Shown: piece after piece, positions 1-64,000 of the stretch | Numbering within the stretch: the first letter of the stretch is position 1 | How the letters are laid out: each line of letters begins with the position of its first letter | DNA from: Hyphomicrobium sp. | Lineage (GTDB): Bacteria > Pseudomonadota > Alphaproteobacteria > Rhizobiales > Hyphomicrobiaceae | Direction: 5' to 3' | Length of the DNA stretch: 64,000 bases | Assembly: GCA_013141015.1 (NCBI GenBank) | Contig: JABFRT010000001.1 | Coordinates: forward strand, 1 to 64,000 | Position numbers and translations under genes: made by a program | Notes under the pieces: model-generated | The model's database searches: none | Told to the model about the DNA's origin: nothing | What the model saw: the letters and a program-made list of their open reading frames with translations, nothing else

Positions 1-246
1 GCGACGGCATCCGCCGCGTCATCCGCTTTCTAGAAGATATGGATTTGGCAATTCTGTCGGGCTTTCGCCGCGTCCGCCCGCGCGGACTTGGTGGCGGTGA
101 CGACGGAAGACTGGCCGCAACAGCGTGCGGCGTTTGTCGCAGCGCCCGAAGATATCGGCGGGTGCGCAGAAACGCGTTTGAGGCTGGCGAAGCCATCACA
201 AATCGCAACGCCGACGGGCGGCGGTTTTGGCCGTCAGACGCCCTAA
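1..246. other. Window edge, no confident gene
   Basis: No convincing gene. One plus-strand frame is open from 34 and stops at 244-246, just before the convergent DUF2852 gene, but has no ATG and an in-frame stop at 31-33. A second frame is open from position 3 to 368 but runs across the DUF2852 gene. Together they could be the frameshifted 3' end of a gene lying outside the window, but I recognise no family. Confidence 0.25.
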
Positions 247-268
247 ACCCGCGGCCCGGTTTGAGACG

Positions 269-667
269 TCAGGGCGATGGCGTTCCGGTCGATCCGCTTT
301 CGCGCCGTTCCGACATGAACGCGTCGAATTCGGATTTGTCGCGGGCGTGGCGCAACCCGTCGAGGTAAGCGCGGAATTCAGCTCCTTCCGATTCGAGTTT
401 TTCAAGCGTTGCCGCCCGGTAGTCTTCAAACGCGCGATTGCCGGTTGTTTTTGAAGCGGCGTGCCCGCGGGAGAACATCAGTGGTCCGCTGTCGCTATTT
501 GCGCGCGCCGCACGAAGCGCTGCAACGCGTGCTTTGATTTTATTGCCAAGTCCTGCAAAGCGGCCGTTGCGGGTGACGGCGTATGCGGCGGCTGCAAGCG
601 CGAGGGCCGATGTCAACACAACGGGTAGCACATGCAGATGCGGCGGTCCGAACAGGTGTAAGGGCAT
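269..667 (-). CDS. DUF2852-family membrane protein, divergent copy
   Basis: A protein of about 132 residues with one hydrophobic segment near the N-terminus (residues about 12-33) and a charged helical C-terminal half. The C-terminal part, with the DKSEFDAFMSERR stretch and an upstream FEDYRAATLEKLE stretch, is nearly the same as in the neighbour at 769-1254, so the two are paralogues. The N-terminal half differs and lacks the DDYGRPAW opening of typical DUF2852 proteins. The ATG at 667 was chosen over an upstream TTG because AAGGA sits just before it. The role of DUF2852 is unknown; it is a small alphaproteobacterial inner-membrane family. The assignment rests on similarity to the neighbour. 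Confidence 0.6.
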   Translation of the reverse strand: MPLHLFGPPHLHVLPVVLTSALALAAAAYAVTRNGRFAGLGNKIKARVAALRAARANSDSGPLMFSRGHAASKTTGNRAFEDYRAATLEKLESEGAEFRAYLDGLRHARDKSEFDAFMSERRESGSTGTPSP

Positions 668-768
668 CCTGGTGTTCCTTGAAAGACAGGGCAATGTGAA
701 TTGCGAGGCGGCGGCGAACCACCGCCTCGGGTCTGCGAAGCGTCAGGTCAGAACGTCAGGCTTTAACG

Positions 769-1254
769 TCAGGCCGGCGGTTGGTCCGTCGCTGGCGTTT
801 CAGGCGCGGCTGGCGCCGGGCGGTCGCGCCGTTCCGACATGAACGCATCGAACTCGGATTTGTCTTTCGCCTTGCGCAAGCGATCAAGGAAAGTGCGGAA
901 CTCGCGTTCCTCTTCTTCCAGCCGCTTCAAAGTTGCCTGGCGGTAGTCGTCGAAGGCGGCGTTGCCGCTGGAATAGGCCGGGCCAAAGCCGCCCGAGAAA
1001 TTGCGCACTTCGTCCTCGACGCGCGAGCGCGCCTTATCGAATTTGTCGCCGAACTTGTCCGCGAAACGGTTCTGCCACTCGCTGCGATTTTGGCTGCGAT
1101 TGCGTCCACTGCATCCCCAAGAGATGCGTCCACTCCATAACATGTAAGCCAAGATTGCGAGGCCAACCGGCCAGAACAGCACGAAGCCAAGGACCATCAC
1201 GGCGATCCACGCAGGACGCCCGTAATCGTCGAGCCTTGCGACCATCTCAGACAT
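769..1254 (-). CDS. DUF2852 domain membrane protein
   Basis: A 161-residue protein with the DDYGRPAW opening, one strong transmembrane segment (about residues 14-36), and a charged coiled region ending in a LRKAKDKSEFDAFMSERR stretch, which is the pattern I know for DUF2852. The tail is rich in Pro and Ala. The ATG at 1254 is preceded by a GAGG sequence, so it is preferred over the in-frame GTG at 1266. It lies upstream of its paralogue at 269-667 in the same orientation with a gap of about 100 bases, so both may be in one transcript. A perfect 9-bp inverted repeat lies 21 bases before the start. Function is not known. Confidence 0.75.
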   Translation of the reverse strand: MSEMVARLDDYGRPAWIAVMVLGFVLFWPVGLAILAYMLWSGRISWGCSGRNRSQNRSEWQNRFADKFGDKFDKARSRVEDEVRNFSGGFGPAYSSGNAAFDDYRQATLKRLEEEEREFRTFLDRLRKAKDKSEFDAFMSERRDRPAPAAPETPATDQPPA

Positions 1255-1274
1255 CGATACCCTCACTGGTTAAG

Positions 1275-1299
1275 ATGTGAATGTTCATTACATTCACAT
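1275..1299. promoter_or_regulatory. Inverted repeat upstream of the DUF2852 gene
   Basis: Perfect 9-bp arms, ATGTGAATG and CATTCACAT, separated by 7 bases. It sits between the divergent DUF2852 and hicA genes, close to the DUF2852 start. Its position and symmetry suit a dimeric repressor operator; the binding protein is not known. Confidence 0.5.
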
Positions 1300-1348
1300 A
1301 GGTAAGAGGCAGGAGGCAAGGGATCAAGGGGGTGGGCGGGGATTTTTA

Positions 1349-1370
1349 GGGGTGGTGGTGGAACCACCCC
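1349..1370. repeat. 8-bp hairpin before hicAB
   Basis: GGGGTGGT and ACCACCCC pair around a 6-base loop, directly upstream of the putative hicAB promoter. It could end leftward read-through or be part of a control site. No T-run follows, so the terminator reading is weak. Confidence 0.35.
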
Positions 1371-1376
1371 GGACAC

Positions 1377-1406
1377 TTGCTTGAAAGATCTTAGTGTGTA
1401 TATATT
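1377..1406 (+). promoter_or_regulatory. Putative hicAB promoter
   Basis: TTGCTT at 1377-1382 and TATATT at 1401-1406 are separated by 18 bases, giving a sigma70-like promoter about 20 bases before the hicA ATG. Judged by eye; HicB usually represses its own promoter, so this is the expected target. Confidence 0.35.
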
Positions 1407-1426
1407 TGCGCATAATTGGGACGCCT

Positions 1427-1624
1427 ATGAATTTTGAGACCAATACCCGCAAAATCGTGGCGCGGCTCGAACGCGACGGCTGGCAGCGGCGCGACAGCGG
1501 CGGGCACGATATTTACAAACATCCGGCGCGGCCTGGCCGCATCATTGTTCCGCGCCACAGAGAGCAGTCGATTGGCGTGGCGCGATCGATCGCCAAAGTC
1601 GCCGGATGGCAGGACAAGGAGTGA
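1427..1624 (+). CDS. hicA: HicA toxin (mRNA interferase)
   Basis: A 65-residue protein of HicA/YcfA size. It has the dsRBD-like HicA pattern: an N-terminal helix with KIVARLERDGW, a strand with the catalytic His in GGHDIYKHP, then a basic strand (GRIIVPRH) and a C-terminal helix with KVAGW. HicA toxins are ribosome-independent RNases that cleave mRNA when not bound by HicB. The ATG at 1427 gives the normal family length; an in-frame start at 1394 would add an unlikely 11 residues. The antitoxin gene follows after 5 bases, as is normal for the pair. Confidence 0.88.
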   Translation: MNFETNTRKIVARLERDGWQRRDSGGHDIYKHPARPGRIIVPRHREQSIGVARSIAKVAGWQDKE

Positions 1625-1629
1625 GATCA

Positions 1630-2034
1630 ATGGCCCGGTATATCGCACTCGTAGACGGCGCCGAGTCGACGTGGGGTGTGCGCATTCCCGATTTTCCCGG
1701 TTGCTTCGGCGCGGGCGCGACAATGGACGCCGCCGTCGATGACGCAACGCGCGCGTTGCGCGAATTTGCGGCCGACATGGTCGCTGACGGCGAAGCACTT
1801 CCTGCTCCACGCTCTTGGCAGGACATCAAAGCGGAGCTCGCAGCCGAGGGCGAGCCCATCGATCTCGTCGTCTACATTCCGCTGCTGCTTGATAAGGCGC
1901 GGCCCGTGCGCGCCAACATTTCGCTCGACGCGGGCTTGCTGGAGACCATCGACCGCGAGGCCCGTGCGCGCGGCCTGACGCGGTCGGCATTTCTCGCGAG
2001 CGCCGCGGTGGACAAGATCGCGGCGGGGCGCTGA
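1630..2034 (+). CDS. hicB: HicB antitoxin
   Basis: A 134-residue protein with two parts. The N-terminal half has the HicB partial RNase H-like fold pattern, with a WGVRIPDFPGC motif followed by an A-rich helix. The C-terminal part (about residues 95-134) looks like a ribbon-helix-helix DNA-binding domain, with a RANISLDAGLLETID strand-helix and a LTRSAFLASAA helix. HicB binds and neutralises HicA and represses the operon. The ATG at 1630 starts at the conserved MARYIAL strand and lies 5 bases after the hicA stop; an in-frame start at 1606 would overlap hicA. Confidence 0.87.
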   Translation: MARYIALVDGAESTWGVRIPDFPGCFGAGATMDAAVDDATRALREFAADMVADGEALPAPRSWQDIKAELAAEGEPIDLVVYIPLLLDKARPVRANISLDAGLLETIDREARARGLTRSAFLASAAVDKIAAGR

Positions 2035-2038
2035 ACCC

Positions 2039-2680
2039 TCACCCCTTCCCAACCCCCAACCCATCCAAATACAGCAGCACGGCTGCGTCCAAGAGGTCCT
2101 CGGGCGGCATCGGGATGGGGCGGCGCGCGCCGTCGCCGCGGGCGAACAGTGACGCGATGCCGTGCGACAGCGCCCAGATATGCAGCGCCATCATCATCAC
2201 CGGCGGACGCTTGCCCTCGGGCATAGTGGCAACCAGCGCCGCGCAGGCGTTTTTCAAAACATCGAACGCGCGGTCGCCGGCCGTGTGTAACTCCGGGAAC
2301 GCGACGAAGGCGAGGCCCGATTCAAACATCGCTGAATATTGCGCCGGTTCACGCCGCGCGAAATCGAGATAGGCGCGGCCCAGCCGGTTGAACGCTGTGC
2401 GCACGTCCGGCTTGCCGCCGTTCCAGGCGGCGGTCAATCGGGCCTCAAACGCTGCAAAGCCGCGCGCTGCCACATCTGCCATCAAGGCTTCACGGTCGCG
2501 GTAGTGCCGGTAGGGTGCGGCCGGGCTGACACCTGCAGCGCGCGCCGCCTCGGCAAACGAAAATCCGGACGGGCCCTTTTGCGCAATCAGATCCAGCGCC
2601 GCCTTGATCAAGGCTTCGCGCAGGTTTCCATGATGATAGCCGCGGCGCGCGCCGGAGCTTGAATCACGATCAAATGACAT
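2039..2680 (-). CDS. TetR/AcrR family regulator (WHG-type C-terminus)
   Basis: A 213-residue one-domain repressor. Residues about 14-65 form the TetR helix-turn-helix: YHHGNLREALIKAALDLI, then FSFAEAARAAGVSPAAPYRHY. The YHHGNLR opening and the C-terminal LHIWALSHGIASL region match TetR members with the WHG ligand-binding domain. The target cannot be read off; TetR proteins often control a divergent neighbour, here the secreted protein at 2834. It ends 4 bases after hicB, convergent with it. No autoregulatory palindrome was obvious in the 153-base upstream gap. Confidence 0.85.
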   Translation of the reverse strand: MSFDRDSSSGARRGYHHGNLREALIKAALDLIAQKGPSGFSFAEAARAAGVSPAAPYRHYRDREALMADVAARGFAAFEARLTAAWNGGKPDVRTAFNRLGRAYLDFARREPAQYSAMFESGLAFVAFPELHTAGDRAFDVLKNACAALVATMPEGKRPPVMMMALHIWALSHGIASLFARGDGARRPIPMPPEDLLDAAVLLYLDGLGVGKG

Positions 2681-2833
2681 GGCGCCCTTCTAGCCGGTTT
2701 GCCGCCCGCATGCACGCGGCGCGCAGAGGAGACCTGCCAAAAAGGCACAATTGGCCGCGACGGATTTAGCTGCAGCCGCCCGTTTCTGGTTTTAACATCC
2801 GGCGGGGGGATGCAGCATTTGCAGCAGGATGAG

Positions 2834-3364
2834 ATGACGATGCTTCACCACAATTGCGGCCAGCGGCCGCGCGCCTTTTGGGTGGCCGGTTTGGCGGTGT
2901 TCAGCCTCGCGCTGCCGGTGCTCTCCAGCCGCGGCGACGCGGCAACCAAGCCTTCCAATTGGTCCACGGAAACGAAGGGTGCGGCAGCATCAGATGGCGC
3001 GACCGTCAATCCGATGTGCAGTGCCATTGAACGCAATCTCAACCTGCATATTGCGAGTATGAAGGCGTTGCGCGTGGCTATCGACAAAGCGGCAAGCGCT
3101 CCACCCTCGACCGTGGCTGGCGCGATTCAAGGAATTTTTGGCAAAGCGGAGCCCAACACAAAAGTCGCCGAGCAGACGCGCAAACTCGCTAACGAGCGCA
3201 AGGCCGCCGATGGCCTGAATGGCATGTTGAAAGCCACGCAATGCGCGGCGATTGATATCGATGCGGCTCTTGCCAGTGCACCTGGCACCGCGCACACAGG
3301 CCCCGAAGCGCCGAAAGAGGCGCCGGAACTGTTGCGGTTACCGCAAGATGGGGTTGTGCGCTGA
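2834..3364 (+). CDS. Hypothetical secreted protein
   Basis: A protein of about 176 residues whose family I do not recognise. After the ATG at 2834 there is a basic start, then a hydrophobic stretch (WVAGLAVFSLALPVLSS) ending near SRGDA, which looks like a signal peptide. The mature part is Ala- and Lys-rich with helical segments and two or three Cys, and ends in a low-complexity Pro/Glu tail. The ORF is open further upstream to 2699, but that extension lacks signal-peptide character at its start. It is divergent from the TetR gene, which may regulate it. Its ORF is longer and better placed than the opposite-strand alternatives. Confidence 0.5.
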   Translation: MTMLHHNCGQRPRAFWVAGLAVFSLALPVLSSRGDAATKPSNWSTETKGAAASDGATVNPMCSAIERNLNLHIASMKALRVAIDKAASAPPSTVAGAIQGIFGKAEPNTKVAEQTRKLANERKAADGLNGMLKATQCAAIDIDAALASAPGTAHTGPEAPKEAPELLRLPQDGVVR

Positions 3365-3386
3365 GCCGCATAACGATGCGCAGCGT

Positions 3387-4076
3387 CTACTTGCAAATCC
3401 GCATCAATCCGTCGCGGCCATGACGGGCCAGATCGACGTGGAAATGGTCTTTGTGGTTGCTGTCGTAGTTCGGGCCGAGCACGGTCGTGAAGGTGCTGCA
3501 GGCGCCGGAGTGGACTTCGCGCAGGAAGGCGCGCTCCTGTTCGGTGCCGTACCACCCGCCTTTGACAGTGATGATCTCGCCGCTGGCCAGCGTGAAGCGA
3601 GAAACGTCGAGCGCGTTGGCGTAACCGTGTTCCGACAAGCGGCCGCCGCTTTGGTGGTTGATCGGCCGGCAGGCGTAAGACGCGGCAACCGTGACTTCGG
3701 CCAGCGATTGGCGGAAATGGAAGCGGGCGGCGGGTTCGACAACTTCGGCAATCCAGCGGTCGACCTGCGGGATCATCGGGCAGCGCAGCATGGCCGGCGG
3801 CTTCATGGACACGCGTCCGCCGTTGGCCGCTGACATTTCATAGGGGCTTTCGGTGCCGCAAACGCTCGGGCCGCCAAGCGCCGACTTGGCGCGCACGAAA
3901 TTCGATTGGCGGACCGCGCCGGAGGCGATGCAGGCCTGCTCTTCAGCGGAGCGCCACGGCTCTTTCTTGGCGACGAAATCGACGTTGCTGGAGGAGCCAC
4001 AGCCCCATAGCAGCACCAATCCTGACATCATCAGGAGGCTGAGGGGCAAGAATACTCGGATACGACGCAATACCAT
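3387..4076 (-). CDS. Extensin-like family lipoprotein
   Basis: A protein of about 229 residues with an N-terminal hydrophobic stretch and Cys26 in an LWGC sequence, a near-lipobox with Trp at an unusual position. The body has the bacterial extensin-like C-domain pattern: a C..P.....RW.A.V.P.A stretch, a CRP.N..SGGRLSEH stretch, HGYANALDVSRF, and HKDHFHVD. The His and Asp residues in the last two resemble the zinc ligands of M15-type peptidases, so a cell-wall role is possible, but no activity is established for the family. The start at 4076 gives the lipoprotein signal; the ORF opens up to 4199 without signal features. Confidence 0.78.
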   Translation of the reverse strand: MVLRRIRVFLPLSLLMMSGLVLLWGCGSSSNVDFVAKKEPWRSAEEQACIASGAVRQSNFVRAKSALGGPSVCGTESPYEMSAANGGRVSMKPPAMLRCPMIPQVDRWIAEVVEPAARFHFRQSLAEVTVAASYACRPINHQSGGRLSEHGYANALDVSRFTLASGEIITVKGGWYGTEQERAFLREVHSGACSTFTTVLGPNYDSNHKDHFHVDLARHGRDGLMRICK

Positions 4077-4582
4077 GACGGCGCACACTACCCGCAACTT
4101 GGTTAACGACGGCTTAACCCCTTCAAATCCCCGCTCATCATGTCGTCCGCCAATCCGGCCCATTTGCGTCTGGCAGGCGGCGGACCTGGGGCGGCTCAAA
4201 ATAATGGCGGTGTGGACTGCCTAAAAGTTATCCACAGGATGTTGCGATGTGCTCAGAGCGTGAAACCGGCTCGTCATATGCTCAAGCTAGGAAGCCCATG
4301 CTCCAGTCTCAAAGGAGCTGGGCCGGACAATGTACTGAGTATCCGTCCCAAAGAGACGCACTGAGGGGTCTGACGGTTGGTATCGCGTCGGGTCGGACTC
4401 TGTTGGCTGAGCTCGTTTTGCGTACAGCTAGGCCAGTGCGCACGATTGCCAAGACACGTGGTCTGGCCCTGGCGAAAGACGTTTGGCAAAAGGCTGGCCG
4501 GTTCTGAAGGCAACACCCCGTCTGCCCTCTTCAGAATCAACCCGTCGCTCGCCAGGGCCGTCTTTCGCCAGGGTATCAATCA
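4077..4582. other. Non-coding gap with a large stem-loop
   Basis: About 500 bases with no credible gene: the open frames here are short, overlap each other on both strands and match no family I know. The left end should hold the promoter of the extensin-like gene. The right end holds a nested inverted repeat (4467-4573), annotated separately. Confidence 0.5.
4467..4573. repeat. Nested inverted repeat / long hairpin
   Basis: Outer arms of 15 bp, CCCTGGCGAAAGACG at 4467-4481 and its exact complement at 4559-4573, enclose inner arms TTCTGAAG (4502-4509) and CTTCAGAA (4529-4536). The right outer arm begins 10 bases past the stop of the alpha/beta hydrolase gene on the minus strand, so it could end or stabilise that transcript. 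It could also be a remnant of a small mobile repeat or part of a small RNA. Confidence 0.5.
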
Positions 4583-5386
4583 TCAAGACTTGAGGAAGCT
4601 AAGCACCTCGGCTTTGTAGGCTGCGTCGCCGACGGCTTTCATGTGTTCGCGGCCTGGAATGACGAAGGCTTTCGCGCCGGTTATCAGCTTAGCAAGTTCG
4701 TCAGGTGACCCGCCGATCACATCATGCTCGCCAACCGCCACCAGCACAGGGCTGGCAATCGTCGCGATCATCTCGGCTGCCAGTTTGGCGCGCGATGAAC
4801 GGATGCAGGCGGCGAGCGCCTTCAAATCGCTTTTGGTTTGCTCGGCAAAAGCGCGGAATGTGCGCGCCGTCGGGTTCGTTACATCGTCGATGCTCGCCGC
4901 TTCGAGCGCGTGCGCAATCGGCCCTGTACCGGCCATGCCGCGCACCATGTTGATGCCGAGGCCGCCGAATACGATGCGCGACACGCGTTCGGGATGGGCA
5001 ATGGCAAGAAAGGCCGCGATGCGCGCGCCCATCGAATAGCCCATGACGTGGGCGCGTTTGATGCCGAGGTGATCGAGCAGGCGGCGGGCGTCTTCGGCCA
5101 TCAGCGGCGAGCCATAGTCGGCTAGGTCGTACAACTTGGCGCTGTGGCCGTGGCCGCGGTTGTCGAAGGCAATGACGCGATATCCGGCGCGGCGCAAAAC
5201 CTCGACCCAGCCCGGCGCGGTCCAGTTCATGGCGATATTGGAGGCAAAGCCGTGGATCAGCAGGATCGGCTCCAGCGGCGGCACCGCGGGCGCGGCGCTT
5301 TCCGCAGTCCCCTGTTCAAGTTTGGGGGGCACGTCGATATAGGCGATTTTGACGCCCGCACTGTCGAAAAACTTGATGTCTGTCAT
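4583..5386 (-). CDS. Alpha/beta hydrolase
   Basis: A 267-residue cytoplasmic hydrolase. Seen: the oxyanion-region LLIHGFASN (about 42-50), the FDNRGHGHS turn (about 74-82), the nucleophile elbow GYSMGA with Ser118, a candidate acid Asp222 in GEHDVI, and catalytic His248 in GREHMK. This order and spacing match the esterase/C-C hydrolase branch of the superfamily. The natural substrate cannot be told. It is divergent from the CHCC zinc-finger gene at 5489. A long stem-loop lies just past its stop. Confidence 0.88.
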   Translation of the reverse strand: MTDIKFFDSAGVKIAYIDVPPKLEQGTAESAAPAVPPLEPILLIHGFASNIAMNWTAPGWVEVLRRAGYRVIAFDNRGHGHSAKLYDLADYGSPLMAEDARRLLDHLGIKRAHVMGYSMGARIAAFLAIAHPERVSRIVFGGLGINMVRGMAGTGPIAHALEAASIDDVTNPTARTFRAFAEQTKSDLKALAACIRSSRAKLAAEMIATIASPVLVAVGEHDVIGGSPDELAKLITGAKAFVIPGREHMKAVGDAAYKAEVLSFLKS

Positions 5387-5488
5387 GTCCTGCCTGCGGC
5401 GAATGGAGGAGTGTTGTCCCCTATCGCGCCAGCAACTTCAACGGTATCTTCGGCGGACAAATTCGAACATGAGACAAGAGGCACGAGC

Positions 5489-5731
5489 ATGGCCGGCGGA
5501 CTTATTCCCCACTTCGCCAATGATGCAGGCACCGAACGCATCTTCATCGGTGTCAAGGAATTCAATTGCATGGGTGCGCGCGCGCCGTTCGATCACCCCC
5601 ACGTCTATCTCGATATGGGCCAGGACAGCCAAATTCTCTGCCCTTATTGCTCGACGCTGTATGTCCACGACGCGCGGCTTGCCGAAAACGAAAGCGATCC
5701 GAAGGGCAGCCTCGTCTCAGACGCCGCCTAA
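5489..5731 (+). CDS. CHCC zinc-finger domain protein
   Basis: A compact 80-residue protein with Cys27, His36/His38, Cys51 and Cys54, in the pattern FNCMG...HPHVYLDMG...CPYCS. This is the zf-CHCC family, related to the zinc subunit NDUFS6 of mitochondrial complex I, and common as a short stand-alone protein in alphaproteobacteria. By homology it may help complex I, but that role is not shown for the bacterial proteins. The ATG at 5489 gives the normal length. A flavin monooxygenase gene follows after 38 bases in the same direction. Confidence 0.82.
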   Translation: MAGGLIPHFANDAGTERIFIGVKEFNCMGARAPFDHPHVYLDMGQDSQILCPYCSTLYVHDARLAENESDPKGSLVSDAA

Positions 5732-5769
5732 GCCGGCATCGGTGCGCAGGGTATTTGGGGGCGCATCCC

Positions 5770-6981
5770 ATGAGTAAAAAAAGACCAGCGAAAAATATCC
5801 CGGACGACGCTGTGCCAGAGAGGATTGTCATTGCCGGCGCTGGCATCGGCGGTCTGACGGCTGCATTGGCATTGTCCCGGCGCGGCGTTGCATCCGAGGT
5901 GTTCGAACGCCGCGAGGCGCTGTCGGAAGCGGGTGCCGGTATTCAGCTGGGGCCGAACGCGACCAAGGTGCTTGCGGGTCTTGGTATCCTTGAATCCGTG
6001 CGTGTGTTCTCAAGCGAACCCGATCACTTGCGCGTGCACGACGGACAATCCGGCCGCGTGCTGGCGCGCATGCCGCTTGGCCAATGGATGCGTGAACGAC
6101 ATGGCGCACCCTATTTGACAGTGCATCGGCAGGACCTGCACCGCGCCCTGTCAAGCGCTATACAAGGCGATCCGCTGATCACGGTCTCGCCGGGCCGGGA
6201 CGTTGTCTCGTTCCTCCACCGCCCGGATGGCGTTGATATTTCCATGGGCAATGGGGAATGTCTGGCCGCCACCGCACTGATCGCGGCTGATGGGCTGTGG
6301 TCGAAACTTCGGGCGCAGGTGACGCCCACAGCCGCCCCGAAGCCAGCCGGCAAATGCGCCTACCGGACTGTTGTGCCGCTGGCGGCCTTACCGCCCTTGT
6401 TGAGCGCTAACGACGTCCACATTTGGCTCGCACCGGGCGCCCACATTGTTCACTATCCCGTGCGCCAAGGCAGTGAAGTCGCGGTCGTCGTTGTTATTGA
6501 CGGCGTTGCCTCGCACGAATCCTGGAACAGCGCGGCATCGGTTGATGCCCTGCGCGCGTCACCCATCTCAGGGTTCGCCGCGCACGTGCGCGACTTTATT
6601 TTTGCAAACCACGTCTGGCGCATGTGGCCGCTGCAGAAGCTTGCACCCGTCGAGCGCTGGACCAACGGCGCCACCGCGTTGCTGGGTGATGCAGCCCATC
6701 CGATGCTGCCGTTTTTCGCCCAAGGCGGCGGTATGGCGATTGAAGATGCCGCCGTTCTTGCAAAGAATATCGCTGGGGATGGAACACTGCCGGATCGGCT
6801 CTATGCGTATGAAGTTGAGCGAAAGGCGCGCGTCAACCGCGTTGTCACCGCGTCGAAAACCAACGGCCGCATCTATCATCTCGATGGGCCGATGGCGTTG
6901 GCGCGTAATGGCGTGCTCGCGGCGGCCCCCCCCGGCTTGATGATGCGCCGTTACGATTGGCTGTATGGCTGGACGGCGTGA
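5770..6981 (+). CDS. FAD-dependent aromatic monooxygenase
   Basis: A 403-residue class A flavoprotein hydroxylase. Near the N-terminus is the Rossmann FAD motif IVIAGAGIGGLTAALAL (about residues 19-35) with an acidic FERRE end of strand 2. Later come a DG-type motif (ALIAADGLWSKLR) and the GDAAHPMLPFFAQGGG motif that binds the FAD ribityl and pyrophosphate. The pattern resembles salicylate and 3-hydroxybenzoate hydroxylases, which use NAD(P)H and O2. The substrate is not predictable here and no ring-cleavage genes lie nearby. The start at 5770 removes a long N-terminal extension that overlaps the preceding gene. It converges on the EutR-like gene. Confidence 0.85.
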   Translation: MSKKRPAKNIPDDAVPERIVIAGAGIGGLTAALALSRRGVASEVFERREALSEAGAGIQLGPNATKVLAGLGILESVRVFSSEPDHLRVHDGQSGRVLARMPLGQWMRERHGAPYLTVHRQDLHRALSSAIQGDPLITVSPGRDVVSFLHRPDGVDISMGNGECLAATALIAADGLWSKLRAQVTPTAAPKPAGKCAYRTVVPLAALPPLLSANDVHIWLAPGAHIVHYPVRQGSEVAVVVVIDGVASHESWNSAASVDALRASPISGFAAHVRDFIFANHVWRMWPLQKLAPVERWTNGATALLGDAAHPMLPFFAQGGGMAIEDAAVLAKNIAGDGTLPDRLYAYEVERKARVNRVVTASKTNGRIYHLDGPMALARNGVLAAAPPGLMMRRYDWLYGWTA

Positions 6982-7005
6982 GGCGCAAGCGCGCGTGTAG
7001 CGCGG

Positions 7006-8049
7006 CTATGACGTGGCAATACCCGAACCGTGGAACCGGCGATAGGTTTCCGACGGCAATTCGCCGAACATCGCCCGGTAGTCGCTTGCGAACCGGCCGA
7101 AGTGCCAGAAGCCCCACGTGGTGGCCGCGTCTGTCACCGATTTTGCTGTCTTGATCGCCCGCCGCGCGCCATTCAAGCGTACGATTTTCAAGAATGCCGC
7201 GGGGCTAATGCCAAGCACGTCCTGGAAGCAATATTGCAGATTCCGCCGGCTGATTCCAATCGCCCGGCACAAATCGGCAACGTTCATCGGCGTATCAGGG
7301 TGGTCCATGACCAAGCCGCGTGCGGTGGCAACGATCAACCAACGCTTGGCCGGTGCAATCGACGGCCCGGTATCGGGTTGTTCGTCAGTCAGCGCCTGGG
7401 CGAGTGTTGATACGAGTGCACCCTTCATGGCTCTTCCGTGCGCTGCATCATCGATGAGTTGCGGGGAGTTGTTGAGCACATCGAACGCACCCAAAATCAT
7501 CTGGCGCAGCGCGGACGTTGACTTGGGGTTGGCTCTGCGCAAGTGCGCTTCACGCAATGTCGGGAAGACGGCCTGTTGCTCATCGTCACCGAACGATGCC
7601 GCAAGATCGTCGATATCGACCACGATGCCGCCCATCACCGATCCGCAAGGTGTGTGAAACTCGAAGCCGTCGCGCCCGGAGAATACGTGCAGCGCCTCTC
7701 CCGCCGTGGCGGCGCCGCAGAAATTGGCGGTGCCTGCGAACCGCACCGGTACGCCGACGGCGCAAAGATTGGACGGCAGCACGCCGGTCTGGAAAAGCTC
7801 GTTGTCGGTCTGTTCGACGAAGAGGTGAATGCCGCTGAAACTCGTCTCAGAAATTGAACCGTTAAATACTCCAGCCGATAACTGCGCGTAGCTCTGGTTC
7901 CATCCGCGCAGCAAAGCGGCTTGCTCATCGACGTCGTGTGTGATGACGGAACTCAACGTAGCGGCCATGCCGGCGGGCGGGCACGTTCCGGCACAAGCGG
8001 ATGATTGTCCCAAGGTCATTTTCTTCGCTTCGCAGTGTTTACAGCTCAC
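7006..8049 (-). CDS. eutR: AraC-family regulator, EutR-like
   Basis: A 347-residue regulator with a long N-terminal effector domain and a C-terminal AraC double helix-turn-helix (about residues 235-342). The first HTH has NVADLCRAIGISRRNLQYCF and the second WGFWHFGRFASDYRAMFGE. The QYCFQDVLGISP stretch recalls EutR, the activator of ethanolamine genes that senses ethanolamine plus adenosylcobalamin. It is divergent from the ethanolamine permease and eutBC, which supports this. The exact start is uncertain: ATG codons at 8049 and 8019 are both possible. The N-terminus is Cys-rich (CKHCEAKK), which is not typical. Confidence 0.75.
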   Translation of the reverse strand: MSCKHCEAKKMTLGQSSACAGTCPPAGMAATLSSVITHDVDEQAALLRGWNQSYAQLSAGVFNGSISETSFSGIHLFVEQTDNELFQTGVLPSNLCAVGVPVRFAGTANFCGAATAGEALHVFSGRDGFEFHTPCGSVMGGIVVDIDDLAASFGDDEQQAVFPTLREAHLRRANPKSTSALRQMILGAFDVLNNSPQLIDDAAHGRAMKGALVSTLAQALTDEQPDTGPSIAPAKRWLIVATARGLVMDHPDTPMNVADLCRAIGISRRNLQYCFQDVLGISPAAFLKIVRLNGARRAIKTAKSVTDAATTWGFWHFGRFASDYRAMFGELPSETYRRFHGSGIATS

Positions 8050-8578
8050 GACGCCTGCATTGTCGCTGTAAAACAGCCTAAATCAATGAAAATCGAGATG
8101 ACGGATGTTGTGTAGCTTGGATTCGCCACTGTCATCTTTCTTCGACTGCACAAAAACTATTGTGCAGTTGCACAATAGGTGGGCGCTTCCAGGTCATGGC
8201 GCACTGCGAAGTTGCCGAAAGTGGATAGCTTCTTCCTGAGGTTCGGTTCTTCTGTGGGGATGACGCTGAGCGTCGCCCGCCGTTCAGCGTATGCAATACG
8301 TGTTAGGGTGCGAAGTTGCTCTGAGGGGCCGCCAGATGCGATGGCCGGCTTCAAGCGTGCTGTTTGAATGTTGAAAACAAAATTGAAACGACCCGGCAGT
8401 AATCGAAAGTAAAAACTTCAAGGACGTGAATTGGGATCACGCTTTCGAGTGACGTTTTCAGGTCGCAGGTCGATGGCCGGTATTCGCCGCGTTCCTCAAC
8501 GGACCCGGCAGGGCCCTGCCCACGGAATGTGAGCGCTGCTTGAACCGCGCGTACCCCCAAAAAAAGGGGACGAAGACA
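8050..8578. other. Divergent eutR-eat control region, no gene
   Basis: A 529-base gap between divergent regulator and permease genes. No convincing ORF. It holds the palindrome cluster at 8145-8178, a 14-base palindrome GGCAGGGCCCTGCC at 8507-8520 without a T-run, and an AAGGGGA ribosome binding site just before the permease ATG. The length is large for promoters alone and leaves room for a long leader. Confidence 0.5.
8145..8178. promoter_or_regulatory. Overlapping palindromes with TTGTGCA half-sites
   Basis: Two overlapping inverted repeats share one arm. ACTGCACAA (8145-8153) pairs with TTGTGCAGT (8160-8168), and CTATTGTGCA (8157-8166) pairs exactly with TGCACAATAG (8169-8178). This gives three TGCACAA/TTGTGCA half-sites in 34 bases, about 100 bases from the regulator start. 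It looks like an operator for a dimeric protein able to switch between two pairings, or an RNA switch. Confidence 0.55.
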
Positions 8579-10069
8579 ATGCAAGAGAAGGTATCAGGCG
8601 TCACCTATGAGAAGGTTGACGACGCATATTTCCAGGCTCGCGGGCTACGGCGTCATGCGGGAGTTTGGTCGCTGTGGGCACTCGGAGTTGGCGCGGTTAT
8701 TTCCGGCCACTTCTCCGGCTGGAACCTCGGTCTCGCACAAGGCGGGTGGGGCGGCATGTTCGTCGCCACCATTATTATCGCCATTATGTATCTCGGCCTG
8801 ACATTCTCACTCGCGGAAATGAGCCCCGCGATGCCGCACACCGGCGGCGCCTACTCGTTTGCTAGAACGGCCTTCGGTCCCTGGGGCGGGTTCATCACCG
8901 GCCTCGCTGAAAACGTCGAATATGTCATGACCGCCGCCGTGATCGTATTCTTCATCGGCAGTTATCTCGCAGCCATTGTCGGCGCGCCGACCGAGTGGCA
9001 ACCGCTGTTCTGGATTGGCGGGTACATTCTGTTTGTTGGATTGAACATTCTCGGTGTTGAGCAGTCGTTCAAGTTTTCGATGATCGTAACCGTTCTGGCT
9101 CTGGCGTGCTTGATCGTGTTTTACGTCAGCGCGCTCGGCCACATCGACTTCAACCGCTGGGCGCTCAACATCGGAACCGATGGCAAGGAGCTGGCAGAGG
9201 GCAATGGTCCGATGTTCCCGTTCGGCAATTACGGCATTCTGGCTGCATTGCCCTTCGCGGTCTGGCTGTTCCTGGCCATTGAACAGCTGCCGCTGGCGGC
9301 TGAAGAATCGGTCGATCCCAAGCGCGATATGCCCAAGGGGATCATGCTTGGCATGTTCACGCTGATCGGTTCGGCATTTCTGGTGCTGTATCTCAACCCC
9401 TCGGTTGCCGGCGTCGGCTCGCAAAAGCTCGGCGCATCCGGCGAGCCGTTGCTCGACGGGTTCCGGGCGATCTATGGCTCTGACCTTGCAAACCTGCTTG
9501 CCGCGGTCGCGGTGATCGGACTGGTTGCCAGCTTCCACGCGATTATCTTTGCATTCGGCCGGCAGATATATTCGGTCAGCCGCGCTGGGTACTTCCCAAC
9601 CGCACTGTCGGTTACACATGGAACGCGCAAGACGCCGCATATCGCCATGATTGTCGGCTCGTTGCTCGGTCTTGCCGTGATGTTGGCCGTGTGGTTCAGC
9701 CAAGGCGCTGAACAAGGCGCCAAAGTCATCGGTGGCACGCTTCTCAATATGGCGGTGTTTGGCGCGATGTTTTCCTACATCATGCAGGGCCTGTCCTACA
9801 TTCAGCTGAAGCGTAAGTTCCCGAACATCGAGCGGCCGTATAAAAGCCCGCTCGGCGTCTTTGGTGCGGCTCTGACGGTGATCATCGGCCTCGTCACCAT
9901 CTACATGCAGCTGCAAGATCCGATGTATATTACGGGCGTGCTTTGGGTGGCCGCATGGTTCGCGATTGGCATCGTTTACTTCGCGCTGATCGGCCGGCAT
10001 AAGCTGATCCTGTCGCCGGAAGAAGAGTTCGCCATGTCGAAGGGCGAAGCCGCTTACAAGCACGTTTGA
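8579..10069 (+). CDS. eat: Ethanolamine permease (APC family)
   Basis: A 496-residue membrane transporter with about 12 hydrophobic segments, of the amino acid-polyamine-organocation superfamily. The conserved segment 1 region has WALGVGAVISGHFSGWN, the glycine-rich unwound helix of APC carriers, and segment 3 has the MPHTGGAYSFAR motif. These match the ethanolamine permease branch, and the gene lies just before eutB and eutC. It would bring ethanolamine across the inner membrane. The ATG at 8579 has AAGGGGA 8 bases before it. A strong 13-bp hairpin separates it from eutB. Confidence 0.9.
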   Translation: MQEKVSGVTYEKVDDAYFQARGLRRHAGVWSLWALGVGAVISGHFSGWNLGLAQGGWGGMFVATIIIAIMYLGLTFSLAEMSPAMPHTGGAYSFARTAFGPWGGFITGLAENVEYVMTAAVIVFFIGSYLAAIVGAPTEWQPLFWIGGYILFVGLNILGVEQSFKFSMIVTVLALACLIVFYVSALGHIDFNRWALNIGTDGKELAEGNGPMFPFGNYGILAALPFAVWLFLAIEQLPLAAEESVDPKRDMPKGIMLGMFTLIGSAFLVLYLNPSVAGVGSQKLGASGEPLLDGFRAIYGSDLANLLAAVAVIGLVASFHAIIFAFGRQIYSVSRAGYFPTALSVTHGTRKTPHIAMIVGSLLGLAVMLAVWFSQGAEQGAKVIGGTLLNMAVFGAMFSYIMQGLSYIQLKRKFPNIERPYKSPLGVFGAALTVIIGLVTIYMQLQDPMYITGVLWVAAWFAIGIVYFALIGRHKLILSPEEEFAMSKGEAAYKHV

Positions 10070-10089
10070 TTGGCTTTGTAATAGACAAC

Positions 10090-10118
10090 ATTTGGGGGCA
10101 CGCCACGTGCCCCCAAAT
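10090..10118. terminator. Intercistronic hairpin between eat and eutB
   Basis: A perfect 13-bp stem (ATTTGGGGGCACG paired with CGTGCCCCCAAAT) with a 3-base loop. No T-run follows, so it is more likely a partial terminator or an mRNA-stabilising element that sets permease and enzyme levels apart. Confidence 0.6.
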
Positions 10119-10146
10119 CGCTGGCCCGAACGGTTGAGGCTTGGCT

Positions 10147-11538
10147 ATGCCAATTTTTTCGCAAACGATTGCCGGGCACGTGCATCGCTTTAAATCACTC
10201 GGCGACTTGCTGGCCAAAGCGAGCCCCGCACGATCCGGAGACTATCTCGCTGGCGTCGCCGCGCGCGATGACGAGGAGCGGGTTGCCGCGCAAATGGCGC
10301 TCGCCGACGTGCCGTTGCACACGTTTCTCAATGACCATGTCGTGCCCTACGAGAGCGATGAGGTCACACGTCTGATCATTGATGATCATGACGCTAAAGC
10401 CTTCGCCGCGGTCTCGCATTTGACCGTCGGCGGGTTCCGCGATTGGCTGCTGTCGGATGCGGCGGTGGATAAATCACTCATTGCCCTGGCGCCGGGATTG
10501 ACGCCTGAAATGGTAGCCGCTGTTTCAAAGATTTGCCGGGTGCAGGATTTGGTGCTGATAGCGCAGAAGTGCCGTGTGGTCAGCAAATTCCGCAACACCA
10601 TCGGCCTCAAAGGCCGGCTATCGACGCGGCTGCAACCCAATCATCCAACCGACGACCCAACCGGCATTGCCGCCAGTATTGTCGATGGGCTAATGTACGG
10701 CAACGGCGACGCGGTGATCGGCATCAATCCGGCAACCGATAGTATCTCGGCCGTTACGACGCTGATCGAAATGCTTAACGACATTATTCAGCGCTACGAT
10801 ATTCCGACACAGTCGTGCGTGCTTACGCACGTGACGACCAGCATAGAGGCGATCAACCGCGGCGCGCCGGTTGATCTGGTGTTCCAGTCGATCGCCGGCA
10901 CCGAGGCTGCAAACAAAAGCTTCGGCATTACGCTTGCAATGTTGCGGGAGGGCCAGGAGGCGGCGCTTAGCTTGCAGCGCGGCACCGTTGGCAACAACGT
11001 CATGTATTTCGAAACCGGCCAGGGCAGCGCGCTGTCGGCGAATGCCCATCATGGCATCGACCAACAAACACTTGAGGCGCGCGCCTATGCGGTCGCCCGC
11101 AAATTCAAGCCGCTGCTGGTCAACACTGTGGTCGGGTTTATCGGGCCTGAATATCTGTATGACGGCCGCCAAATCATTCGTGCAGGCCTTGAAGATCACT
11201 TCTGCGGCAAACTGCTGGGCCTGCCGATGGGTTGCGATATTTGCTATACCAACCACGCCGAAGCTGATCAGAATGACATGGACGTGCTGCTGACGCTGCT
11301 CGGCGTCGCAGGCATCACATTCATTATGGGCATTCCCGGCTCGGACGACATCATGCTCAATTATCAAACGACGTCGTTCCACGACGCGCTCTATGCCCGC
11401 AAGGTGCTCGGCTTGAAGCCGGCGCCAGAGTTCGAAGCGTGGCTGCAGTCGTCCGGCATCTTTGCTGCGGGAGACGCTCTCAAGATGTCCGATACATTGC
11501 CGCAGCCGTTCCAACGCGCGCTTGCTCATTTGCATTGA
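10147..11538 (+). CDS. eutB: Ethanolamine ammonia-lyase large subunit
   Basis: A 463-residue protein close to the usual EutB length of about 450-465. Seen along the chain are the EutB patterns [15 protein letters not shown] near the N-terminus, [17 protein letters not shown] (about 155-171), IGINPATDS, and [19 protein letters not shown] (about 360-378), which belongs to the TIM barrel holding adenosylcobalamin and substrate. With EutC it converts ethanolamine to acetaldehyde and ammonia. No EutA reactivase or microcompartment shell gene is near, so the acetaldehyde must be handled by an aldehyde dehydrogenase elsewhere. The ATG at 10147 was preferred over the TTG two codons upstream. Confidence 0.95.
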
Positions 11539-11545
11539 GGCCAAC

Positions 11546-12370
11546 ATGCCAGATAAGCCAACGCCGCCAGGGAGCAGCGCGATTGTTGCCAATGATCCGT
11601 GGCGCAAGTTGCGCCAATATACCAGCGCGCGCATTGCTCTTGGTCACGCTGGCACCAGCCTGCCGACGGCGCCGCACCTGGAATTTCAATTGGCACATGC
11701 CCGGGCGCGCAATGCCGTACATCACGTCTTGGATGTTGCAAATTTGCGCGAAGCGCTGATGGCGCGGGGCCACGAAGTCATCGAATTGCACAGTGCAGCG
11801 GCTAACCGGCCAGAATATTTGCAGCGTCCCGACAAAGGCCGGCGGCTTGATGCAGCATCACGCGCTGATCTGCAATCGCGTACTATTTCTTCACCCGCCT
11901 ACGATGTTGCCTTTGTGATCGGAGACGGCCTGTCGGCGTTAGCGATTGAAGCCAATGCTGTGGCATTTCTCGACGTTATGGTTCCGGCGTTACGTGACGG
12001 CGGGTGGCGGATCGCGCCGGTTACGATTGTCGGCCAGGCGCGCGTCGCTGTTGGCGATGAAGTGGGCGAGCTTTTGGGTGCCGGCATTGTCGTCATGTTG
12101 ATTGGCGAGCGACCGGGTTTAAGCTCACCCGATAGCCTCGGCATTTACATGACATACCAGCCGCGCACTGGATTGACGGATGAAGCGCGCAACTGCATTT
12201 CAAATATCCGCGATCAAGGGTTGAGCTTTGAGATGGCCGCCCACAAGCTGTTGTACCTGATGACTGAAGCGCGCAGGCGCGGACTATCGGGCGTGAATCT
12301 CAAAGACGAAGCCGAAGGCTTGCCGAGCGTCACGGCATCAGTGTCCAAGAACTTTCTGACGGACGCGTGA
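11546..12370 (+). CDS. eutC: Ethanolamine ammonia-lyase small subunit
   Basis: A 274-residue EutC, the cobalamin-contacting light subunit. Typical stretches include [18 protein letters not shown], the histidine-containing [11 protein letters not shown] region, the [15 protein letters not shown] loop and [18 protein letters not shown] near the C-terminal third. It starts 7 bases after the eutB stop, so the two are co-transcribed and made in equal amounts. The ATG at 11546 gives the normal length; the frame is open further upstream, but only inside eutB. It converges on a glutamine-synthetase-like gene with a 13-base gap. Confidence 0.95.
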
Positions 12371-12383
12371 TGGCGCGCGCGGC

Positions 12384-13784
12384 CTAGACGCTAAGCAGCA
12401 AATGCTCGCGCTCCCACGGACTGATGACCCGCATGAACTCCTCGAACTCAGAGCGCTTCAACGCCAGATAGACGTGGGAAAAGCGCTTTCCGAGAACATT
12501 CTGCAGGTCGGCGCAATCTTCAAAGTCGATCAGCGCTTCAAGCAGGCCGCGCGGCAACTGGTGGTCATTGCGGTAGGCGTTGCCGATAACGGCGGCACGC
12601 GGTTCGAGCTTGTTTTTCATGCCGATGTAACCGCATGCAAGGCTCGCGGCGATGGCAATGTATGGATTGGCATCCGATCCCGGCAGGCGGTTCTCGACCC
12701 GGCGGGCGGCATCCGGTGAAATCGGCACGCGCAAGCCGCATGAGCGGTTGTCATTGCCCCATTCGACGTTGATTGGTGCGGCGCCGTTGGGCACCAAACG
12801 GCGGTAGGAATTCACATACGGTGCAAACAGGCACATCGCAGCCGGCAGGTAGGTCTGCTGACCGGCAAGGAAGTTGTAAAACAGCTTACTGGCTTTGCCG
12901 TCCTTTTCGGTGAAGATGTTTTTCCCATTTTTTGAATCGACGATGCTTTGGTGAATGTGCATCGCGCTGCCCGGCTCGTTGGCCAGAGGTTTTGCCATGA
13001 AGGTGGCGTAACAGCTTTGCCCAAAGGCGGCTTCGCGGATCGTGCGTTTGAACAAAAAAACTTGGTCGGCGAGGTGCAGCGCGTCGCCATGCAGCAGGTT
13101 GATTTCAAGCTGGGCCGCGCCACCTTCCTGGATGATGGTATCGATCTTCAGGTATTGCCGCTCGGCAAACTCGTAAATGTCGTCGACAATTTTGTCATAT
13201 TCATCAACCGCACCCAAGCTATAGGCCTGGCGGCCTGCACCCGGACGGCCAGAGCGCCCCGTCGGCGGCTCCAGCGGGTAATCGGGATCAGCGTTGGTTT
13301 TGGTGAGGTAAAACTCAAGTTCCGGCGCGACGACCGGCGTCCACCCTTCTTTGGCATACAGCGCCAGCACGCGTTTCAGCACATTGCGGGGTGCGACTTC
13401 GACCGGCTCGCCGTTCTGCCACGTGGCATCATGGATGACTTGCGCGGTTGGGCTTGAGGCCCACGGTGCAGGCCGGATGGTGCTGAGATCCGGCACCATT
13501 TTAAGGTCATTTTCGGCGTAAAGCGCCTGCCCATCCTCTTCAAAACCAACGTAATCGCCGGTAATTGTCTGGTGAAAGATGGAAATCGGCAGGTGCACCG
13601 CGTCAAGTTTGACGAATTTCTCGGCCGGCATGGTCTTACCGCGCGCCACGCCGGCAATATCTGGAACCGCGCAATCGATTTCCTGAATGCGGTGCTCTCT
13701 CAACCAGTCTGGAAGCCCTTCAGGCGTTGATCCAAAGCTGCGGCCTTCGGTTTCCGGGTTAACAACTCCGGTGTCGGCGGTCAT
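12384..13784 (-). CDS. puuA: Gamma-glutamylputrescine synthetase (GS family), copy 1
   Basis: A 466-residue glutamine-synthetase-fold enzyme. Catalytic and metal-binding patterns are visible: ELEFYLTK, the GAAQLEINLLHGD stretch, GSAMHIHQS and NRSCGLRVP. The family ligates glutamate to putrescine or a related amine using ATP. The context fits: the PotFGHI importer starts divergently at 14014 and PuuB follows it. A second, diverged copy is at 30773-32122. Which amine each copy prefers cannot be told. The 229-base divergent gap to potF should carry promoters for both. Confidence 0.85.
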   Translation of the reverse strand: MTADTGVVNPETEGRSFGSTPEGLPDWLREHRIQEIDCAVPDIAGVARGKTMPAEKFVKLDAVHLPISIFHQTITGDYVGFEEDGQALYAENDLKMVPDLSTIRPAPWASSPTAQVIHDATWQNGEPVEVAPRNVLKRVLALYAKEGWTPVVAPELEFYLTKTNADPDYPLEPPTGRSGRPGAGRQAYSLGAVDEYDKIVDDIYEFAERQYLKIDTIIQEGGAAQLEINLLHGDALHLADQVFLFKRTIREAAFGQSCYATFMAKPLANEPGSAMHIHQSIVDSKNGKNIFTEKDGKASKLFYNFLAGQQTYLPAAMCLFAPYVNSYRRLVPNGAAPINVEWGNDNRSCGLRVPISPDAARRVENRLPGSDANPYIAIAASLACGYIGMKNKLEPRAAVIGNAYRNDHQLPRGLLEALIDFEDCADLQNVLGKRFSHVYLALKRSEFEEFMRVISPWEREHLLLSV

Positions 13785-14013
13785 GATTGCACCTAGCGAT
13801 TCATTTCAAACTGCATAGCCAGTAACCAAGGCGATTGTCGCGTGCAAAGATTCTGGTCACTGAACAGCGTCGATCATCCCTTGTACCCGAGAGAATTTAT
13901 GACCACAATGGAACGGTTAGGCAACAGCGGTAAAGACTTGTGGTGCGTGTGCCGATGGCTAATTGTTGCTTTCGTTCGGGCGGGGCTTAAAGTTCGCAAG
14001 GGAGGTTAATCGA

Positions 14014-15123
14014 ATGACCGGAAATAAAATGAACCGCAGGTTGTCTGCGGCCAGCTTAATGTTTGCTGCTCTCGCCTTCGGACATGCAGCATTCGCCAAA
14101 GACCGCGAAGTCCGCGTGTTCAATTGGTCCGACTATATCGACCCGGCGATCCTTGAAGACTTTACCAAGGAAACCGGCATCAAGGTTGTCTACGACGTGT
14201 TCGATAGCAACGAAGTTTTGGAAACAAAACTTCTCGCGGGCGGCACAGGCTACGATATCGTGGTGCCGACCGGCCCGTTCCTGTCGCGTCAGATCGGCGC
14301 CAAAGTGTTCCGCAAACTCGATAAGTCGAAGCTGCCGAACATAACTAACATGTGGGACGATATCGCCAAGCGCTCGTCGATCTACGATCCGGGCAACGAG
14401 TATTCGATCAACTATATGTGGGGCTCAACGGCGATCGGCTACAACGAAGCCAAGATTAAGGAGCGGATGGCCGACGCGCCGGTCAACTCCTGGGACTTGA
14501 TCTTTAAGCCCGACGTGATCGCCAAGTTCAAGGATTGCGGCATTCACATTCTTGATGCGGCCGATGATATTCTGCCGGCCGCCCTCAACTATCTCAAACT
14601 CGATCCCAATAGCAAAGACCCGGAAGATCTGAAGAAGGCCGCGGCGCTGATGGAGAGCGTGCGTCCGAATATTCTGAAGTTCCATTCGTCTGAATACATC
14701 AATGCGTTGGCAAACGGCGACATCTGCATTGCTGTTGGCTACTCTGGCGACATTCTGCAGGCGCGCAAGCGTGCCGAAGAAGCAAAGAACGGTCACACCG
14801 TGATCTTCTCGCTGCCCAAAGAAGGCGCACAGATGTGGTTCGACCAAATGGCCATTCCGGCGGACTCAAAGCGGGTTGAGGAAGCCCATATTTTCCTCAA
14901 CTACATGATGAAACCTGAAGTCATCGCCAAAGCTTCGAACGTTGTGAGCTATGCCAACGGCAATAAGGCTTCGCAGCAGTTCCTGGATGAAGCGATCAAA
15001 ACAAATCCGTCAGTCTATCCGAGTGAAGAGACGATGAAGCGCCTGTTTGTGAAGACGTCCTATGATGCGAAAACGCAACGTGCGGTGACACGGCTTTGGA
15101 CCAAGGTCGTGACCGGTAAATAG
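14014..15123 (+). CDS. potF: Putrescine-binding periplasmic protein
   Basis: A 369-residue solute-binding protein with a signal peptide (basic start, hydrophobic core, end near HAAFA). The mature protein opens with FNWSDYIDPAILEDFTKET and a VVYDVFDSNEVLE stretch, very like E. coli PotF, the putrescine-specific receptor. FHSSEYINALANGDICIAVG further on also matches. It captures putrescine or related polyamines in the periplasm for the PotGHI complex. The ATG at 14014 has GGAGG 8 bases before it. A strong hairpin follows the gene, as is common after the highly made binding protein of an ABC operon. Confidence 0.93.
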   Translation: MTGNKMNRRLSAASLMFAALAFGHAAFAKDREVRVFNWSDYIDPAILEDFTKETGIKVVYDVFDSNEVLETKLLAGGTGYDIVVPTGPFLSRQIGAKVFRKLDKSKLPNITNMWDDIAKRSSIYDPGNEYSINYMWGSTAIGYNEAKIKERMADAPVNSWDLIFKPDVIAKFKDCGIHILDAADDILPAALNYLKLDPNSKDPEDLKKAAALMESVRPNILKFHSSEYINALANGDICIAVGYSGDILQARKRAEEAKNGHTVIFSLPKEGAQMWFDQMAIPADSKRVEEAHIFLNYMMKPEVIAKASNVVSYANGNKASQQFLDEAIKTNPSVYPSEETMKRLFVKTSYDAKTQRAVTRLWTKVVTGK

Positions 15124-15134
15124 ACGAGGAAGAG

Positions 15135-15165
15135 AGAGCGCCGGGGCCGATGATCCCGGCGCTCT
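15135..15165 (+). terminator. Hairpin between potF and potG
   Basis: AGAGCGCCGGG pairs with CCCGGCGCTCT (11-bp stem, 9-base loop), followed by TAACTTTTAG. A partial terminator here would explain more PotF than PotGHI. Confidence 0.65.
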
Positions 15166-15239
15166 TAACTTTTAGAAGCGACAGCGCACCTAACGGCTGC
15201 GCACCAGCGTAACGTGACGTTCAGCTTGAGGAGTAGAGC

Positions 15240-16451
15240 ATGGCCGCAAACGCACCCGTCGCGGAGGCAGGGGCCGCAAAGCCCGCGTCCGCCGCGCACA
15301 AGCCGGCAGGCCGCACACCGGCCCCTCAATCGAATTTCGCGCCTTGGAAAGACCCCGCCAAGCAGCCGATCGTGCGTTTTGAGAATGTCACCAAGCGTTT
15401 TGGCGACTTTATAGCTATCAAGAATTGTTCACTCGATATCTACGAGCGCGAGTTCTTTGCGCTGCTCGGGCCATCGGGATGCGGCAAAAGCACGTTGCTG
15501 CGCATGCTGGCGGGATTTGAAAAGCCAACGGAAGGACGGATTATCGTCGGCGGTAAGGACATAACTGACCTTGCCCCTTACGAGCGCACGGACGTCAACA
15601 TGATGTTCCAGTCTTACGCGCTCTTTCCACACATGAGTGTTGAGAAGAATATCGGTTTTGGGCTGCGCCAGGACGGCATGGCAAAAGCCGACATAGACGT
15701 TCGCGTGGCGGAAGCGATGGCGTTGCTGGAATTGGAAAAGTTCGCAGCCCGCAAGCCGCATCAATTGTCTGGCGGCCAGCAGCAGCGTGTTGCGCTGGCG
15801 CGTGCGATCGCCAAGAAACCACGCATCATGCTGCTCGACGAACCTCTCGGCGCGCTCGATAAGCGTCTGCGTCAACAGGCCCAATTCGAACTGATGCGCA
15901 TTCAAGAGACGACCGGCACAACGTTCATCATCGTCACGCACGACCAGGAAGAGGCGATGACGGTGGCCAGCCGGATTGCGGTCATGAACCACGGTGAATT
16001 GGTACATATCGCAACGCCAGGCGATATTTATGAGTTCCCGCAATCGCGCTACGTTGCTCAATTCATCGGCGACGTCAATGTTTTCGAGGGCAAGGTCACG
16101 TCGATCGCAGACGGCTCGGTTGAGATCGACTGGCCGGCGGGTGGCAGCAGCTTTACGGCAGCTGCCGTCGGAGGCTTGAGCACCGGCCAGCAAGTTTGGC
16201 TGGCAATGCGGCCCGAAAAGGTCCGGATCTCGCTGTCCAAGCCGACTGCACCTTGCAACACCATTCCCGGCAAGGTGATTGACGTTGGCTATCTCGGATC
16301 GATCTCGCACTACCACGTGCGGGTTGCTTCAGGACAGACCGTGACGGCGCTTCGGGCGAATTCGGCGCAGACCGTCGAGCAAAATATCAAGTGGGACGAC
16401 GACGTCTGGCTGGAATGGCCGTATGACGCCGGCATGGTGCTGGACAAGTAA
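15240..16451 (+). CDS. potG: Putrescine/polyamine ABC transporter ATPase
   Basis: A 403-residue ABC ATPase. Walker A is GPSGCGKST (77-85), the signature is LSGGQQQR, Walker B is IMLLDEPLGALD, and the switch His is in IVTHDQEEAM. The C-terminal part (about 280-400) is a TOBE domain, as in PotA/PotG. About 40 Ala/Pro-rich residues precede the domain, longer than usual. It powers the PotHI channel on the inner face of the membrane. It lies 117 bases after potF, past a hairpin, and 53 bases before potH. Confidence 0.93.
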   Translation: MAANAPVAEAGAAKPASAAHKPAGRTPAPQSNFAPWKDPAKQPIVRFENVTKRFGDFIAIKNCSLDIYEREFFALLGPSGCGKSTLLRMLAGFEKPTEGRIIVGGKDITDLAPYERTDVNMMFQSYALFPHMSVEKNIGFGLRQDGMAKADIDVRVAEAMALLELEKFAARKPHQLSGGQQQRVALARAIAKKPRIMLLDEPLGALDKRLRQQAQFELMRIQETTGTTFIIVTHDQEEAMTVASRIAVMNHGELVHIATPGDIYEFPQSRYVAQFIGDVNVFEGKVTSIADGSVEIDWPAGGSSFTAAAVGGLSTGQQVWLAMRPEKVRISLSKPTAPCNTIPGKVIDVGYLGSISHYHVRVASGQTVTALRANSAQTVEQNIKWDDDVWLEWPYDAGMVLDK

Positions 16452-16503
16452 AGCGGATTTTGGCCGGCAAGCGTTGCACCACACGTAGAATGGAGTGAAA
16501 GAT

Positions 16504-17394
16504 ATGCGCCGTTGGTATGTCATTGGAGCGCCGTATCTCTGGCTCCTGCTTTTCTTTCTGGTGCCGTTCTTCATCGTCTTCAAGATATCGCTTTCGGAGA
16601 TTGCGACCGCTATTCCACCGTACACACCGACGGTTGATCTGGCCGAGGGGTGGGCAGGTTTCAAGAGCTTCTTCTCGCAACTCGACTTTGAAAATTACGC
16701 CTTCATTTTCAGTGATCCGCTGTACGTTGGCGCCTACTGGTCGAGCGTGAAGATCGCCGCGGTCGCCACGTTCTTCACTTTGCTTGTCGCATATCCTGTC
16801 GCCTACGGCATGGCGCGCGCACCCAAAGATTGGCAGGCGACGCTGATGATGCTCGTCATTCTGCCGTTCTGGACCTCATTCCTGATCCGCGTTTACGCCT
16901 GGATGGGCATCCTGAAAAAGGAAGGGCTGCTCAACATGTTCCTGATGAACATGGGCGTGATCAGCGAGCCGCTGACCATTCTGAATACGACAACGGCCGT
17001 CTATATCGGCATTGTCTATTCATATCTGCCGTTCATGATCCTGCCGCTGTACTCGAGTCTCGAGAAAATCAAACCTTCGTTGCTGGAGGCTGCCGAAGAT
17101 CTTGGCTCGCCGCCCTGGAAAGCGTTCTGGCAAGTAACGTTTCCGCTGTCGCTGCCCGGAGTTTTTGCCGGATGTCTGCTTGTCTTCATTCCGGCCGTCG
17201 GTGAATTCGTGATCCCGGATCTGCTCGGTGGATCGGATACCTTGATGATCGGCAAAACGCTGTGGAGCGAGTTCTTCAATAACCGCGATTGGCCTGTGTC
17301 GTCGGCGGTGGCTGTCGTGCTGCTGCTGGTGTTGGTCATTCCAATTGTGCTGTTCCAGCGCATGCAGCAACGCCAGCAGGAGGCAGCATCATGA
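16504..17394 (+). CDS. potH: Putrescine ABC transporter permease PotH
   Basis: A 296-residue inner-membrane permease with about six transmembrane segments. The ABC coupling loop is seen as EAAEDLGSPPWKAFWQVTFPLSLPG, split here as EAAEDLGSPPWKAF followed by VTFPLSLPG, the EAA motif of binding-protein-dependent permeases. It pairs with PotI to form the channel. The ATG at 16504 is preceded by GGAG at a normal distance, better than the GTG at 16495. Its stop overlaps the potI start by 4 bases, which suggests coupled translation. Confidence 0.92.
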   Translation: MRRWYVIGAPYLWLLLFFLVPFFIVFKISLSEIATAIPPYTPTVDLAEGWAGFKSFFSQLDFENYAFIFSDPLYVGAYWSSVKIAAVATFFTLLVAYPVAYGMARAPKDWQATLMMLVILPFWTSFLIRVYAWMGILKKEGLLNMFLMNMGVISEPLTILNTTTAVYIGIVYSYLPFMILPLYSSLEKIKPSLLEAAEDLGSPPWKAFWQVTFPLSLPGVFAGCLLVFIPAVGEFVIPDLLGGSDTLMIGKTLWSEFFNNRDWPVSSAVAVVLLLVLVIPIVLFQRMQQRQQEAAS

Positions 17395-18215
17395 ACACGC
17401 GTTTCTCCTGGTTCAACGTCACGTCGATCGTGCTTGGCTTTGCATTCCTCTATATCCCGATCCTGTTGCTGGTGATCTACAGCTTCAACGATTCCAAGCT
17501 GGTTACGGTCTGGGGCGGGTGGTCGACAAAGTGGTACGAAGGGCTACTCAAAAATGATGCGCTGATCGATGCGGCGGGCGTGACGGTACGCGTGGCGCTC
17601 GTGTCTGCAACTATTGCCACGATCCTCGGCACGCTTGCGGCAATAGTCTTGATCCGCTTGGGCCGGTTCCGCGGGCGCACGCTGTTCTCGGGTCTGGTGT
17701 TCGCGCCGCTGGTCATGCCGGAGGTGATAACCGGCCTGTCACTGCTGTTGCTATTTGTGGCGCTTGGCTTTGACCGCGGTTTTTGGACCGTCACCATTGC
17801 TCACGCCACGTTCTCAATGTGCTTTGCGGCCGTCGTTGTGCAATCGCGCTTGCTCGATTTCGACAAGTCGGTCGAGGAAGCGGCCATGGATTTGGGCGCG
17901 CCGCCGCTTCGGACCTTCATGGAAGTAACACTGCCGATTATTGCGCCGGCTGTGATCTCCGCCTGGCTGCTGGCTTTCACCTTGTCTCTCGACGATCTCG
18001 TTATCGCCAGTTTCACGACGGGGCCTGGTGCGACCACGCTGCCAATTAAAATCTACAGTCAGGTGCGCTTGGGTGTGACGCCGGAAATTAATGCGATCTC
18101 AACAGTCATGATTGCGTTCGTGACGGTTGGCGTGTTGCTCGCGTCCTACATGACCAAGCGGTCGTCGATGCTGCGCGAACGTGAAAAGCGCGCCGTTGAT
18201 GCGGGTGCAGCGTAG
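17391..18215 (+). CDS. potI: Putrescine ABC transporter permease PotI
   Basis: A 274-residue inner-membrane permease with about six transmembrane segments and the EAA coupling loop (EEAAMDLGAPPLRTF). The LSLDDLVIASFTTGPG stretch near the end is typical of PotC/PotI permeases. Its ATG overlaps the potH stop in an ATGA. The puuB gene follows after 8 bases, so import and the first oxidation step are on one transcript. Confidence 0.93.
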   Translation: MNTRFSWFNVTSIVLGFAFLYIPILLLVIYSFNDSKLVTVWGGWSTKWYEGLLKNDALIDAAGVTVRVALVSATIATILGTLAAIVLIRLGRFRGRTLFSGLVFAPLVMPEVITGLSLLLLFVALGFDRGFWTVTIAHATFSMCFAAVVVQSRLLDFDKSVEEAAMDLGAPPLRTFMEVTLPIIAPAVISAWLLAFTLSLDDLVIASFTTGPGATTLPIKIYSQVRLGVTPEINAISTVMIAFVTVGVLLASYMTKRSSMLREREKRAVDAGAA

Positions 18216-18223
18216 GCAATTGC

Positions 18224-19492
18224 ATGGTTGAACATCACGTCTCGTCCTACTACGCCGCGACGGTCAATGACCGGACGGCGTACCCCCAACTCAAAGGTGC
18301 GATCAAAGCCGACATTTGTGTCGTGGGCGGCGGGTTCTCCGGGATCTCTGCGGCGCTGACATTGGCGGAGCGCGGCTATCAGGTTGTGTTGGTGGAAGCC
18401 AACCGCATCGGCTGGGGCGCATCCGGGCGCAATGGTGGGCAAGTCATTGCCGGCATCAGCGGCGAGCACAACATTGCCCGCCAGTTTGGCGCAGACGGAA
18501 CGAATCTGCTGCGCGATATCCGCTATCGTGGCCACGACATTATCGAAAGCCGGATAGCCAAGTACGCCATCGATTGCGATTTCCGGCGCGGCTGGATGGA
18601 AGCGGCCGCCCGCCCGCGCCACATGGATGGCCTCAGACGTTACGTCGATGAGCGGCGCGCGGAGGGTGACGAACTCGAAATTGTTGAGCCCGGAGATATC
18701 GGCCGTGTGCTCGGCACCAATATCTATCACGGCGGCTATATAGACCGGCGCAGCGGCCATCTGCATCCGCTTAACCTGTGCATGGGCGAAGCGCGAGCTG
18801 CCGCCAGCATCGGCGTCAGGATTTTCGAAGACAGCGCGGCGTTGCAGATCAACGGTGGCGCCAAACCCTACGTGGTGACGGCGCAGGGCCGCGTTGATGC
18901 GGGCGCAATTGTTCTGGCGGGAAGCACGGATCACGCATTCCAGCGCGGCCGCCTGCGCGGGCTGACGTTCCCGACCGGCAGCTACATCATAGCAACCGAA
19001 CAGCTGACGGAGGCCGAAGCGCAGGCGGTCAATCCACAAAATCTGGCGGTTGCAGACAGCAACATCGTGCTCGATTATTTCCGCCTATCAGCAGACCGGC
19101 GCATGTTGTTTGGCGGGCGCTGCAATTATTCAAACCGCGATCCCAAGGATTTGGCGGCCGCCCTCCAGCCACGGCTCGCTGAGATCTTTCCGCAGCTTGC
19201 GCACAAGCGGATCGACTATAGCTGGGGCGGGCGCATCGATATTGTGTTGACGCGTGTGCCAGCGATAGGGCGGCTGGAGCCAAACGTCTATTATCTGCAG
19301 GGCTATTGCGGCCACGGCGTCAATGCCACGCACATCGCGGCCGAGATCGTCGCGGACGCGATATGCGGGACGACAGAGAAATTCGATCTGTTCGATAAGA
19401 TCCGCCAAGTGCGCTTGCCCGTTGGCCGCTGGGCCGGCAACCAGATGCTGGCGCTTGGTATGCTCTATTACCGGATGAAAGACGCGCTTTAA
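18224..19492 (+). CDS. puuB: Gamma-glutamylputrescine oxidoreductase
   Basis: A 422-residue FAD-dependent amine oxidase of the DAO fold. The dinucleotide-binding motif ICVVGGGFSGISAALTLAERG lies at about residues 30-50, shown here as GGGFSGISAALTLAERG, and is followed by EANRIGWGASGRNGGQV, where a conserved turn packs on the flavin. The C-terminal FAD contact is in YLQGYCGHGVNATHIA. PuuB oxidises gamma-glutamylputrescine to the gamma-glutamyl aminoaldehyde, releasing ammonia and H2O2. It is last in the potFGHI-puuB run and is followed by a terminator. Confidence 0.88.
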   Translation: MVEHHVSSYYAATVNDRTAYPQLKGAIKADICVVGGGFSGISAALTLAERGYQVVLVEANRIGWGASGRNGGQVIAGISGEHNIARQFGADGTNLLRDIRYRGHDIIESRIAKYAIDCDFRRGWMEAAARPRHMDGLRRYVDERRAEGDELEIVEPGDIGRVLGTNIYHGGYIDRRSGHLHPLNLCMGEARAAASIGVRIFEDSAALQINGGAKPYVVTAQGRVDAGAIVLAGSTDHAFQRGRLRGLTFPTGSYIIATEQLTEAEAQAVNPQNLAVADSNIVLDYFRLSADRRMLFGGRCNYSNRDPKDLAAALQPRLAEIFPQLAHKRIDYSWGGRIDIVLTRVPAIGRLEPNVYYLQGYCGHGVNATHIAAEIVADAICGTTEKFDLFDKIRQVRLPVGRWAGNQMLALGMLYYRMKDAL

Positions 19493-19536
19493 GCGGCGTC
19501 TCGAAGGGCTGTTTTCTTGGAACGTGCCGCATAAAA

Positions 19537-19563
19537 AAAACCGGAGCCGCGAGGCTCCGGTTT
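19537..19563. terminator. Bidirectional terminator after puuB and the porin
   Basis: CCGGAGCC and GGCTCCGG pair around a GCGA tetraloop, with an A-run on the left and TTT on the right. It lies between two convergent genes and can serve both. Confidence 0.85.
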
Positions 19564-19592
19564 AGAATTTTCAACCGCTGATCAACCGCGAA

Positions 19593-20336
19593 CTATGGCA
19601 GCGTGACCTTGGCCGAGAAGACGAAGCGCGAGTCGCTCAGACCGTAGTAGGTATCGTCGGCAATTTGGTCGAGGTTCGTATCCCAGTAGCGGAAATCAAA
19701 GGTGAGTTTTTCGACGGCCAATGCAAGGCCGACGTTCCAGTAGACGTAGCTGTCCGTGAAGTCTGAAAAGGCACCAGCATTGTCTGTGTCCTCAGCATAG
19801 CCAAGTGTACCGCTGAGTGTTGGTGTGAAGATGCCGACTTCAGGCAGTGTGTAGCCGAGTGTGCCTTCAACGGTGAACGTTTCAGGATAGTTGGCTGCAT
19901 CCGGCGTATAGTACAGGGTGACAGTACCGTTCAGGTTCTTCATCAGCTCGGTCGATGCGCCGGCCTTGAATTCGACGTAGTCGAGCGATTTCACGCCCGT
20001 TACCGGGTATGTGTAGCCGATGATGCCGAAGTCGAATGTCACGGCACCCAGAACTGGCTTCAAGCCAGCATAGAGGTCGACTTCAAGAGGCTGATAGCCG
20101 TCGCCACTGACGTTCGACGCCCAGGCGCCAGCATAGAAAATGCCGTAACCGATATCGATAGAGCCTTGCGCCGCTGGCTTTTCATTGTTCAGCGACAGGC
20201 CGCGGAAGATATAGTCGCTTGTGGCGCCAGCAGTGAACGACCAGCTGAACTCGCGGGCGTCCTCGGCGCGTGCGGCACCCGTCAAGGCCAGCCCAGAGAT
20301 GGCAGCTGCACCCGCCAAAGCAATAAACTTTTTCAT
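19593..20336 (-). CDS. TorF-family putative outer-membrane porin
   Basis: A 247-residue exported protein. The start MKKFIALAGAAAIS with an end near GAARA is a signal peptide, so 20336 is preferred to 20366. The mature part has alternating amphipathic strands, opening with WSFTAGATSDYIFRGLS, which fits the TorF/Gcw_chp family of small beta-barrel proteins. It ends in SAKVTLP, without the usual final aromatic residue. The role in this family is not established; next to polyamine uptake genes it may let amines through the outer membrane, which is inference. Confidence 0.8.
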   Translation of the reverse strand: MKKFIALAGAAAISGLALTGAARAEDAREFSWSFTAGATSDYIFRGLSLNNEKPAAQGSIDIGYGIFYAGAWASNVSGDGYQPLEVDLYAGLKPVLGAVTFDFGIIGYTYPVTGVKSLDYVEFKAGASTELMKNLNGTVTLYYTPDAANYPETFTVEGTLGYTLPEVGIFTPTLSGTLGYAEDTDNAGAFSDFTDSYVYWNVGLALAVEKLTFDFRYWDTNLDQIADDTYYGLSDSRFVFSAKVTLP

Positions 20337-20539
20337 AGTTCGTAATCCCCCAGGATGGCCCGTCAAAGCCTAGCAAGGCTACAACGGCTTCGCGCAATAG
20401 AATCCATCTTTTATGGAAGCCGCAAACGCCGTGATCCCTCAAGCAGATCTTGGTAACTTGAACCACGTTACTTGGCAGAGTGGCCAAAACAGCACGCAAT
20501 CGGGGGCCAGATTGATTGCCTGCCTAAGTTTTGGGCGGC

Positions 20540-21010
20540 CTATGCGCTCAAAATCGAGGTCGGCAGCTGGCGGCTGGTGACCTCGCGGAGCGCGAAACTC
20601 GACTTCAGTCGCGCCACGCCCGGCAGCCGGGATAGCTGTTCTTTATGGATGCGCTCATAGTCGGCGAGGTCGCGGGCGAGCACGGTCAGCAGGTAGTCAT
20701 CATCGCCCGACATTAGGTGACACGAGACGATTGATGGGGCGCTAGACGCTGCCTTCTCGAACGCGGCCAGCAGTTCCTCGTTCTGGCTTTTGAGCGTGAT
20801 CTGCACAAAAACCGTCATTTGCAACCCAAGCGCGCGCCGGCTGACCTTGGCCTGATAGCCCTCGATCACGCCGCTGTCTTCCAGGGCCTTGATGCGCCGG
20901 GCAATCGCGGTCGCGGACAGCGGAACACGTTCGGCCAGTTGCACTTGGCTTTGCCGGCCGTCTTCCACCAGGGCGGCCAGAATGGCCCTATCAAGCGTGT
21001 TGATGGTCAT
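20540..21010 (-). CDS. Lrp/AsnC family regulator
   Basis: A 156-residue regulator. Residues about 4-60 hold the winged HTH (LDRAILAALVEDGRQSQVQ, then LAERVPLSATAIARRIKALE), and the rest is the RAM ligand-binding domain with HLMSGDDDYLLTV. It is divergent from alanine dehydrogenase, so it most likely controls that gene in response to alanine or another amino acid, as AldR-type regulators do. The ATG at 21010 gives the normal family start; the ORF track of open codons extends 20 residues further without family features. Confidence 0.88.
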   Translation of the reverse strand: MTINTLDRAILAALVEDGRQSQVQLAERVPLSATAIARRIKALEDSGVIEGYQAKVSRRALGLQMTVFVQITLKSQNEELLAAFEKAASSAPSIVSCHLMSGDDDYLLTVLARDLADYERIHKEQLSRLPGVARLKSSFALREVTSRQLPTSILSA

Positions 21011-21155
21011 GATCGATGGAAAACACCAATAGTGAGCAATTTTTCGCAGGATAATGGCGGATGTAGCCACTTTTCAAGTGAATTGCGCCATGTTCCAAAA
21101 CTGATATGCGTCTATATTGATGGGCATCTGTATTAGCCTGCTTCAGGAGACAAAA

Positions 21156-22280
<1,125 letters not shown>

Positions 22281-22288
22281 AGTGCCCG

Positions 22289-23794
22289 CTACTTTGTCGT
22301 TGGAAAATTGAACTGTGCCCCGGCACGGATACCGGTCGGCCAGCGGGCAGTGACGGTTTTTAGGCGCGTGTAGAAGCGCACGCCCTCAGGCCCATAAACC
22401 GAATGATCGCCAAACAAGGAGCGCTTCCACCCGCCGAATGAATGATAGGCGACCGGCACAGGGATCGGCACGTTGATGCCGACCATGCCAACCTGGATCT
22501 TGTCGGCAAAGGCGCGGGCCGTGTCGCCATCACGCGTGAAGATCGCAGTGCCGTTGCCGTATTCGTGCTCGTTGATCAGCTTTGCCGCGTCGTCATAGGT
22601 GCCTGCGCGCACAACGGCGAGCACAGGCCCGAAGATTTCTTGTTTGTAGATTTCCATGTTCTTGGTAACGCGATCAAACAGCGTGCCGCCGAGGAAGTAG
22701 CCGTTCTCATAGCCCTGCAGCTCAAGGCCGCGCCCGTCGACAACAAGTTCAGCGCCTTCATTTATGCCTTGATCGATGAGGCCAGAAATGCGCCGCTTGG
22801 CGTCGGCGGTAATCACCGGCCCCATCTCCGCGTCTGCGTCGGTCGATGGGCCGATTTTGAGATTGCGGACTTTTGGCATGAGTGCTGCGACGAGGCGATC
22901 AGCTGTTTCTTCGCCGACGGGAACCGCGACGGATATCGCCATGCAACGCTCGCCGGCCGAGCCGTAGCCTGCGCCCATCAATGCATCGACGGCCTGATCC
23001 AAGTCTGCGTCAGGCATGATAATCATGTGGTTCTTGGCGCCGCCAAGTGCCTGCACGCGTTTGCCCGTTTGCGTGCCGCGCGCGTAAACGTATTCGGCAA
23101 TCGGCGTCGAGCCGACGAAGCTGACCGCCGCGATGTCGGGATGATCGAGCAGCGCATCGACCGCTTGCTTGTCGCCGTGGACGACATTGAGCACGCCGTC
23201 AGGAAAGCCGGCTTCCTGGAACAACTCCCAAGCTAAGTTGACGGCCGACGGATCGCGCTCCGACGGCTTCAGGATGAAGGTGTTACCGCACGCAACCGCC
23301 ACAGGGTACATCCACATCGGCACCATCGCCGGGAAGTTGAACGGCGTGATGCCGGCGACGACGCCCAGCGGTTGCCGGTCTGACCAGCTGTCGATTTCCG
23401 GCCCTACGTTGCGGCTGTATTCGCCTTTCAAAAGGTGCGGAATTCCGCAGGCGAAATCGACCACGTCGATACCGCGCGCCAGTTCACCAAGCGCGTCGGC
23501 GTGGGTCTTGCCGTGCTCCTTCGAGATCGCGCGTGCGATATCTCCGGCGTGCCGCTCCAGCAACTCCTTGAACTTGAACATCGGCTTGACACGCTTTAAC
23601 GGCGGCGTGACGCCCCACTCGACTGCGGCCTTTTTAGCGGCCGCGACGGCGTCGTTGATTTCAGACGCCGTAGATAGCGGTAGGATCGCCGATTGCTCGC
23701 CGGTCGCCGGGTTGTACACCGGCGTTGTGCGCGTTGACGCGGACGTGATCTTGCGGCCGCCGATGGCGTTATGAAGTGTGGGCAGTGACTGCAT
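22289..23794 (-). CDS. mmsA: Malonate/methylmalonate semialdehyde dehydrogenase (CoA-acylating)
   Basis: A 501-residue aldehyde dehydrogenase. The FNFPAMVPMWMYPVAVACGN stretch and the catalytic Cys in GERCMAIS are typical of the CoA-acylating MmsA branch, which turns malonate semialdehyde to acetyl-CoA and methylmalonate semialdehyde to propionyl-CoA. It is last in the nine-gene minus-strand run and directly follows the omega-amino acid transaminase, whose product from beta-alanine is malonate semialdehyde. It converges with ald. Confidence 0.93.
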   Translation of the reverse strand: MQSLPTLHNAIGGRKITSASTRTTPVYNPATGEQSAILPLSTASEINDAVAAAKKAAVEWGVTPPLKRVKPMFKFKELLERHAGDIARAISKEHGKTHADALGELARGIDVVDFACGIPHLLKGEYSRNVGPEIDSWSDRQPLGVVAGITPFNFPAMVPMWMYPVAVACGNTFILKPSERDPSAVNLAWELFQEAGFPDGVLNVVHGDKQAVDALLDHPDIAAVSFVGSTPIAEYVYARGTQTGKRVQALGGAKNHMIIMPDADLDQAVDALMGAGYGSAGERCMAISVAVPVGEETADRLVAALMPKVRNLKIGPSTDADAEMGPVITADAKRRISGLIDQGINEGAELVVDGRGLELQGYENGYFLGGTLFDRVTKNMEIYKQEIFGPVLAVVRAGTYDDAAKLINEHEYGNGTAIFTRDGDTARAFADKIQVGMVGINVPIPVPVAYHSFGGWKRSLFGDHSVYGPEGVRFYTRLKTVTARWPTGIRAGAQFNFPTTK

Positions 23795-23830
23795 GGTACT
23801 CAGGTCTTTCGTGGGGGCCGAGGGGCTTGC

Positions 23831-25153
23831 TTAGTATGAGGCCTTCAGAACCGTGGTCAGCGTATCGAACAGCTGATCGATCTCGGATTTCGAAATGATC
23901 AGCGGCGGCGAAATCGCGATGATGTCGCCGGTCTGGCGGACGAGCAAATTGCTCTCAAAAGCTTTGACGAAGCGCTCATAGGCCCGCCTGGTTGGTTCGC
24001 CCGGCACCGGATCAAACTCGATGGCGCCGACGAGGCCGATGTTGCGGATGTCGATAATGTGCGGCAGGCCCTTCAAGGCGTGCAGGCGCTCTTCCCAGTA
24101 GGGTGCGAGTCCGGCGGCGCGCGTCAGTAAGCCTTCGTCCTGGTAAGTATCAAGCGTGCCGAGAGATGCCGCGCACGCCATCGGATGGCCCGAGTAGGTA
24201 TAGCCGTGGAAGAAGTCGATGACATGTGGTGGGCCGTTCATGAACGCGTCGTGCAGCTTTGATTTGACGAACACCGCGCCCATCGGAATGACGCCGTTGG
24301 TGATGCCTTTGGCTGTGGTGATGATGTCGGGCGAGACGCCGAAGTAGTCGGTGCCGAACGGTGTGCCAAGGCGGCCGAAGGCGGTGATGACTTCGTCAAA
24401 GATCAGCAGAATATCGTGCTTAGCGCAGATCGCAGCGAGGCGGTTGAGATAGCCCTTCGGCGGAATGAGTACGCCTGTTGAGCAGGCGACAGGCTCGACG
24501 ATGCAGGCGGCGATTGTTGACGCATCATGCAGCGCGACCAACCGTTCCAGATCGTCGGCCAGTTCTGCGCCATGCTCGGGAATGCCGCGCGAATAGGCAT
24601 TTTTTGACAGGTCATGGGTGTGGCGGATGTGATCGACGCCGGCGACGGACGCACCGAACATCTTGCGGTTGTTTGATATGCCGCCGACCGACATTCCGCC
24701 GAAGTTGACGCCATGGTAGCCGCGCTCGCGGCCGATCAAACGGACCTTGGTGGCGTTGCCTTTGGCGCGGTGATAGGCAAGCGCCATTTTGAGCGCCGTC
24801 TCGACAGATTCAGATCCCGAGTTTGTGAAAAACACATGATCGAATCCTTCAGGCGCGATGTTGACGAGACGTGAGGCGCACTCGAACGCCTTGTCGTGGC
24901 CCATCATAAACGTGCCGGCAAAATCGAGCGTCGCCGCCTGCTTCTGAATGGCTTCGACAATCTTCGGGCGGCAGTGCCCGGCGTTGACGCACCAAAGTCC
25001 AGAGGTTCCGTCCAGCACGCGGCGTCCGTCATCGGTGATGTAGTGCATACGTTCGGCGCCGGTAAAAATGCGCGGGTTTTTCTTGAACTGCTGGTTGGCC
25101 GTGAACGGCATCCAGAAGGCGGATAGGTCGTTGGCTTTATGCTGGACGTTCAT
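23831..25153 (-). CDS. Omega-amino acid (beta-alanine)-pyruvate aminotransferase
   Basis: A 440-residue class III PLP aminotransferase. The opening SAFWMPFTANQQFK and the GTSGLWCVNAGHC stretch match beta-alanine:pyruvate transaminases. PLP-binding parts are seen: SGSESVETALKMA, YHGVNFGG, FDEVITAFGR and Lys in ITTAKGITNG. It should move the amino group of beta-alanine or similar omega-amino acids to pyruvate, giving malonate semialdehyde and alanine. Its neighbour mmsA uses the first and ald the second product. Confidence 0.9.
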   Translation of the reverse strand: MNVQHKANDLSAFWMPFTANQQFKKNPRIFTGAERMHYITDDGRRVLDGTSGLWCVNAGHCRPKIVEAIQKQAATLDFAGTFMMGHDKAFECASRLVNIAPEGFDHVFFTNSGSESVETALKMALAYHRAKGNATKVRLIGRERGYHGVNFGGMSVGGISNNRKMFGASVAGVDHIRHTHDLSKNAYSRGIPEHGAELADDLERLVALHDASTIAACIVEPVACSTGVLIPPKGYLNRLAAICAKHDILLIFDEVITAFGRLGTPFGTDYFGVSPDIITTAKGITNGVIPMGAVFVKSKLHDAFMNGPPHVIDFFHGYTYSGHPMACAASLGTLDTYQDEGLLTRAAGLAPYWEERLHALKGLPHIIDIRNIGLVGAIEFDPVPGEPTRRAYERFVKAFESNLLVRQTGDIIAISPPLIISKSEIDQLFDTLTTVLKASY

Positions 25154-25201
25154 CGGGCGTCTCCGGTCGGAATGTCTTGCAAATCTGAAGTCGTGGTGTG
25201 G

Positions 25202-26497
25202 CTATGAGGTCCGGCTGATCGCTTCGATCAGGCTTTCGGTGAAAATATCCATGCCTTCCTCAACCAGCGCATCGCTGGCCGTCAGGGGCACCAGAAAGCG
25301 GATGACGTTGGAATATGTACCGCACGACAGCAGGATGAGCCCCTTTTCGTTGGCCGTTTTCAGAAGTGCCGAGGTCAGCGCGGCATCCGGCTGGGCGCTC
25401 GCTGTGTCCTTGACCAATTCCAGCGCACACATCGCGCCAAGGCCGCGAATGTCGCCAATGCAATTCAAGTTCGAGCGATCTTTCAATTGGCCAAGACGGC
25501 TGAGGATAATTTTGCCGATTGCGTTAGCGCGGTCGCACAGCTTTTCGTCTTTGATCACGTCGAGAACCGCATGGGCTGCGGCGCACGCAATCGGGTTGCC
25601 GGCGTACGTGCCGCCGAGACCGCCCGGATTGGCTGCGTCCATCACGTCGGCGCGGCCGACGATGGCGGCGAGTGGCAATCCGCCGGCCAAGCCTTTGGCG
25701 AGCGTGACAACATCAGCCTTAATGCCTGCATGTTCGAGCGCGAACATTTTCCCCGTCCGCGCGAAGCCTGTCTGGATTTCATCGGCGATCAGTAGAATGC
25801 CGTGCTCGTCACAGAGTGCGCGCAGATCGCGCAGGAATTCGACCGGTGCGATGTTGAAGCCGCCTTCGCCCTGCACCGGCTCAATGATGATGGCCGAGAC
25901 GTTGGACGCGTCGATTGAGTGTTTAAACAGGTGCCGCAGGCTTTGCAGGCTCTCCGCGTTCGAGACTCCGTGATATGCGTTTGGAAATTCGGCGTGATAG
26001 ATGTCGGGAGGAAACGGCCCGAAGCCCTTTTTATACGGCACGACCTTGCCGGTCAGCGCCATGCCCATGTGGGTGCGGCCGTGGAACCCACCTCCGAATG
26101 CAATCACGCCGGAGCGGCCGGTGAAGGCGCGCGCGACTTTGACGGCATTTTCGACGGCTTCTGCGCCGGTTGAGACAAGCATGGTCTTGGCGGGGCCGGA
26201 AACGGGTGCGATGGCGTTCAACCGTTCGGCAAGGGTGATGTAGTTCTCATGCGGGGTCACCTGAAAGCAGACGTGGCTGAAGGCTTTCAGTTGCTGTTCA
26301 ATCGCTGCAACGATCTTGGGGTGTTGATGACCGGTGTTGACTACGGCGATGCCAGCTCCGAAATCGATGTATCGTTTGCCGTCTTCACTCCAGATCTCAG
26401 CATTTTTTGCACGCTTGGCAAAAATCTGCGTGACGTTGCCGACGCCGCGGGGAACGGCTGCAATGCGCCGGGCCTGAAGCTCTGCGGAAGATGCCAT
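25202..26497 (-). CDS. gabT: 4-aminobutyrate (5-aminovalerate) transaminase
   Basis: A 431-residue class III aminotransferase with the GabT opening VGNVTQIFAKRA and IDFGAGIAVVNTGH. PLP-site patterns are STGAEAVENAVKVAR, FHGRTHMGMALTGK, IADEIQTGFARTG and the Schiff-base Lys in VTLAKGLAGGLP. It uses 2-oxoglutarate to convert GABA to succinate semialdehyde; the same family (DavT) converts 5-aminovalerate to glutarate semialdehyde. The neighbouring glutaryl-CoA dehydrogenase, 14 bases upstream in the run, makes the C5 role likely too. Confidence 0.92.
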   Translation of the reverse strand: MASSAELQARRIAAVPRGVGNVTQIFAKRAKNAEIWSEDGKRYIDFGAGIAVVNTGHQHPKIVAAIEQQLKAFSHVCFQVTPHENYITLAERLNAIAPVSGPAKTMLVSTGAEAVENAVKVARAFTGRSGVIAFGGGFHGRTHMGMALTGKVVPYKKGFGPFPPDIYHAEFPNAYHGVSNAESLQSLRHLFKHSIDASNVSAIIIEPVQGEGGFNIAPVEFLRDLRALCDEHGILLIADEIQTGFARTGKMFALEHAGIKADVVTLAKGLAGGLPLAAIVGRADVMDAANPGGLGGTYAGNPIACAAAHAVLDVIKDEKLCDRANAIGKIILSRLGQLKDRSNLNCIGDIRGLGAMCALELVKDTASAQPDAALTSALLKTANEKGLILLSCGTYSNVIRFLVPLTASDALVEEGMDIFTESLIEAISRTS

Positions 26498-26511
26498 GGG
26501 TACGTGTCTCC

Positions 26512-27711
26512 TTAAGAAAATGCTTGGATGCCGGTTTGGGCGCGGCCCAAAATGAGCGCGTGAATGTCGTGGGTGCCTTCGTAGGTATTCACCGCTTCGA
26601 GATTCATCATGTGGCGGATGACGTGATACTCGTCAGAGATGCCATTGCCGCCGTGCATATCCCGGGCTGCTCGTGCGATATCGAGCGCCTTGCCGCAGCT
26701 GTTGCGTTTCAACAGTGATACCGCTTCGGGTGCCAGCTTATTGCTGTCTTTGAGGCGGGCGGCATGCAGGCAGGTGTGCAGCGCCAGCGTGATTTCCGTC
26801 TGCATGTCGGCCAGTTTCTTCTGGATCAGCTGATTGGCCGCGAGCGGCTGACCAAATTGCTTGCGGTCCAAAGTATATTGGCGCGCCGCGTGCCAGCAGA
26901 ATTCAGCGGCTCCGAGAGCCCCCCAGGCGATGCCAAAGCGCGCATTGTTGAGGCACCCGAACGGACCTTTCATGCCGGAGACGTTAGGCAGCATATGTTC
27001 GGACGGCACCATCACGTCTTCCATCACGATCTGGCCGGTGACGGAAGCGCGCAACGAAAGCTTGCCGTCGATCTTCGGCGTTGAGAGGCCCTTCATGCCG
27101 CGTTCAAGAATAAAACCGCGTATCGAGCCGTCGTCAGTCCGCGCCCAGACGACAAATACATCGGCGAGTGGCGCGTTGGTGATCCAGGTTTTCGCGCCTG
27201 AGATTTGATATCCGCCGCTGACCGACTTCGCCCGCGTTGACAGCGCGCCCGCGTCCGAGCCGTGATCTGGTTCCGTCAACCCAAAGCATCCGATCCATTC
27301 GCCGGTTGCCAAGCGCGGCAGATATTTCCGGCGCTGCGCCTCGCTGCCGTAGGCATAGATTGGGTACATCACCAGGCTCGATTGCACGCTCATCGCCGAG
27401 CGGTAGCCGGAATCGACGCGTTCGATTTCGCGGGCGATCAATCCGTAGCAGACAGCGTTGACGCCTGCGCCGCCATAGTCCTCGGGGATTGTCGCCCCAA
27501 GAAAGCCCATGCCGCCAAGTCCGGTCATGACCGAGCGGTCGAACGTCTCGTTGCGGTAGTCGGCAAGCACGCGCGGCATTAAGCGATCCTGGGCGAAGCG
27601 CTTGGCGCTTTCGGCCAACATCCGCTCATCGTCGCTCAGCGCGTCGTCAAACAGCAAAGGGTCGCTCCAAGAAAAACTTGGAGCGATCAGAGCTGGTTCA
27701 TGCGTGTTCAT
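26512..27711 (-). CDS. gcdH: Glutaryl-CoA dehydrogenase
   Basis: A 399-residue acyl-CoA dehydrogenase. The sequences [17 protein letters not shown] and [10 protein letters not shown] match the FAD-binding middle domain. The catalytic base is the Glu in [13 protein letters not shown] near residue 377, placed as in glutaryl-CoA dehydrogenases rather than in short-chain enzymes. [18 protein letters not shown] is also typical. It oxidises and decarboxylates glutaryl-CoA to crotonyl-CoA. In a GABA cluster it points to cadaverine or lysine breakdown through 5-aminovalerate. No glutaryl-CoA-forming enzyme is in the window. Confidence 0.92.
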
Positions 27712-27781
27712 GACGTATCATCACTTTACCAGAGAAGAACGACGTCGGTAGAGCCTTGCCTGTGAACCCTGGCGTATGAGC

Positions 27782-27801
27782 CGGCCGGGGGCTCCCGGCC
27801 G
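27782..27801. terminator. 8-bp hairpin after gabD
   Basis: CGGCCGGG and CCCGGCCG pair around a GGCT loop, directly past the gabD stop on the minus strand, in the 95-base gap before gcdH. There is no T-run, so it may be a processing or attenuation site within the operon. Confidence 0.45.
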
Positions 27802-27806
27802 CAGTT

Positions 27807-29258
27807 TCACGCGTCGATCGCGCCAAGGCAGATGAATTTCGTTTCGAGATATTCGTCCAAGCCTTCGGCAGCGCCCTCGCGGCCAAGGCCCGATTGTTTG
27901 ACGCCGCCAAACGGCACGACTTCGTTGGAGAAGATTCCATCATTGACACCGACCATGCCGGCTTCAAGCTTTTCAGCGACGCGCCAGGCGCGGCTGAGGT
28001 TTTGGCTGAACAGGTAGGCCGCCAGTCCAAACGGCGTGTCGTTGGCAAGAGCTATGGCGTCTGCCTCGGTTTCAAAGCGCATCAATGCTGCCACGGGGCC
28101 AAAGATTTCCTCGCGCACAATATCCATGTCGCGCGTCACACCGCTGATAACCGTTGGTTGGTAGAACAGCGGGCCTGCGGCGTTGACTGTGCCGCCGGTC
28201 ATGACCTTGGCGCCTTTGGCAATCGCGTCCGCGCTTAACGCTTCGACCTTGGCAATCGCGTCGGCGTTGATCAGCGGCCCGATGGTGCAGCGTGCGTCCG
28301 TGCCGGGCGCGACATGCAGCTTCTCAACGGCCGCAACAAGTGCCGCCGCGAAACGGTCATAGATGCCGGACTGCACGAGAATGCGGTTGGCGCAGACGCA
28401 GGTTTGCCCGGCGTTCCGGTATTTCGACGCCATCGCCCCGGCGACCGCTTGGTCAAGATTGGCGTCGTCGAATATCAACAGCGGCGCGTTGCCGCCAAGT
28501 TCCAGCGTCAGCTTTTTGACGGTGTCGGCGCATTGCCGGTAGAGCGCCTTTCCGACGGCGGTCGAGCCGGTGAAGGTCAGCTTGCGCACGCGGGCGTCAT
28601 CTGTCAGCACTTTACCAACCGCTGGCGCGTCCATTGTGGTGACGACATTGAACACTCCGGGCGGAACGCCGGCATCGAGCGCCAGTTTGGCAACGGCAAG
28701 CGCGCACAGCGGCGTATCTTCCGCCGGCTTGACGATGATCGTACATCCGGCAGCCAGTGCCGACGCGACCTTGCGTGTGATCATTGCAATCGGAAAGTTC
28801 CACGGCGTGATGGCCGCGACAACGCCAATCGGCTGCTTGATGGTGATGTAGCGCCGCGATGCGACGGTTGTCGGAATTGTCCGGCCGTAGGCGCGTTTGC
28901 CTTCTTCCGCGAACCATTCGACGAACGATGCGCCGTAGGCAACTTCGCCGCGTGCTTCCGAGAGCGGCTTTCCCTGTTCGGCAGTCATCAGCTGGGCGAG
29001 TGGCTCGGTGTTGGCGGTAATGAGATCGAACCAGCGCCTCAGGACAATGGAGCGGTCTTTGGCCGGCTTTGCAGACCAGGCGCCAAGCGCCCGGCTGGCA
29101 GCATCGACGGCGTCCTGTGTTTCTTTGGCCCCAAGATTGGGAACGCGCGCAATCTCCTTGCCGGTCGCTGGATTGATTACCGGGAACGACGTCGCCGACG
29201 TGATCCATTGCCCATCGATCAGAGCGCCGGTTGGATACGTTACGGGCGTCGTCGTCAT
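27807..29258 (-). CDS. gabD: Succinate (glutarate) semialdehyde dehydrogenase
   Basis: A 483-residue aldehyde dehydrogenase, the usual length for GabD. Seen are the EQGKPLSEARGEVAYGASFVEW stretch, shown here as EQGKPLSEARGE plus ASFVEWFAEE, the catalytic Glu in LELGGNAP and the catalytic Cys in NAGQTCVCANR. It oxidises succinate semialdehyde to succinate with NAD(P)+; the same branch (DavD) oxidises glutarate semialdehyde. The ATG at 29258 is the family start; the frame is open up to 29468 but only within puuC. Confidence 0.93.
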   Translation of the reverse strand: MTTTPVTYPTGALIDGQWITSATSFPVINPATGKEIARVPNLGAKETQDAVDAASRALGAWSAKPAKDRSIVLRRWFDLITANTEPLAQLMTAEQGKPLSEARGEVAYGASFVEWFAEEGKRAYGRTIPTTVASRRYITIKQPIGVVAAITPWNFPIAMITRKVASALAAGCTIIVKPAEDTPLCALAVAKLALDAGVPPGVFNVVTTMDAPAVGKVLTDDARVRKLTFTGSTAVGKALYRQCADTVKKLTLELGGNAPLLIFDDANLDQAVAGAMASKYRNAGQTCVCANRILVQSGIYDRFAAALVAAVEKLHVAPGTDARCTIGPLINADAIAKVEALSADAIAKGAKVMTGGTVNAAGPLFYQPTVISGVTRDMDIVREEIFGPVAALMRFETEADAIALANDTPFGLAAYLFSQNLSRAWRVAEKLEAGMVGVNDGIFSNEVVPFGGVKQSGLGREGAAEGLDEYLETKFICLGAIDA

Positions 29259-29269
29259 GGCTTTATCCT

Positions 29270-30760
29270 TTAGCGGAGCGTGATCGAGATTGATTTGAGA
29301 TCGGCATATTTGTGAAGTGCGTGCAGCGACCGGTCGCGGCCGAAACCCGATTGCTTGAAGCCGCCAAACGGAATGGTGATGTCGCAACTGTCCCAGCCAT
29401 TGACCCAGACAAGACCGGCGCGCAATTCGCGTGCGGCGCGATGCGCTAGGCTGATGTCCTTGGTCCAAAGGCCTGCCGCCAAGCCGTAGACGGTGTCGTT
29501 GGCAAGCCGCAATGCTTCTTCTGGCGTCTTGAATTTGGTGATTGCGAGCACCGGACCAAATACCTCCTCGCGCGATAGCGTGGCATCCGGTTTGACGCCG
29601 CCGAACACGGTTGGCTCAACGTAGAACCCGCCGCTGTCAACGCGCGTGCGATGGCCGCCGAGGCACAACTTGGCGCCTTCGCGTTTGGCGGTGTCGATGT
29701 AACGTAACGCGGTATTCATCTGCTCGGCGCTGACCATCGCACCGAAGTTTGTCTTCGGCTCCAGCGGGTCGCCAGGGACGATCTTCTTAGCAACGTCGAG
29801 CAGGCTTTCGGTGAATGCGTCAGCGATTGTCTCGTCGACCAGCAACCGCGAACCGGCGGTGCAGACCTCGCCCTGATTGTAAAAGATGCCCCACGCCGCA
29901 TGCTCTGCGGCAGCACGCACGTCCGGGCAATCGGCGAAAACGATTTGTGGAGACTTGCCGCCGAGTTCGAGGCTGACGCGCTTCAGGTTGCTCTGCCCGG
30001 AATACTGCATCAGCAATTTGCCGACGTTGCCCGAGCCGGTAAACGCGATCATATCGACGTCGTTGTGCAGCGCGAGCGCTTTTCCGGCGGTGGCGCCAAA
30101 ACCCGGCACGACGTTGATTACGCCCGGCGGGAACCCGGCCTCGAGCGCAAGTTCGCCAAGAAACAGCGCCGTCAACGGCGATTGCTCGGCGGGTTTGATG
30201 ACGACCGAGTTGCCCATTGCGATGGCAGGAGCAACTTTCCACATGGTCATTAGCAGCGGGAAGTTCCACGGTACGATGATGCCAATCACGCCAAGCGGCT
30301 CATGCACCGCGAACGACATGCGGTCGTTGGTTTCCGGTCCAACCTCGCCGTAGACCTTGTCGAGGGCTTCAGCATAATAGCGCAGCGTCTTGATCGATCC
30401 GGGAATATCGGCTTTCAGCGCGTTGTCGATTGGCTTGCCGACGTCCAGACTTTCAAGCACGGCGAATTTTTCGGCGTGCTTTTCCATCAGGTCGGCGAGC
30501 GCGAACATCAGCTTCTTCTTGCGGCCATAGCTGAGTTTGCGCCAGCTGCCTGTGTCAAATGCGGTCCGTGCCGCCGCCACGGCATCCTCAATGTCGGCTG
30601 CATCGCATTCGGCAACCGCGTTGATCACCTGGCCGTTGCGCGGTGTGATATTGTCGAACGTTTTGCCGGACCGGGCAGCCGCCGCCTTGCCATTGATGAT
30701 GGCTTTGCCGGGCAGGTTCATCGATCCGGCAATCGCTTCGAAATGGGCGAGCGAGGTCAT
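29270..30760 (-). CDS. puuC: Gamma-glutamyl-aminobutyraldehyde dehydrogenase
   Basis: A 496-residue aldehyde dehydrogenase with the catalytic Glu in SLELGGKSPQ and catalytic Cys in NQGEVCTAGSR. The sequence is of the PuuC/betaine-aldehyde type, including WNFPLLMTMWKVAPA. In the Puu route it oxidises gamma-glutamyl-aminobutyraldehyde to gamma-glutamyl-GABA; it may also take free 4-aminobutanal made by SpuC. It lies between puuA copy 2 and gabD with gaps of 12 and 11 bases. Confidence 0.88.
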   Translation of the reverse strand: MTSLAHFEAIAGSMNLPGKAIINGKAAAARSGKTFDNITPRNGQVINAVAECDAADIEDAVAAARTAFDTGSWRKLSYGRKKKLMFALADLMEKHAEKFAVLESLDVGKPIDNALKADIPGSIKTLRYYAEALDKVYGEVGPETNDRMSFAVHEPLGVIGIIVPWNFPLLMTMWKVAPAIAMGNSVVIKPAEQSPLTALFLGELALEAGFPPGVINVVPGFGATAGKALALHNDVDMIAFTGSGNVGKLLMQYSGQSNLKRVSLELGGKSPQIVFADCPDVRAAAEHAAWGIFYNQGEVCTAGSRLLVDETIADAFTESLLDVAKKIVPGDPLEPKTNFGAMVSAEQMNTALRYIDTAKREGAKLCLGGHRTRVDSGGFYVEPTVFGGVKPDATLSREEVFGPVLAITKFKTPEEALRLANDTVYGLAAGLWTKDISLAHRAARELRAGLVWVNGWDSCDITIPFGGFKQSGFGRDRSLHALHKYADLKSISITLR

Positions 30761-30772
30761 CGGCGAAATCCT

Positions 30773-32122
30773 TTAAGCGACGTGGGCATACCAGAGGTGG
30801 TCGAGCGAGGTGACGACGCGCTCGAATTCGCTGCGCTCGGTCTGTTTCAAGCGCGTGTAAACGTCCTGGAAGTTGGCGCCAAAGGCGTCGCTGACAACTT
30901 TTGACGCCGAAAAGCGATCAAGCGCGTTGTTCCAGGCGGTCGGCAGAGGCGCCGCTTGCAAAATTTCAGCGTTGCCTTCAGCGGCGGGGCCGGGGTCAAT
31001 TTTATTGGTAATGCCGTGCTGCATTCCTGCGAGGATTGCGGCGACGACCAGATACGGATTGGCGTCGGCGCCGGCCACGCGATGTTCAATACGTGTCGCT
31101 TTGGGGTTGCCGCCCGGAATCCGCAGTGCGACCGTGCGATTATTGAAGCCCCAATGCGGCGCCATCGATACATAAGACTTCGGCACATAGCGGCGATAGG
31201 CGTTGGCGGATTGCGCCCAGATGGCCATGAAGTCGCCCATTGTTTCTTTCAAGCCGCCTATCGCGTTGCGAAACAGCGGTGAAATAGGATCGCCGGCGAA
31301 CAAGTTCTTGCCCGCCTTGTCAATCAGGCTGACGTGGATGTGCATGCCCGAACCTGACCAGTCGTGGTGCGGCTTAGCCATGAACGTCGCGTTCAAATCG
31401 TGGGCGAGAGCTGCTGTCTTTACGGCGCGCTTCAGCAGCAGGCCATCAAGCGCGGCGGCGACGGGATCGGCCCGATGCTTGAGATTGATTTCGAACTGGC
31501 CGGGTCCCGATTCCTGCATCACTGCGTCAACGGGTAAGCCTTGCGCTTCACAGACGCGATAAATATCGTCGATGAACGGCTGGAGCATATCCATTTCTTC
31601 GAACTGGAAGGTCATCGGGCGCGCGGGATCATCCGAAAGGCCGTCCGGCGGCGTCAGGTTGAACGCGCCATTGGCACCTTTGCGCATGACGTAGAATTCG
31701 AGTTCGACCGCGACCACAGGTGTTTGGCCAGCTTTTGCAAAACGAGCGACTTGGCGGGCGAGCACGCCGCGTGGATCGAGTTCATCATTGCCTTCAAGTG
31801 CTATCACGGCTTGTGCGTGTGTGTTTCCGTTGACCGGAATTGAAGTCAGCGTTCCAGCCAGCATGCGGCAAGGGCGGTCAGGGTCGCCGGTTTCCCAAAG
31901 GCGGCCGGTTTCTTCAACGCAGTTGCCGCGCGGATCCATGATGAAAACAGACGCCGGCAACATAATGCCGCTTTCGGCGACGCCGAGCAGATCGCCGCGG
32001 CGCAAGCGCTTGCCGCGCGGGATGCCGTTCATGTCGACCAGAAACAGATCGATCCACTGGACGGATGGATTCTTATCAAGGAACGCCTTGGCTTCATCGA
32101 CAGAGAGGAGCTTGTCCGACAT
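30773..32122 (-). CDS. puuA: Gamma-glutamylputrescine synthetase (GS family), copy 2
   Basis: A 449-residue glutamine-synthetase-fold enzyme with ELEFYVMRK, GPGQFEINLKHR, GSGMHIHVS and NRTVALRIPGGN. It is clearly diverged from the copy at 12384-13784, with different residues in each catalytic stretch, which suggests a different amine substrate or condition. The ATG at 32122 opens with MSDKLLSVDEAK, the natural family start, and lies 2 bases after the puuD stop. It should join glutamate to putrescine, cadaverine or a similar amine. Confidence 0.87.
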   Translation of the reverse strand: MSDKLLSVDEAKAFLDKNPSVQWIDLFLVDMNGIPRGKRLRRGDLLGVAESGIMLPASVFIMDPRGNCVEETGRLWETGDPDRPCRMLAGTLTSIPVNGNTHAQAVIALEGNDELDPRGVLARQVARFAKAGQTPVVAVELEFYVMRKGANGAFNLTPPDGLSDDPARPMTFQFEEMDMLQPFIDDIYRVCEAQGLPVDAVMQESGPGQFEINLKHRADPVAAALDGLLLKRAVKTAALAHDLNATFMAKPHHDWSGSGMHIHVSLIDKAGKNLFAGDPISPLFRNAIGGLKETMGDFMAIWAQSANAYRRYVPKSYVSMAPHWGFNNRTVALRIPGGNPKATRIEHRVAGADANPYLVVAAILAGMQHGITNKIDPGPAAEGNAEILQAAPLPTAWNNALDRFSASKVVSDAFGANFQDVYTRLKQTERSEFERVVTSLDHLWYAHVA

Positions 32123-32124
32123 TT

Positions 32125-32856
32125 TTATTTGACCCCAGCTGCCGCGCCGAACCGGCGAAAGAGTGAAACGGAGACAGGGTTCGACTTCGCCTGCCATTCA
32201 GGATGCCATTGTACGCCGAGACAAAACGGATGATCGGCCGAACAGCGCACAGCTTCGACCAGGCCGTCCTTAGCGAAAGCTTCGGCCGTCAACTTATCCG
32301 ACAGCCGCTTGATGCCTTGGCCGTGCAGCGAGTTGACCATGATCTCGTCGTGACCAATCCAGTCGCGCAGCTGGCCTTTGAGCGTAATCGGATGCACGGG
32401 ACCGAATTTCTCATCCATGCCGACGCCTTCGCGCTCGCGGTGATCCATCAGCTCGTCCTGGTCATGCACAGCCTGATGCAGTGAGCCGCCAAGCGCCACG
32501 TTCAGCTCTTGAAATCCACGGCAAATGGCGAACAAAGGCACTTTCTTTTCAATAGCCGCGCGGGCCAACGGCAAGGTGATCGCATCGCGGGCGCGATCCA
32601 TGGTTTCTGGCCGTAGCATTTTATCAACGCCGTAGTGCACCGGCTCGACGTTCGAAAGACTGCCTGTCAGCATGATGCCGCCGGCAATGTCGAGCAGCGC
32701 ACCGATATCGGATAGCCCCGGCCCGACGGGCACAAGCAGCGGCTGGCACTCAGCGACCTCTGCCACGGCAGCCGTGTATTTACGGCCCACCGCGTCGAAG
32801 TCGAGCCCGCCGATGTCCTTGGTGCACGCAGGAATAATGACGATAGGCCGGCTCAT
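32125..32856 (-). CDS. puuD: Gamma-glutamyl-GABA hydrolase
   Basis: A 243-residue class I glutamine amidotransferase-like hydrolase. The nucleophile Cys is in FAICRGFQELNVALGG (about residue 117) and the catalytic His is in VQWHPEW near the C-terminus, with Glu two residues later. PuuD cuts gamma-glutamyl-GABA to glutamate and GABA. Its 5' end overlaps the spuC stop by 4 bases, so the two are coupled. Confidence 0.92.
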   Translation of the reverse strand: MSRPIVIIPACTKDIGGLDFDAVGRKYTAAVAEVAECQPLLVPVGPGLSDIGALLDIAGGIMLTGSLSNVEPVHYGVDKMLRPETMDRARDAITLPLARAAIEKKVPLFAICRGFQELNVALGGSLHQAVHDQDELMDHREREGVGMDEKFGPVHPITLKGQLRDWIGHDEIMVNSLHGQGIKRLSDKLTAEAFAKDGLVEAVRCSADHPFCLGVQWHPEWQAKSNPVSVSLFRRFGAAAGVK

Positions 32857-34244
32857 GCCGCAATTTCTCCAGCGACGTCATTGAGGGTCTGGTCGAGCGA
32901 CTTACGGATCACGGCTTCCGCTTCGTCGAAGTGGGCTTGCGTGCAAATCAACGGTGGCGCGGTCACCATCGTGTCGAACACGGCCCGCATGATAAAGCCG
33001 TTCTGGAAGAAGTGATTGCGGCAGATGAGACCAACGCGGCCTGGGTCAGCGAAGCGTTGGCGCGTCTTTTTATTGGCGACGAGTTCGATGGCGCCAAGCA
33101 TGCCGACCGAACGGACTTCACCGACCAGTGGATGATCTTTGAACTTGGCGAGCATCCGGGCGAGCGCCGGGCCCGAGAATTCGTTGACGCGTTCAACGAG
33201 GCGCTCGCGTTCTATGATCTCGATGTTTTTGAGGGCCACAGCGCACGCCACCGGATGGCCGGAGAACGTGTAACCGTGGTTGAAGTCGTCGTTGTGGGCC
33301 ATCAAGGCATCGACGATTTTGTCATGCACGATAATGCCGCTCAATGGGATGTATCCCGACGTTACAGCCTTCGCGAACGTTATGATGTCGGGACGGGTTC
33401 CGTAGTAATCTGAGCCGAACCATTTGCCGAGACGGCCAAAGCCGGTGATCACTTCGTCGGCCAGAAGCAGAATGCCGTATTTGTCGACGATGCGCTGGAT
33501 TTCCGGCCAGTAAGTCGAGGGCGCTATCTTGACGCCGCCGGCACCCTCAACGGGCTCGCCAGCGAACGCCGCGACGTTTTCAGGGCCAACAGCCAAGATC
33601 TCGTCTTCGAGCGCTTTAGCGGCGCGGATGCCGAAGTCTTCAGGTGTTTCGCCGTCGCGGCCTTCGCCGTACCAGTACGGGTCCATGACGTGGCGGAAGC
33701 CTTCGTAAACAGGATAGCTGTGGGCGTGGACATGAGGCATGCCGCCCATAGACCCGGCCGCAATCGTCGAGCCGTGATAGGCGTTCTTGCGGCTGATGAT
33801 GATGCGCCGTTCCGGCTGGCCTTTCAGCGCCCAATAGTGGCGGATCAGGCGGATTGCCGTATCGTTCGATTCAGAGCCAGACGAGCCATAGAAAACGTTA
33901 TTGAGGTGTTCGGGCGCGAGTTCGGCGATTTTGCGCGACAGTTCAACAACCGGCGGGTGCGTGGTGCGGAAAAACGTGTTGTAGAATGGCAATTCGAGCA
34001 TTTGGTCGTACGCGGCCTTGGCGATCTCTTCGCGGCCATAGCCGACAGAAGTTGTCCACAAGCCGGACATGCCGTCTAGAATGCGCGCGCCTTCGCTATC
34101 GAAAATATAGGGGCCCTCGCCGCGCACGATCACGCGCGCACCACCCGAGCGAAGTGAGGAATGCGTGGTGAACGGGTGAAGATGGTGCAGGGCGTCCAGC
34201 TCTTTTAGCTGGGCGTATTGCTGCGACGCGATTTTTTGAGACAT
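32853..34244 (-). CDS. spuC: Putrescine-pyruvate aminotransferase, SpuC-like
   Basis: A 463-residue class III aminotransferase. The opening DALHHLHPFTTHSSL and LDGMSGLWTTSVGYGR match the SpuC/polyamine aminotransferase group. PLP-site parts are GSSGSESNDTAIRL, YHGSTIAAGS, LADEVITGFGR and the Lys in ITFAKAVTSGYIP. It should transfer an amino group from putrescine or cadaverine to pyruvate, giving an aminoaldehyde and alanine. It is the first gene of the nine-gene run, so the whole run is probably controlled from the 303-base gap upstream. Confidence 0.88.
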   Translation of the reverse strand: MSQKIASQQYAQLKELDALHHLHPFTTHSSLRSGGARVIVRGEGPYIFDSEGARILDGMSGLWTTSVGYGREEIAKAAYDQMLELPFYNTFFRTTHPPVVELSRKIAELAPEHLNNVFYGSSGSESNDTAIRLIRHYWALKGQPERRIIISRKNAYHGSTIAAGSMGGMPHVHAHSYPVYEGFRHVMDPYWYGEGRDGETPEDFGIRAAKALEDEILAVGPENVAAFAGEPVEGAGGVKIAPSTYWPEIQRIVDKYGILLLADEVITGFGRLGKWFGSDYYGTRPDIITFAKAVTSGYIPLSGIIVHDKIVDALMAHNDDFNHGYTFSGHPVACAVALKNIEIIERERLVERVNEFSGPALARMLAKFKDHPLVGEVRSVGMLGAIELVANKKTRQRFADPGRVGLICRNHFFQNGFIMRAVFDTMVTAPPLICTQAHFDEAEAVIRKSLDQTLNDVAGEIAA

Positions 34245-34547
34245 GGTGAAACCTCCAGCACGGCAAACGAGGGCAAAACATCGTCAGGCATGGAGGTTGA
34301 GGTTGGGGTGAAGCCGATGCGCGCGCACAGCTCAAGCAGCTGCAGCTTGCGGCTCGGCCCAGCGATAAAAGCCGATTGGCATATGGAAACGTGTGCGGGG
34401 GCAATTCCCCGCCAGATCCGCGAAGGGATCTGTGCGTGTTGCCCGCGACGGCCCGCAATCGGTTTATAACCGTTCACGCAGCTCCTCCATTGCCTCCAGC
34501 ATCCACTAGGAAAATCCTACGGTCAACAGCGAAGCGCGCTTGCACAA
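34245..34547. promoter_or_regulatory. Palindrome-rich spuC/TetR divergent control region
   Basis: About 300 bases without a credible gene but with four short inverted repeats: GCGGGG/CCCCGC (34395-34412), AGATCC/GGATCT (34414-34431), CGGTT/AACCG (34460-34472) and TAGGA/TCCTA (34507-34519). The last lies shortly before the TetR gene and looks like a small operator. CCTA/TAGG follows at 34565-34575, inside the possible leader. The region should carry the promoter of the polyamine run on the minus strand. Confidence 0.5.
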
Positions 34548-34592
34548 ATGTTGGACGTGGGTGTACCTAAAGTAGGCTACAGCGCAGAAGTT

Positions 34593-35282
34593 ATGGGCTA
34601 CGGTGTAGAATTGTCAAGCAAGACAGCCAAGAAATCCAAGTCGCGCACGCGCGGCCCCCGGGGCGTCGATAGCAACGCCATTCTAGAGGCGGCATTTAAA
34701 ATGCTCTCGAGCGAGGGCGAGAGCGGGTTTTCGCTGCGGAAGCTTGGCGCCAAGGCCGGCGTTGATCCAATGACCGTGCTGCACCATTTCGGCTCCAAGG
34801 AGGAATTGCTGAGGCGCATCGCCGACCGCGCCTTGGAAACGGTCGCCTTGCCGACGCCATCGGATGATTGGCGGCTTGATTTGCGCCGCGTGGCTGATGG
34901 TTACCGCGATCTTGCCCATCGCCACCCGCGGCTGTTTCATTTGCATTTTCGCTTTAATGCGACAGGTCCGGCCGATCACGCGTCGAGCGAGGTCGTCTAC
35001 CGCGCCATGCGCAAAACCGGCTTGCCAGACGGCGCCGCGGCTGGTCTCGGTCTGGCGTTCTATGCGTTTGTGCTCGGTTTTGCCCTGGCTGAGTGCGAAG
35101 GGCTGTTGTTGCCGCTGAATGATGGCGAAGAGGCCGAGCTTCTGGCTCTCGACCCGCTCGGTTATCCCGCGACGCGGGCATTTATTCCGGCGTTCAAGAA
35201 GCTCAATCCGGACACCGCGTTCGACGCGGCGATCACGGCCTTCATCCAAGGTGTGGCGTTACGGGCGGCAGGCAAGCGATAA
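34593..35282 (+). CDS. TetR/AcrR family regulator
   Basis: A regulator of about 229 residues. The helix-turn-helix is seen as DSNAILEAAFKMLSSEG and FSLRKLGAKAGVDPMTVLHHF (about residues 25-70), followed by a mostly helical ligand domain like that of TetR_C group members. It is divergent from the polyamine run and is the best candidate for its controller. The start is uncertain: an ATG at 34548 adds 15 residues with no family likeness and lies among palindromes, so 34593 is preferred. Its 3' end overlaps the convergent ligase-acetyltransferase gene by 41 bases. Confidence 0.8.
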   Translation: MGYGVELSSKTAKKSKSRTRGPRGVDSNAILEAAFKMLSSEGESGFSLRKLGAKAGVDPMTVLHHFGSKEELLRRIADRALETVALPTPSDDWRLDLRRVADGYRDLAHRHPRLFHLHFRFNATGPADHASSEVVYRAMRKTGLPDGAAAGLGLAFYAFVLGFALAECEGLLLPLNDGEEAELLALDPLGYPATRAFIPAFKKLNPDTAFDAAITAFIQGVALRAAGKR

Positions 35283-37977
35283 GTTCGTTTCCGGCTGGTG
35301 ATAGGTTCAGCACCACTTCGACCGCGCCCGGCTCGTCGTCGGCTGTGCGCAAGGCGAACCCGAGCTTCTGTACCATGTCGAGCATCGTTGTGTTCTCACC
35401 CAATACCAGCCCGGTGATTTCGCGCACCCCCTCAGCTCGCGCATAGTTGATCAAGTGCTGCATCAGTGTCCAGCCGAGCCCCTTGCCCTTGAGGTCGCTG
35501 CGCACAAGGATGCCGTATTCCCCACGCCAGAGGTCGGGTTCCAGCACCAGCCGCACAACGCCAAGCAGCTCGCTGCTTTCGCGGGATATTGCGACAAAGG
35601 CCATTTCGCGGGCGTAGTCGATTTGAGTGAGCCGCGCCAGATAGCGGTGTGAAAGATCAACGCGGGGCGTAAAAAAGCGCATGCGCACATCAGCGCTGGA
35701 GATCTTGGCGAAGAACGCCTGATAGTGCCGCTCATCTTCAGGGCGAACCGGGCGGATATCGACGGCGCCAATGCCGGGCACGGCCGTTTCTGTCTCCCAT
35801 TGCGCCGGATAGGGCCGGATCGCCAGCGGCGCGCGGCGGCTGACGGCTTGGCTAACGACGGCGATGCGCGCGTCAATCGCGATTGCGCCGTGCTCATCGA
35901 CGATCAGCGGATTGATGTCGAGTTCGCGGATTTCCGGGTTCTGCACCACCAGATTGCTGATGCGCACAAGTGTGTCGACGATGGCTGAAATCTTGGCCGG
36001 TGGGCGGTCGCGGTAGCCAGCGAGCAGGCGGGCAATACGTGTCTCGGCAATCATATGGCGCGCCAGCACGTCGTCGATGGGTGGCAGCGCCAGCGCGGTG
36101 TCCGCCATCACTTCGACCGCCGTACCGCCGGCGCCAAACATGAGCAGTGGTCCAAATGTCGGATCGACGCTCATGCCGATAATCACTTCATGGGCGTTTG
36201 TGCGGCGGATCATCGGCTCGACCATAAAGCCATCGAGACGCGCGTCGGGGCGCTTCTCAGTAATGCGCGCCTGCATTTCTTCGGCTGCAAGTCCGGCCGC
36301 CTCCGCGCTTTCAATGGCAAGACGCACGCCACCAACATCGGACTTGTGTGAGATGTCGGGCGACAAGATTTTGACAGCAACGGACGGCGCGTGCATCAGC
36401 AGTTTCTGCGCGGCCGACCGCACCTCTTGCGGATTGGCTGCGACGACGCTTTCGGCAACCGGAACGCCCGCCGCCTTCAGGATCGCCTTAGCCTCGACCG
36501 CAGTTAGCATGGCGCGGCCGCTTGCAACAGCTTGTGCAATCAGCGTCGTGATTTCGCGTTGGGCTTCCCCCGATTGCGCCACAGCGCCGTCCGGCGTCTG
36601 CATCAATTCGATTTGCGCCCGCGTATGCCGCACCAATTGCATATAGCCGGTGATTGCGTCACTTGGCGTCTCGAATGTCGCAATGCCATGCTGATCGAAC
36701 AAGGCACGGGATGCACGCGCCGCGTCGTCTCCAAGCCAACAGGATAGAACGGGCTTTGCTGCCGCCCCGTCATCACCTTTGTGGTCACTACCCGCGAGAC
36801 CGGCGACCGCTGCTGCATTGTCGAGTGGGTCAGCACTCGCGGTCGGGCATTGCATCACCAAAATTGCGTCGGACGCGGTGTCGGCAATGAGTGGCTGCAG
36901 GGCCTGGCGGTAGCGGTCCGGCCCGGCATCGCCGATAATATCGACGGGATTGGCGCGCGACCATGTTGGCGGCAAAACGCGGTCAAGCGCTGCCACGACT
37001 TCAGCTGAAAGCGTAGCGAGTGTGCCGCCGGCATCCTGCAAATCATCGGCGGCGAGCACGCCCGCGCCGCCGCCATTGGTCAGGATCATCAACCGTTCGC
37101 CGTTAAGCTTTGGGCGGCGCGATAGCATCGCTGCGGCGGCAAACAATTCAGGCAAGGTTTTGACGCGCACGAGGCCGGTGCGCCGGAACGCGGCGTCATA
37201 AGCGGCGTCCGATCCGGCGAGTGCGCCGGTATGCGATTTGGCCGCCCGCGCGCCGGCTTCATGGCGGCCGCTTTTGACGATGATCACCGGCTTGACGCGC
37301 GCCGCCCGCCGCGCCGCTGAAATGAACTTCGGTGCGTTGGTCAGCGCCTCCATATACATCAGAATTGCCCGGCTTTTTGTGTCGCCCGCCAGGTAGTCGA
37401 GCATGTCTCCAAAGTCGACGTCGGCCATGTCGCCGAGCGAGACAACGTGCGAAAAGCCGATGTTGCGCGATGCGGCCCAGTCAATCACGCCGGTCACCAG
37501 TGCGCCCGATTGCGACAGGAACGCTAAGTCGCCAGCGGGTGCGGCGCGATGGGCGAACGAGGCGTTTAGGCCGATCTGCGGCAGCATCAGACCCAGACAG
37601 TTGGGCCCGAGAATGCGCAGGCAATTGGCGCTAGAGGCGTCGAGCATCAGTTGTTTATTGGCGCCAAGACCGGCCGTGATAACAATCGCCGCGCGCGTGC
37701 CGGTACGGCTGAACTCCGCTATCAGGGCCGGGATCGTGCTGGGCGGTGTTGCGATGATCGCGAGCGCCGGCGCTTTCGGCAGGTCGCCAACGCTGGAATA
37801 GCATTTGACGCCCTGCACGGCATCGTATTTGGGATTGACGAAAAAGATGTCGCCGTCAAATCCGCCGCTGATCAGGTTGCGTGCAATGTTGTAGCCAACA
37901 GATCCAGGCGTTGGGCTGGCACCAGCCAGCGCCACCGATGTGGGCGCCAGCAGCGGGCCGAAATTACGGATGGTCAT
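35242..37977 (-). CDS. PatZ/Pat-type acyl-CoA ligase-GNAT acetyltransferase
   Basis: A 911-residue fusion. From the N-terminus: CoA-binding Rossmann domain (about 8-130, ASPTPGSVGYNIARNL), a succinyl-CoA ligase-like part with the KSHTGALAGSD motif that carries the phospho-His position, an ATP-grasp domain (about 480-710) and a C-terminal GNAT domain (about 745-900, with VRSDLKGKGLGWTLMQHL as acetyl-CoA site). This layout is that of PatZ/YfiQ lysine acetyltransferases, which switch off acetyl-CoA synthetase and other enzymes. Without seeing catalytic detail I cannot say whether the ligase part is active. It could tie acetyl-CoA supply from amine breakdown to enzyme control. Confidence 0.88.
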   Translation of the reverse strand: MTIRNFGPLLAPTSVALAGASPTPGSVGYNIARNLISGGFDGDIFFVNPKYDAVQGVKCYSSVGDLPKAPALAIIATPPSTIPALIAEFSRTGTRAAIVITAGLGANKQLMLDASSANCLRILGPNCLGLMLPQIGLNASFAHRAAPAGDLAFLSQSGALVTGVIDWAASRNIGFSHVVSLGDMADVDFGDMLDYLAGDTKSRAILMYMEALTNAPKFISAARRAARVKPVIIVKSGRHEAGARAAKSHTGALAGSDAAYDAAFRRTGLVRVKTLPELFAAAAMLSRRPKLNGERLMILTNGGGAGVLAADDLQDAGGTLATLSAEVVAALDRVLPPTWSRANPVDIIGDAGPDRYRQALQPLIADTASDAILVMQCPTASADPLDNAAAVAGLAGSDHKGDDGAAAKPVLSCWLGDDAARASRALFDQHGIATFETPSDAITGYMQLVRHTRAQIELMQTPDGAVAQSGEAQREITTLIAQAVASGRAMLTAVEAKAILKAAGVPVAESVVAANPQEVRSAAQKLLMHAPSVAVKILSPDISHKSDVGGVRLAIESAEAAGLAAEEMQARITEKRPDARLDGFMVEPMIRRTNAHEVIIGMSVDPTFGPLLMFGAGGTAVEVMADTALALPPIDDVLARHMIAETRIARLLAGYRDRPPAKISAIVDTLVRISNLVVQNPEIRELDINPLIVDEHGAIAIDARIAVVSQAVSRRAPLAIRPYPAQWETETAVPGIGAVDIRPVRPEDERHYQAFFAKISSADVRMRFFTPRVDLSHRYLARLTQIDYAREMAFVAISRESSELLGVVRLVLEPDLWRGEYGILVRSDLKGKGLGWTLMQHLINYARAEGVREITGLVLGENTTMLDMVQKLGFALRTADDEPGAVEVVLNLSPAGNELIACLPPVTPHLG

Positions 37978-38010
37978 TGAGGTCCTTTCGGGCGGCGGGC
38001 ATACGGCACG

Positions 38011-39132
38011 TCACAGCGATGCGCATGTCCATACCACGAGTTCCGTGACAGCTTTTGCAAACGCCTCGTTGAGACTGGCAGCAATCGCCGCTTCATCCGC
38101 AATCCGCGCCGGAACGCTGGCCTTGAAGATTTTCGCACCGAGGATCTGGCCGGTGTCGGCAACGATCTTCGCTGAGAATTCGATGTCGGCGTGCGGTTCA
38201 GCGGCTGTCATAACCTGGAAATTCCGCACATCGATCAACAGCTGATAGTCGATTTTCAAGCCTTCCGGCTGACGGCCAAGCGCATTCAGGTAACCCGCAT
38301 TTTCAAATCCTTGGATGACGCGGGACTGCAATACGCGCGACAGCGTGTCCGGCCATTTTCCGGCAAAGGTTGTCATGCGCTCGCCGCCCGGGCCTTTGAC
38401 GACGATCTCGTCGTTGAACAGATTGCCGAGAATTTCAGGTTCCGGCACGACCAGCTGACCAGCGGGCAGTTTGGCGAGTTTGGGGAATGCGGCAGGTGTC
38501 ACCAGATCGTAGACATGGGCCGACGACTTTTTGGCGCCGCCTGTCATGCGTTCAATGCCGCCTAGAATACCGTCGATGCGATCGGTGTTTTTGGCGAGCA
38601 CTGCCGAGAACGTATTGATATTGGCGATCAAGCCTTTCAATGGCTCGGAGTTATCCGAGACGACGGAATCTATGTTTTTAAGAACCGCGCGGGCGGCTTC
38701 TGTCATGTTTTGCCCGGCGTCCGGATCTGCAATCAACATCGGCGGGGCGCCGTCAGAGCTTATGAGTAGCGGCGAGGACGCAGCACCGCCGCGCAACGAG
38801 ACGACCGGCGCGCCCATCAAGCCTTGGAATTCAATGCCGGCTTTTGTGTCGGCCCGGACCGGCGTTGCACGGTCGACGGCGAACACGGCGACGACCTGCT
38901 TGGGATTTTCAGCGCTTAGTTGCAGTCCGGAAACCTCGCCAACGCGGATGCCGTTAAACAGCACAGCGGAGCCTTTGAGCAAGCCCGAGACAGTGTTCTC
39001 GTAGCGCACGCGGTATTGCGCGCGAGAGCTCAAGCCGCCCGCATTGTTCAGCCAATATACAAAAGCGAACGCGGCGGCGATGACCAACAGCGTGAACAGG
39101 CCGATGAGCGTATAACGTGCGCGAATTTCCAT
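38011..39132 (-). CDS. MlaD/MCE protein fused to a PqiC-like domain
   Basis: A 373-residue protein. It opens with an uncleaved signal anchor (YTLIGLFTLLVIAAAFAFVYW), then an MCE domain (about 40-120, with VLFNGIRVGEVSGLQL), a helical middle part, and a C-terminal ABC-transport auxiliary domain (about 200-373) like the lipoprotein PqiC. In most systems the last is a separate outer-membrane lipoprotein; here it is fused. MCE proteins form hexameric rings that carry phospholipids through the periplasm. The ATG at 39132 starts the anchor. It is third in an operon with the ATPase (11-base gap) and permease. Confidence 0.87.
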   Translation of the reverse strand: MEIRARYTLIGLFTLLVIAAAFAFVYWLNNAGGLSSRAQYRVRYENTVSGLLKGSAVLFNGIRVGEVSGLQLSAENPKQVVAVFAVDRATPVRADTKAGIEFQGLMGAPVVSLRGGAASSPLLISSDGAPPMLIADPDAGQNMTEAARAVLKNIDSVVSDNSEPLKGLIANINTFSAVLAKNTDRIDGILGGIERMTGGAKKSSAHVYDLVTPAAFPKLAKLPAGQLVVPEPEILGNLFNDEIVVKGPGGERMTTFAGKWPDTLSRVLQSRVIQGFENAGYLNALGRQPEGLKIDYQLLIDVRNFQVMTAAEPHADIEFSAKIVADTGQILGAKIFKASVPARIADEAAIAASLNEAFAKAVTELVVWTCASL

Positions 39133-39143
39133 GACGTGTCGCC

Positions 39144-39935
39144 TCAAACGGATGCGTGTTGCAATCTTTGGCTGATAAGCTGGCCGCGAGGGCCTCTGAA
39201 ATACGATTTGACCCACGGATGCTCGCTCAGCATCATTTCTGAGATCGGCCCGTCGGCGGCGATTTTGCCTTGCGCGAGCACGGCGATGCGGTCGCAAACC
39301 ATATGCAGGCTGTTCAAGTCGTGTGTGACCATGAACACGGTCAGGCCGAGCGTCTGTTGCAGGGTGCGGATCAGCGCGTCGAACTCACCAGCAGAAATCG
39401 GGTCGAGGCCGGACGTGGGCTCATCGAGAAAAACTAGTTCGGGATCGAGCGCCAGTGCCCGGGCCAGCGCCACACGCTTGGTCATACCGCCTGAGAGTTC
39501 AGACGGAAATTTATCCGCGTCCTTGCGCGACAGGCCAACCATGGCCAGCTTGGTTGCGGCAATTTCGGCGAGGAGATGTTCGGGCAGACGCAGAAACTCG
39601 CGCATCGGAAACTGCACGTTTTGCAGCACCGTCAACGACGAAAACAGTGCGCCATGCTGGAACAGCACGCCAAAGCGGCGTTGGGTGATCTGGCGGTCTT
39701 CGTCGCTCAGGGTGTCTTGGTTCTGACCCATGATCTCAATCGTGCCGGAGCGCTTAGGGATCAACCCGATGATGGTGCGCATCAGCACGGATTTGCCGCT
39801 GCCCGAGCCGCCGACGAGGCCGAGGATCTCGCCGGCCATTACGTCAATCGAGACATGATCGAGCACCACGCGGTCGCCGAAACCAACCACGCAATCTCTG
39901 ACGCGGATCCTTGGGATGTCTGCGGCAATGGCCAT
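39144..39935 (-). CDS. mlaF: MlaF-like ABC ATPase
   Basis: A 263-residue ATPase. Walker A is GGSGSGKS (42-49), the Q-loop region has QRRFGVLFQHGALFSSL typical of MlaF/Ttg2A, the signature is LSGGMTKR and Walker B LVFLDEPTSGLD. It drives lipid transport by the MlaE permease. It starts 3 bases after the permease stop on the minus strand. Confidence 0.92.
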   Translation of the reverse strand: MAIAADIPRIRVRDCVVGFGDRVVLDHVSIDVMAGEILGLVGGSGSGKSVLMRTIIGLIPKRSGTIEIMGQNQDTLSDEDRQITQRRFGVLFQHGALFSSLTVLQNVQFPMREFLRLPEHLLAEIAATKLAMVGLSRKDADKFPSELSGGMTKRVALARALALDPELVFLDEPTSGLDPISAGEFDALIRTLQQTLGLTVFMVTHDLNSLHMVCDRIAVLAQGKIAADGPISEMMLSEHPWVKSYFRGPRGQLISQRLQHASV

Positions 39936-39938
39936 GCG

Positions 39939-41081
39939 TCACATTCCAATCGAAGCGAAGAAAATAGCAAATAATCCGTCAAGCACGATGACCAGAAAGA
40001 TCGCCGTGACGACGGATGCAGTCGTTCTAAGCCCCAGCGATTCGGCGCTGCCGCCGACGCGTAGGCCTTCGGTGCAGGCGACCACGCCAATAACCAGTGC
40101 CATAAACGGCGCCTTGATCATGCCGACCTTGAAATGGGTGATCGAGATCGCGTCTTTCAGCCGGGCAACGAAAATATCGGGACTCATGCCGCCATAGAGC
40201 CAAGCAACCAGCTCGCCGCCGTAGAGTGCCGACATCGAACCGAGGAACGTCAGGATCGGCAGCGCAATCACCAGTGCCAGCACGCGCGGCAGCACCAGCA
40301 CCTGAATGGGATCGAAACCCATGGTGCGCAGCGCGTCGATTTCCTCGCGCATTTTCATCGAGCCGAGTTCGGCGGTGTAGGAGCTGCCAGAGCGTCCTGC
40401 GACCATTATGGCAACGATCAGCACCCCGATTTCGCGCAGCACCAAGATGCCAACCATATCGACGACATAGTCATCGGCGCCGAATTTGCGGAAATGGAAG
40501 AAGCCTTGTTGCGCGATGATGCAGCCGATCAGAAAGGTGATCAGCAGAATGATCGGCACGGCCTGCAAGCCGACGCGGTCGATGTGGTGGATGGCCGACG
40601 TTAAACGGAACGTCGATGGGTGGCGCAGTGTCCGTCCCGCCGCGTCGCCGATCGCGCCAAGCATGTTGACCAGCAGCGCTAGGCTTGCCCAGGCGTCAGC
40701 GGTGTTGCGGCCGATTTTTTCAAGTGCGCCGAGCGGCGTCCAGCGGGCGGGCGGCGGCATTGCATCGCCTTCGCTCGCTTGGCCGACAAGCGTCAGCAAT
40801 CCAGCGAAGCGGGGGGCAAGCCCGGTGACGGAGGCCACGCTGCCTTGCGCCGCCAATGCCTTGGCGAGGTTCGCGAGGTGCCAGGCCCCGAAGGTATCGA
40901 TTTCATCAACGCCGGACAGATCAAGGCTCACCGGAAGACCGCGTGGTGCAACCTCCACGGCATTGCGCACAGCAGCATCGAGCGCGAGCGCATTGCGTGC
41001 GCTCCAATCGCCTGTTGCTGAAAGCTGGACGCTGCCAGCACCGAGTTCGACACCGAGACGTGCTGTGGCGGTATGGTTCAC
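39939..41081 (-). CDS. mlaE: MlaE-family permease with N-terminal STAS domain
   Basis: A 380-residue protein. Residues about 10-105 form a STAS domain like MlaB (LDLSGVDEIDTFGAWHL), and residues about 125-380 form the MlaE permease with the coupling stretch LGSMKMREEIDALRTMG and 5-6 transmembrane segments. STAS-MlaE fusions are common in alphaproteobacteria and replace separate MlaB. It is first in the three-gene operon for phospholipid transport between the membranes. Confidence 0.92.
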   Translation of the reverse strand: MNHTATARLGVELGAGSVQLSATGDWSARNALALDAAVRNAVEVAPRGLPVSLDLSGVDEIDTFGAWHLANLAKALAAQGSVASVTGLAPRFAGLLTLVGQASEGDAMPPPARWTPLGALEKIGRNTADAWASLALLVNMLGAIGDAAGRTLRHPSTFRLTSAIHHIDRVGLQAVPIILLITFLIGCIIAQQGFFHFRKFGADDYVVDMVGILVLREIGVLIVAIMVAGRSGSSYTAELGSMKMREEIDALRTMGFDPIQVLVLPRVLALVIALPILTFLGSMSALYGGELVAWLYGGMSPDIFVARLKDAISITHFKVGMIKAPFMALVIGVVACTEGLRVGGSAESLGLRTTASVVTAIFLVIVLDGLFAIFFASIGM

Positions 41082-41303
41082 GCGGAAAACCTAAATTTCA
41101 GACATAGGACGACAGGCGGACGCCTGCAGAAGTTGGCGCGTCTCCTGCGCATCTAAAGAACACCACGTCTGCCCCGGCGGTCGCTGATGCAAATCAACTT
41201 GTATGGCCTTCGTCCCGGCGGCACCTCAACAGTCTGGCCAGGCCAGCTTGGCCACTTAAACAACCCCAATACAACCTTAAAACGTATCGTGACAATATAT
41301 TGC

Positions 41304-41324
41304 AACCAATGATACACATTGGTT
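41304..41324. promoter_or_regulatory. Perfect inverted repeat before the response regulator
   Basis: AACCAATG and CATTGGTT, exact complements, separated by ATACA. The repeat ends 42 bases before the regulator ATG, in the divergent gap with the mla operon. It is a candidate operator. Confidence 0.5.
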
Positions 41325-41366
41325 CAGTCTTGCAACTTGATTTGCGAAGGCCATGCGCGGGGGCAC

Positions 41367-42095
41367 ATGCGCGAAGCGAAGAAAATACTTGTCGTAGATG
41401 ACGACCCGCAGGTCCGCGACCTGTTGCGGGATATTCTGGAAGCCGAGGGCTATCAGGTTACGCCGGCATCCGGCCGGGCGGCAATGCTGCAGGCGATCGC
41501 CGGTGAGGTGTTCGATCTGATAACGCTTGATCTTGGTTTGGCTGGTGTCTGCGGTGTCGAGCTCGTGCGGGAGCTGTGCCTTTCGACCGAAACTCCGGTC
41601 ATTATCGTCAGTGGCCGCAATGACGACTACGACCGCGTCGTCACGCTCGAACTCGGCGCTGATGATTATATTCTCAAGCCGTTCAACACGCGCGAACTCT
41701 CAGCCCGCGTCCGTGCCGTTCTACGGCGATGCGCCAAGGCCACGCGCCGCATAGCAGAGAGCCGCATATCGGCCGCGTCTGTCGTCACCTTTCACGATTA
41801 TCAGTTGAACACGCAAACCCGCAAACTCAGTCATATCAGCGGCGCAATGGTTGCGCTGACATCGGCCGAGTGCCGCCTTCTCGAAGTGCTGATCGAGAAT
41901 TCCGGCCGGGCCTGTACGCGCGATGAAATCACGTCGCGGATCAAGGGGCGCGCGTGGTCGCCGCTGGATCGTTCGCTCGACACCTTGGTGGCGCGGTTGC
42001 GCCGCAAAATCGAACCTGATCCCGGCCAGCCAGCGCTGCTGATGAGTGTGCGCGGCATAGGATACATGATGACGGTTTCAGCTGGCCTGCGGTGA
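41367..42095 (+). CDS. OmpR-family response regulator
   Basis: A 242-residue two-domain regulator. The receiver domain has the acidic pocket DDD (11-13), the phospho-acceptor Asp55 in LDLGL and Lys104 in LKPFN. The C-terminal half (about 140-240) is a winged helix with LTSAECRLLEVLIENSG and VRGIGYMM. There is no histidine kinase gene on either side, so its partner is elsewhere. The ATG at 41367 gives the usual start; an earlier in-frame start lies inside the operator region. Confidence 0.92.
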   Translation: MREAKKILVVDDDPQVRDLLRDILEAEGYQVTPASGRAAMLQAIAGEVFDLITLDLGLAGVCGVELVRELCLSTETPVIIVSGRNDDYDRVVTLELGADDYILKPFNTRELSARVRAVLRRCAKATRRIAESRISAASVVTFHDYQLNTQTRKLSHISGAMVALTSAECRLLEVLIENSGRACTRDEITSRIKGRAWSPLDRSLDTLVARLRRKIEPDPGQPALLMSVRGIGYMMTVSAGLR

Positions 42096-42263
42096 TCGCG
42101 AATATTGCGTCGCGTTGCCAACATTTGTGTCAATCGCTGACCGTCTCTGAAAGAAAATGTCACTTAACTAAGCCAGCCAAAGCAAGACGTTGGTAGCGAT
42201 CTTTCGCGATACTCAGGCGTCGCCTGATGCGACACGGATATTTTTTCGGATGGAGCTGTTTTT

Positions 42264-43115
42264 ATGCCGGCGGTCAACAACGCATACTCAGACGACAAGG
42301 ATTTGGTCGGCGGATCCGAGCGCCTGATCGAAGCGTGGCGCCATGAGTTTATGCATGTTGCAATGATGTCGGCCTTTGTCACGATGGGTTGCAATGCGCT
42401 TGCAGAAAATGCCAGCCTCAGCGGCATCGCGGCTGTTGAAATCAATCTGCCGGAAGAGCCGGCGCTCTATCGCGCAATCAGCCAGGGGTTGCTCGAAATG
42501 CCAAGGCGCTACGGCGCAGCGCTTATGGCCGCGCAGATCGCGTATGACCATCTCGGCATCGCGCTCAATGTGTTTCAAGAAGCACTGGAACACCAGCAAC
42601 CGGAGCGCCCGGTGATCCCGGTTGGCCTTGCAAACGTCTGGCGCGCCGCGTGTCGCGAATTTCTCACTGCGCTCGACGTCTTCGATGCGTATGGCTTGTT
42701 GCGGGTGGATACGCAGCGGGGAACAACACTAAAAAACCAATGTCCGATGCGCTTAATGCAATTGTTGCGCGCGGCCAACAGCGGCGAAACGCTGGCCTCC
42801 AGCGGCATTGGCCACGATGCTCAAAACGCGCTGCCTGATTGGGTACAGCGCCGCCGCTGGGATCGCCGCGCCGTCAATATCAAGTGCATGATTGCGCTGC
42901 GCGGCGGTTCCAAGCCCGCCGTGATCCGCAACCTGTCGATGGGCGGCGCACTGCTTGACGAGGTGCCGGCTCTGGTGCGTGGAGCGCGCGTTGTGCTGAC
43001 GCTGGAGACGGGGCGTCAGCTGGATGCCCAAGTGATGTGGTCACGCGGCGCAACCGCAGGTGTCAAATTTGACGATCAGCTGCTGTTGGATGATCCGCTG
43101 ATTGAAAACGGTTAG
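42264..43115 (+). CDS. PilZ-domain protein
   Basis: A 283-residue protein. The C-terminal third (about 190-283) is a PilZ domain with the c-di-GMP motif RRRWDRR followed by NLSMGG, so the ligand-binding residues are kept. The N-terminal 190 residues are helical and I recognise no domain. It would act as a cytoplasmic c-di-GMP effector; the partner is unknown. It lies 168 bases after the response regulator and may belong with it. Confidence 0.85.
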   Translation: MPAVNNAYSDDKDLVGGSERLIEAWRHEFMHVAMMSAFVTMGCNALAENASLSGIAAVEINLPEEPALYRAISQGLLEMPRRYGAALMAAQIAYDHLGIALNVFQEALEHQQPERPVIPVGLANVWRAACREFLTALDVFDAYGLLRVDTQRGTTLKNQCPMRLMQLLRAANSGETLASSGIGHDAQNALPDWVQRRRWDRRAVNIKCMIALRGGSKPAVIRNLSMGGALLDEVPALVRGARVVLTLETGRQLDAQVMWSRGATAGVKFDDQLLLDDPLIENG

Positions 43116-43224
43116 GCCGCAGATCGCACAGCGGCGCCAATTGCACCGCAAGGACCGGAGTGCCCAACACTTCGGCGTGTGCTAAACGCTGTCTCACATC
43201 AAGTGAACGCAGCCAAGGCCGCCG

Positions 43225-44340
43225 ATGAGCAGTCTCTTGAAAAAGCCACTTCGCCGTCCGCCTTATGCGGGAGATGATGCGCGCTGGGCGGCAATCCAAA
43301 AACGTGACGCAGGGGCGGACGGTAACTTCTATTATTCGGTTGCTTCAACGGGGGTCTATTGCCGCCCGTCGTGTGCATCACGCCAGCCTAAGCGCGAGAA
43401 CGTGGCGTATCATGCAACATCCTCGGCCGCCGAAGCCGCGGGCTTCCGCGCCTGCAAGCGCTGTAAGCCAGATATGGACGCTGCAGACCACGGGCATGCC
43501 GGGATCGTGGCTGCCGCCTGCCGGACGATTGAAGACGCTGGCACCGCGCCAGCATTGGCCGGTCTGGCGCGCGATGCCGGACTCAGTCCGTTTCATTTCC
43601 ATCGCGTCTTTGTGGCAATGACCGGTGTCACGCCGAAGGCCTACGCCAGTGCTCAGCGCACGGCGCGGGTGCAAGCTGGTCTCAAAACATCGGCCACGAT
43701 CACGGATGCGCTCTATGATGCCGGATATACGTCAAGCGGGCGTTTCTATGCCGTCTCTGAAAGGGCGCTCGGCATGACGCCATCCGCGTACAAAGCCGGC
43801 GGCGCAGACGTGGAACTAAAGTTCGCGGCTGGCGAATGCTCACTCGGCGCCATCGTCATCGCCGCGACCGATAAAGGCATTGCCGCAATTCTATTGGGGG
43901 ATGATGCCAGCGCGTTGCTGCGCGATCTGCAGGACCGGTTTCCCCGCGCAACGCTGACCGGCGGCGACAAAGCCTTCGAGACATTGGCGGCCCACGCCAT
44001 CGCGGTTGTCGATCATAAGCCGCCAGCCAAAGCCTTGCCCCTCGACGTGCGCGGCACCGCCTTTCAGCACAAAGTCTGGTCGGCGCTACAGGGCATCCCG
44101 CCCGGCAAAACCTCGAGCTACAGTGATGTCGCCAAAGCGATTGGCATGCCGAAAGCGGCACGCGCGGTCGCTTTGGCGTGTGCCGCCAATCCCGTCGCGG
44201 TCGTCATTCCGTGCCACCGCGTGGTCCGCACCGATGGCGCATTGTCGGGCTACCGTTGGGGTATTTCGCGAAAGAAGGTCCTACTGGCCCGCGAGGCCAA
44301 TTGTTCTGGGCGCAGCGCCAAGCGGTGTGACGAAAAGTGA
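43225..44340 (+). CDS. ada: Ada bifunctional DNA repair protein and activator
   Basis: A 371-residue protein with all three Ada parts. The zinc domain has Cys46, Cys50, Cys77 and Cys80, with the same spacing as Cys38/42/69/72 of E. coli Ada, where the first accepts methyl from phosphotriesters. An AraC-type HTH follows (about 110-190). The C-terminal O6-methylguanine methyltransferase has its active Cys330 in PCHRV. It repairs alkylated DNA and turns on its own gene when methylated. Confidence 0.95.
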   Translation: MSSLLKKPLRRPPYAGDDARWAAIQKRDAGADGNFYYSVASTGVYCRPSCASRQPKRENVAYHATSSAAEAAGFRACKRCKPDMDAADHGHAGIVAAACRTIEDAGTAPALAGLARDAGLSPFHFHRVFVAMTGVTPKAYASAQRTARVQAGLKTSATITDALYDAGYTSSGRFYAVSERALGMTPSAYKAGGADVELKFAAGECSLGAIVIAATDKGIAAILLGDDASALLRDLQDRFPRATLTGGDKAFETLAAHAIAVVDHKPPAKALPLDVRGTAFQHKVWSALQGIPPGKTSSYSDVAKAIGMPKAARAVALACAANPVAVVIPCHRVVRTDGALSGYRWGISRKKVLLAREANCSGRSAKRCDEK

Positions 44341-44430
44341 AAGCCATGGGTTGATTGGCGGCGCGTGCGCCCCCACATCCCGCAGGGTCATAACATTACC
44401 CACACTTGCGACCCACACCTGCGAGCCCAT

Positions 44431-44982
44431 ATGCACATCAAAGATACGCCCGCTGGCTATGGTCTGGTCTCGCGCCTATTCCATTGGCTGATGGCGCTCG
44501 CAATTTTCGGGCTATTTGCGCTGGGGTGGTGGATGGTCGGGCTCGACTACTACAGCGTCTACTATCACAGCGCGCCGGACCTGCATCGCGGTGCGGGAAT
44601 TCTTCTGTTGATCGCTCTGCTTGCGCGGATGGCGTGGCGCGTCCTCAACGTCAAGCCAGATGATGCAGAGCTGACCCCCTTCGAACGCAAGGCCGCCCAC
44701 CTTGTGCATCTCGGCTTCTATCCCTTACTTCTCGCCTTGATGCTGAGCGGCTATTTTATATCAACTCCGGATGGCCGGCCGATCGATGTGTTTGGCTTGT
44801 TCAGCGTGCCGTCGATCATTCAGCAGAAGGGATTGGAGGATACAGCGGGGCTTGTTCATCGCGTGCTTGCCTATGTGACGGTTGGCTTGGCTGTTGTTCA
44901 CACGATTGCCGCTTTGAAGCATCATTTCAAAGACAAGAGTAATATCCTGGCCCGCATGTGGTCGGGCCCTCTGGATCGATAG
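44431..44982 (+). CDS. Cytochrome b561
   Basis: A 183-residue inner-membrane protein with four hydrophobic helices. His residues suited to bind two b hemes lie in FHWLMAL, LHRGAGI and, in the last helix, HRVLAYVTVGLAVVH. It is the bacterial CybB-like type that moves electrons between quinol and partners. The start at 44431 removes a 22-residue non-family extension. A YceI-family gene follows 46 bases on, a frequent pairing. Confidence 0.88.
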   Translation: MHIKDTPAGYGLVSRLFHWLMALAIFGLFALGWWMVGLDYYSVYYHSAPDLHRGAGILLLIALLARMAWRVLNVKPDDAELTPFERKAAHLVHLGFYPLLLALMLSGYFISTPDGRPIDVFGLFSVPSIIQQKGLEDTAGLVHRVLAYVTVGLAVVHTIAALKHHFKDKSNILARMWSGPLDR

Positions 44983-45028
44983 CCTTTCCCCGCCTTCCCC
45001 CATCACCACTAGATAAGGAACGACATTG

Positions 45029-45607
45029 ATGACCTTCCGTCTTGCGCCCCTCGCCGTTTTGGCCGCGTCACTTGCTTTTGCGCCGCCCGCAAACGCCGCT
45101 GACTACGATATCGACACCAAGGGCGCGCACGCCTCTATCGGCTTTCGCGTCAAGCATCTGGGGTTCAGCTGGTTGACCGGCCGGTTCGATACGTTCGGCG
45201 GTTCGTTCAGCTTTGACGACAAGGCGCCTGAGAAGTCTTCCGTGAAAGTCGAAATCGATACGGCCAGCGTCAACTCGAACCACGCCGAACGCGACAAACA
45301 TTTGCGCAGCCCGGATTTTCTCGACGTCGCCAAGTTCCCGAAAGCGAGCTTCGTCAGCAAATCGGTGACACCGAAAGACGGCGGTAAAGCCACCATCGTC
45401 GGCGATTTAACGTTGCGCGGCGTGACCAAGGAAGTCACCATTGACGCCGAAACCATTGGCGGCGGCGCCGACCCTTGGGGTGGCACGCGCCAGGGCTTTG
45501 CCGGCACCACAAAATTTAAGCTGGCAGACTTCGGCGTGCCGAAAGACCTCGGTCCGGCATCCAAGGAAGTCGAGTTAACGCTGCACGTCGAAGGCATCAA
45601 GAAGTAG
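45029..45607 (+). CDS. YceI-family periplasmic protein
   Basis: A 192-residue exported protein. The signal peptide ends near PPANA. The mature part opens with YDIDTKGAHASIGFRVKHLG and has TGRFDTFGGSF and the FPKASFVSK stretch, typical of the YceI lipocalin-like barrel that binds polyisoprenoid lipids. With cytochrome b561 upstream it may take part in quinone handling. The ATG at 45029 has AAGGAA before it. Confidence 0.92.
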   Translation: MTFRLAPLAVLAASLAFAPPANAADYDIDTKGAHASIGFRVKHLGFSWLTGRFDTFGGSFSFDDKAPEKSSVKVEIDTASVNSNHAERDKHLRSPDFLDVAKFPKASFVSKSVTPKDGGKATIVGDLTLRGVTKEVTIDAETIGGGADPWGGTRQGFAGTTKFKLADFGVPKDLGPASKEVELTLHVEGIKK

Positions 45608-45631
45608 GCCTTCGCCCTGAATGCAGATGTT

Positions 45632-45663
45632 CGAAGGGCTCTGCCTCCGGGTTGAGCCCTTCG
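45632..45663 (+). terminator. Hairpin after the YceI gene
   Basis: CGAAGGGCTC and GAGCCCTTCG form a 10-bp stem with a 12-base loop, 24 bases past the stop. It likely ends the cytochrome b561-yceI transcript before lipA. Confidence 0.6.
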
Positions 45664-45706
45664 TCGCATTTGTGCTGATGCCTGAACTGCCGTAGATAGA
45701 CAAATC

Positions 45707-46678
45707 ATGGTCACACTCATCGATACCCGCGGTGGAGCGCCTGACGCCCCCCGTCCGCGCCACCCTGAAAAAGCGTCAAAGCCGGATACTCCGCGCTTGG
45801 CCAAACCGGATTGGTTGCGCGTCAAGGCCGCCGGATCGCGGGCCTATTCGGAAACGCTCAGCATCGTCAAAGGCAACGGCCTGCATACGGTCTGCCAGGA
45901 AGCCAGCTGCCCGAACATCGGCGAGTGCTGGGAAAAACGCCACGCCACGATGATGATCATGGGCGCCATCTGCACGCGCGCCTGCGCCTTCTGCAACATC
46001 GCAACCGGACTACCAAAGCCGCTTGATGCCGATGAGCCGCGCCGCACCGCTGACGCCGTCTCGAGCCTCGGACTTGAACACGTGGTCATCACCTCGGTTG
46101 ATCGTGATGATCTCACCGACGGAGGTGCTGCACATTTCGCAGAGACGATTCGTGCCATCCGTGCCGCCGCGCCTCAAACCACAATTGAAATTCTCACCCC
46201 CGATTTCCTGCGCAAAGACGGCGCACTTGAGGTCGTGATTGCGGCCCGCCCGGATGTGTTCAATCACAACCTGGAAACTGTGCCGGGGCTTTATCCGCGC
46301 ATTCGCCCAGGTGCGCGCTATTTTCACTCTCTTCGCCTGCTGCAACGCGCCAAGGAGCTTGATCCGCAGGTGTTCACCAAGTCCGGCATGATGGTCGGGC
46401 TTGGCGAAAGCCGCGATGAGATCCTGCAAGTGCTTGACGATATGCGCATTGCGGGCGTCGATTTCCTGACTATCGGCCAATACATGCAGCCGACGCTGAA
46501 ACACGCGGAAATCAAGCGCTATGTTGAGCCTGCAGAATTTGAAGACCTGAAAACCATCGCCAACGCCAAGGGTTTCCTGCTGGTTGCGTCATCCCCGTTG
46601 ACGCGGTCTTCGTATCATGCCGGCGCGGACTTTACCCGGCTCAGTGCGGCGCGGCGTGCGCTCAACGCCCGCGCCTAA
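45707..46678 (+). CDS. lipA: Lipoyl synthase
   Basis: A 323-residue radical SAM enzyme. The auxiliary cluster Cys are 63, 68 and 74 ([12 protein letters not shown]) and the radical SAM Cys are 89, 93 and 96 (CTRACAFC). The RSSYHAG end carries the Ser that also binds the auxiliary cluster. It adds two sulfur atoms to protein-bound octanoate to make lipoate for 2-oxoacid dehydrogenases and glycine cleavage. Confidence 0.97.
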
Positions 46679-46713
46679 GTTTTTCAAGCTCAGCTCTTAT
46701 ACCGTGGGCCGCG

Positions 46714-47493
46714 ATGCCGAAATTTTCAGCCAACCTGACTATGCTGTTCAACGAAGTCCCGTTCCTTGATCGCTTCGGCGCGGCACGCAAGGCTGGCTTC
46801 AAAGGCGTGGAATACGTTTCACCCTATGACTGCTATCCGGGCGACATCGCCGACCGCTTGAAGGCCAATCGCCTCAACCAAGTTCTGTTCAACCTGCCGG
46901 TCGGAGATTGGAGCGCGGGCGAGCGCGGCATCGCGATTTTTGAGCACCGCCAAGCCGAGTTCCGCGACGGTGTCGAACGCGCGATACGCTACGCCAAGGC
47001 TTTGGACTGTGCCCAAGTCAATTGTCTGGCCGGCATCGCGCCCCAGGGTGCTGACCCCAAAGTTCTGCGCGCGACGTTGGTTGAAAACCTTCAGTTCGCG
47101 GCCAGCGCGCTAGACAGCGAAGGCATCCGCCTTTTGATCGAGCCGATCAACACGCGCGACATGCCGGGCTTCTATTTGAATACCACCCAGCAAGCGCTTG
47201 ATCTGATCGCGGATGCCGGATCTCCAAACCTGTTCGTGCAATACGACGCCTACCATATGCACATTATGGAAGGTGATGCGCTCGCCACCATCTCCCGTGC
47301 GCTGGGTCTGATCCGCCATGTGCAGATTGCCGATTCCCCGGGCCGTCATGAACCCGGCACCGGCGAGATCGACTATCCGGCGCTCCTCAAGCATCTCGAC
47401 GCGCTCGGCTACGACGGCTGGGTGGGGGCTGAATACAAGCCCGCCGCCGCTACCGCCGATGGCCTTGGCTGGATCGCGCAGTTGTCCGGTTGA
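46714..47493 (+). CDS. hyi: Hydroxypyruvate isomerase
   Basis: A 259-residue TIM-barrel enzyme of the xylose-isomerase-like group. The start FSANLTMLFNEVPFLDRF and GFKGVEYVSPYD are typical of Hyi. Metal-binding and catalytic Glu/His/Asp lie in IEPINTRDMPGF, QYDAYHMHIMEGD, HVQIADSPGRHEPGTGEID and GAEYKP. It interconverts hydroxypyruvate and tartronate semialdehyde. No glyoxylate carboligase gene is close. Confidence 0.88.
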   Translation: MPKFSANLTMLFNEVPFLDRFGAARKAGFKGVEYVSPYDCYPGDIADRLKANRLNQVLFNLPVGDWSAGERGIAIFEHRQAEFRDGVERAIRYAKALDCAQVNCLAGIAPQGADPKVLRATLVENLQFAASALDSEGIRLLIEPINTRDMPGFYLNTTQQALDLIADAGSPNLFVQYDAYHMHIMEGDALATISRALGLIRHVQIADSPGRHEPGTGEIDYPALLKHLDALGYDGWVGAEYKPAAATADGLGWIAQLSG

Positions 47494-47591
47494 TGGCGAT
47501 TCTCGCTGAGTTGCATCCGCACCAATAGGTTGCATAATGCCGCCGTGAGTCCGCCTAGGTTGTGACACACGACTCAGTCAATCCTGCCGGC

Positions 47592-48323
47592 ATGACGACC
47601 TCTACCCCGACGTCCTTCCACCTTGGGCGCGCCAGCTTCGCTGCTGGCGCGCTCTTTTTCGTATTTTATCAATTGGATACGAGAGTTCTGGCGGACGCGC
47701 GTGGAGCCTCTGAAGGCGTCACAACCATTTCCGGACCGGCCCGCGTGGTTGACGGCGATACCATCGACATCAACGGCCAGCGCATCCGCCTTGAGGGCAT
47801 CGACGCGCCGGAAACCGCGCAATCGTGCGCCAGCAACAGCGGCGGCACCTGGGAGTGTGGACGCGCCGCGGCCCGGGCTCTCCAAGCGCTGGTCGCCGCC
47901 GCCGACGTGTCGTGCGACAGCCGCGGCACTGACAAATACGGCCGCATCCTTGGGCTTTGCTTCACCGAAGGCCGCGATCTCAACGCGACGATGGTCAAGA
48001 CCGGCATGGCCTGGGCGTTCACCAAGTATTCGCAGTCGTATGTGGCCGAGGAGGCCGAGGCCCGGACCGCGTTAGCAGGTGTCTGGCAGGCTCCGACGCA
48101 GGCGCCTTGGGACTTCCGCCATAAGGGCTGGCAGGTCGCTGAAGCGACTGCGCCTCAGGGCTGCGCGATCAAGGGGAATGTCTCGGGCAAGGGCCACATC
48201 TACCACATGCCCTGGAGCCCCTGGTATCAGCGTGTGACGGTCGATGCGGCGCGCGGCGAGCAATGGTTCTGCTCAGAGGCTGACGCTCAGGCGGCCGGCT
48301 GGCGGCCAGCGCTCACCAACTAA
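47592..48323 (+). CDS. Thermonuclease (SNase)-family protein
   Basis: A 243-residue protein. An N-terminal hydrophobic segment (RASFAAGALFFVFYQ) suggests export or anchoring. The SNase domain has VVDGDTIDINGQRIRLEGIDAPE with the metal-binding Asp and the catalytic Arg, the TDKYGRILGLCF stretch, and the VKTGMAWAF stretch. An additional C-terminal part with a GKGHIYHMPWSPWY pattern and two Cys is seen in many alphaproteobacterial members. It should cut nucleic acids outside the cytoplasm. The ATG at 47592 was preferred to a GTG at 47562. Confidence 0.85.
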   Translation: MTTSTPTSFHLGRASFAAGALFFVFYQLDTRVLADARGASEGVTTISGPARVVDGDTIDINGQRIRLEGIDAPETAQSCASNSGGTWECGRAAARALQALVAAADVSCDSRGTDKYGRILGLCFTEGRDLNATMVKTGMAWAFTKYSQSYVAEEAEARTALAGVWQAPTQAPWDFRHKGWQVAEATAPQGCAIKGNVSGKGHIYHMPWSPWYQRVTVDAARGEQWFCSEADAQAAGWRPALTN

Positions 48324-48405
48324 CCGGCAACGGCCTTTTCCCAGTATTCTCCGCATTTAAGGGGCTGAAACCGCGATCCGGCCCTCGCGGAAATCAGAAC
48401 TTGCG

Positions 48406-48434
48406 TTGACCGGGTGGTCCAGTTCGGGATATTT
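48406..48434 (+). promoter_or_regulatory. Putative promoter of the SoxYZ-like gene
   Basis: TTGACC at 48406-48411, a 17-base spacer, and ATATTT at 48429-48434. It is about 86 bases before the ATG. Judged by eye. Confidence 0.35.
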
Positions 48435-48519
48435 TCCCTATAAAGGTTCGGCCCGCGCCTCGGCGCCGGGCGCCACTTAGTGCCAAGTTTTTAAACCAAC
48501 GCCTATGACAGGGGATGCC

Positions 48520-49335
48520 ATGCGCTACACTTTCGGACGTACTGCGCTCGCCATGCTGTCAGCTGCCGTTGCCCTTTCGGCATCCAGCGCTGCGTTCGCC
48601 GGCAACGCCTGGGAAGAGATCCGCGGCAGCGTTTACGGCTCCAAAAAGATCGAAGATGGCCGCGGCATCATCACACTCGGTGCGCCCAACCGGCCCGACG
48701 ACATGCGCGTTGTGCCGGTCAGCATCGACGCTGCCTTCAACGATGGCCGGACGATCAAAACCGTCAGCTTCATTCTCGACGAAAACCCGACGCCGGTCGT
48801 CGCCGTGTTCCACATGGGTGCCGGCCGCGATACGGTTTCGCTCAAATCGCATTTCCGCGTTGACCGCCAGTCCGACGTGCGCGCTGTCGTCGAAGCCAGC
48901 GACGGCCAGCTGTACATGGTCTCGCAGTTGATCAAATTTGCCGGCGGGCAGGCTTCGTGCTCGGCACCGCCGACGGGTGATCCCAAGGAAATCGCGGCCA
49001 ACATGGGCAAGATGAATTTGGCCGAGGTTAAGGCTTTGGCCGCCGCCACCACCACGCTTGGACGCGCCAAAGCCGACCTCAATCACCCCAATCACACCGG
49101 CATGGTGATGGACCAGATCACACTGCTCTATACGCCGATGAAGATGGTCTCTGAAGTCAGCGTGCGCCAGGGCAAAGACGTGGTGTTCACCGCCGAGGGC
49201 TCGATTGCTTTCTCGCAGAACCCGATGATTGAGTTTGATTTCAAGCGCGGCGGCTCGCAAACCTTCGAACTGACCATGAAGGACACCGACGGTGGCACCT
49301 GGAGCAAATCGTTCGACCTTGGCCCGCAGAGCTGA
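48520..49335 (+). CDS. SoxYZ-like carrier protein (fused SoxY-SoxZ)
   Basis: A 271-residue exported protein with a signal peptide ending near SAAFA. The first half is SoxY-like (WEEIRGSVYGSKKI, VVPVSIDAAF) and ends with Cys147 in GGQASCSAP, a changed form of the SoxY swinging arm that carries sulfur compounds. The second half (about 185-271) is SoxZ-like. This matches the quinoprotein-dehydrogenase-associated SoxYZ-like carrier group, whose cargo is not known. No PQQ-dehydrogenase or sox genes are near. A GGGGAT sequence before the ATG at 48520 supports this start. Confidence 0.82.
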   Translation: MRYTFGRTALAMLSAAVALSASSAAFAGNAWEEIRGSVYGSKKIEDGRGIITLGAPNRPDDMRVVPVSIDAAFNDGRTIKTVSFILDENPTPVVAVFHMGAGRDTVSLKSHFRVDRQSDVRAVVEASDGQLYMVSQLIKFAGGQASCSAPPTGDPKEIAANMGKMNLAEVKALAAATTTLGRAKADLNHPNHTGMVMDQITLLYTPMKMVSEVSVRQGKDVVFTAEGSIAFSQNPMIEFDFKRGGSQTFELTMKDTDGGTWSKSFDLGPQS

Positions 49336-49363
49336 ATTCAAAGTTCTATCGCTGAAATAAAAA

Positions 49364-49395
49364 AATGGCGCTGAGATCTGCATCTCAGCGCCATT
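49364..49395. terminator. Bidirectional terminator
   Basis: AATGGCGCTGAGAT and its exact complement form a 14-bp stem with a CTGC loop, preceded by an A-run and followed by TGTTGT. It lies between the convergent SoxYZ-like and OmpA-family genes. Confidence 0.9.
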
Positions 49396-49419
49396 GTTGT
49401 ATTCCGGAATTTCAGTGCC

Positions 49420-51285
49420 TCAGCGATAGCGATCATAGGTCCGCTGCTGGCGATACTTGCGCCATTTGCGGCGGCGCTCGCGCCGTTCTTCAAAACTGTC
49501 TCCGTCGTCGTAGCGGCGTTCTTCAACGCGCGGTGGCGGCGGCGGGGCGGCGGCGGCTGACTCATCCTGTGCCAGCAGTGGCGTGATACGGCGGACCGCA
49601 ACGCGGCGGTTGGCGCGCTCGGAGTCCTCCGTCTCGACCTTCAGATATTCCTCGCCATATCCCTGCGTGGTCAGGTTTTCGAACGGCACTTCGAACTGTT
49701 CGGACAACACCACGGATACAGCTTCCGCACGCCGGTCCGACAGCGTCAGGTTATCGACGTCAGAGCCGACCGCATCGGTGTACCCTTCAATCAGGAACAC
49801 TTCGTTGGGATTGCGAGCGATCACACGGTTCATGGCGCGCGCAATGCGCTCAAGTTTGCGGTATTCTGCCGGATCAACTTCCCAAGAGCCTGTTTCGAAG
49901 TTGATGTCGTCGAGGTCGACGCGGCGCATGCGTTCGCGCAGGCGCGGCGTGGCGCGCACCTGGTCAAGCGTGTAGCGGGTGCGCGGCGCACTGTCTTCGC
50001 TTTCGTCAACCGGCGGCGCGTTGAGGGCTTCGTAAACGTCGTCCTCGCTCGCATCCTCATAGCGCACGATGTATTTCTCGCGCGGCACCCGGACCACCGG
50101 TTCCGGCACATTCACAACAGAATTCAAAATCGCGGCGCCCGCGATCAAACCGGCGCCAACGCCGACCCCAATCGCCAGGTTGCGGCCGAAGTTATTTTTC
50201 TTGCGGCGGCGGTTGTCGAGGATTGCCGTTTCGCGGCCATGGCCATCGCGGCGGAAGCGGCGCACCAGCTGGCCGTTGCGGTCGGTTTCGGTGATGATCT
50301 TGACGTTGTTCGGCCGCTCGACCACGGCTGTATTGGTGCCGAGTTTGTCGCGCGTAATGACCGCGCCTGGGGCAACGCGCTGCAACTGCGCGGCTTCGTC
50401 CTTCTGGATCACGACCTTGTCGCCCTGGCGGACGATGGTGCGCTTGTCGGCTTCCTTGATCACGACGCGCTTGCCGCCTTGTTCAACTTTTTGCGTCCGG
50501 CCGCCCTTGGCCTCCTCAAGATTCTTGACCACGGGCACGACAGGTTTTGGCGCCATGATCGGTTTGGTTTGCGAAGAGTTGGCGCCTGCCGTTGGCGGCG
50601 TGGTTGAAGGCAACGGCTTTGCGGCAGGCGGCGTCACCGGTACGGCGACCGGTGCCGGGGGTGTCCCAGGCTTCGTTACTGCGCGCGGATCGTTGCGCTG
50701 CCCATCTCGCAGACCGTCACGTTGTCCATCTGGGCGGCTGCGTCCGTCCGAGGGCTTCAAGGGGTGGGGGGCTGGATCAGCTGGCGGCTGTGCGTTCAAC
50801 GTTTTGACTTGCGGTGCTGGCGGCGCAACCGTCTTCGTTGCGGGCGGCGGCGCTGCAACGACGGGCGGCTTGGTCTTGAGGGGTGGCGGCGGTGCAACGG
50901 CCTTTACGGCTGGCGGTAAGGCCGGTTTGGTAACCGGTAACGGCGCGGGTTTGGGTGCAACAACGGCGGGCTTTGGCTGCACAACCGGTGCGGCGGTTGG
51001 CTTGGGCGGCAGAGGTGCGGCTTTCGGCACAACCTTTGGCGTGGCGACCGGTGGCGGCGTCGCGGGTTTGACAACTGCCGGGGGAGGTGCGGTCTGCTTC
51101 TTCCGCTTTAGGGCTTCAAGCCGCTTGATCTCTTCTTCCGTCAGCGCCTTGACCGGCGCGCCTTGCGCGACGCGGAAACTTAGGGTTGGCTCGGCCAATG
51201 CCGGGCCCGTTAGCGCCAAGGCGGCAACTGAGGTCAGCGCGGACGCGATCAGCGGCCAATGATTTCGCAGCGGTATAGAAGTCAT
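49420..51285 (-). CDS. OmpA-family protein with a long Pro/Ala linker
   Basis: A 621-residue exported protein. A signal peptide ends near residue 31. Residues about 60-245 are rich in Pro, Ala, Lys and Val and low in complexity, suited to span the periplasm. A glycine-containing hydrophobic helix (about 365-390, LAIGVGVGAGLIAGAAILNS) follows, and the C-terminal part (about 480-600) is an OmpA peptidoglycan-binding domain with IEGYTDAVGSD and LSDRRAEAV. This C-terminal domain ties the envelope to peptidoglycan. There is no N-terminal beta-barrel. Convergent with the SoxYZ-like gene. Confidence 0.85.
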   Translation of the reverse strand: MTSIPLRNHWPLIASALTSVAALALTGPALAEPTLSFRVAQGAPVKALTEEEIKRLEALKRKKQTAPPPAVVKPATPPPVATPKVVPKAAPLPPKPTAAPVVQPKPAVVAPKPAPLPVTKPALPPAVKAVAPPPPLKTKPPVVAAPPPATKTVAPPAPQVKTLNAQPPADPAPHPLKPSDGRSRPDGQRDGLRDGQRNDPRAVTKPGTPPAPVAVPVTPPAAKPLPSTTPPTAGANSSQTKPIMAPKPVVPVVKNLEEAKGGRTQKVEQGGKRVVIKEADKRTIVRQGDKVVIQKDEAAQLQRVAPGAVITRDKLGTNTAVVERPNNVKIITETDRNGQLVRRFRRDGHGRETAILDNRRRKKNNFGRNLAIGVGVGAGLIAGAAILNSVVNVPEPVVRVPREKYIVRYEDASEDDVYEALNAPPVDESEDSAPRTRYTLDQVRATPRLRERMRRVDLDDINFETGSWEVDPAEYRKLERIARAMNRVIARNPNEVFLIEGYTDAVGSDVDNLTLSDRRAEAVSVVLSEQFEVPFENLTTQGYGEEYLKVETEDSERANRRVAVRRITPLLAQDESAAAAPPPPPRVEERRYDDGDSFEERRERRRKWRKYRQQRTYDRYR

Positions 51286-51501
51286 GCCATCCTCGATATT
51301 GTGGTGCCAATGAATGCCGGACGATTTGCACGAGCCGGCAACGACAAGCCGTGACGCTTAAAACCCATGCGGCCGGAATGATTCGGTCAGCGCACGAGCT
51401 TCAGCATAGCCAGAATTTGCAGGCGATTATGCGGCAGCAGGCTGAGGAATTGTTCAGATTGCGGCGGCCATGCGGCTGCAGACACCGGAAAAACGGCGTT
51501 G

Positions 51502-53826
51502 TCAGCTGTTGCCTTGCTCCCGCGCCCGCCGCAATGCAGCTGCAATGGCCGATTCTGCCTCCTGCGGTTTGGCTTTCGGTGGCGCGGCGCTTGTGCGCGA
51601 TGGATTGGGTGGCATGGGCTTGCCGCCCGGCGCGTTTGCTGCGCGCCGGTCACTAGTGCGATCAATTGCCCCCGATTTCATGGTCAGAGCAATCCGCTTG
51701 CGGTCAACATCGACCTCTTTCACGCGCACTTTCACCACGTCGCCGGCTTTGACGATATCGCGCGGGTATTTGACAAAGGTGTCGGCGAGTTCCGAAACAT
51801 GCACCAGGCCGTCCTGATGCACGCCGACATCGACGAATGCGCCGAAGGCCGTGACGTTGGTGACGACACCTTCGAGCGCCATGCCAGCGCGCAAATCCGA
51901 TATTTTCTCGACGCCTTCCTTGAATTCGGCAGTCTTGAATTCTGGGCGTGGATCGCGGCCGGGCTTTTCGAGCTCTGATAGAATATCGCTGACGGTTGGC
52001 ACGCCGAAGCGTTCGTCGGCAAATTGCTTGGGGCTTAGCGATTTGAGAAACGCGCTGTCGCCGATCATGGCCTTGATTGGCCGCTTGGTGGCATCCGCAA
52101 TCCGCTCGACCACATCATAGGCCTCCGGGTGGACGGCAGAAGCGTCGAGCGGATTGGCGCCGTTCATGATCCGCAAGAAGCCTGCCGCCTGCTCGAACGC
52201 CTTCGGCCCAAGACGCGCAACTTTCTTGATTTCGCTGCGCTTCTTGAACGCGCCATGCTCGTCCCGGTGCAGCACAATGTTTTGCGCAATCGTCGCGTTG
52301 AGGCCTGCAACGCGCGCCAGCAACGGCGCCGACGCCATGTTGACGTCAACGCCAACCGAGTTGACGCAATCCTCGACCGCGGCATCAAGCGAGCGCGCAA
52401 GCGCGTATTGATCGACGTCGTGCTGATACTGGCCAACGCCAATGGCCTTCGGTTCGATCTTGACCAGTTCGGCAAGCGGGTCTTGCAGGCGCCGGGCAAT
52501 CGATACGGCGCCACGCAGAGACACATCAAGATTGGGGAATTCCTTGGCCGCAAGTTCAGACGCCGAATAGATCGACGCGCCGGCTTCCGACACCATCACC
52601 TTGCTGAGTTTGAGATCCGGCATTTTCTTGATCAGGTCAGCGGCCAGTTTATCCGTTTCGCGCCCAGCCGTGCCGTTGCCAATCGCGATCACATCGATTT
52701 TATGTTTGAGGCAAAGCGCGCCGAGCGTTGCCAGCGATCCGTTCCAATCGTTGCGCGGCTCATGCGGATAGACGGTCGATGTGTCGAGCACCTTGCCGGT
52801 TTGATCGACCACCGCCACCTTGACGCCGGTGCGGATGCCGGGATCAAGCCCCATCGTCACGCGCGGGCCCGCGGGCGCCGCCAGCAGCAAGTCTTTGAGG
52901 TTTGATTTGAACACGTCAATCGCCGCTTTGTCGGCCTCCATTTTGAGGCGCACAAAAGAGTCAGCGGCAAGCGACGAATGCAGCCGGGTTTTCCAGGCGA
53001 ACTTCGCCGTCTCAACCAGGAAGGCATCGGCGGGGCGGCCGCGGGCTGCGATGTTCGACGCGGTCATGATCTTCAATTCGGCCGGATGTGTCTGGCCGGT
53101 TTCGACGGCGGCATCGAGTTCAAGGTCAAGAATATCTTCATTGCGGCCGCGCAGCAGGGCCAGCGCGCGGTGCGAGGGCATATCGCGGATGGCTTGTGAG
53201 AAGTCGAAATAGTCTGAGAACTTTGCACCATCGGCCTGCCGGCCTTTGCGCACCTTGGAGGTGATGACGCCGTTCGCCCAAAGCCATTGGCGCAAATCGC
53301 CGACAAGTTTGGCATTCTCACCGATGCGTTCAATCAATATCGAGCGCGCGCCATCCAGCGCGGCTTTGATATCGGCAACGCCTTTTTCAGCATCGATGAA
53401 ACGCACAGCTTCCTTGGACGGCTCGAGCGCTGGGTTGCCATGCAGTGCGCCGGCGAGCGGTTCAAGGCCGGCTTCCCGCGCGATCTGGGCTTTGGTGCGC
53501 CGCTTCGGCTTGTAAGGCGCATACAAGTCTTCAAGATCGACCTTGCTATCGGCGGCGTTCAACGCGCGCTGGAGTTCAGGCGTCAGCTTGCCCTGCTCGG
53601 TGATGCTTTTGAGCACAGCCGCGCGCCGGTCTTCAAGTTCGGTCAGATAGCCAAGCCGCTCTTCAAGCTTGCGCAATTGGGTATCGTCGAGCCCGCCGGT
53701 CTTTTCTTTGCGGTAGCGCGCGATGAACGGCACGGTCGCGCCTTCGCTCAGCAAATCGACTGCCGCTGTAACCTGAGCCGTCTGGACGTTGAGTTCCTTG
53801 GCGATGCGGTCATTGATTGAAGACAA
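51502..53826 (-). CDS. tex: Tex-family RNA-binding protein
   Basis: A protein of about 774 residues. The N-terminal part is helical ([20 protein letters not shown] and [15 protein letters not shown]), then a YqgF-like domain ([16 protein letters not shown]), a HhH region with [19 protein letters not shown] and an S1 RNA-binding domain (about 640-710, [24 protein letters not shown]). No ATG is available at the family start: TTG at 53826 opens the [11 protein letters not shown] segment and has AAGG before it, so a TTG start is proposed. The tail after the S1 domain is Ala/Pro-rich. Tex affects transcription and RNA quality control. Confidence 0.92.
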
Positions 53827-54199
53827 GTGACAAACCTTTTTCGTTGCGGTGCTGTGCTTTATTCGATGCTGTGCTTGAAATGCGAACGCGGCTTCACGCC
53901 AGCGACACGCAGGACAGCGCCAATCAAGCACGGATCGGACCGGTAAAAAATCTGTTCTTTTTCCGGGAACGGCGAAATCCGTTTCAGTTCAGTATTTTCA
54001 TCAAACCACAGGTTAGGGCCGCGCTTTTCGCTGGCTATGCCGGGATACTGAGGGTTGGGAATTGTTGAGATTGTTGCTGATGCACGCCCAGATAGCGAAG
54101 AGTGATAACGCTCAGTTAACTCCATCCTGGCAAGATCCAGCCGGTTAGCGTCCCTGCCTTCTCCGGTAGGGGGTATGTGTGCTTGTAAGGTGCGTAGCG
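53827..54199. other. Divergent tex/flavoprotein gap, no gene
   Basis: 373 bases without a credible gene. A 10-base direct repeat TGCTGTGCTT occurs at 53850 and 53867. The region should hold promoters for tex and for the flavoprotein-ankyrin operon. Confidence 0.4.
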
Positions 54200-55516
54200 A
54201 TGGATATCGAACTAGCGGTTTATGGCGTTCCGCTGGCAATGTTCTTTGCTGCATATGGTTTTTCCCGCTCGCGGGAGCATGCGCGTAGCGTCTCGCTGCT
54301 GGCCGAATCGCTTGAAGCCGGCCTCGGCGAACCGCCTACGCTTCACCCCGTCATTGATCTCGCCAAATGCATGGGTTGCGGCAGTTGCGTGTCGGCCTGC
54401 CCCGAGGGAGAGATCCTCGGCCTGATCGACAACAAAGCCACGTTGATCGAACCGGCAGAATGCATCGGTCACGGCGCCTGCAAAGCGGCCTGTCCGTTCG
54501 ACGCAATCTCATTGGTGTTCGGCACAGAAACGCGCGGCGTGGAATTGCCAGTGGTCGGGCCCGATTTTCAGACCAATGTCAAAGGACTGTATATTGCCGG
54601 CGAACTTGGCGGAATGGGCCTTATCCGAAACGCCATCGAGCAGGGCCGCCAAGCCCTGAACGCGATAGCGGCACGCAAGGACGCCACGACCGCCAACATG
54701 CTCGACGTTTTTATCGTTGGCGCGGGGCCGGCTGGCATGTCGGCAAGTCTCGGTGCGCTGGAAAAGAAGATGCGCTGCGTGACCGTGGAACAGGAAGAGC
54801 TCGGCGGCACAGTTGCTCACTTCCCGCGCGGTAAACTGGTGATGACGCAACCCGCCACGCTGCCACTCGTCGGCAAGATGAGCTTCCGCGAGGTATCCAA
54901 AGAGGCACTGTTAGACTTCTGGCAGCAGTCCGTGCGCAAAACCGGCTTAAAAATTCAATTCGGCGAACGCGTCGAGGAAATCCGGCCCTTGGGCCCCAAC
55001 AAGGGCTTCGAAATCCGCACCACCTCGGGCGCCTATACGTCCAACACCGTGCTCCTGACCATCGGCCGCCGTGGCACACCAAGAAAGCTCGGAGTACCTG
55101 GTGAAGACCAGTCCAAAGTGGTCTACCGTCTGATAGATCCCGCCCAATACGCTGGCCAGAACGTGCTCGTGGTCGGCGGCGGCGATAGCGCCATTGAAGC
55201 GGCGAACGCCCTTGCCGGCGAGCCTGGCACGACGGTCACTTTATCATATCGCAGTGGTGCATTCGCGCGATGCAAACCAAAAAACCGCGCCAAGATCGAG
55301 GCGAACCGAAGCGAAGGCCGGGTCAACGTCGTGCTCAACTCAACCGTCAAGAGCATCTCGGATCGCTCCGTCGTTTTGACCCGCAAACTGGATGACGGTG
55401 CACGCACTGTAGAAATCAAGAATGACGTGGTCATTGTCTGCGCTGGCGGCATCCTGCCATCCGACTTTCTCCGCAAAATCGGCATTGAAGTTGAGACGAA
55501 ATATGGCACGCACTAA
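54200..55516 (+). CDS. Membrane-anchored Fe-S flavoprotein (ferredoxin plus TrxR-like)
   Basis: A 438-residue protein. Residues about 4-21 are a hydrophobic anchor. A ferredoxin part follows with Cys57, 60, 63 and 67 in CMGCGSCVSACP, and a second motif with Cys88, His91, Cys94 and Cys98 in CIGHGACKAACP, so one Cys is replaced by His. The rest is a low-molecular thioredoxin-reductase-like FAD/NAD(P) fold: GAGPAGM (174-180) for FAD and VVGGGDSAIEAA for NAD(P). No CxxC redox pair is seen. The order suits electron transfer between NAD(P)H, flavin and Fe-S clusters at the inner membrane. Its stop overlaps the ankyrin gene start by 14 bases. Confidence 0.85.
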   Translation: MDIELAVYGVPLAMFFAAYGFSRSREHARSVSLLAESLEAGLGEPPTLHPVIDLAKCMGCGSCVSACPEGEILGLIDNKATLIEPAECIGHGACKAACPFDAISLVFGTETRGVELPVVGPDFQTNVKGLYIAGELGGMGLIRNAIEQGRQALNAIAARKDATTANMLDVFIVGAGPAGMSASLGALEKKMRCVTVEQEELGGTVAHFPRGKLVMTQPATLPLVGKMSFREVSKEALLDFWQQSVRKTGLKIQFGERVEEIRPLGPNKGFEIRTTSGAYTSNTVLLTIGRRGTPRKLGVPGEDQSKVVYRLIDPAQYAGQNVLVVGGGDSAIEAANALAGEPGTTVTLSYRSGAFARCKPKNRAKIEANRSEGRVNVVLNSTVKSISDRSVVLTRKLDDGARTVEIKNDVVIVCAGGILPSDFLRKIGIEVETKYGTH

Positions 55517-56603
55517 ATCACATCAAGCCGGGCTGATAGCCTGCACACTGGCGCTTTCGGTGCTTGTTCATCTGGTGCCGGTGCACGCCGAGCCGGGCGT
55601 TACGACTTACTTTGGCAACACGACCAGTGTTGCCCCTCTGATTGAGGCTACGGCTTTCGGGCAGGCTAACCGGGTTGCTGAACTCCTCACCACGACGCCC
55701 GATGCCGTCGATGCCGTCGATGCCGTCGATGCCACCGGCAATTCTGCGCTCAATATCGCTGCTGCGCGCGGCCATGTCGCAATTGCAAAGCTGCTGATTG
55801 AGGCGGGAGCTAAAGCCGATCTAGCCAATGCGCGGCTTGAAACGCCCCTCGCTCAGGCTGCAGCCTACGGGCACACCGCGATCATCAGGCTGCTGGGCGC
55901 GAAAAGCGCAATGATCAATCAGCCGACGATCGCAGGCCTAACCCCACTCGCGCTTGCTGCCACGCGGTGTCATGACGGAGCCATTGCCGCGTTGTTGAAA
56001 GCCGGCGCCGCCGTCAACGCACCAGCCGGAAAAGAGCGGCAGACTGCGCTTATGATTGCTTCCCAGCATTGCGACGAGAAAACCCTCGCTGAGATTCTGC
56101 ATTCGTCATCAACGCGGACGGCTGCCCTCGCCGCCCGCGATAGCAAAGGACGCACCGCGCTGTGGCATGCCGCAAACGCCGGCAATTACGCTGCACTGGC
56201 CATTTTGCTGCCGGCTGGCGCCAGCGTGAATGCTGCTGATGATGCCGGTGAGACGCCATTGCACCGCGCGGTTGCGCACCCTGCAGTGGCGACGCTGCTG
56301 CTGTCTAAGGGGGCAGACGCAGAAACGCCATCACGTGATGGCACGACGCCGCTTCTATGCGCGGCGGCAACTGGTGTACGTGGGGTTCTGGAGGCCTTGC
56401 TGAAGCATGGAGCGGCCGTCAACAGCCGCAATCAGCATGGACAAACAGCCCTCATGGTTGCGGCATCGGCAGGTCGAGCGGAGGCCGTGCAGGTGTTGCT
56501 CGAGGCCGGCGCAAATCGTTCGCTTCGCAACCTCCGGCGGGAATCCGCTGTCGAAATCGCGGACAAGAACGGCCACAAAACCATCGCGTCGGCGCTGCGC
56601 TGA
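55503..56603 (+). CDS. Exported ankyrin-repeat protein
   Basis: A 366-residue protein with a likely signal peptide ending near VPVHA (residue 29). From about 45 to the end it consists of about nine ankyrin repeats, seen as repeated G.TAL..AA..G....V..LL..GA patterns. These form a protein-binding surface, here in the periplasm. It overlaps the flavoprotein gene by 14 bases, so the two are translated together and may act together. A DAVDAVDAVDA insertion lies at the first repeat and comes from a 9-bp DNA repeat. The 3' end faces the beta-barrel gene with a 30-base gap. Confidence 0.85.
   Translation: MARTKSHQAGLIACTLALSVLVHLVPVHAEPGVTTYFGNTTSVAPLIEATAFGQANRVAELLTTTPDAVDAVDAVDATGNSALNIAAARGHVAIAKLLIEAGAKADLANARLETPLAQAAAYGHTAIIRLLGAKSAMINQPTIAGLTPLALAATRCHDGAIAALLKAGAAVNAPAGKERQTALMIASQHCDEKTLAEILHSSSTRTAALAARDSKGRTALWHAANAGNYAALAILLPAGASVNAADDAGETPLHRAVAHPAVATLLLSKGADAETPSRDGTTPLLCAAATGVRGVLEALLKHGAAVNSRNQHGQTALMVAASAGRAEAVQVLLEAGANRSLRNLRRESAVEIADKNGHKTIASALR
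55701..55736 (+). repeat. 9-bp tandem repeat in the ankyrin gene
   Basis: Three exact copies of GATGCCGTC and a fourth variant copy GATGCCACC. They keep the reading frame and code for repeated Asp-Ala-Val. Confidence 0.85.
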
Positions 56604-56633
56604 CGTCTGGGGCGTTAGTATCAGGCGAGGCTT

Positions 56634-58976
56634 TTACCGGCTGGAATTGAAGTCGTACCGCAAACCACTGAGCAGCAGCAGCTCAGTCTCGTTTTCTTCG
56701 CCGCGGGCGGTTTCGCGCGTTGTCCATCGTTTGCCGATTTCGAATTCCAACTGAACGTTCTGCGCGAAATTGTACGAAGTGCGAAGCATGGGATGGATGA
56801 CGTATTCCTCACTGTGGTCGTTCGTGTAGCCGGCGTATCCAAGACGCAATGATGGGCCGACATGCCAATTCGGATCGCTCATAGGCATCCGTATGGACGC
56901 TTCAAACAACGTCCGCGCGGCCGATTGCGTGGCTGCATAGCGCACGGTTCCGGTGATCGAGTCATTTTCGCGCAGAACGTCCGTGGCCATCAGCTGCAAC
57001 ATCGTATAGGTATCCCAACCCGTGGAAGGGGTCGCCGCCACGCCGCCCGATTCGGGCAGTGATGCCATGTTGGCGACTGTCACTTCTCCGGTGATTTGCA
57101 GCTTTTCTTGAATGTAGCGCGAGTAGGAAATGCTGGCGAAGGTGCTGATGGGTGTTCGGTCCCGCGCCAAGCTCTCGATTTCCTGTGTCGTGTAGCGCCC
57201 CAGTAGATCCTGCAACGAAGTTTCAACTTGCCCCTGGAGTGCATTGCTTACAAAAAGTGTCGGTGAGCGGCGATAATCAAGCATTGCAGTCAGCGATGAC
57301 TTGTCTTCGAAGTTAAGCGTGCCGCTGCCAAGCAGACTGTTGATCTCGCCGAAATAGACGTCGTAGTCCATCGAGCCGAAACCATATCCGGTGTCGTCCA
57401 CATAGCGTGCCTCAGCGCCGATGGCCCGCCGCTCAAGGAAATCGCCAGCCTCTTGTTGAACAACGAATGCGCCAACATCCAACTTCTTGCTGAACGTATA
57501 GTCGGCGCTTGCACCAAAGAAGGCTCTGTCGAATTGAAACGGCTGATCGTTGGCGCGTTCGACCGGTCCGCCGCCGTAAAACCGCATCATCCAGTCGGCT
57601 GCAACCGGCATCGTCAGGATCCCACCGTCGAAGCGCCCAAGCACGCCGCCGCCATAGTGCGTCTGGCGCCCGACTCGCAAACTCGTGCCGCTTTCCTTGT
57701 GTTTTCCTTCGAAGGTCAACGTCGAAATGCGCGCTTCATCCTCAGTATCGGTAAAGCGCTTTTCGTGCGACGCAGACACGTGAACTGTGGCCCGATAGAA
57801 CGGATTGTTGGCCTCACCTTCGTAATCGCCAAGCGACAAGATGCTGTTGCGATACACCCGGTTGATGCTTTCCTTGTCCCATCCGTTCTGCAAATTTGGA
57901 CGGACGAAGAAATCGCGTCCTCCTTGGTTCAAGTTGTAATATGCTGATGCGCTTCCCGATTGCTGGAAGGTCCAGGCATCAGGCGGCTGTGCAGGCGGGG
58001 CTTTGTCGTCGGAGAGGCTCGGACGCAGGTCCCCGCCATTTGCAGCGCTCGGCGTAGCCGTTAGCCTGTCTTGAAGTTTAACGGTGCCATGCGCAGCTGT
58101 GGCTGCTGGCGTGGGCGGTGGCTTGATCTGCTCGCGCTTATCTAGTGCCGCCAGCCGCTTCTGAACGCGCGCATTTCCCTCGCCCTTTGGAAACTGCCTC
58201 AGATAGTTTTGATATTCGGCTCTTGCATGAGCCAGATGGCCCTTTTGTTCCTGCGCTACGCCGAGAAGTTCAAGCCCTTCAGCCAGTTGCTTGGTCGTGC
58301 CAGCTTCAGTCACCCGCGTCAGCAGTGCGATGGCCCGGTCGTAGTCGGCTTTGGCCATTGCCGCACGGGCATCCGCGATGTCGATATCAAGCGGCGTCAA
58401 GCCCGGCTTGCCAAGGATTTTGGGCACACTGGAGGCCGCTGCCGCATCATCCATTTCTGGCTTGCAGCTGGAGTTGGGCGTGCGGCCCGCAATGGCGATC
58501 AAAAGCGCACGCGCATCCTTTGCAGGTGCAACGCGAAACGCCACCGCATGCCGGAAATAGACGCTGAGCGTCTGCTCCTGCCCGCTGCTTTCCAACTCGA
58601 TGCTGCCGATTGCCGCCTGTGCGCTCGCTGGTGCCCCGGTCTGCTCGCGCCGTACGGTGGGCTTGCCGGTCGATTTTGCGGGTTCATTGGCGACAGCCGC
58701 CTTGTCCCCCTGCGCCACAACCGGCCGGTCAAGAAGCTCAAGATTTATGCGCAGTTCATCGCCCGACGCCTCGTGGAAATGGCTGCGCATCTGCACGCGG
58801 CTGTAGAATTCAATGCGGAGAATGGAGCACGCCCCGCGCTCAACTATTGTCGCGCCCGCCAAATTATGGTCGGCGATGATCTGCGCATCTGCCGGCATTG
58901 CCCAAAGCGCAGCGATGCCGGCCGCCAAAACCGGCCCGCGTGCCAACCGTAAGACTTGGGATCGCTGTAAATCCAC
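56634..58976 (-). CDS. TPR-containing outer-membrane beta-barrel protein
   Basis: A 780-residue exported protein. Signal peptide ends near residue 31 (MPADA). Residues about 32-170 are a beta-rich N-domain. Residues about 205-285 are helical TPR-like (AMAKADYDRAIALL, LGVAQEQKGHLAHARAEY). A linker follows, then about 450 residues of alternating amphipathic strands (from about 330 to the end), as in large outer-membrane barrels. It is 111 bases downstream of the giant cytochrome gene on the same strand. By analogy with MtrB/PioB it may be the porin sleeve of an electron conduit, but I see no direct similarity that proves this. It lacks a final Phe and ends LRYDFNSSR. Confidence 0.8.
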   Translation of the reverse strand: MDLQRSQVLRLARGPVLAAGIAALWAMPADAQIIADHNLAGATIVERGACSILRIEFYSRVQMRSHFHEASGDELRINLELLDRPVVAQGDKAAVANEPAKSTGKPTVRREQTGAPASAQAAIGSIELESSGQEQTLSVYFRHAVAFRVAPAKDARALLIAIAGRTPNSSCKPEMDDAAAASSVPKILGKPGLTPLDIDIADARAAMAKADYDRAIALLTRVTEAGTTKQLAEGLELLGVAQEQKGHLAHARAEYQNYLRQFPKGEGNARVQKRLAALDKREQIKPPPTPAATAAHGTVKLQDRLTATPSAANGGDLRPSLSDDKAPPAQPPDAWTFQQSGSASAYYNLNQGGRDFFVRPNLQNGWDKESINRVYRNSILSLGDYEGEANNPFYRATVHVSASHEKRFTDTEDEARISTLTFEGKHKESGTSLRVGRQTHYGGGVLGRFDGGILTMPVAADWMMRFYGGGPVERANDQPFQFDRAFFGASADYTFSKKLDVGAFVVQQEAGDFLERRAIGAEARYVDDTGYGFGSMDYDVYFGEINSLLGSGTLNFEDKSSLTAMLDYRRSPTLFVSNALQGQVETSLQDLLGRYTTQEIESLARDRTPISTFASISYSRYIQEKLQITGEVTVANMASLPESGGVAATPSTGWDTYTMLQLMATDVLRENDSITGTVRYAATQSAARTLFEASIRMPMSDPNWHVGPSLRLGYAGYTNDHSEEYVIHPMLRTSYNFAQNVQLEFEIGKRWTTRETARGEENETELLLLSGLRYDFNSSR

Positions 58977-59087
58977 GTCTGCAAACCGATCTATGACCTC
59001 AGATCAAGAGGTCGCAAGATTCGGTTCACAAGCGGTTAATCCGTGAGCTTACTTTGGCCAGCGTCTACCGGACGTCATCGCCCGGCT

Positions 59088-62000
59088 CTACCAAGATGAC
59101 TTGTTGGCGCGGTGCTCACCCGTTTTGGACTTACTAATCTTGGTCAAGGTGCTGTCGGTGTATTGATGGCACGCACCCGCGCAATCTCTGAGATCGCTCA
59201 CCGTGTACAAAACGCTGCCGTACTTCTTGTGCGCACTCGGTTTGAAGTCAGACGCGTGGCATCCGGCGCAACTGCGGGCGTATGCTGGCGTCCGCCATGT
59301 CACGGCCTCAGCGTTGGTTGTATGGCAGCTCTTACAAGTCAGCGAGCCTGCGTGGTCGCCCGGATATCCAGATGATGTATGCCTGAACGTTGACGGCTTC
59401 CAGACCGTGTTCACATGGCAGTAGTCGCAATTCCGGGTCGTTATGAAGTGGGTTGCGGTCTTGCCGGTCGCTTTGGCCCCGGTATGACAGACCGAGCAAG
59501 CTGCTGCCGCGTAGGTATGATTAAACGTTGCCGGCAACCAACCCGCCGTCTTGTGGCATGCGCTGCATTCGCCAGTTACCGGCAGATGCGTCGCAGATTT
59601 GCCCGGCGCCTTGGTGCCGTTGTGGCAGGAACTGCAAGAGCCAACGACTTGCGTGTGATCGACGCGCGTCGCAGGCTTAAACGTTGTCGTGTTGTGACAA
59701 TTGACGCAGGCTGTTGTCGAGGCGATATGCGTCACCGGCTTGCCTTTGGCGGCAGTGCCGTTGTGGCAGGTGACGCAGGCCGACGATGTTTGCGTATGGT
59801 CCATGCGTGCCGGCTTGAAGGCCGTGGTCGTATGGCAAGATGCGCACGCTGTCGTCGTAGGGATGTGGCCGGCCTTTTTGCCCTTGGCAACGGTGCCGTT
59901 GTGGCAGGCCGCGCATGTCCCGACGACTTGCGTGTGGTCGACTTTCGTCACAGGCTTGAACGCCGTCGTCGTGTGGCACGCCGCGCAATTGGTCGATGAC
60001 GCGATGTGGGCCGCGGTCTTACCCTTGGCAATCGTTCCGTTGTGACAGGTCACGCACGTGCCGGAGACTTGGCTGTGGTCGACCTTCGATGCCGGTTTGA
60101 ACGCCGTGGTCGTGTGGCAACTGGCGCATGCTGTGGTTGAATTGATGTGCGTTGGCGTTTTGCCTTTGGCAATCGACCCGTTGTGGCATGTGGCGCAAGC
60201 GCCGGTCACTTGAGAGTGTTCGACGCGTGTGGCCGGCTTGAACGACACGGTGTTGTGGCATGACTGACATGCCGTGGTCGATGCAATGTGCGTCGCGTGT
60301 TTGCCCTTTGCCGTCGTACCGTTGTGGCAGGTGACGCAACCTGACGTCACGCCGGTGTGATCGAACTTCGTCGCTGGTTTGAACGCCACCGTTGAGTGGC
60401 ATGCGCTGCAATTCGACGTCGTGACGACATGGCCAGCATTCTTGCCCCTGGCAATCGTGCCGTTGTGGCAGGCCGTACAAAGCCCCATGACCTGGCTGTG
60501 ATCGACCTTTGTTGCGGGCTTCCAGGCCGTCTGTACGTGGCACGCCTGGCACGCGGTGGTCGAAGCAATGTGCTTCGCTGTTTTCCCGGATGCATTGGTT
60601 CCGTTGTGGCAAACCGAGCATGGCGCGACGGTCGTCTTGGCGTGTGTAAACGTGCTGGGCTTGAACGCGGCCGTCGTGTGGCACGCTTCGCAATTCGTGC
60701 CGGATGAAATGTGTGTTGCCGGCTTCGGGCTTGCGTAAACGCCGTTGTGGCAGGTCGCACAGCCCGTCGTGATGCCGGTATGATTGAACGGCGTCGGCTT
60801 CCAAGCGGCCGTGGAGGTGTGGCACGTTTCGCAGGCTTTTGCCGTCGGAACATGCGTGGTGGGCTTGCCAGTGGCAGATGTACCGTTGTGGCAGCTTGCG
60901 CATCCCGAAGTCACGTCGGTATGGCCGAACTTCGCGGGTTTGAAAGCATTGGTGGTATGGCAGACTTCGCATCCCTGGGCAGTCGCGATGTGCGTTGCGT
61001 GTTTGCCCTTCGCCGTGGTGCCGTTGTGGCAGGTGGCGCAACCAGCCACGATGCCGGTGTGAACGAATTTCGCCGGCTTAAATGCTGCCGTCGTATGGCA
61101 CAGCTCACACGGCTGGGCCGTGGCAATGTGGTTGGCGTCTTTTCCGGTTGCCGTCGCGCCGTTGTGGCAGGTGGCGCAGCCGGTCGTGATGCCCGTGTGG
61201 CTGAACGCGGCGGGAACCCAGCCGGTTATCTTGTGGCAGGTTTCGCAAGCCTTCGTGGTCGGCACGTGCGTTGCTGCTTTGCCGGTCGCAGACTTTCCGT
61301 TATGGCAAGACGCGCAATTGCCGGTGATGCCGGTGTGCTTGAACACGGTTGGCTTCCAAGCCGTTTTGACATGGCAAGTTTCGCACGGCTGCGTTGTCGG
61401 CAGATGGGTCGCGTGCTTGCCAACGGCCGCTTTGCCGTTGTGGCAAGAGGCGCAATTTCCGGTAATGCCGGTGTGATTGAACACGGTCGGCTTCCATGCC
61501 GCTATGACGTGGCAGGTCTCGCACGGCTGTGCTGTCGGGATGTGACCGGCTTTTTTGCCGATGGCGTTGCTGCCGTTGTGGCACGACGCGCAATTGCCGG
61601 TGACGCCGGTGTGCTTGAACGACGTCGGCAACCAGCCCGTCGTCTTGTGGCAGGTCTCGCACGACTGCGTGGCCGGAATATGCGTTGCGCTCTTGCCGGT
61701 TGCCGCCGTGCCGTTGTGGCAGCTGCTGCAGTTGTTCGTAATGCCTGTGTGGTTGAACACGGTCGGCTTCCAAGCAGAAGTCGAATGGCAGGTCTCACAC
61801 GGCTGCGCTGTTGGCATATGCGTGGCCGTCTTGCCCTTGGCGGTGGTGCCGTTGTGGCACGTGGTGCAGCCCGTGCTGATGCCGACGTGGTTGAAGAATG
61901 ACGGACGCCAACCTGTCGTGGCGTGGCACGTTTCGCAGGCTTGCGTGGTCGGAATATGCTTCGCGGCCTTGCCCTTCGCCGTGGTGCCGTTGTGGCAGGT

Positions 62001-62320
62001 GGCGCAACCAGCCACGATGCCGGTGTGAACGAATTTCGCCGGCTTAAACGCTGCCGTCGTATGGCACAGCTCACACGGCTGGGCCGTGGCAATGTGGTTG
62101 GCGTCTTTTCCGGTTGCCGTCGCGCCGTTGTGGCAGGTGGCGCAGCCGGTCGTGATGCCCGTGTGGCTGAACGCGGCGGGAACCCAGCCGGTTATCTTGT
62201 GGCAGGTTTCGCAAGCCTTCGTGGTCGGCACGTGCGTTGCTGCTTTGCCGGTCGCAGACTTTCCGTTATGGCAAGACGCGCAATTGCCGGTGATGCCGGT
62301 GTGCTTGAACACGGTTGGCT
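59088..62320 (-). CDS. Giant multiheme cytochrome c, C-terminal part
   Basis: This segment is open from 62320 to the stop at 59088, about 1,077 codons, and holds 44 CxxCH heme c motifs plus one final CxxxCH. The repeat unit has two motifs in 46-48 residues: CxxCH-x-T-x-x-W/F-K-P...H, then CxxCHNG...GK...H. Each unit also holds two more His, enough for a second ligand on every heme. Units near the N-terminal side have W.P..F.HTGIT; those nearer the C-terminus have FKPAT.VDH.QV. The tail is rich in Ser and Lys. It has no start of its own: a single missing base at about 62322 breaks it from the upstream part. It is followed by the beta-barrel gene. Confidence 0.85.
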
Positions 62321-63046
62321 TCAAGCCGTTTTGACATGGCAGGTTTCGCACGGCTGCGTTGTCGGCAGATGGGTCGCGTGCTTGCCAACGGCCGCTTTGC
62401 CGTTGTGGCAAGAGGCGCAATTTCCGGTAATGCCGGTGTGATTGAACACGGTCGGCTTCCATGCCGCTATGACGTGGCAGGTCTCGCACGGCTGTGCTGT
62501 CGGGATGTGACCGGCTTTTTTGCCAATGGCATTGGTGCCGTTGTGGCACGACGCGCAATTGCCGGTGACGCCGGTGTGCTTGAACGACGTCGGCAACCAG
62601 CCCGTCGTCTTGTGGCAGGTCTCGCACGACTGCGTGGCCGGAATATGCGTTGCGCTCTTGCCGGTTGCCGCCGTGCCGTTGTGGCAGCTGCTGCAGTTGT
62701 TCGTAATGCCTGTGTGGTTGAACACGGTCGGCTTCCAAGCAGAAGTCGAATGGCAGGTCTCACACGGCTGCGCTGTTGGCATATGCGTGGCCGTCTTGCC
62801 CTTGGCGGTGGTGCCGTTGTGGCACGTGGTGCAGCCCGTGCTGATGCCGACGTGGTTGAAGAATGACGGACGCCAGCCTGTCGTGGCGTGGCACGTTTCG
62901 CAGGCTTGCGTGGTCGGAATATGCTTCGCGGCCTTGCCGGTCGCCGTGGTGCCGTTGTGGCAGGTGGCGCAACCAGCCACGATGCCGGTGTGAACGAATT
63001 TCGCCGGCTTAAATGCTGCCGTCGTATGGCACAGCTCGCACGGCTG
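61003..63046 (-). repeat. 966-bp tandem duplication in the cytochrome gene
   Basis: The same block starts at about 61021, 61987 and (shortened) 62952, with steps of 966 and 965 bases. 966 bases is 322 codons, exactly seven units of 46 residues with 14 heme motifs. The two full copies differ at only a few bases by eye, so the duplication is recent. The one-base shorter copy carries the frameshift. The edges are approximate. Confidence 0.85.
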
Positions 63047-64000
63047 ACTTGTTGAAAGATGGTTTGCGTCTTTACCGGAAGCGGTCATGCCGTTGTGGCA
63101 AGTTGCGCACCCGCCAGAGATCCCGGTGTGACTGAATTTCGCTGGAACCCACCCGTTCGTCGCGTGGCACGCTTCGCATGGCTCGTTGGCCGGTACGTGC
63201 GTCCTGGCTTTACCGGTCGCCGTCTTGCCGTTGTGGCATGCCGCACAGCCTGAGACGATACCAGCATGACTGAAGAAGGCCGGCTTCCATGCGCCTACCG
63301 CGTGGCACGCTTCGCATGGCGCTGCCGTAACAACGTGGAGCGGTCCTTTGCCCGTTGCCGACTTGCCGTTGTGGCAGGTGGCACATCCGTCGGTAATGCC
63401 GACATGGGCAAAATGGGTCGGCGCCCAGGCCGCCGTGTCGTGACAGGTCTCGCACGTCGCGGCCGTAAGCAGATGTCCAGCCTTCTTGCCAACGGCGTTG
63501 GTGCCATTGTGGCAGTTGGCGCACGCCCCGGAAATGCCGGTGTGATTGAATAAAGTCGGCAGCCAACCGGCCGTCGTGTGGCAAACGTCGCAAGCCTGCG
63601 TGGCCGGAATATGCGATGCGGCCTTGCCCGAAGCCGTGTTTCCGTTGTGGCACGTGGTGCAACCCGTCGTGATGCCCTGATGACTGAATTGGGTCGGCTT
63701 CCAAGCCGATGTCGTGTGGCACGTCTCGCACGGTTGAGGAGTTGGCATATGGGTTGCTGACTTACCCGTGGCGCTGACGCCATTGTGGCAACTCAAACAG
63801 CTTGACGTGATACCGACGTGATTGAAGAACGACGGCTTCCAACCCGACGTGAAATGGCAATCCTCACAAGGCTGTACGGTCGCGATGTGACGTTGAGATT
63901 TTCCTGTCGCCGTCCGGCCATCATGGCACGTCGCACACCCTCCGTTGATGCCACTGTGATCGAAGCTGGTCGGGATCCAACCGGTCGTCGCGTGGCAGGT
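62321..64000 (-). CDS. Giant multiheme cytochrome c, upstream part (runs off window)
   Basis: Open from the window edge at 64000 to a TGA at 62321-62323. It holds 24 complete CxxCH motifs and the end of one more at the edge, in the same two-heme units as the following segment. The start, signal peptide and any other domain lie outside the window. The stop falls exactly at a conserved Trp: the same place 966 bases on has TGGAAG, here TGAAG, so loss of one G creates the stop. The two segments are therefore one gene broken by a frameshift, real or from assembly. Together they carry 68 complete CxxCH motifs in this window. Confidence 0.85.
   Translation of the reverse strand, partial: TCHATTGWIPTSFDHSGINGGCATCHDGRTATGKSQRHIATVQPCEDCHFTSGWKPSFFNHVGITSSCLSCHNGVSATGKSATHMPTPQPCETCHTTSAWKPTQFSHQGITTGCTTCHNGNTASGKAASHIPATQACDVCHTTAGWLPTLFNHTGISGACANCHNGTNAVGKKAGHLLTAATCETCHDTAAWAPTHFAHVGITDGCATCHNGKSATGKGPLHVVTAAPCEACHAVGAWKPAFFSHAGIVSGCAACHNGKTATGKARTHVPANEPCEACHATNGWVPAKFSHTGISGGCATCHNGMTASGKDANHLSTSQPCELCHTTAAFKPAKFVHTGIVAGCATCHNGTTATGKAAKHIPTTQACETCHATTGWRPSFFNHVGISTGCTTCHNGTTAKGKTATHMPTAQPCETCHSTSAWKPTVFNHTGITNNCSSCHNGTAATGKSATHIPATQSCETCHKTTGWLPTSFKHTGVTGNCASCHNGTNAIGKKAGHIPTAQPCETCHVIAAWKPTVFNHTGITGNCASCHNGKAAVGKHATHLPTTQPCETCHVKTA

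Follow-up and report, generated by a model that had tools for sequence, protein, structure and literature searches.

Among the porin-cytochrome clusters described by He et al. 2017 (PMC5566968) is PCC3, a type originally discovered in iron oxidizers, with Amphritea atlantica DSM 18887 as a named carrier. In the parts of that paper drawn on here, the PCC3 porin is a predicted β-barrel. The extracellular multiheme cytochrome (MHC) is repeat-built with 22–39 residues per heme (median of 34 hemes, top value 85), the periplasmic MHC has a median of 21 hemes, and the inner-membrane protein (IMP) of ~300 aa has five transmembrane segments (TM), with SGXXG on TM4 and WX3HX13H on TM3 and TM5. The A. 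atlantica cytochromes are given there as 63- and 21-heme proteins. PCC3 is listed as a candidate conduit in several iron-oxidizer studies, and its inner-membrane link is hypothesised. In Sideroxydans ES-1, expression of PCC3 was lower with Fe(II), and a proteome table lists Slit_1448, the extracellular cytochrome, at 0 in all eight of its columns.

Giant Cytochrome and Its Frame Break

The window, i.e., the whole 64,000-nucleotide stretch of Hyphomicrobium sp. DNA that was analysed, carries on its minus strand the following features of a giant cytochrome:

62321..64000, onward to C10:65032 (-): giant cytochrome, N-terminal piece, 33 CxxCH in total, 24 complete in the window
59088..62320 (-): giant cytochrome, C-terminal piece, read in a different frame, with 44 CxxCH and 1 CxxxCH, Pfam Cytochrome_C7 1e-57
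61003..63013 (-): near-identical internal duplication, containing the frameshift at 62321
59091..59220 (-): C-terminal cap bearing the CxxxCH site (YTVSDLRDCAGACHQYTDS...)

Recounting the motifs gave 68 complete CxxCH (24 in one frame and 44 in the other), a further one truncated at the window edge and one CxxxCH near the C-terminus, in agreement with the totals of a preliminary description. That description had also taken the gene to run off the window as a single open frame; this reading was rejected, as the frame entering from the edge stops at 62321 and the motifs resume in the other frame, so that the "1,637 visible codons" are the sum over both. Upstream extension of the contig, proposed there as a check for a start and an export signal, revealed a GTG start at C10:65032 and a hydrophobic N-terminal segment on the N-terminal piece (Pfam Cytochrome_C7 2.4e-29). 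The whole gene (C10:65032-59088) comprises 77 CxxCH and 1 CxxxCH in ~1,980 codons, corresponding to 25.7 aa per heme as counted over the two frames. The remaining four frames contain no CxxCH, and 1,000 residue shuffles gave 1.0 on average and never more than 5, which implies that the motif density is not due to chance. From the motifs we infer heme loading; the 1.1 further His per heme would be sufficient for bis-His ligation. The search for heme c maturation genes, likewise proposed earlier, found CcmF twice in the genome. CxxxCH is present in 50 of the 72 surveyed barrel-adjacent cytochromes, by eye mostly within the C-terminal cap, and the C-terminal piece is 74% identical to its ortholog in genome G070.

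The duplication has an offset of 965/966 bases, equalling 7 × 138-base units or ~14 hemes, and is missing from the G070 ortholog; over 63013..61969, 1,010 of 1,045 positions fall within exact blocks of at least 40. The locus thereby illustrates cytochrome lengthening through the copying of a ~14-heme block. Because the break lies within this near-identical duplication, the first copy of which lacks one base relative to the second, the frameshift is probably an assembly or sequencing error in repeats, where errors concentrate. If it were real, the giant cytochrome would be dead or would exist as a short 33-heme form without the C-terminal cap. This is improbable, even though the second giant cytochrome gene of the same genome (C28) also shows one frame change (16 motifs, then 33) and the frame of the G070 ortholog is likewise interrupted by a stop, close to where its contig begins. 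Against it, the heme motifs carry on beyond the frame change, open frames of such cytochromes reach 63 motifs in A. atlantica and 61 in genome G470, and the PCC3 account of He et al. 2017 (PMC5566968) reports a sequencing error splitting a porin gene.

Outer-Membrane Barrel, 18-Heme Cytochrome and Inner-Membrane Protein

Separated from the cytochrome stop (59088) by 111 bases, as stated in the preliminary description, lies the next gene:

56634..58976 (-): predicted PCC3 outer-membrane barrel with a signal peptide (by eye), an N-terminal β domain and TPR-like helices

The earlier claim of TPR and a barrel-sized domain held, with a weak TPR match (PF13432, E 6.3e-5, below the family cut-off) and an AlphaFold2 model (mean pLDDT 85.2) placing 22 long strands at residues 336–777. 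Foldseek comparison of the barrel returned porins and pilus ushers at low TM scores, with MtrB not among the 50 matches listed, and the profile matched the PDB in the TPR part only. An AMIN-type domain, suspected in the N-terminal part, did not appear in a listing of 21 domain families compiled from 26 barrel family members; SPOR was seen in 2 of these 26. The barrel profile matched its A. atlantica DSM 18887 counterpart (E 2.6e-129); the gene order in that genome is membrane protein, 21-heme cytochrome, 63-heme cytochrome and barrel.

Upstream of the giant cytochrome, a separate cytochrome with 18 CxxCH (L003:4649-3171) and a membrane protein are encoded. The profile of the former matches the A. 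atlantica 21-heme protein at E 3.9e-178. The latter bears two WX3HX13H motifs (W135-H139-H153 and W316-H320-H334) and SGXXG (SG176xxG180), with the four His kept in 38 of 39 sequences, the remaining row being incomplete. Its model has helices at five membrane-length positions, of which numbers three and five bear the His, though a plain hydropathy scan gives four segments here and five in just 6 of 39 relatives. The His pattern is the one looked for in a ferric-reductase-like fold, as in known two-b-heme membrane proteins; Foldseek of this protein against the PDB gave no fold match at E ≤ 0.001, and its profile matched nothing convincing there.

On the grounds of the upstream 18-heme cytochrome, the motif-bearing membrane protein and a barrel whose family stands beside 63/21-heme cytochromes in A. 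atlantica, as in the paper, it is virtually certain that the locus belongs to PCC3. The porin position is taken by a homolog of the named A. atlantica barrel with a 22-strand model; that of the large MHC by the two-frame giant built of 138-base units, predicted to be extracellular; and that of the periplasmic MHC by the separate 18-CxxCH protein, predicted to be periplasmic. The IMP is recognised by its motifs and the five modelled helix positions. The previous suggestion of a periplasm-spanning giant cytochrome gives way to a better one: a separately encoded 18-heme protein is available, and the giant fits the "extracellular" slot of PCC3.

Flavin/Iron-Sulfur Oxidoreductase and Ankyrin Genes

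At the barrel end of the locus, away from the membrane protein, two plus-strand genes were found:

54179..55516 (+): oxidoreductase with a 2×[4Fe-4S] ferredoxin-like part and an FAD/NAD(P)-binding part (Pfam), and an N-terminal hydrophobic stretch
55422..56603 (+): ankyrin-repeat protein, exported-looking (by eye), Pfam Ank_2 2.2e-45, overlapping the oxidoreductase gene

The second cluster motif of the oxidoreductase reads CxxHxxCxxxCP in 38/38 sequences. Its FAD/NAD(P) part matches 7a7b (E 9.8e-38), and among solved structures bacillithiol-disulfide and thioredoxin reductases are its nearest kin, as judged with a profile containing one mis-oriented row. Classification as a TrxR/YpdA disulfide reductase does not fit, as the flavin part has no conserved redox-active Cys pair (Cys 200, 365 and 421 vary); the NCBIfam YpdA score is 147.8 versus a cut-off of 339.9.

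In 397 genomes of the order, full-length oxidoreductases were found in 12, at >530 bits, with the next match at 60 bits. They include all 8 of the genomes having the full barrel, for which 29 genomes matched and 21 were dropped with a short N-terminal (TPR) match only. The membrane protein occurs in 12/12 genomes with the full-length oxidoreductase (Fisher test applied; 21 genomes matched, 7 of them dropped with matches of 48–70 bits only). In the phylum sample (n = 339), the identical 4 genomes carry both proteins; two of six oxidoreductase matches, covering the flavin part only (208–231 bits), were dropped. Two to six candidates were scored per genome in the searches for barrel, oxidoreductase and membrane protein, so further copies may be hidden.

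The survey of barrels in named genomes covered 80 of 198 relatives. A same-strand multiheme cytochrome lies upstream of the barrel in 72/80 loci, within 500 bases in 64 of these; six loci for which 8.5 kb or more of upstream sequence was available lack the membrane protein, and two among these (L066, L112) lack the cytochrome as well. Where a named locus shows the membrane protein, the oxidoreductase is in the genome (33/33), lying within ~4.6 kb in 27; the genomes of the other 6 carry it as well. It is on the strand of the membrane protein in 5/27, which form one close run to the barrel. Three genomes that lack the barrel have it facing a gene in which membrane protein and triheme c are fused. 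The genes for oxidoreductase and membrane protein are on separate contigs in G525, G487 has barrel and cytochrome without the oxidoreductase, and the ankyrin gene was found in some PCC3 loci only. The surveys are not independent samples, since the order and phylum sets share genomes and the same contigs recur, as judged by length and place (L040 = G070, L041/L043 = G097, L048 = G093, L050 = G307, L080 = G616). This co-occurrence, which suggests that the oxidoreductase regularly accompanies PCC3, is the new part of the analysis; a term search of the running text of He et al. 2017 (PMC5566968) found neither oxidoreductase nor ankyrin gene, and the oxidoreductase did not come up in any of the PCC3 texts searched.

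Proposed Electron Path and Alternatives

The locus very probably encodes an electron conduit, as its gene content indicates. The earlier proposal of a porin-cytochrome conduit candidate is borne out by that content, the modelled 22-strand barrel and membership in a described candidate family. As a whole, it is probably best explained as a PCC3 conduit fed by the oxidoreductase, which is itself likely to be a working part. Anchored in the membrane at the cytoplasmic face, this enzyme would take electrons from NAD(P)H via FAD to two [4Fe-4S] clusters, one with His in the place of Cys, and pass them to the inner-membrane protein, whose four conserved His would hold two b hemes. From there, electrons could reach the 18-heme periplasmic cytochrome and, through or past the barrel, the ~78-heme surface cytochrome, which may be anchored by its conserved C-terminal cap and vary in repeat number by block duplication. 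We infer the NAD(P)H link and the outward direction; the chances that such flow is the main mode are even, judged from sequence.

The published PCC3 scheme has the quinone pool as the electron partner of the inner-membrane protein; the flavin enzyme would then be a neighbour with another task. This is a serious yet less probable alternative, in line with the quinone-active two-b-heme protein proposed in the PCC3 account of He et al. 2017 (PMC5566968) and with 2/397 order genomes (G159, G226) having the membrane protein without the oxidoreductase. However, every full-length oxidoreductase found in the two samples comes with the membrane protein (order 12/12, phylum 4/4), and its position facing the fused gene in three genomes also speaks against a mere neighbour. 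Somewhat less probable still is inward flow, in which electrons would be taken up from Fe(II), from minerals or from another cell and the oxidoreductase would either generate NAD(P)H or play no part; the discovery of PCC3 in iron oxidizers (PMC5566968) and the reversible flow discussed for Mto/Mtr are in its favour, the drop in PCC3 expression seen with Fe(II) in ES-1 is not. Reducing NAD(P)+ with electrons from Fe(II) is energetically uphill. RuBisCO, the sole carbon-fixation marker searched, is absent from the genome, a further point against uptake, and autotrophic iron oxidation as the organism's default was rejected on this basis. That the oxidoreductase aids cytochrome assembly, e.g., by holding heme-site cysteines reduced, is quite unlikely; the kinship with disulfide reductases would fit, but two iron-sulfur motifs are found instead of the Cys pair.

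Returning to a conduit fed by the oxidoreductase, PCC3 could tentatively, at rather under even confidence, be viewed as an envelope-spanning NAD(P)H dehydrogenase. As a split analogue of NADPH oxidase, it would lead from the FAD/[4Fe-4S] enzyme, in which His would ligate one cluster, over two b hemes in the inner membrane to a wire of periplasmic and surface cytochromes, bypassing quinones, with the fused b and triheme c protein of the three barrel-less relatives as minimal form. A regular flavin/iron-sulfur partner offers a testable idea of where PCC3 electrons originate or end, and may help explain the expression response in ES-1.

Comparison with Known Systems

MtrAB, MtoAB and PioAB have a porin and a multiheme cytochrome in common with the locus, and the preliminary description had drawn on MtrAB/PioAB for this general layout. 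Homology to them is extremely improbable, and to MtrB/PioB it was rejected at sequence level: PF11854 matches neither the barrel nor anything in the genome, no decaheme MtrA-type partner was seen at the locus, and the DmsE decaheme model (TIGR03508) scores 15.6 bits on the 18-heme protein versus a cut-off of 192.2. The cytochromes here, with 18 and ~78 hemes, are also far larger.

Bdr/YpdA, thioredoxin reductases and TrxR-like ferredoxin-NADP reductases share the FAD/NAD(P) part with the oxidoreductase, which differs from the Bdr/YpdA/TrxR type in its two added [4Fe-4S] motifs, its hydrophobic N-terminus and the lack of a conserved redox Cys pair. PCC4, as described in the text of PMC5566968, likewise has a porin, multiheme cytochromes and an IMP with the same motifs, and in its Subgroup II an Fe-S gene lies upstream of that for the IMP; the PCC4 cytochromes, however, are 4-, 5- and 10-heme proteins without an extracellular giant.

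With PCC3, the locus shares the order IMP, periplasmic MHC, extracellular MHC and porin (as Slit_1446-1449), the IMP motifs, low residues per heme, repeat-built cytochromes and barrel homology. It differs in its ~78 heme sites, versus 34 at the median and 85 at most in that paper, in a periplasmic cytochrome of 18 instead of 21 hemes (A. atlantica and the PCC3 median), and in the oxidoreductase and ankyrin genes, which are extra relative to the text of PMC5566968. The locus is known in kind, being another PCC3 conduit candidate and not a new type.

Extended gene cluster

Extension of the contig (C10, 116,827 bases, of which the window is bases 1-64000, in a draft genome of 3.94 Mb and 69 contigs) beyond base 64000 revealed the cluster order, in transcription sense, to be membrane protein, 18-heme cytochrome, giant cytochrome and barrel, with two genes added:

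C10:67593-66568, minus strand, inner-membrane protein of 341 aa
C10:66649-65171, minus strand, 18-heme cytochrome

The membrane protein, which found no match in Pfam or NCBIfam, contains two WX3HX13H motifs and SGXXG. Its AlphaFold2 model (mean pLDDT 81.7) has helices at five membrane-length positions, while a hydropathy scan gives four. The barrel model (70 sequences, mean pLDDT 85.2) predicts an N-terminal beta domain, TPR-like helices and 22 long strands within residues 336-777, this being a count of strands and not of barrel closure. On the opposite strand, the genes for a 2x[4Fe-4S], FAD/NAD(P)-binding oxidoreductase and an ankyrin protein end 30 bases from the end of the barrel gene. Further away, window positions 12387-37977 hold ordinary metabolism (two glutamine synthetase-like proteins, two aldehyde dehydrogenases, a class III aminotransferase and an acyl-CoA synthetase-like protein), perhaps for polyamine breakdown.

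Giant cytochrome

A recount reproduced the motifs of the preliminary description, namely 68 complete CxxCH in the window, one cut at the window edge and one CxxxCH, as well as the 111 bases to the next gene. The gene described as leaving the window was followed to its start at C10:65032 and was found to occupy two frames, not one. The first piece runs from there to a stop at 62321 with 33 CxxCH, and the second continues in another frame to 59088 with 44 CxxCH and the CxxxCH; the remaining four frames of the gene contain no CxxCH, and residue shuffles gave at most 5. Neighbouring CxxCH sites mostly stand 23 residues apart, as in 29 of the 32 intervals of the first piece and 33 of the 43 of the second; two such intervals make up a 138-base repeat unit.

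The stretch 63013..61969 is near-identical to one 965/966 bases further on. The frame change falls within this duplication, the first copy of which is shorter by one base, and the second giant cytochrome of this genome, on contig C28, also shows one frame change. As the cause, a repeat-linked error is likelier than two dead genes, and the broken frame in the window is probably technical. The ortholog in genome G070 is 74% identical; since the two pieces cover its residues 1-666 and 303-1383, the window's cytochrome contains an additional block of some 14 hemes. The frame of that ortholog has an in-frame TGA replacing a heme Cys near its contig start (L019:1-120). CxxxCH was present in 50 of 72 surveyed cytochromes adjoining a barrel, and the C-terminal cap around it, as judged by eye, is widely common, so that the unusual final motif seems to be a conserved feature.

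Assignment to PCC3

PCC3, a porin-cytochrome cluster type, comprises, in the consulted text of He et al. 2017 (PMC5566968), a porin, cytochromes of very high heme number both outside the cell and in the periplasm, and a protein of the inner membrane that bears the WX3HX13H and SGXXG motifs; for A. atlantica DSM 18887, cytochromes with 63 and 21 sites are given there. A profile built from six barrel sequences of the window's family group matched the barrel of this strain (E 2.6e-129), beside which 63-CxxCH and 21-CxxCH cytochromes and the membrane protein were recovered, a direct test of PCC3 membership. We conclude that the window locus genuinely belongs to PCC3, a known candidate conduit, and is a very large representative of it.

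A survey of the 80 best among 198 relatives of the barrel found a same-strand upstream cytochrome (at least 4 CxxCH) in 72, 64 of these within 500 bases. The 41 cytochrome frames not starting at a contig edge, one of which (L040) begins after an in-frame stop, hold 7 to 63 motifs. Two of the eight loci lacking a cytochrome have none despite at least 8.5 kb of upstream sequence, implying that some barrel relatives stand alone:

L066:8711-11623, barrel relative without multiheme cytochrome in the sequence examined
L112:9986-11185, barrel relative without multiheme cytochrome in the sequence examined

The approximately 78 sites of the giant cytochrome are high within the surveyed set; He et al. 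2017 list 85 for Agromonas oligotrophica S58, and the consulted part of another survey describes gene neighbourhoods with >100 motifs (PMC11475568). Among the named relatives of the barrel, metagenome genomes of Hyphomicrobiaceae and Hyphomicrobium have the highest identity, so the host probably belongs to Hyphomicrobiaceae. Barrels also occur in records assigned to Nitrospirae, Nitrospinaceae, Omnitrophota, Deltaproteobacteria and Acidobacteriota, these being metagenome bins in which mis-assigned contigs are possible.

The window's genome carries a second, distinct PCC3 cluster on C28 (L014:9104-19549, 49 CxxCH over two frames) and a third oxidoreductase and ankyrin pair at a contig start (L130:3-2136); further genes of a cluster there may be on a contig that is not joined to it. 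The copy on contig C501 of G070 shares 61% identity with the window barrel, the C28 copy of the window's own genome only 33%. The C28 copy is nearer (53-62%) to the copy of G093 and to the remaining copies in G070 and G097, so that two old PCC3 lines coexist. No barrel match was obtained in the other same-genus genomes (20 listed among 103 family genomes). In G070, the stretch between two groups of PCC3 genes (L019:9602-14069) contains cytochrome c maturation-like genes (CcmF/CcmI-like, by eye).

A recurrent oxidoreductase partner

The membrane protein is visible in 33 of the best 80 of 198 barrel loci, and in 27 of these the oxidoreductase lies within about 4.6 kb (same strand in 5, opposite in 22). 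The other six genomes all carry it as well: three loci overlap it on one contig, one abuts it via a contig-end overlap, and in the last two it lies on a contig of the same length and on a different contig, respectively. Where no membrane protein is visible (47 loci), only L040 shows the oxidoreductase; 41 of these loci have less than 5.4 kb upstream of the barrel in the sequence examined, and six (L064, L066, L074, L077, L112, L113) have at least 8.5 kb. Three of these six genomes were searched, those of L074 and L077 carrying the oxidoreductase and that of L113 lacking it. The five same-strand loci form one close run of oxidoreductase, ankyrin protein, membrane protein, both cytochromes and barrel. 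Ankyrin matches were found in 14 of the 80 loci and in 8 of 12 order-sample stretches.

In the order sample, 12 of 397 genomes have a full-length oxidoreductase (best matches at least 571 bits, next match 60; the third copy of the window's genome, cut by the contig start, 537). These 12 include every one of the 8 genomes in which the barrel is full-length, and the membrane protein is present in each of the 12. G159 and G226 have the membrane protein without the oxidoreductase; seven further genomes, matching the membrane protein at only 48-70 bits, were left out of this count. Fisher p values, ignoring kinship of genomes, were 3e-14 with the barrel and 3e-21 with the membrane protein. In a phylum sample of 339 genomes, overlapping the order sample, oxidoreductase and membrane protein occur in the same 4 genomes, on separate contigs in G525. 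An apparent second kind of membrane protein was seen in one genus (G159:C72:13558-14403, G226:C128:2407-3264, G112:C62:54115-54954, G253:C18:12819-13703); two of its genomes with this kind lack the oxidoreductase.

The barrel-less oxidoreductase genome G326 has membrane protein and 18-heme cytochrome on a short contig. Three relatives without barrel match (G096, G091, G072) contain a fusion, with no large cytochrome or barrel seen nearby in 20 kb, possibly a minimal module with the oxidoreductase:

L132:7917-11016, L133:6335-9775, L134:7810-11044, fused PCC3-type membrane protein and triheme cytochrome c, facing the oxidoreductase

The cluster motifs C64xxCxxCxxxCP and C95xxHxxCxxxCP, His included, are kept in 38 of 38 oxidoreductases, and a simple test for N-terminal hydrophobicity was passed by 34 of 37. 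In its flavin part the oxidoreductase is similar to Bdr/YpdA and TrxR-like enzymes, without any conserved Cys pair. A flavin, oxidoreductase or ankyrin partner of PCC3 was not found in the consulted running texts, outside figures and supplements and with not every term sought in each, of PMC5566968, PMC10734462, PMC12442390, PMC12016527 and PMC13386937; PMC8788666 was covered for PCC3 and locus names only, and the conduit in the part consulted of PMC13322032 is MtrB-type, not PCC3. This recurrent flavin/iron-sulfur partner is the part of the window locus that deserves a specialist's time.

Proposed electron route compared with known systems

Two b hemes are held by two HX13H pairs in ferric reductases and NADPH oxidases, enzymes that draw their electrons from NAD(P)H by way of FAD. 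The oxidoreductase would supply this NAD(P)H/FAD part in trans, giving a putative route from NAD(P)H via FAD, [4Fe-4S], b hemes, 18-heme cytochrome and barrel to the ~78-heme cytochrome. No fold match to ferric reductases was obtained for the membrane protein, so the likeness rests on the pattern of its His residues and on the association of the genes. As electron partner, He et al. 2017 (PMC5566968, text consulted) propose quinones instead of NAD(P)H.

Outward electron flow is favoured by energetics and by RuBisCO not being found in the window's genome; inward flow, as electron uptake, is the less likely direction. In the reports consulted in part, both PCC3 clusters of Sideroxydans ES-1 are expressed less in the presence of Fe(II) than of thiosulfate, and its proteome table lists membrane protein and porin of the second cluster as detected and the extracellular cytochrome as 0. 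In strain CL21, both PCC3 copies are expressed above the mean, the sole significant change being a rise of the copy 2 membrane-protein gene in cells able to oxidize iron.
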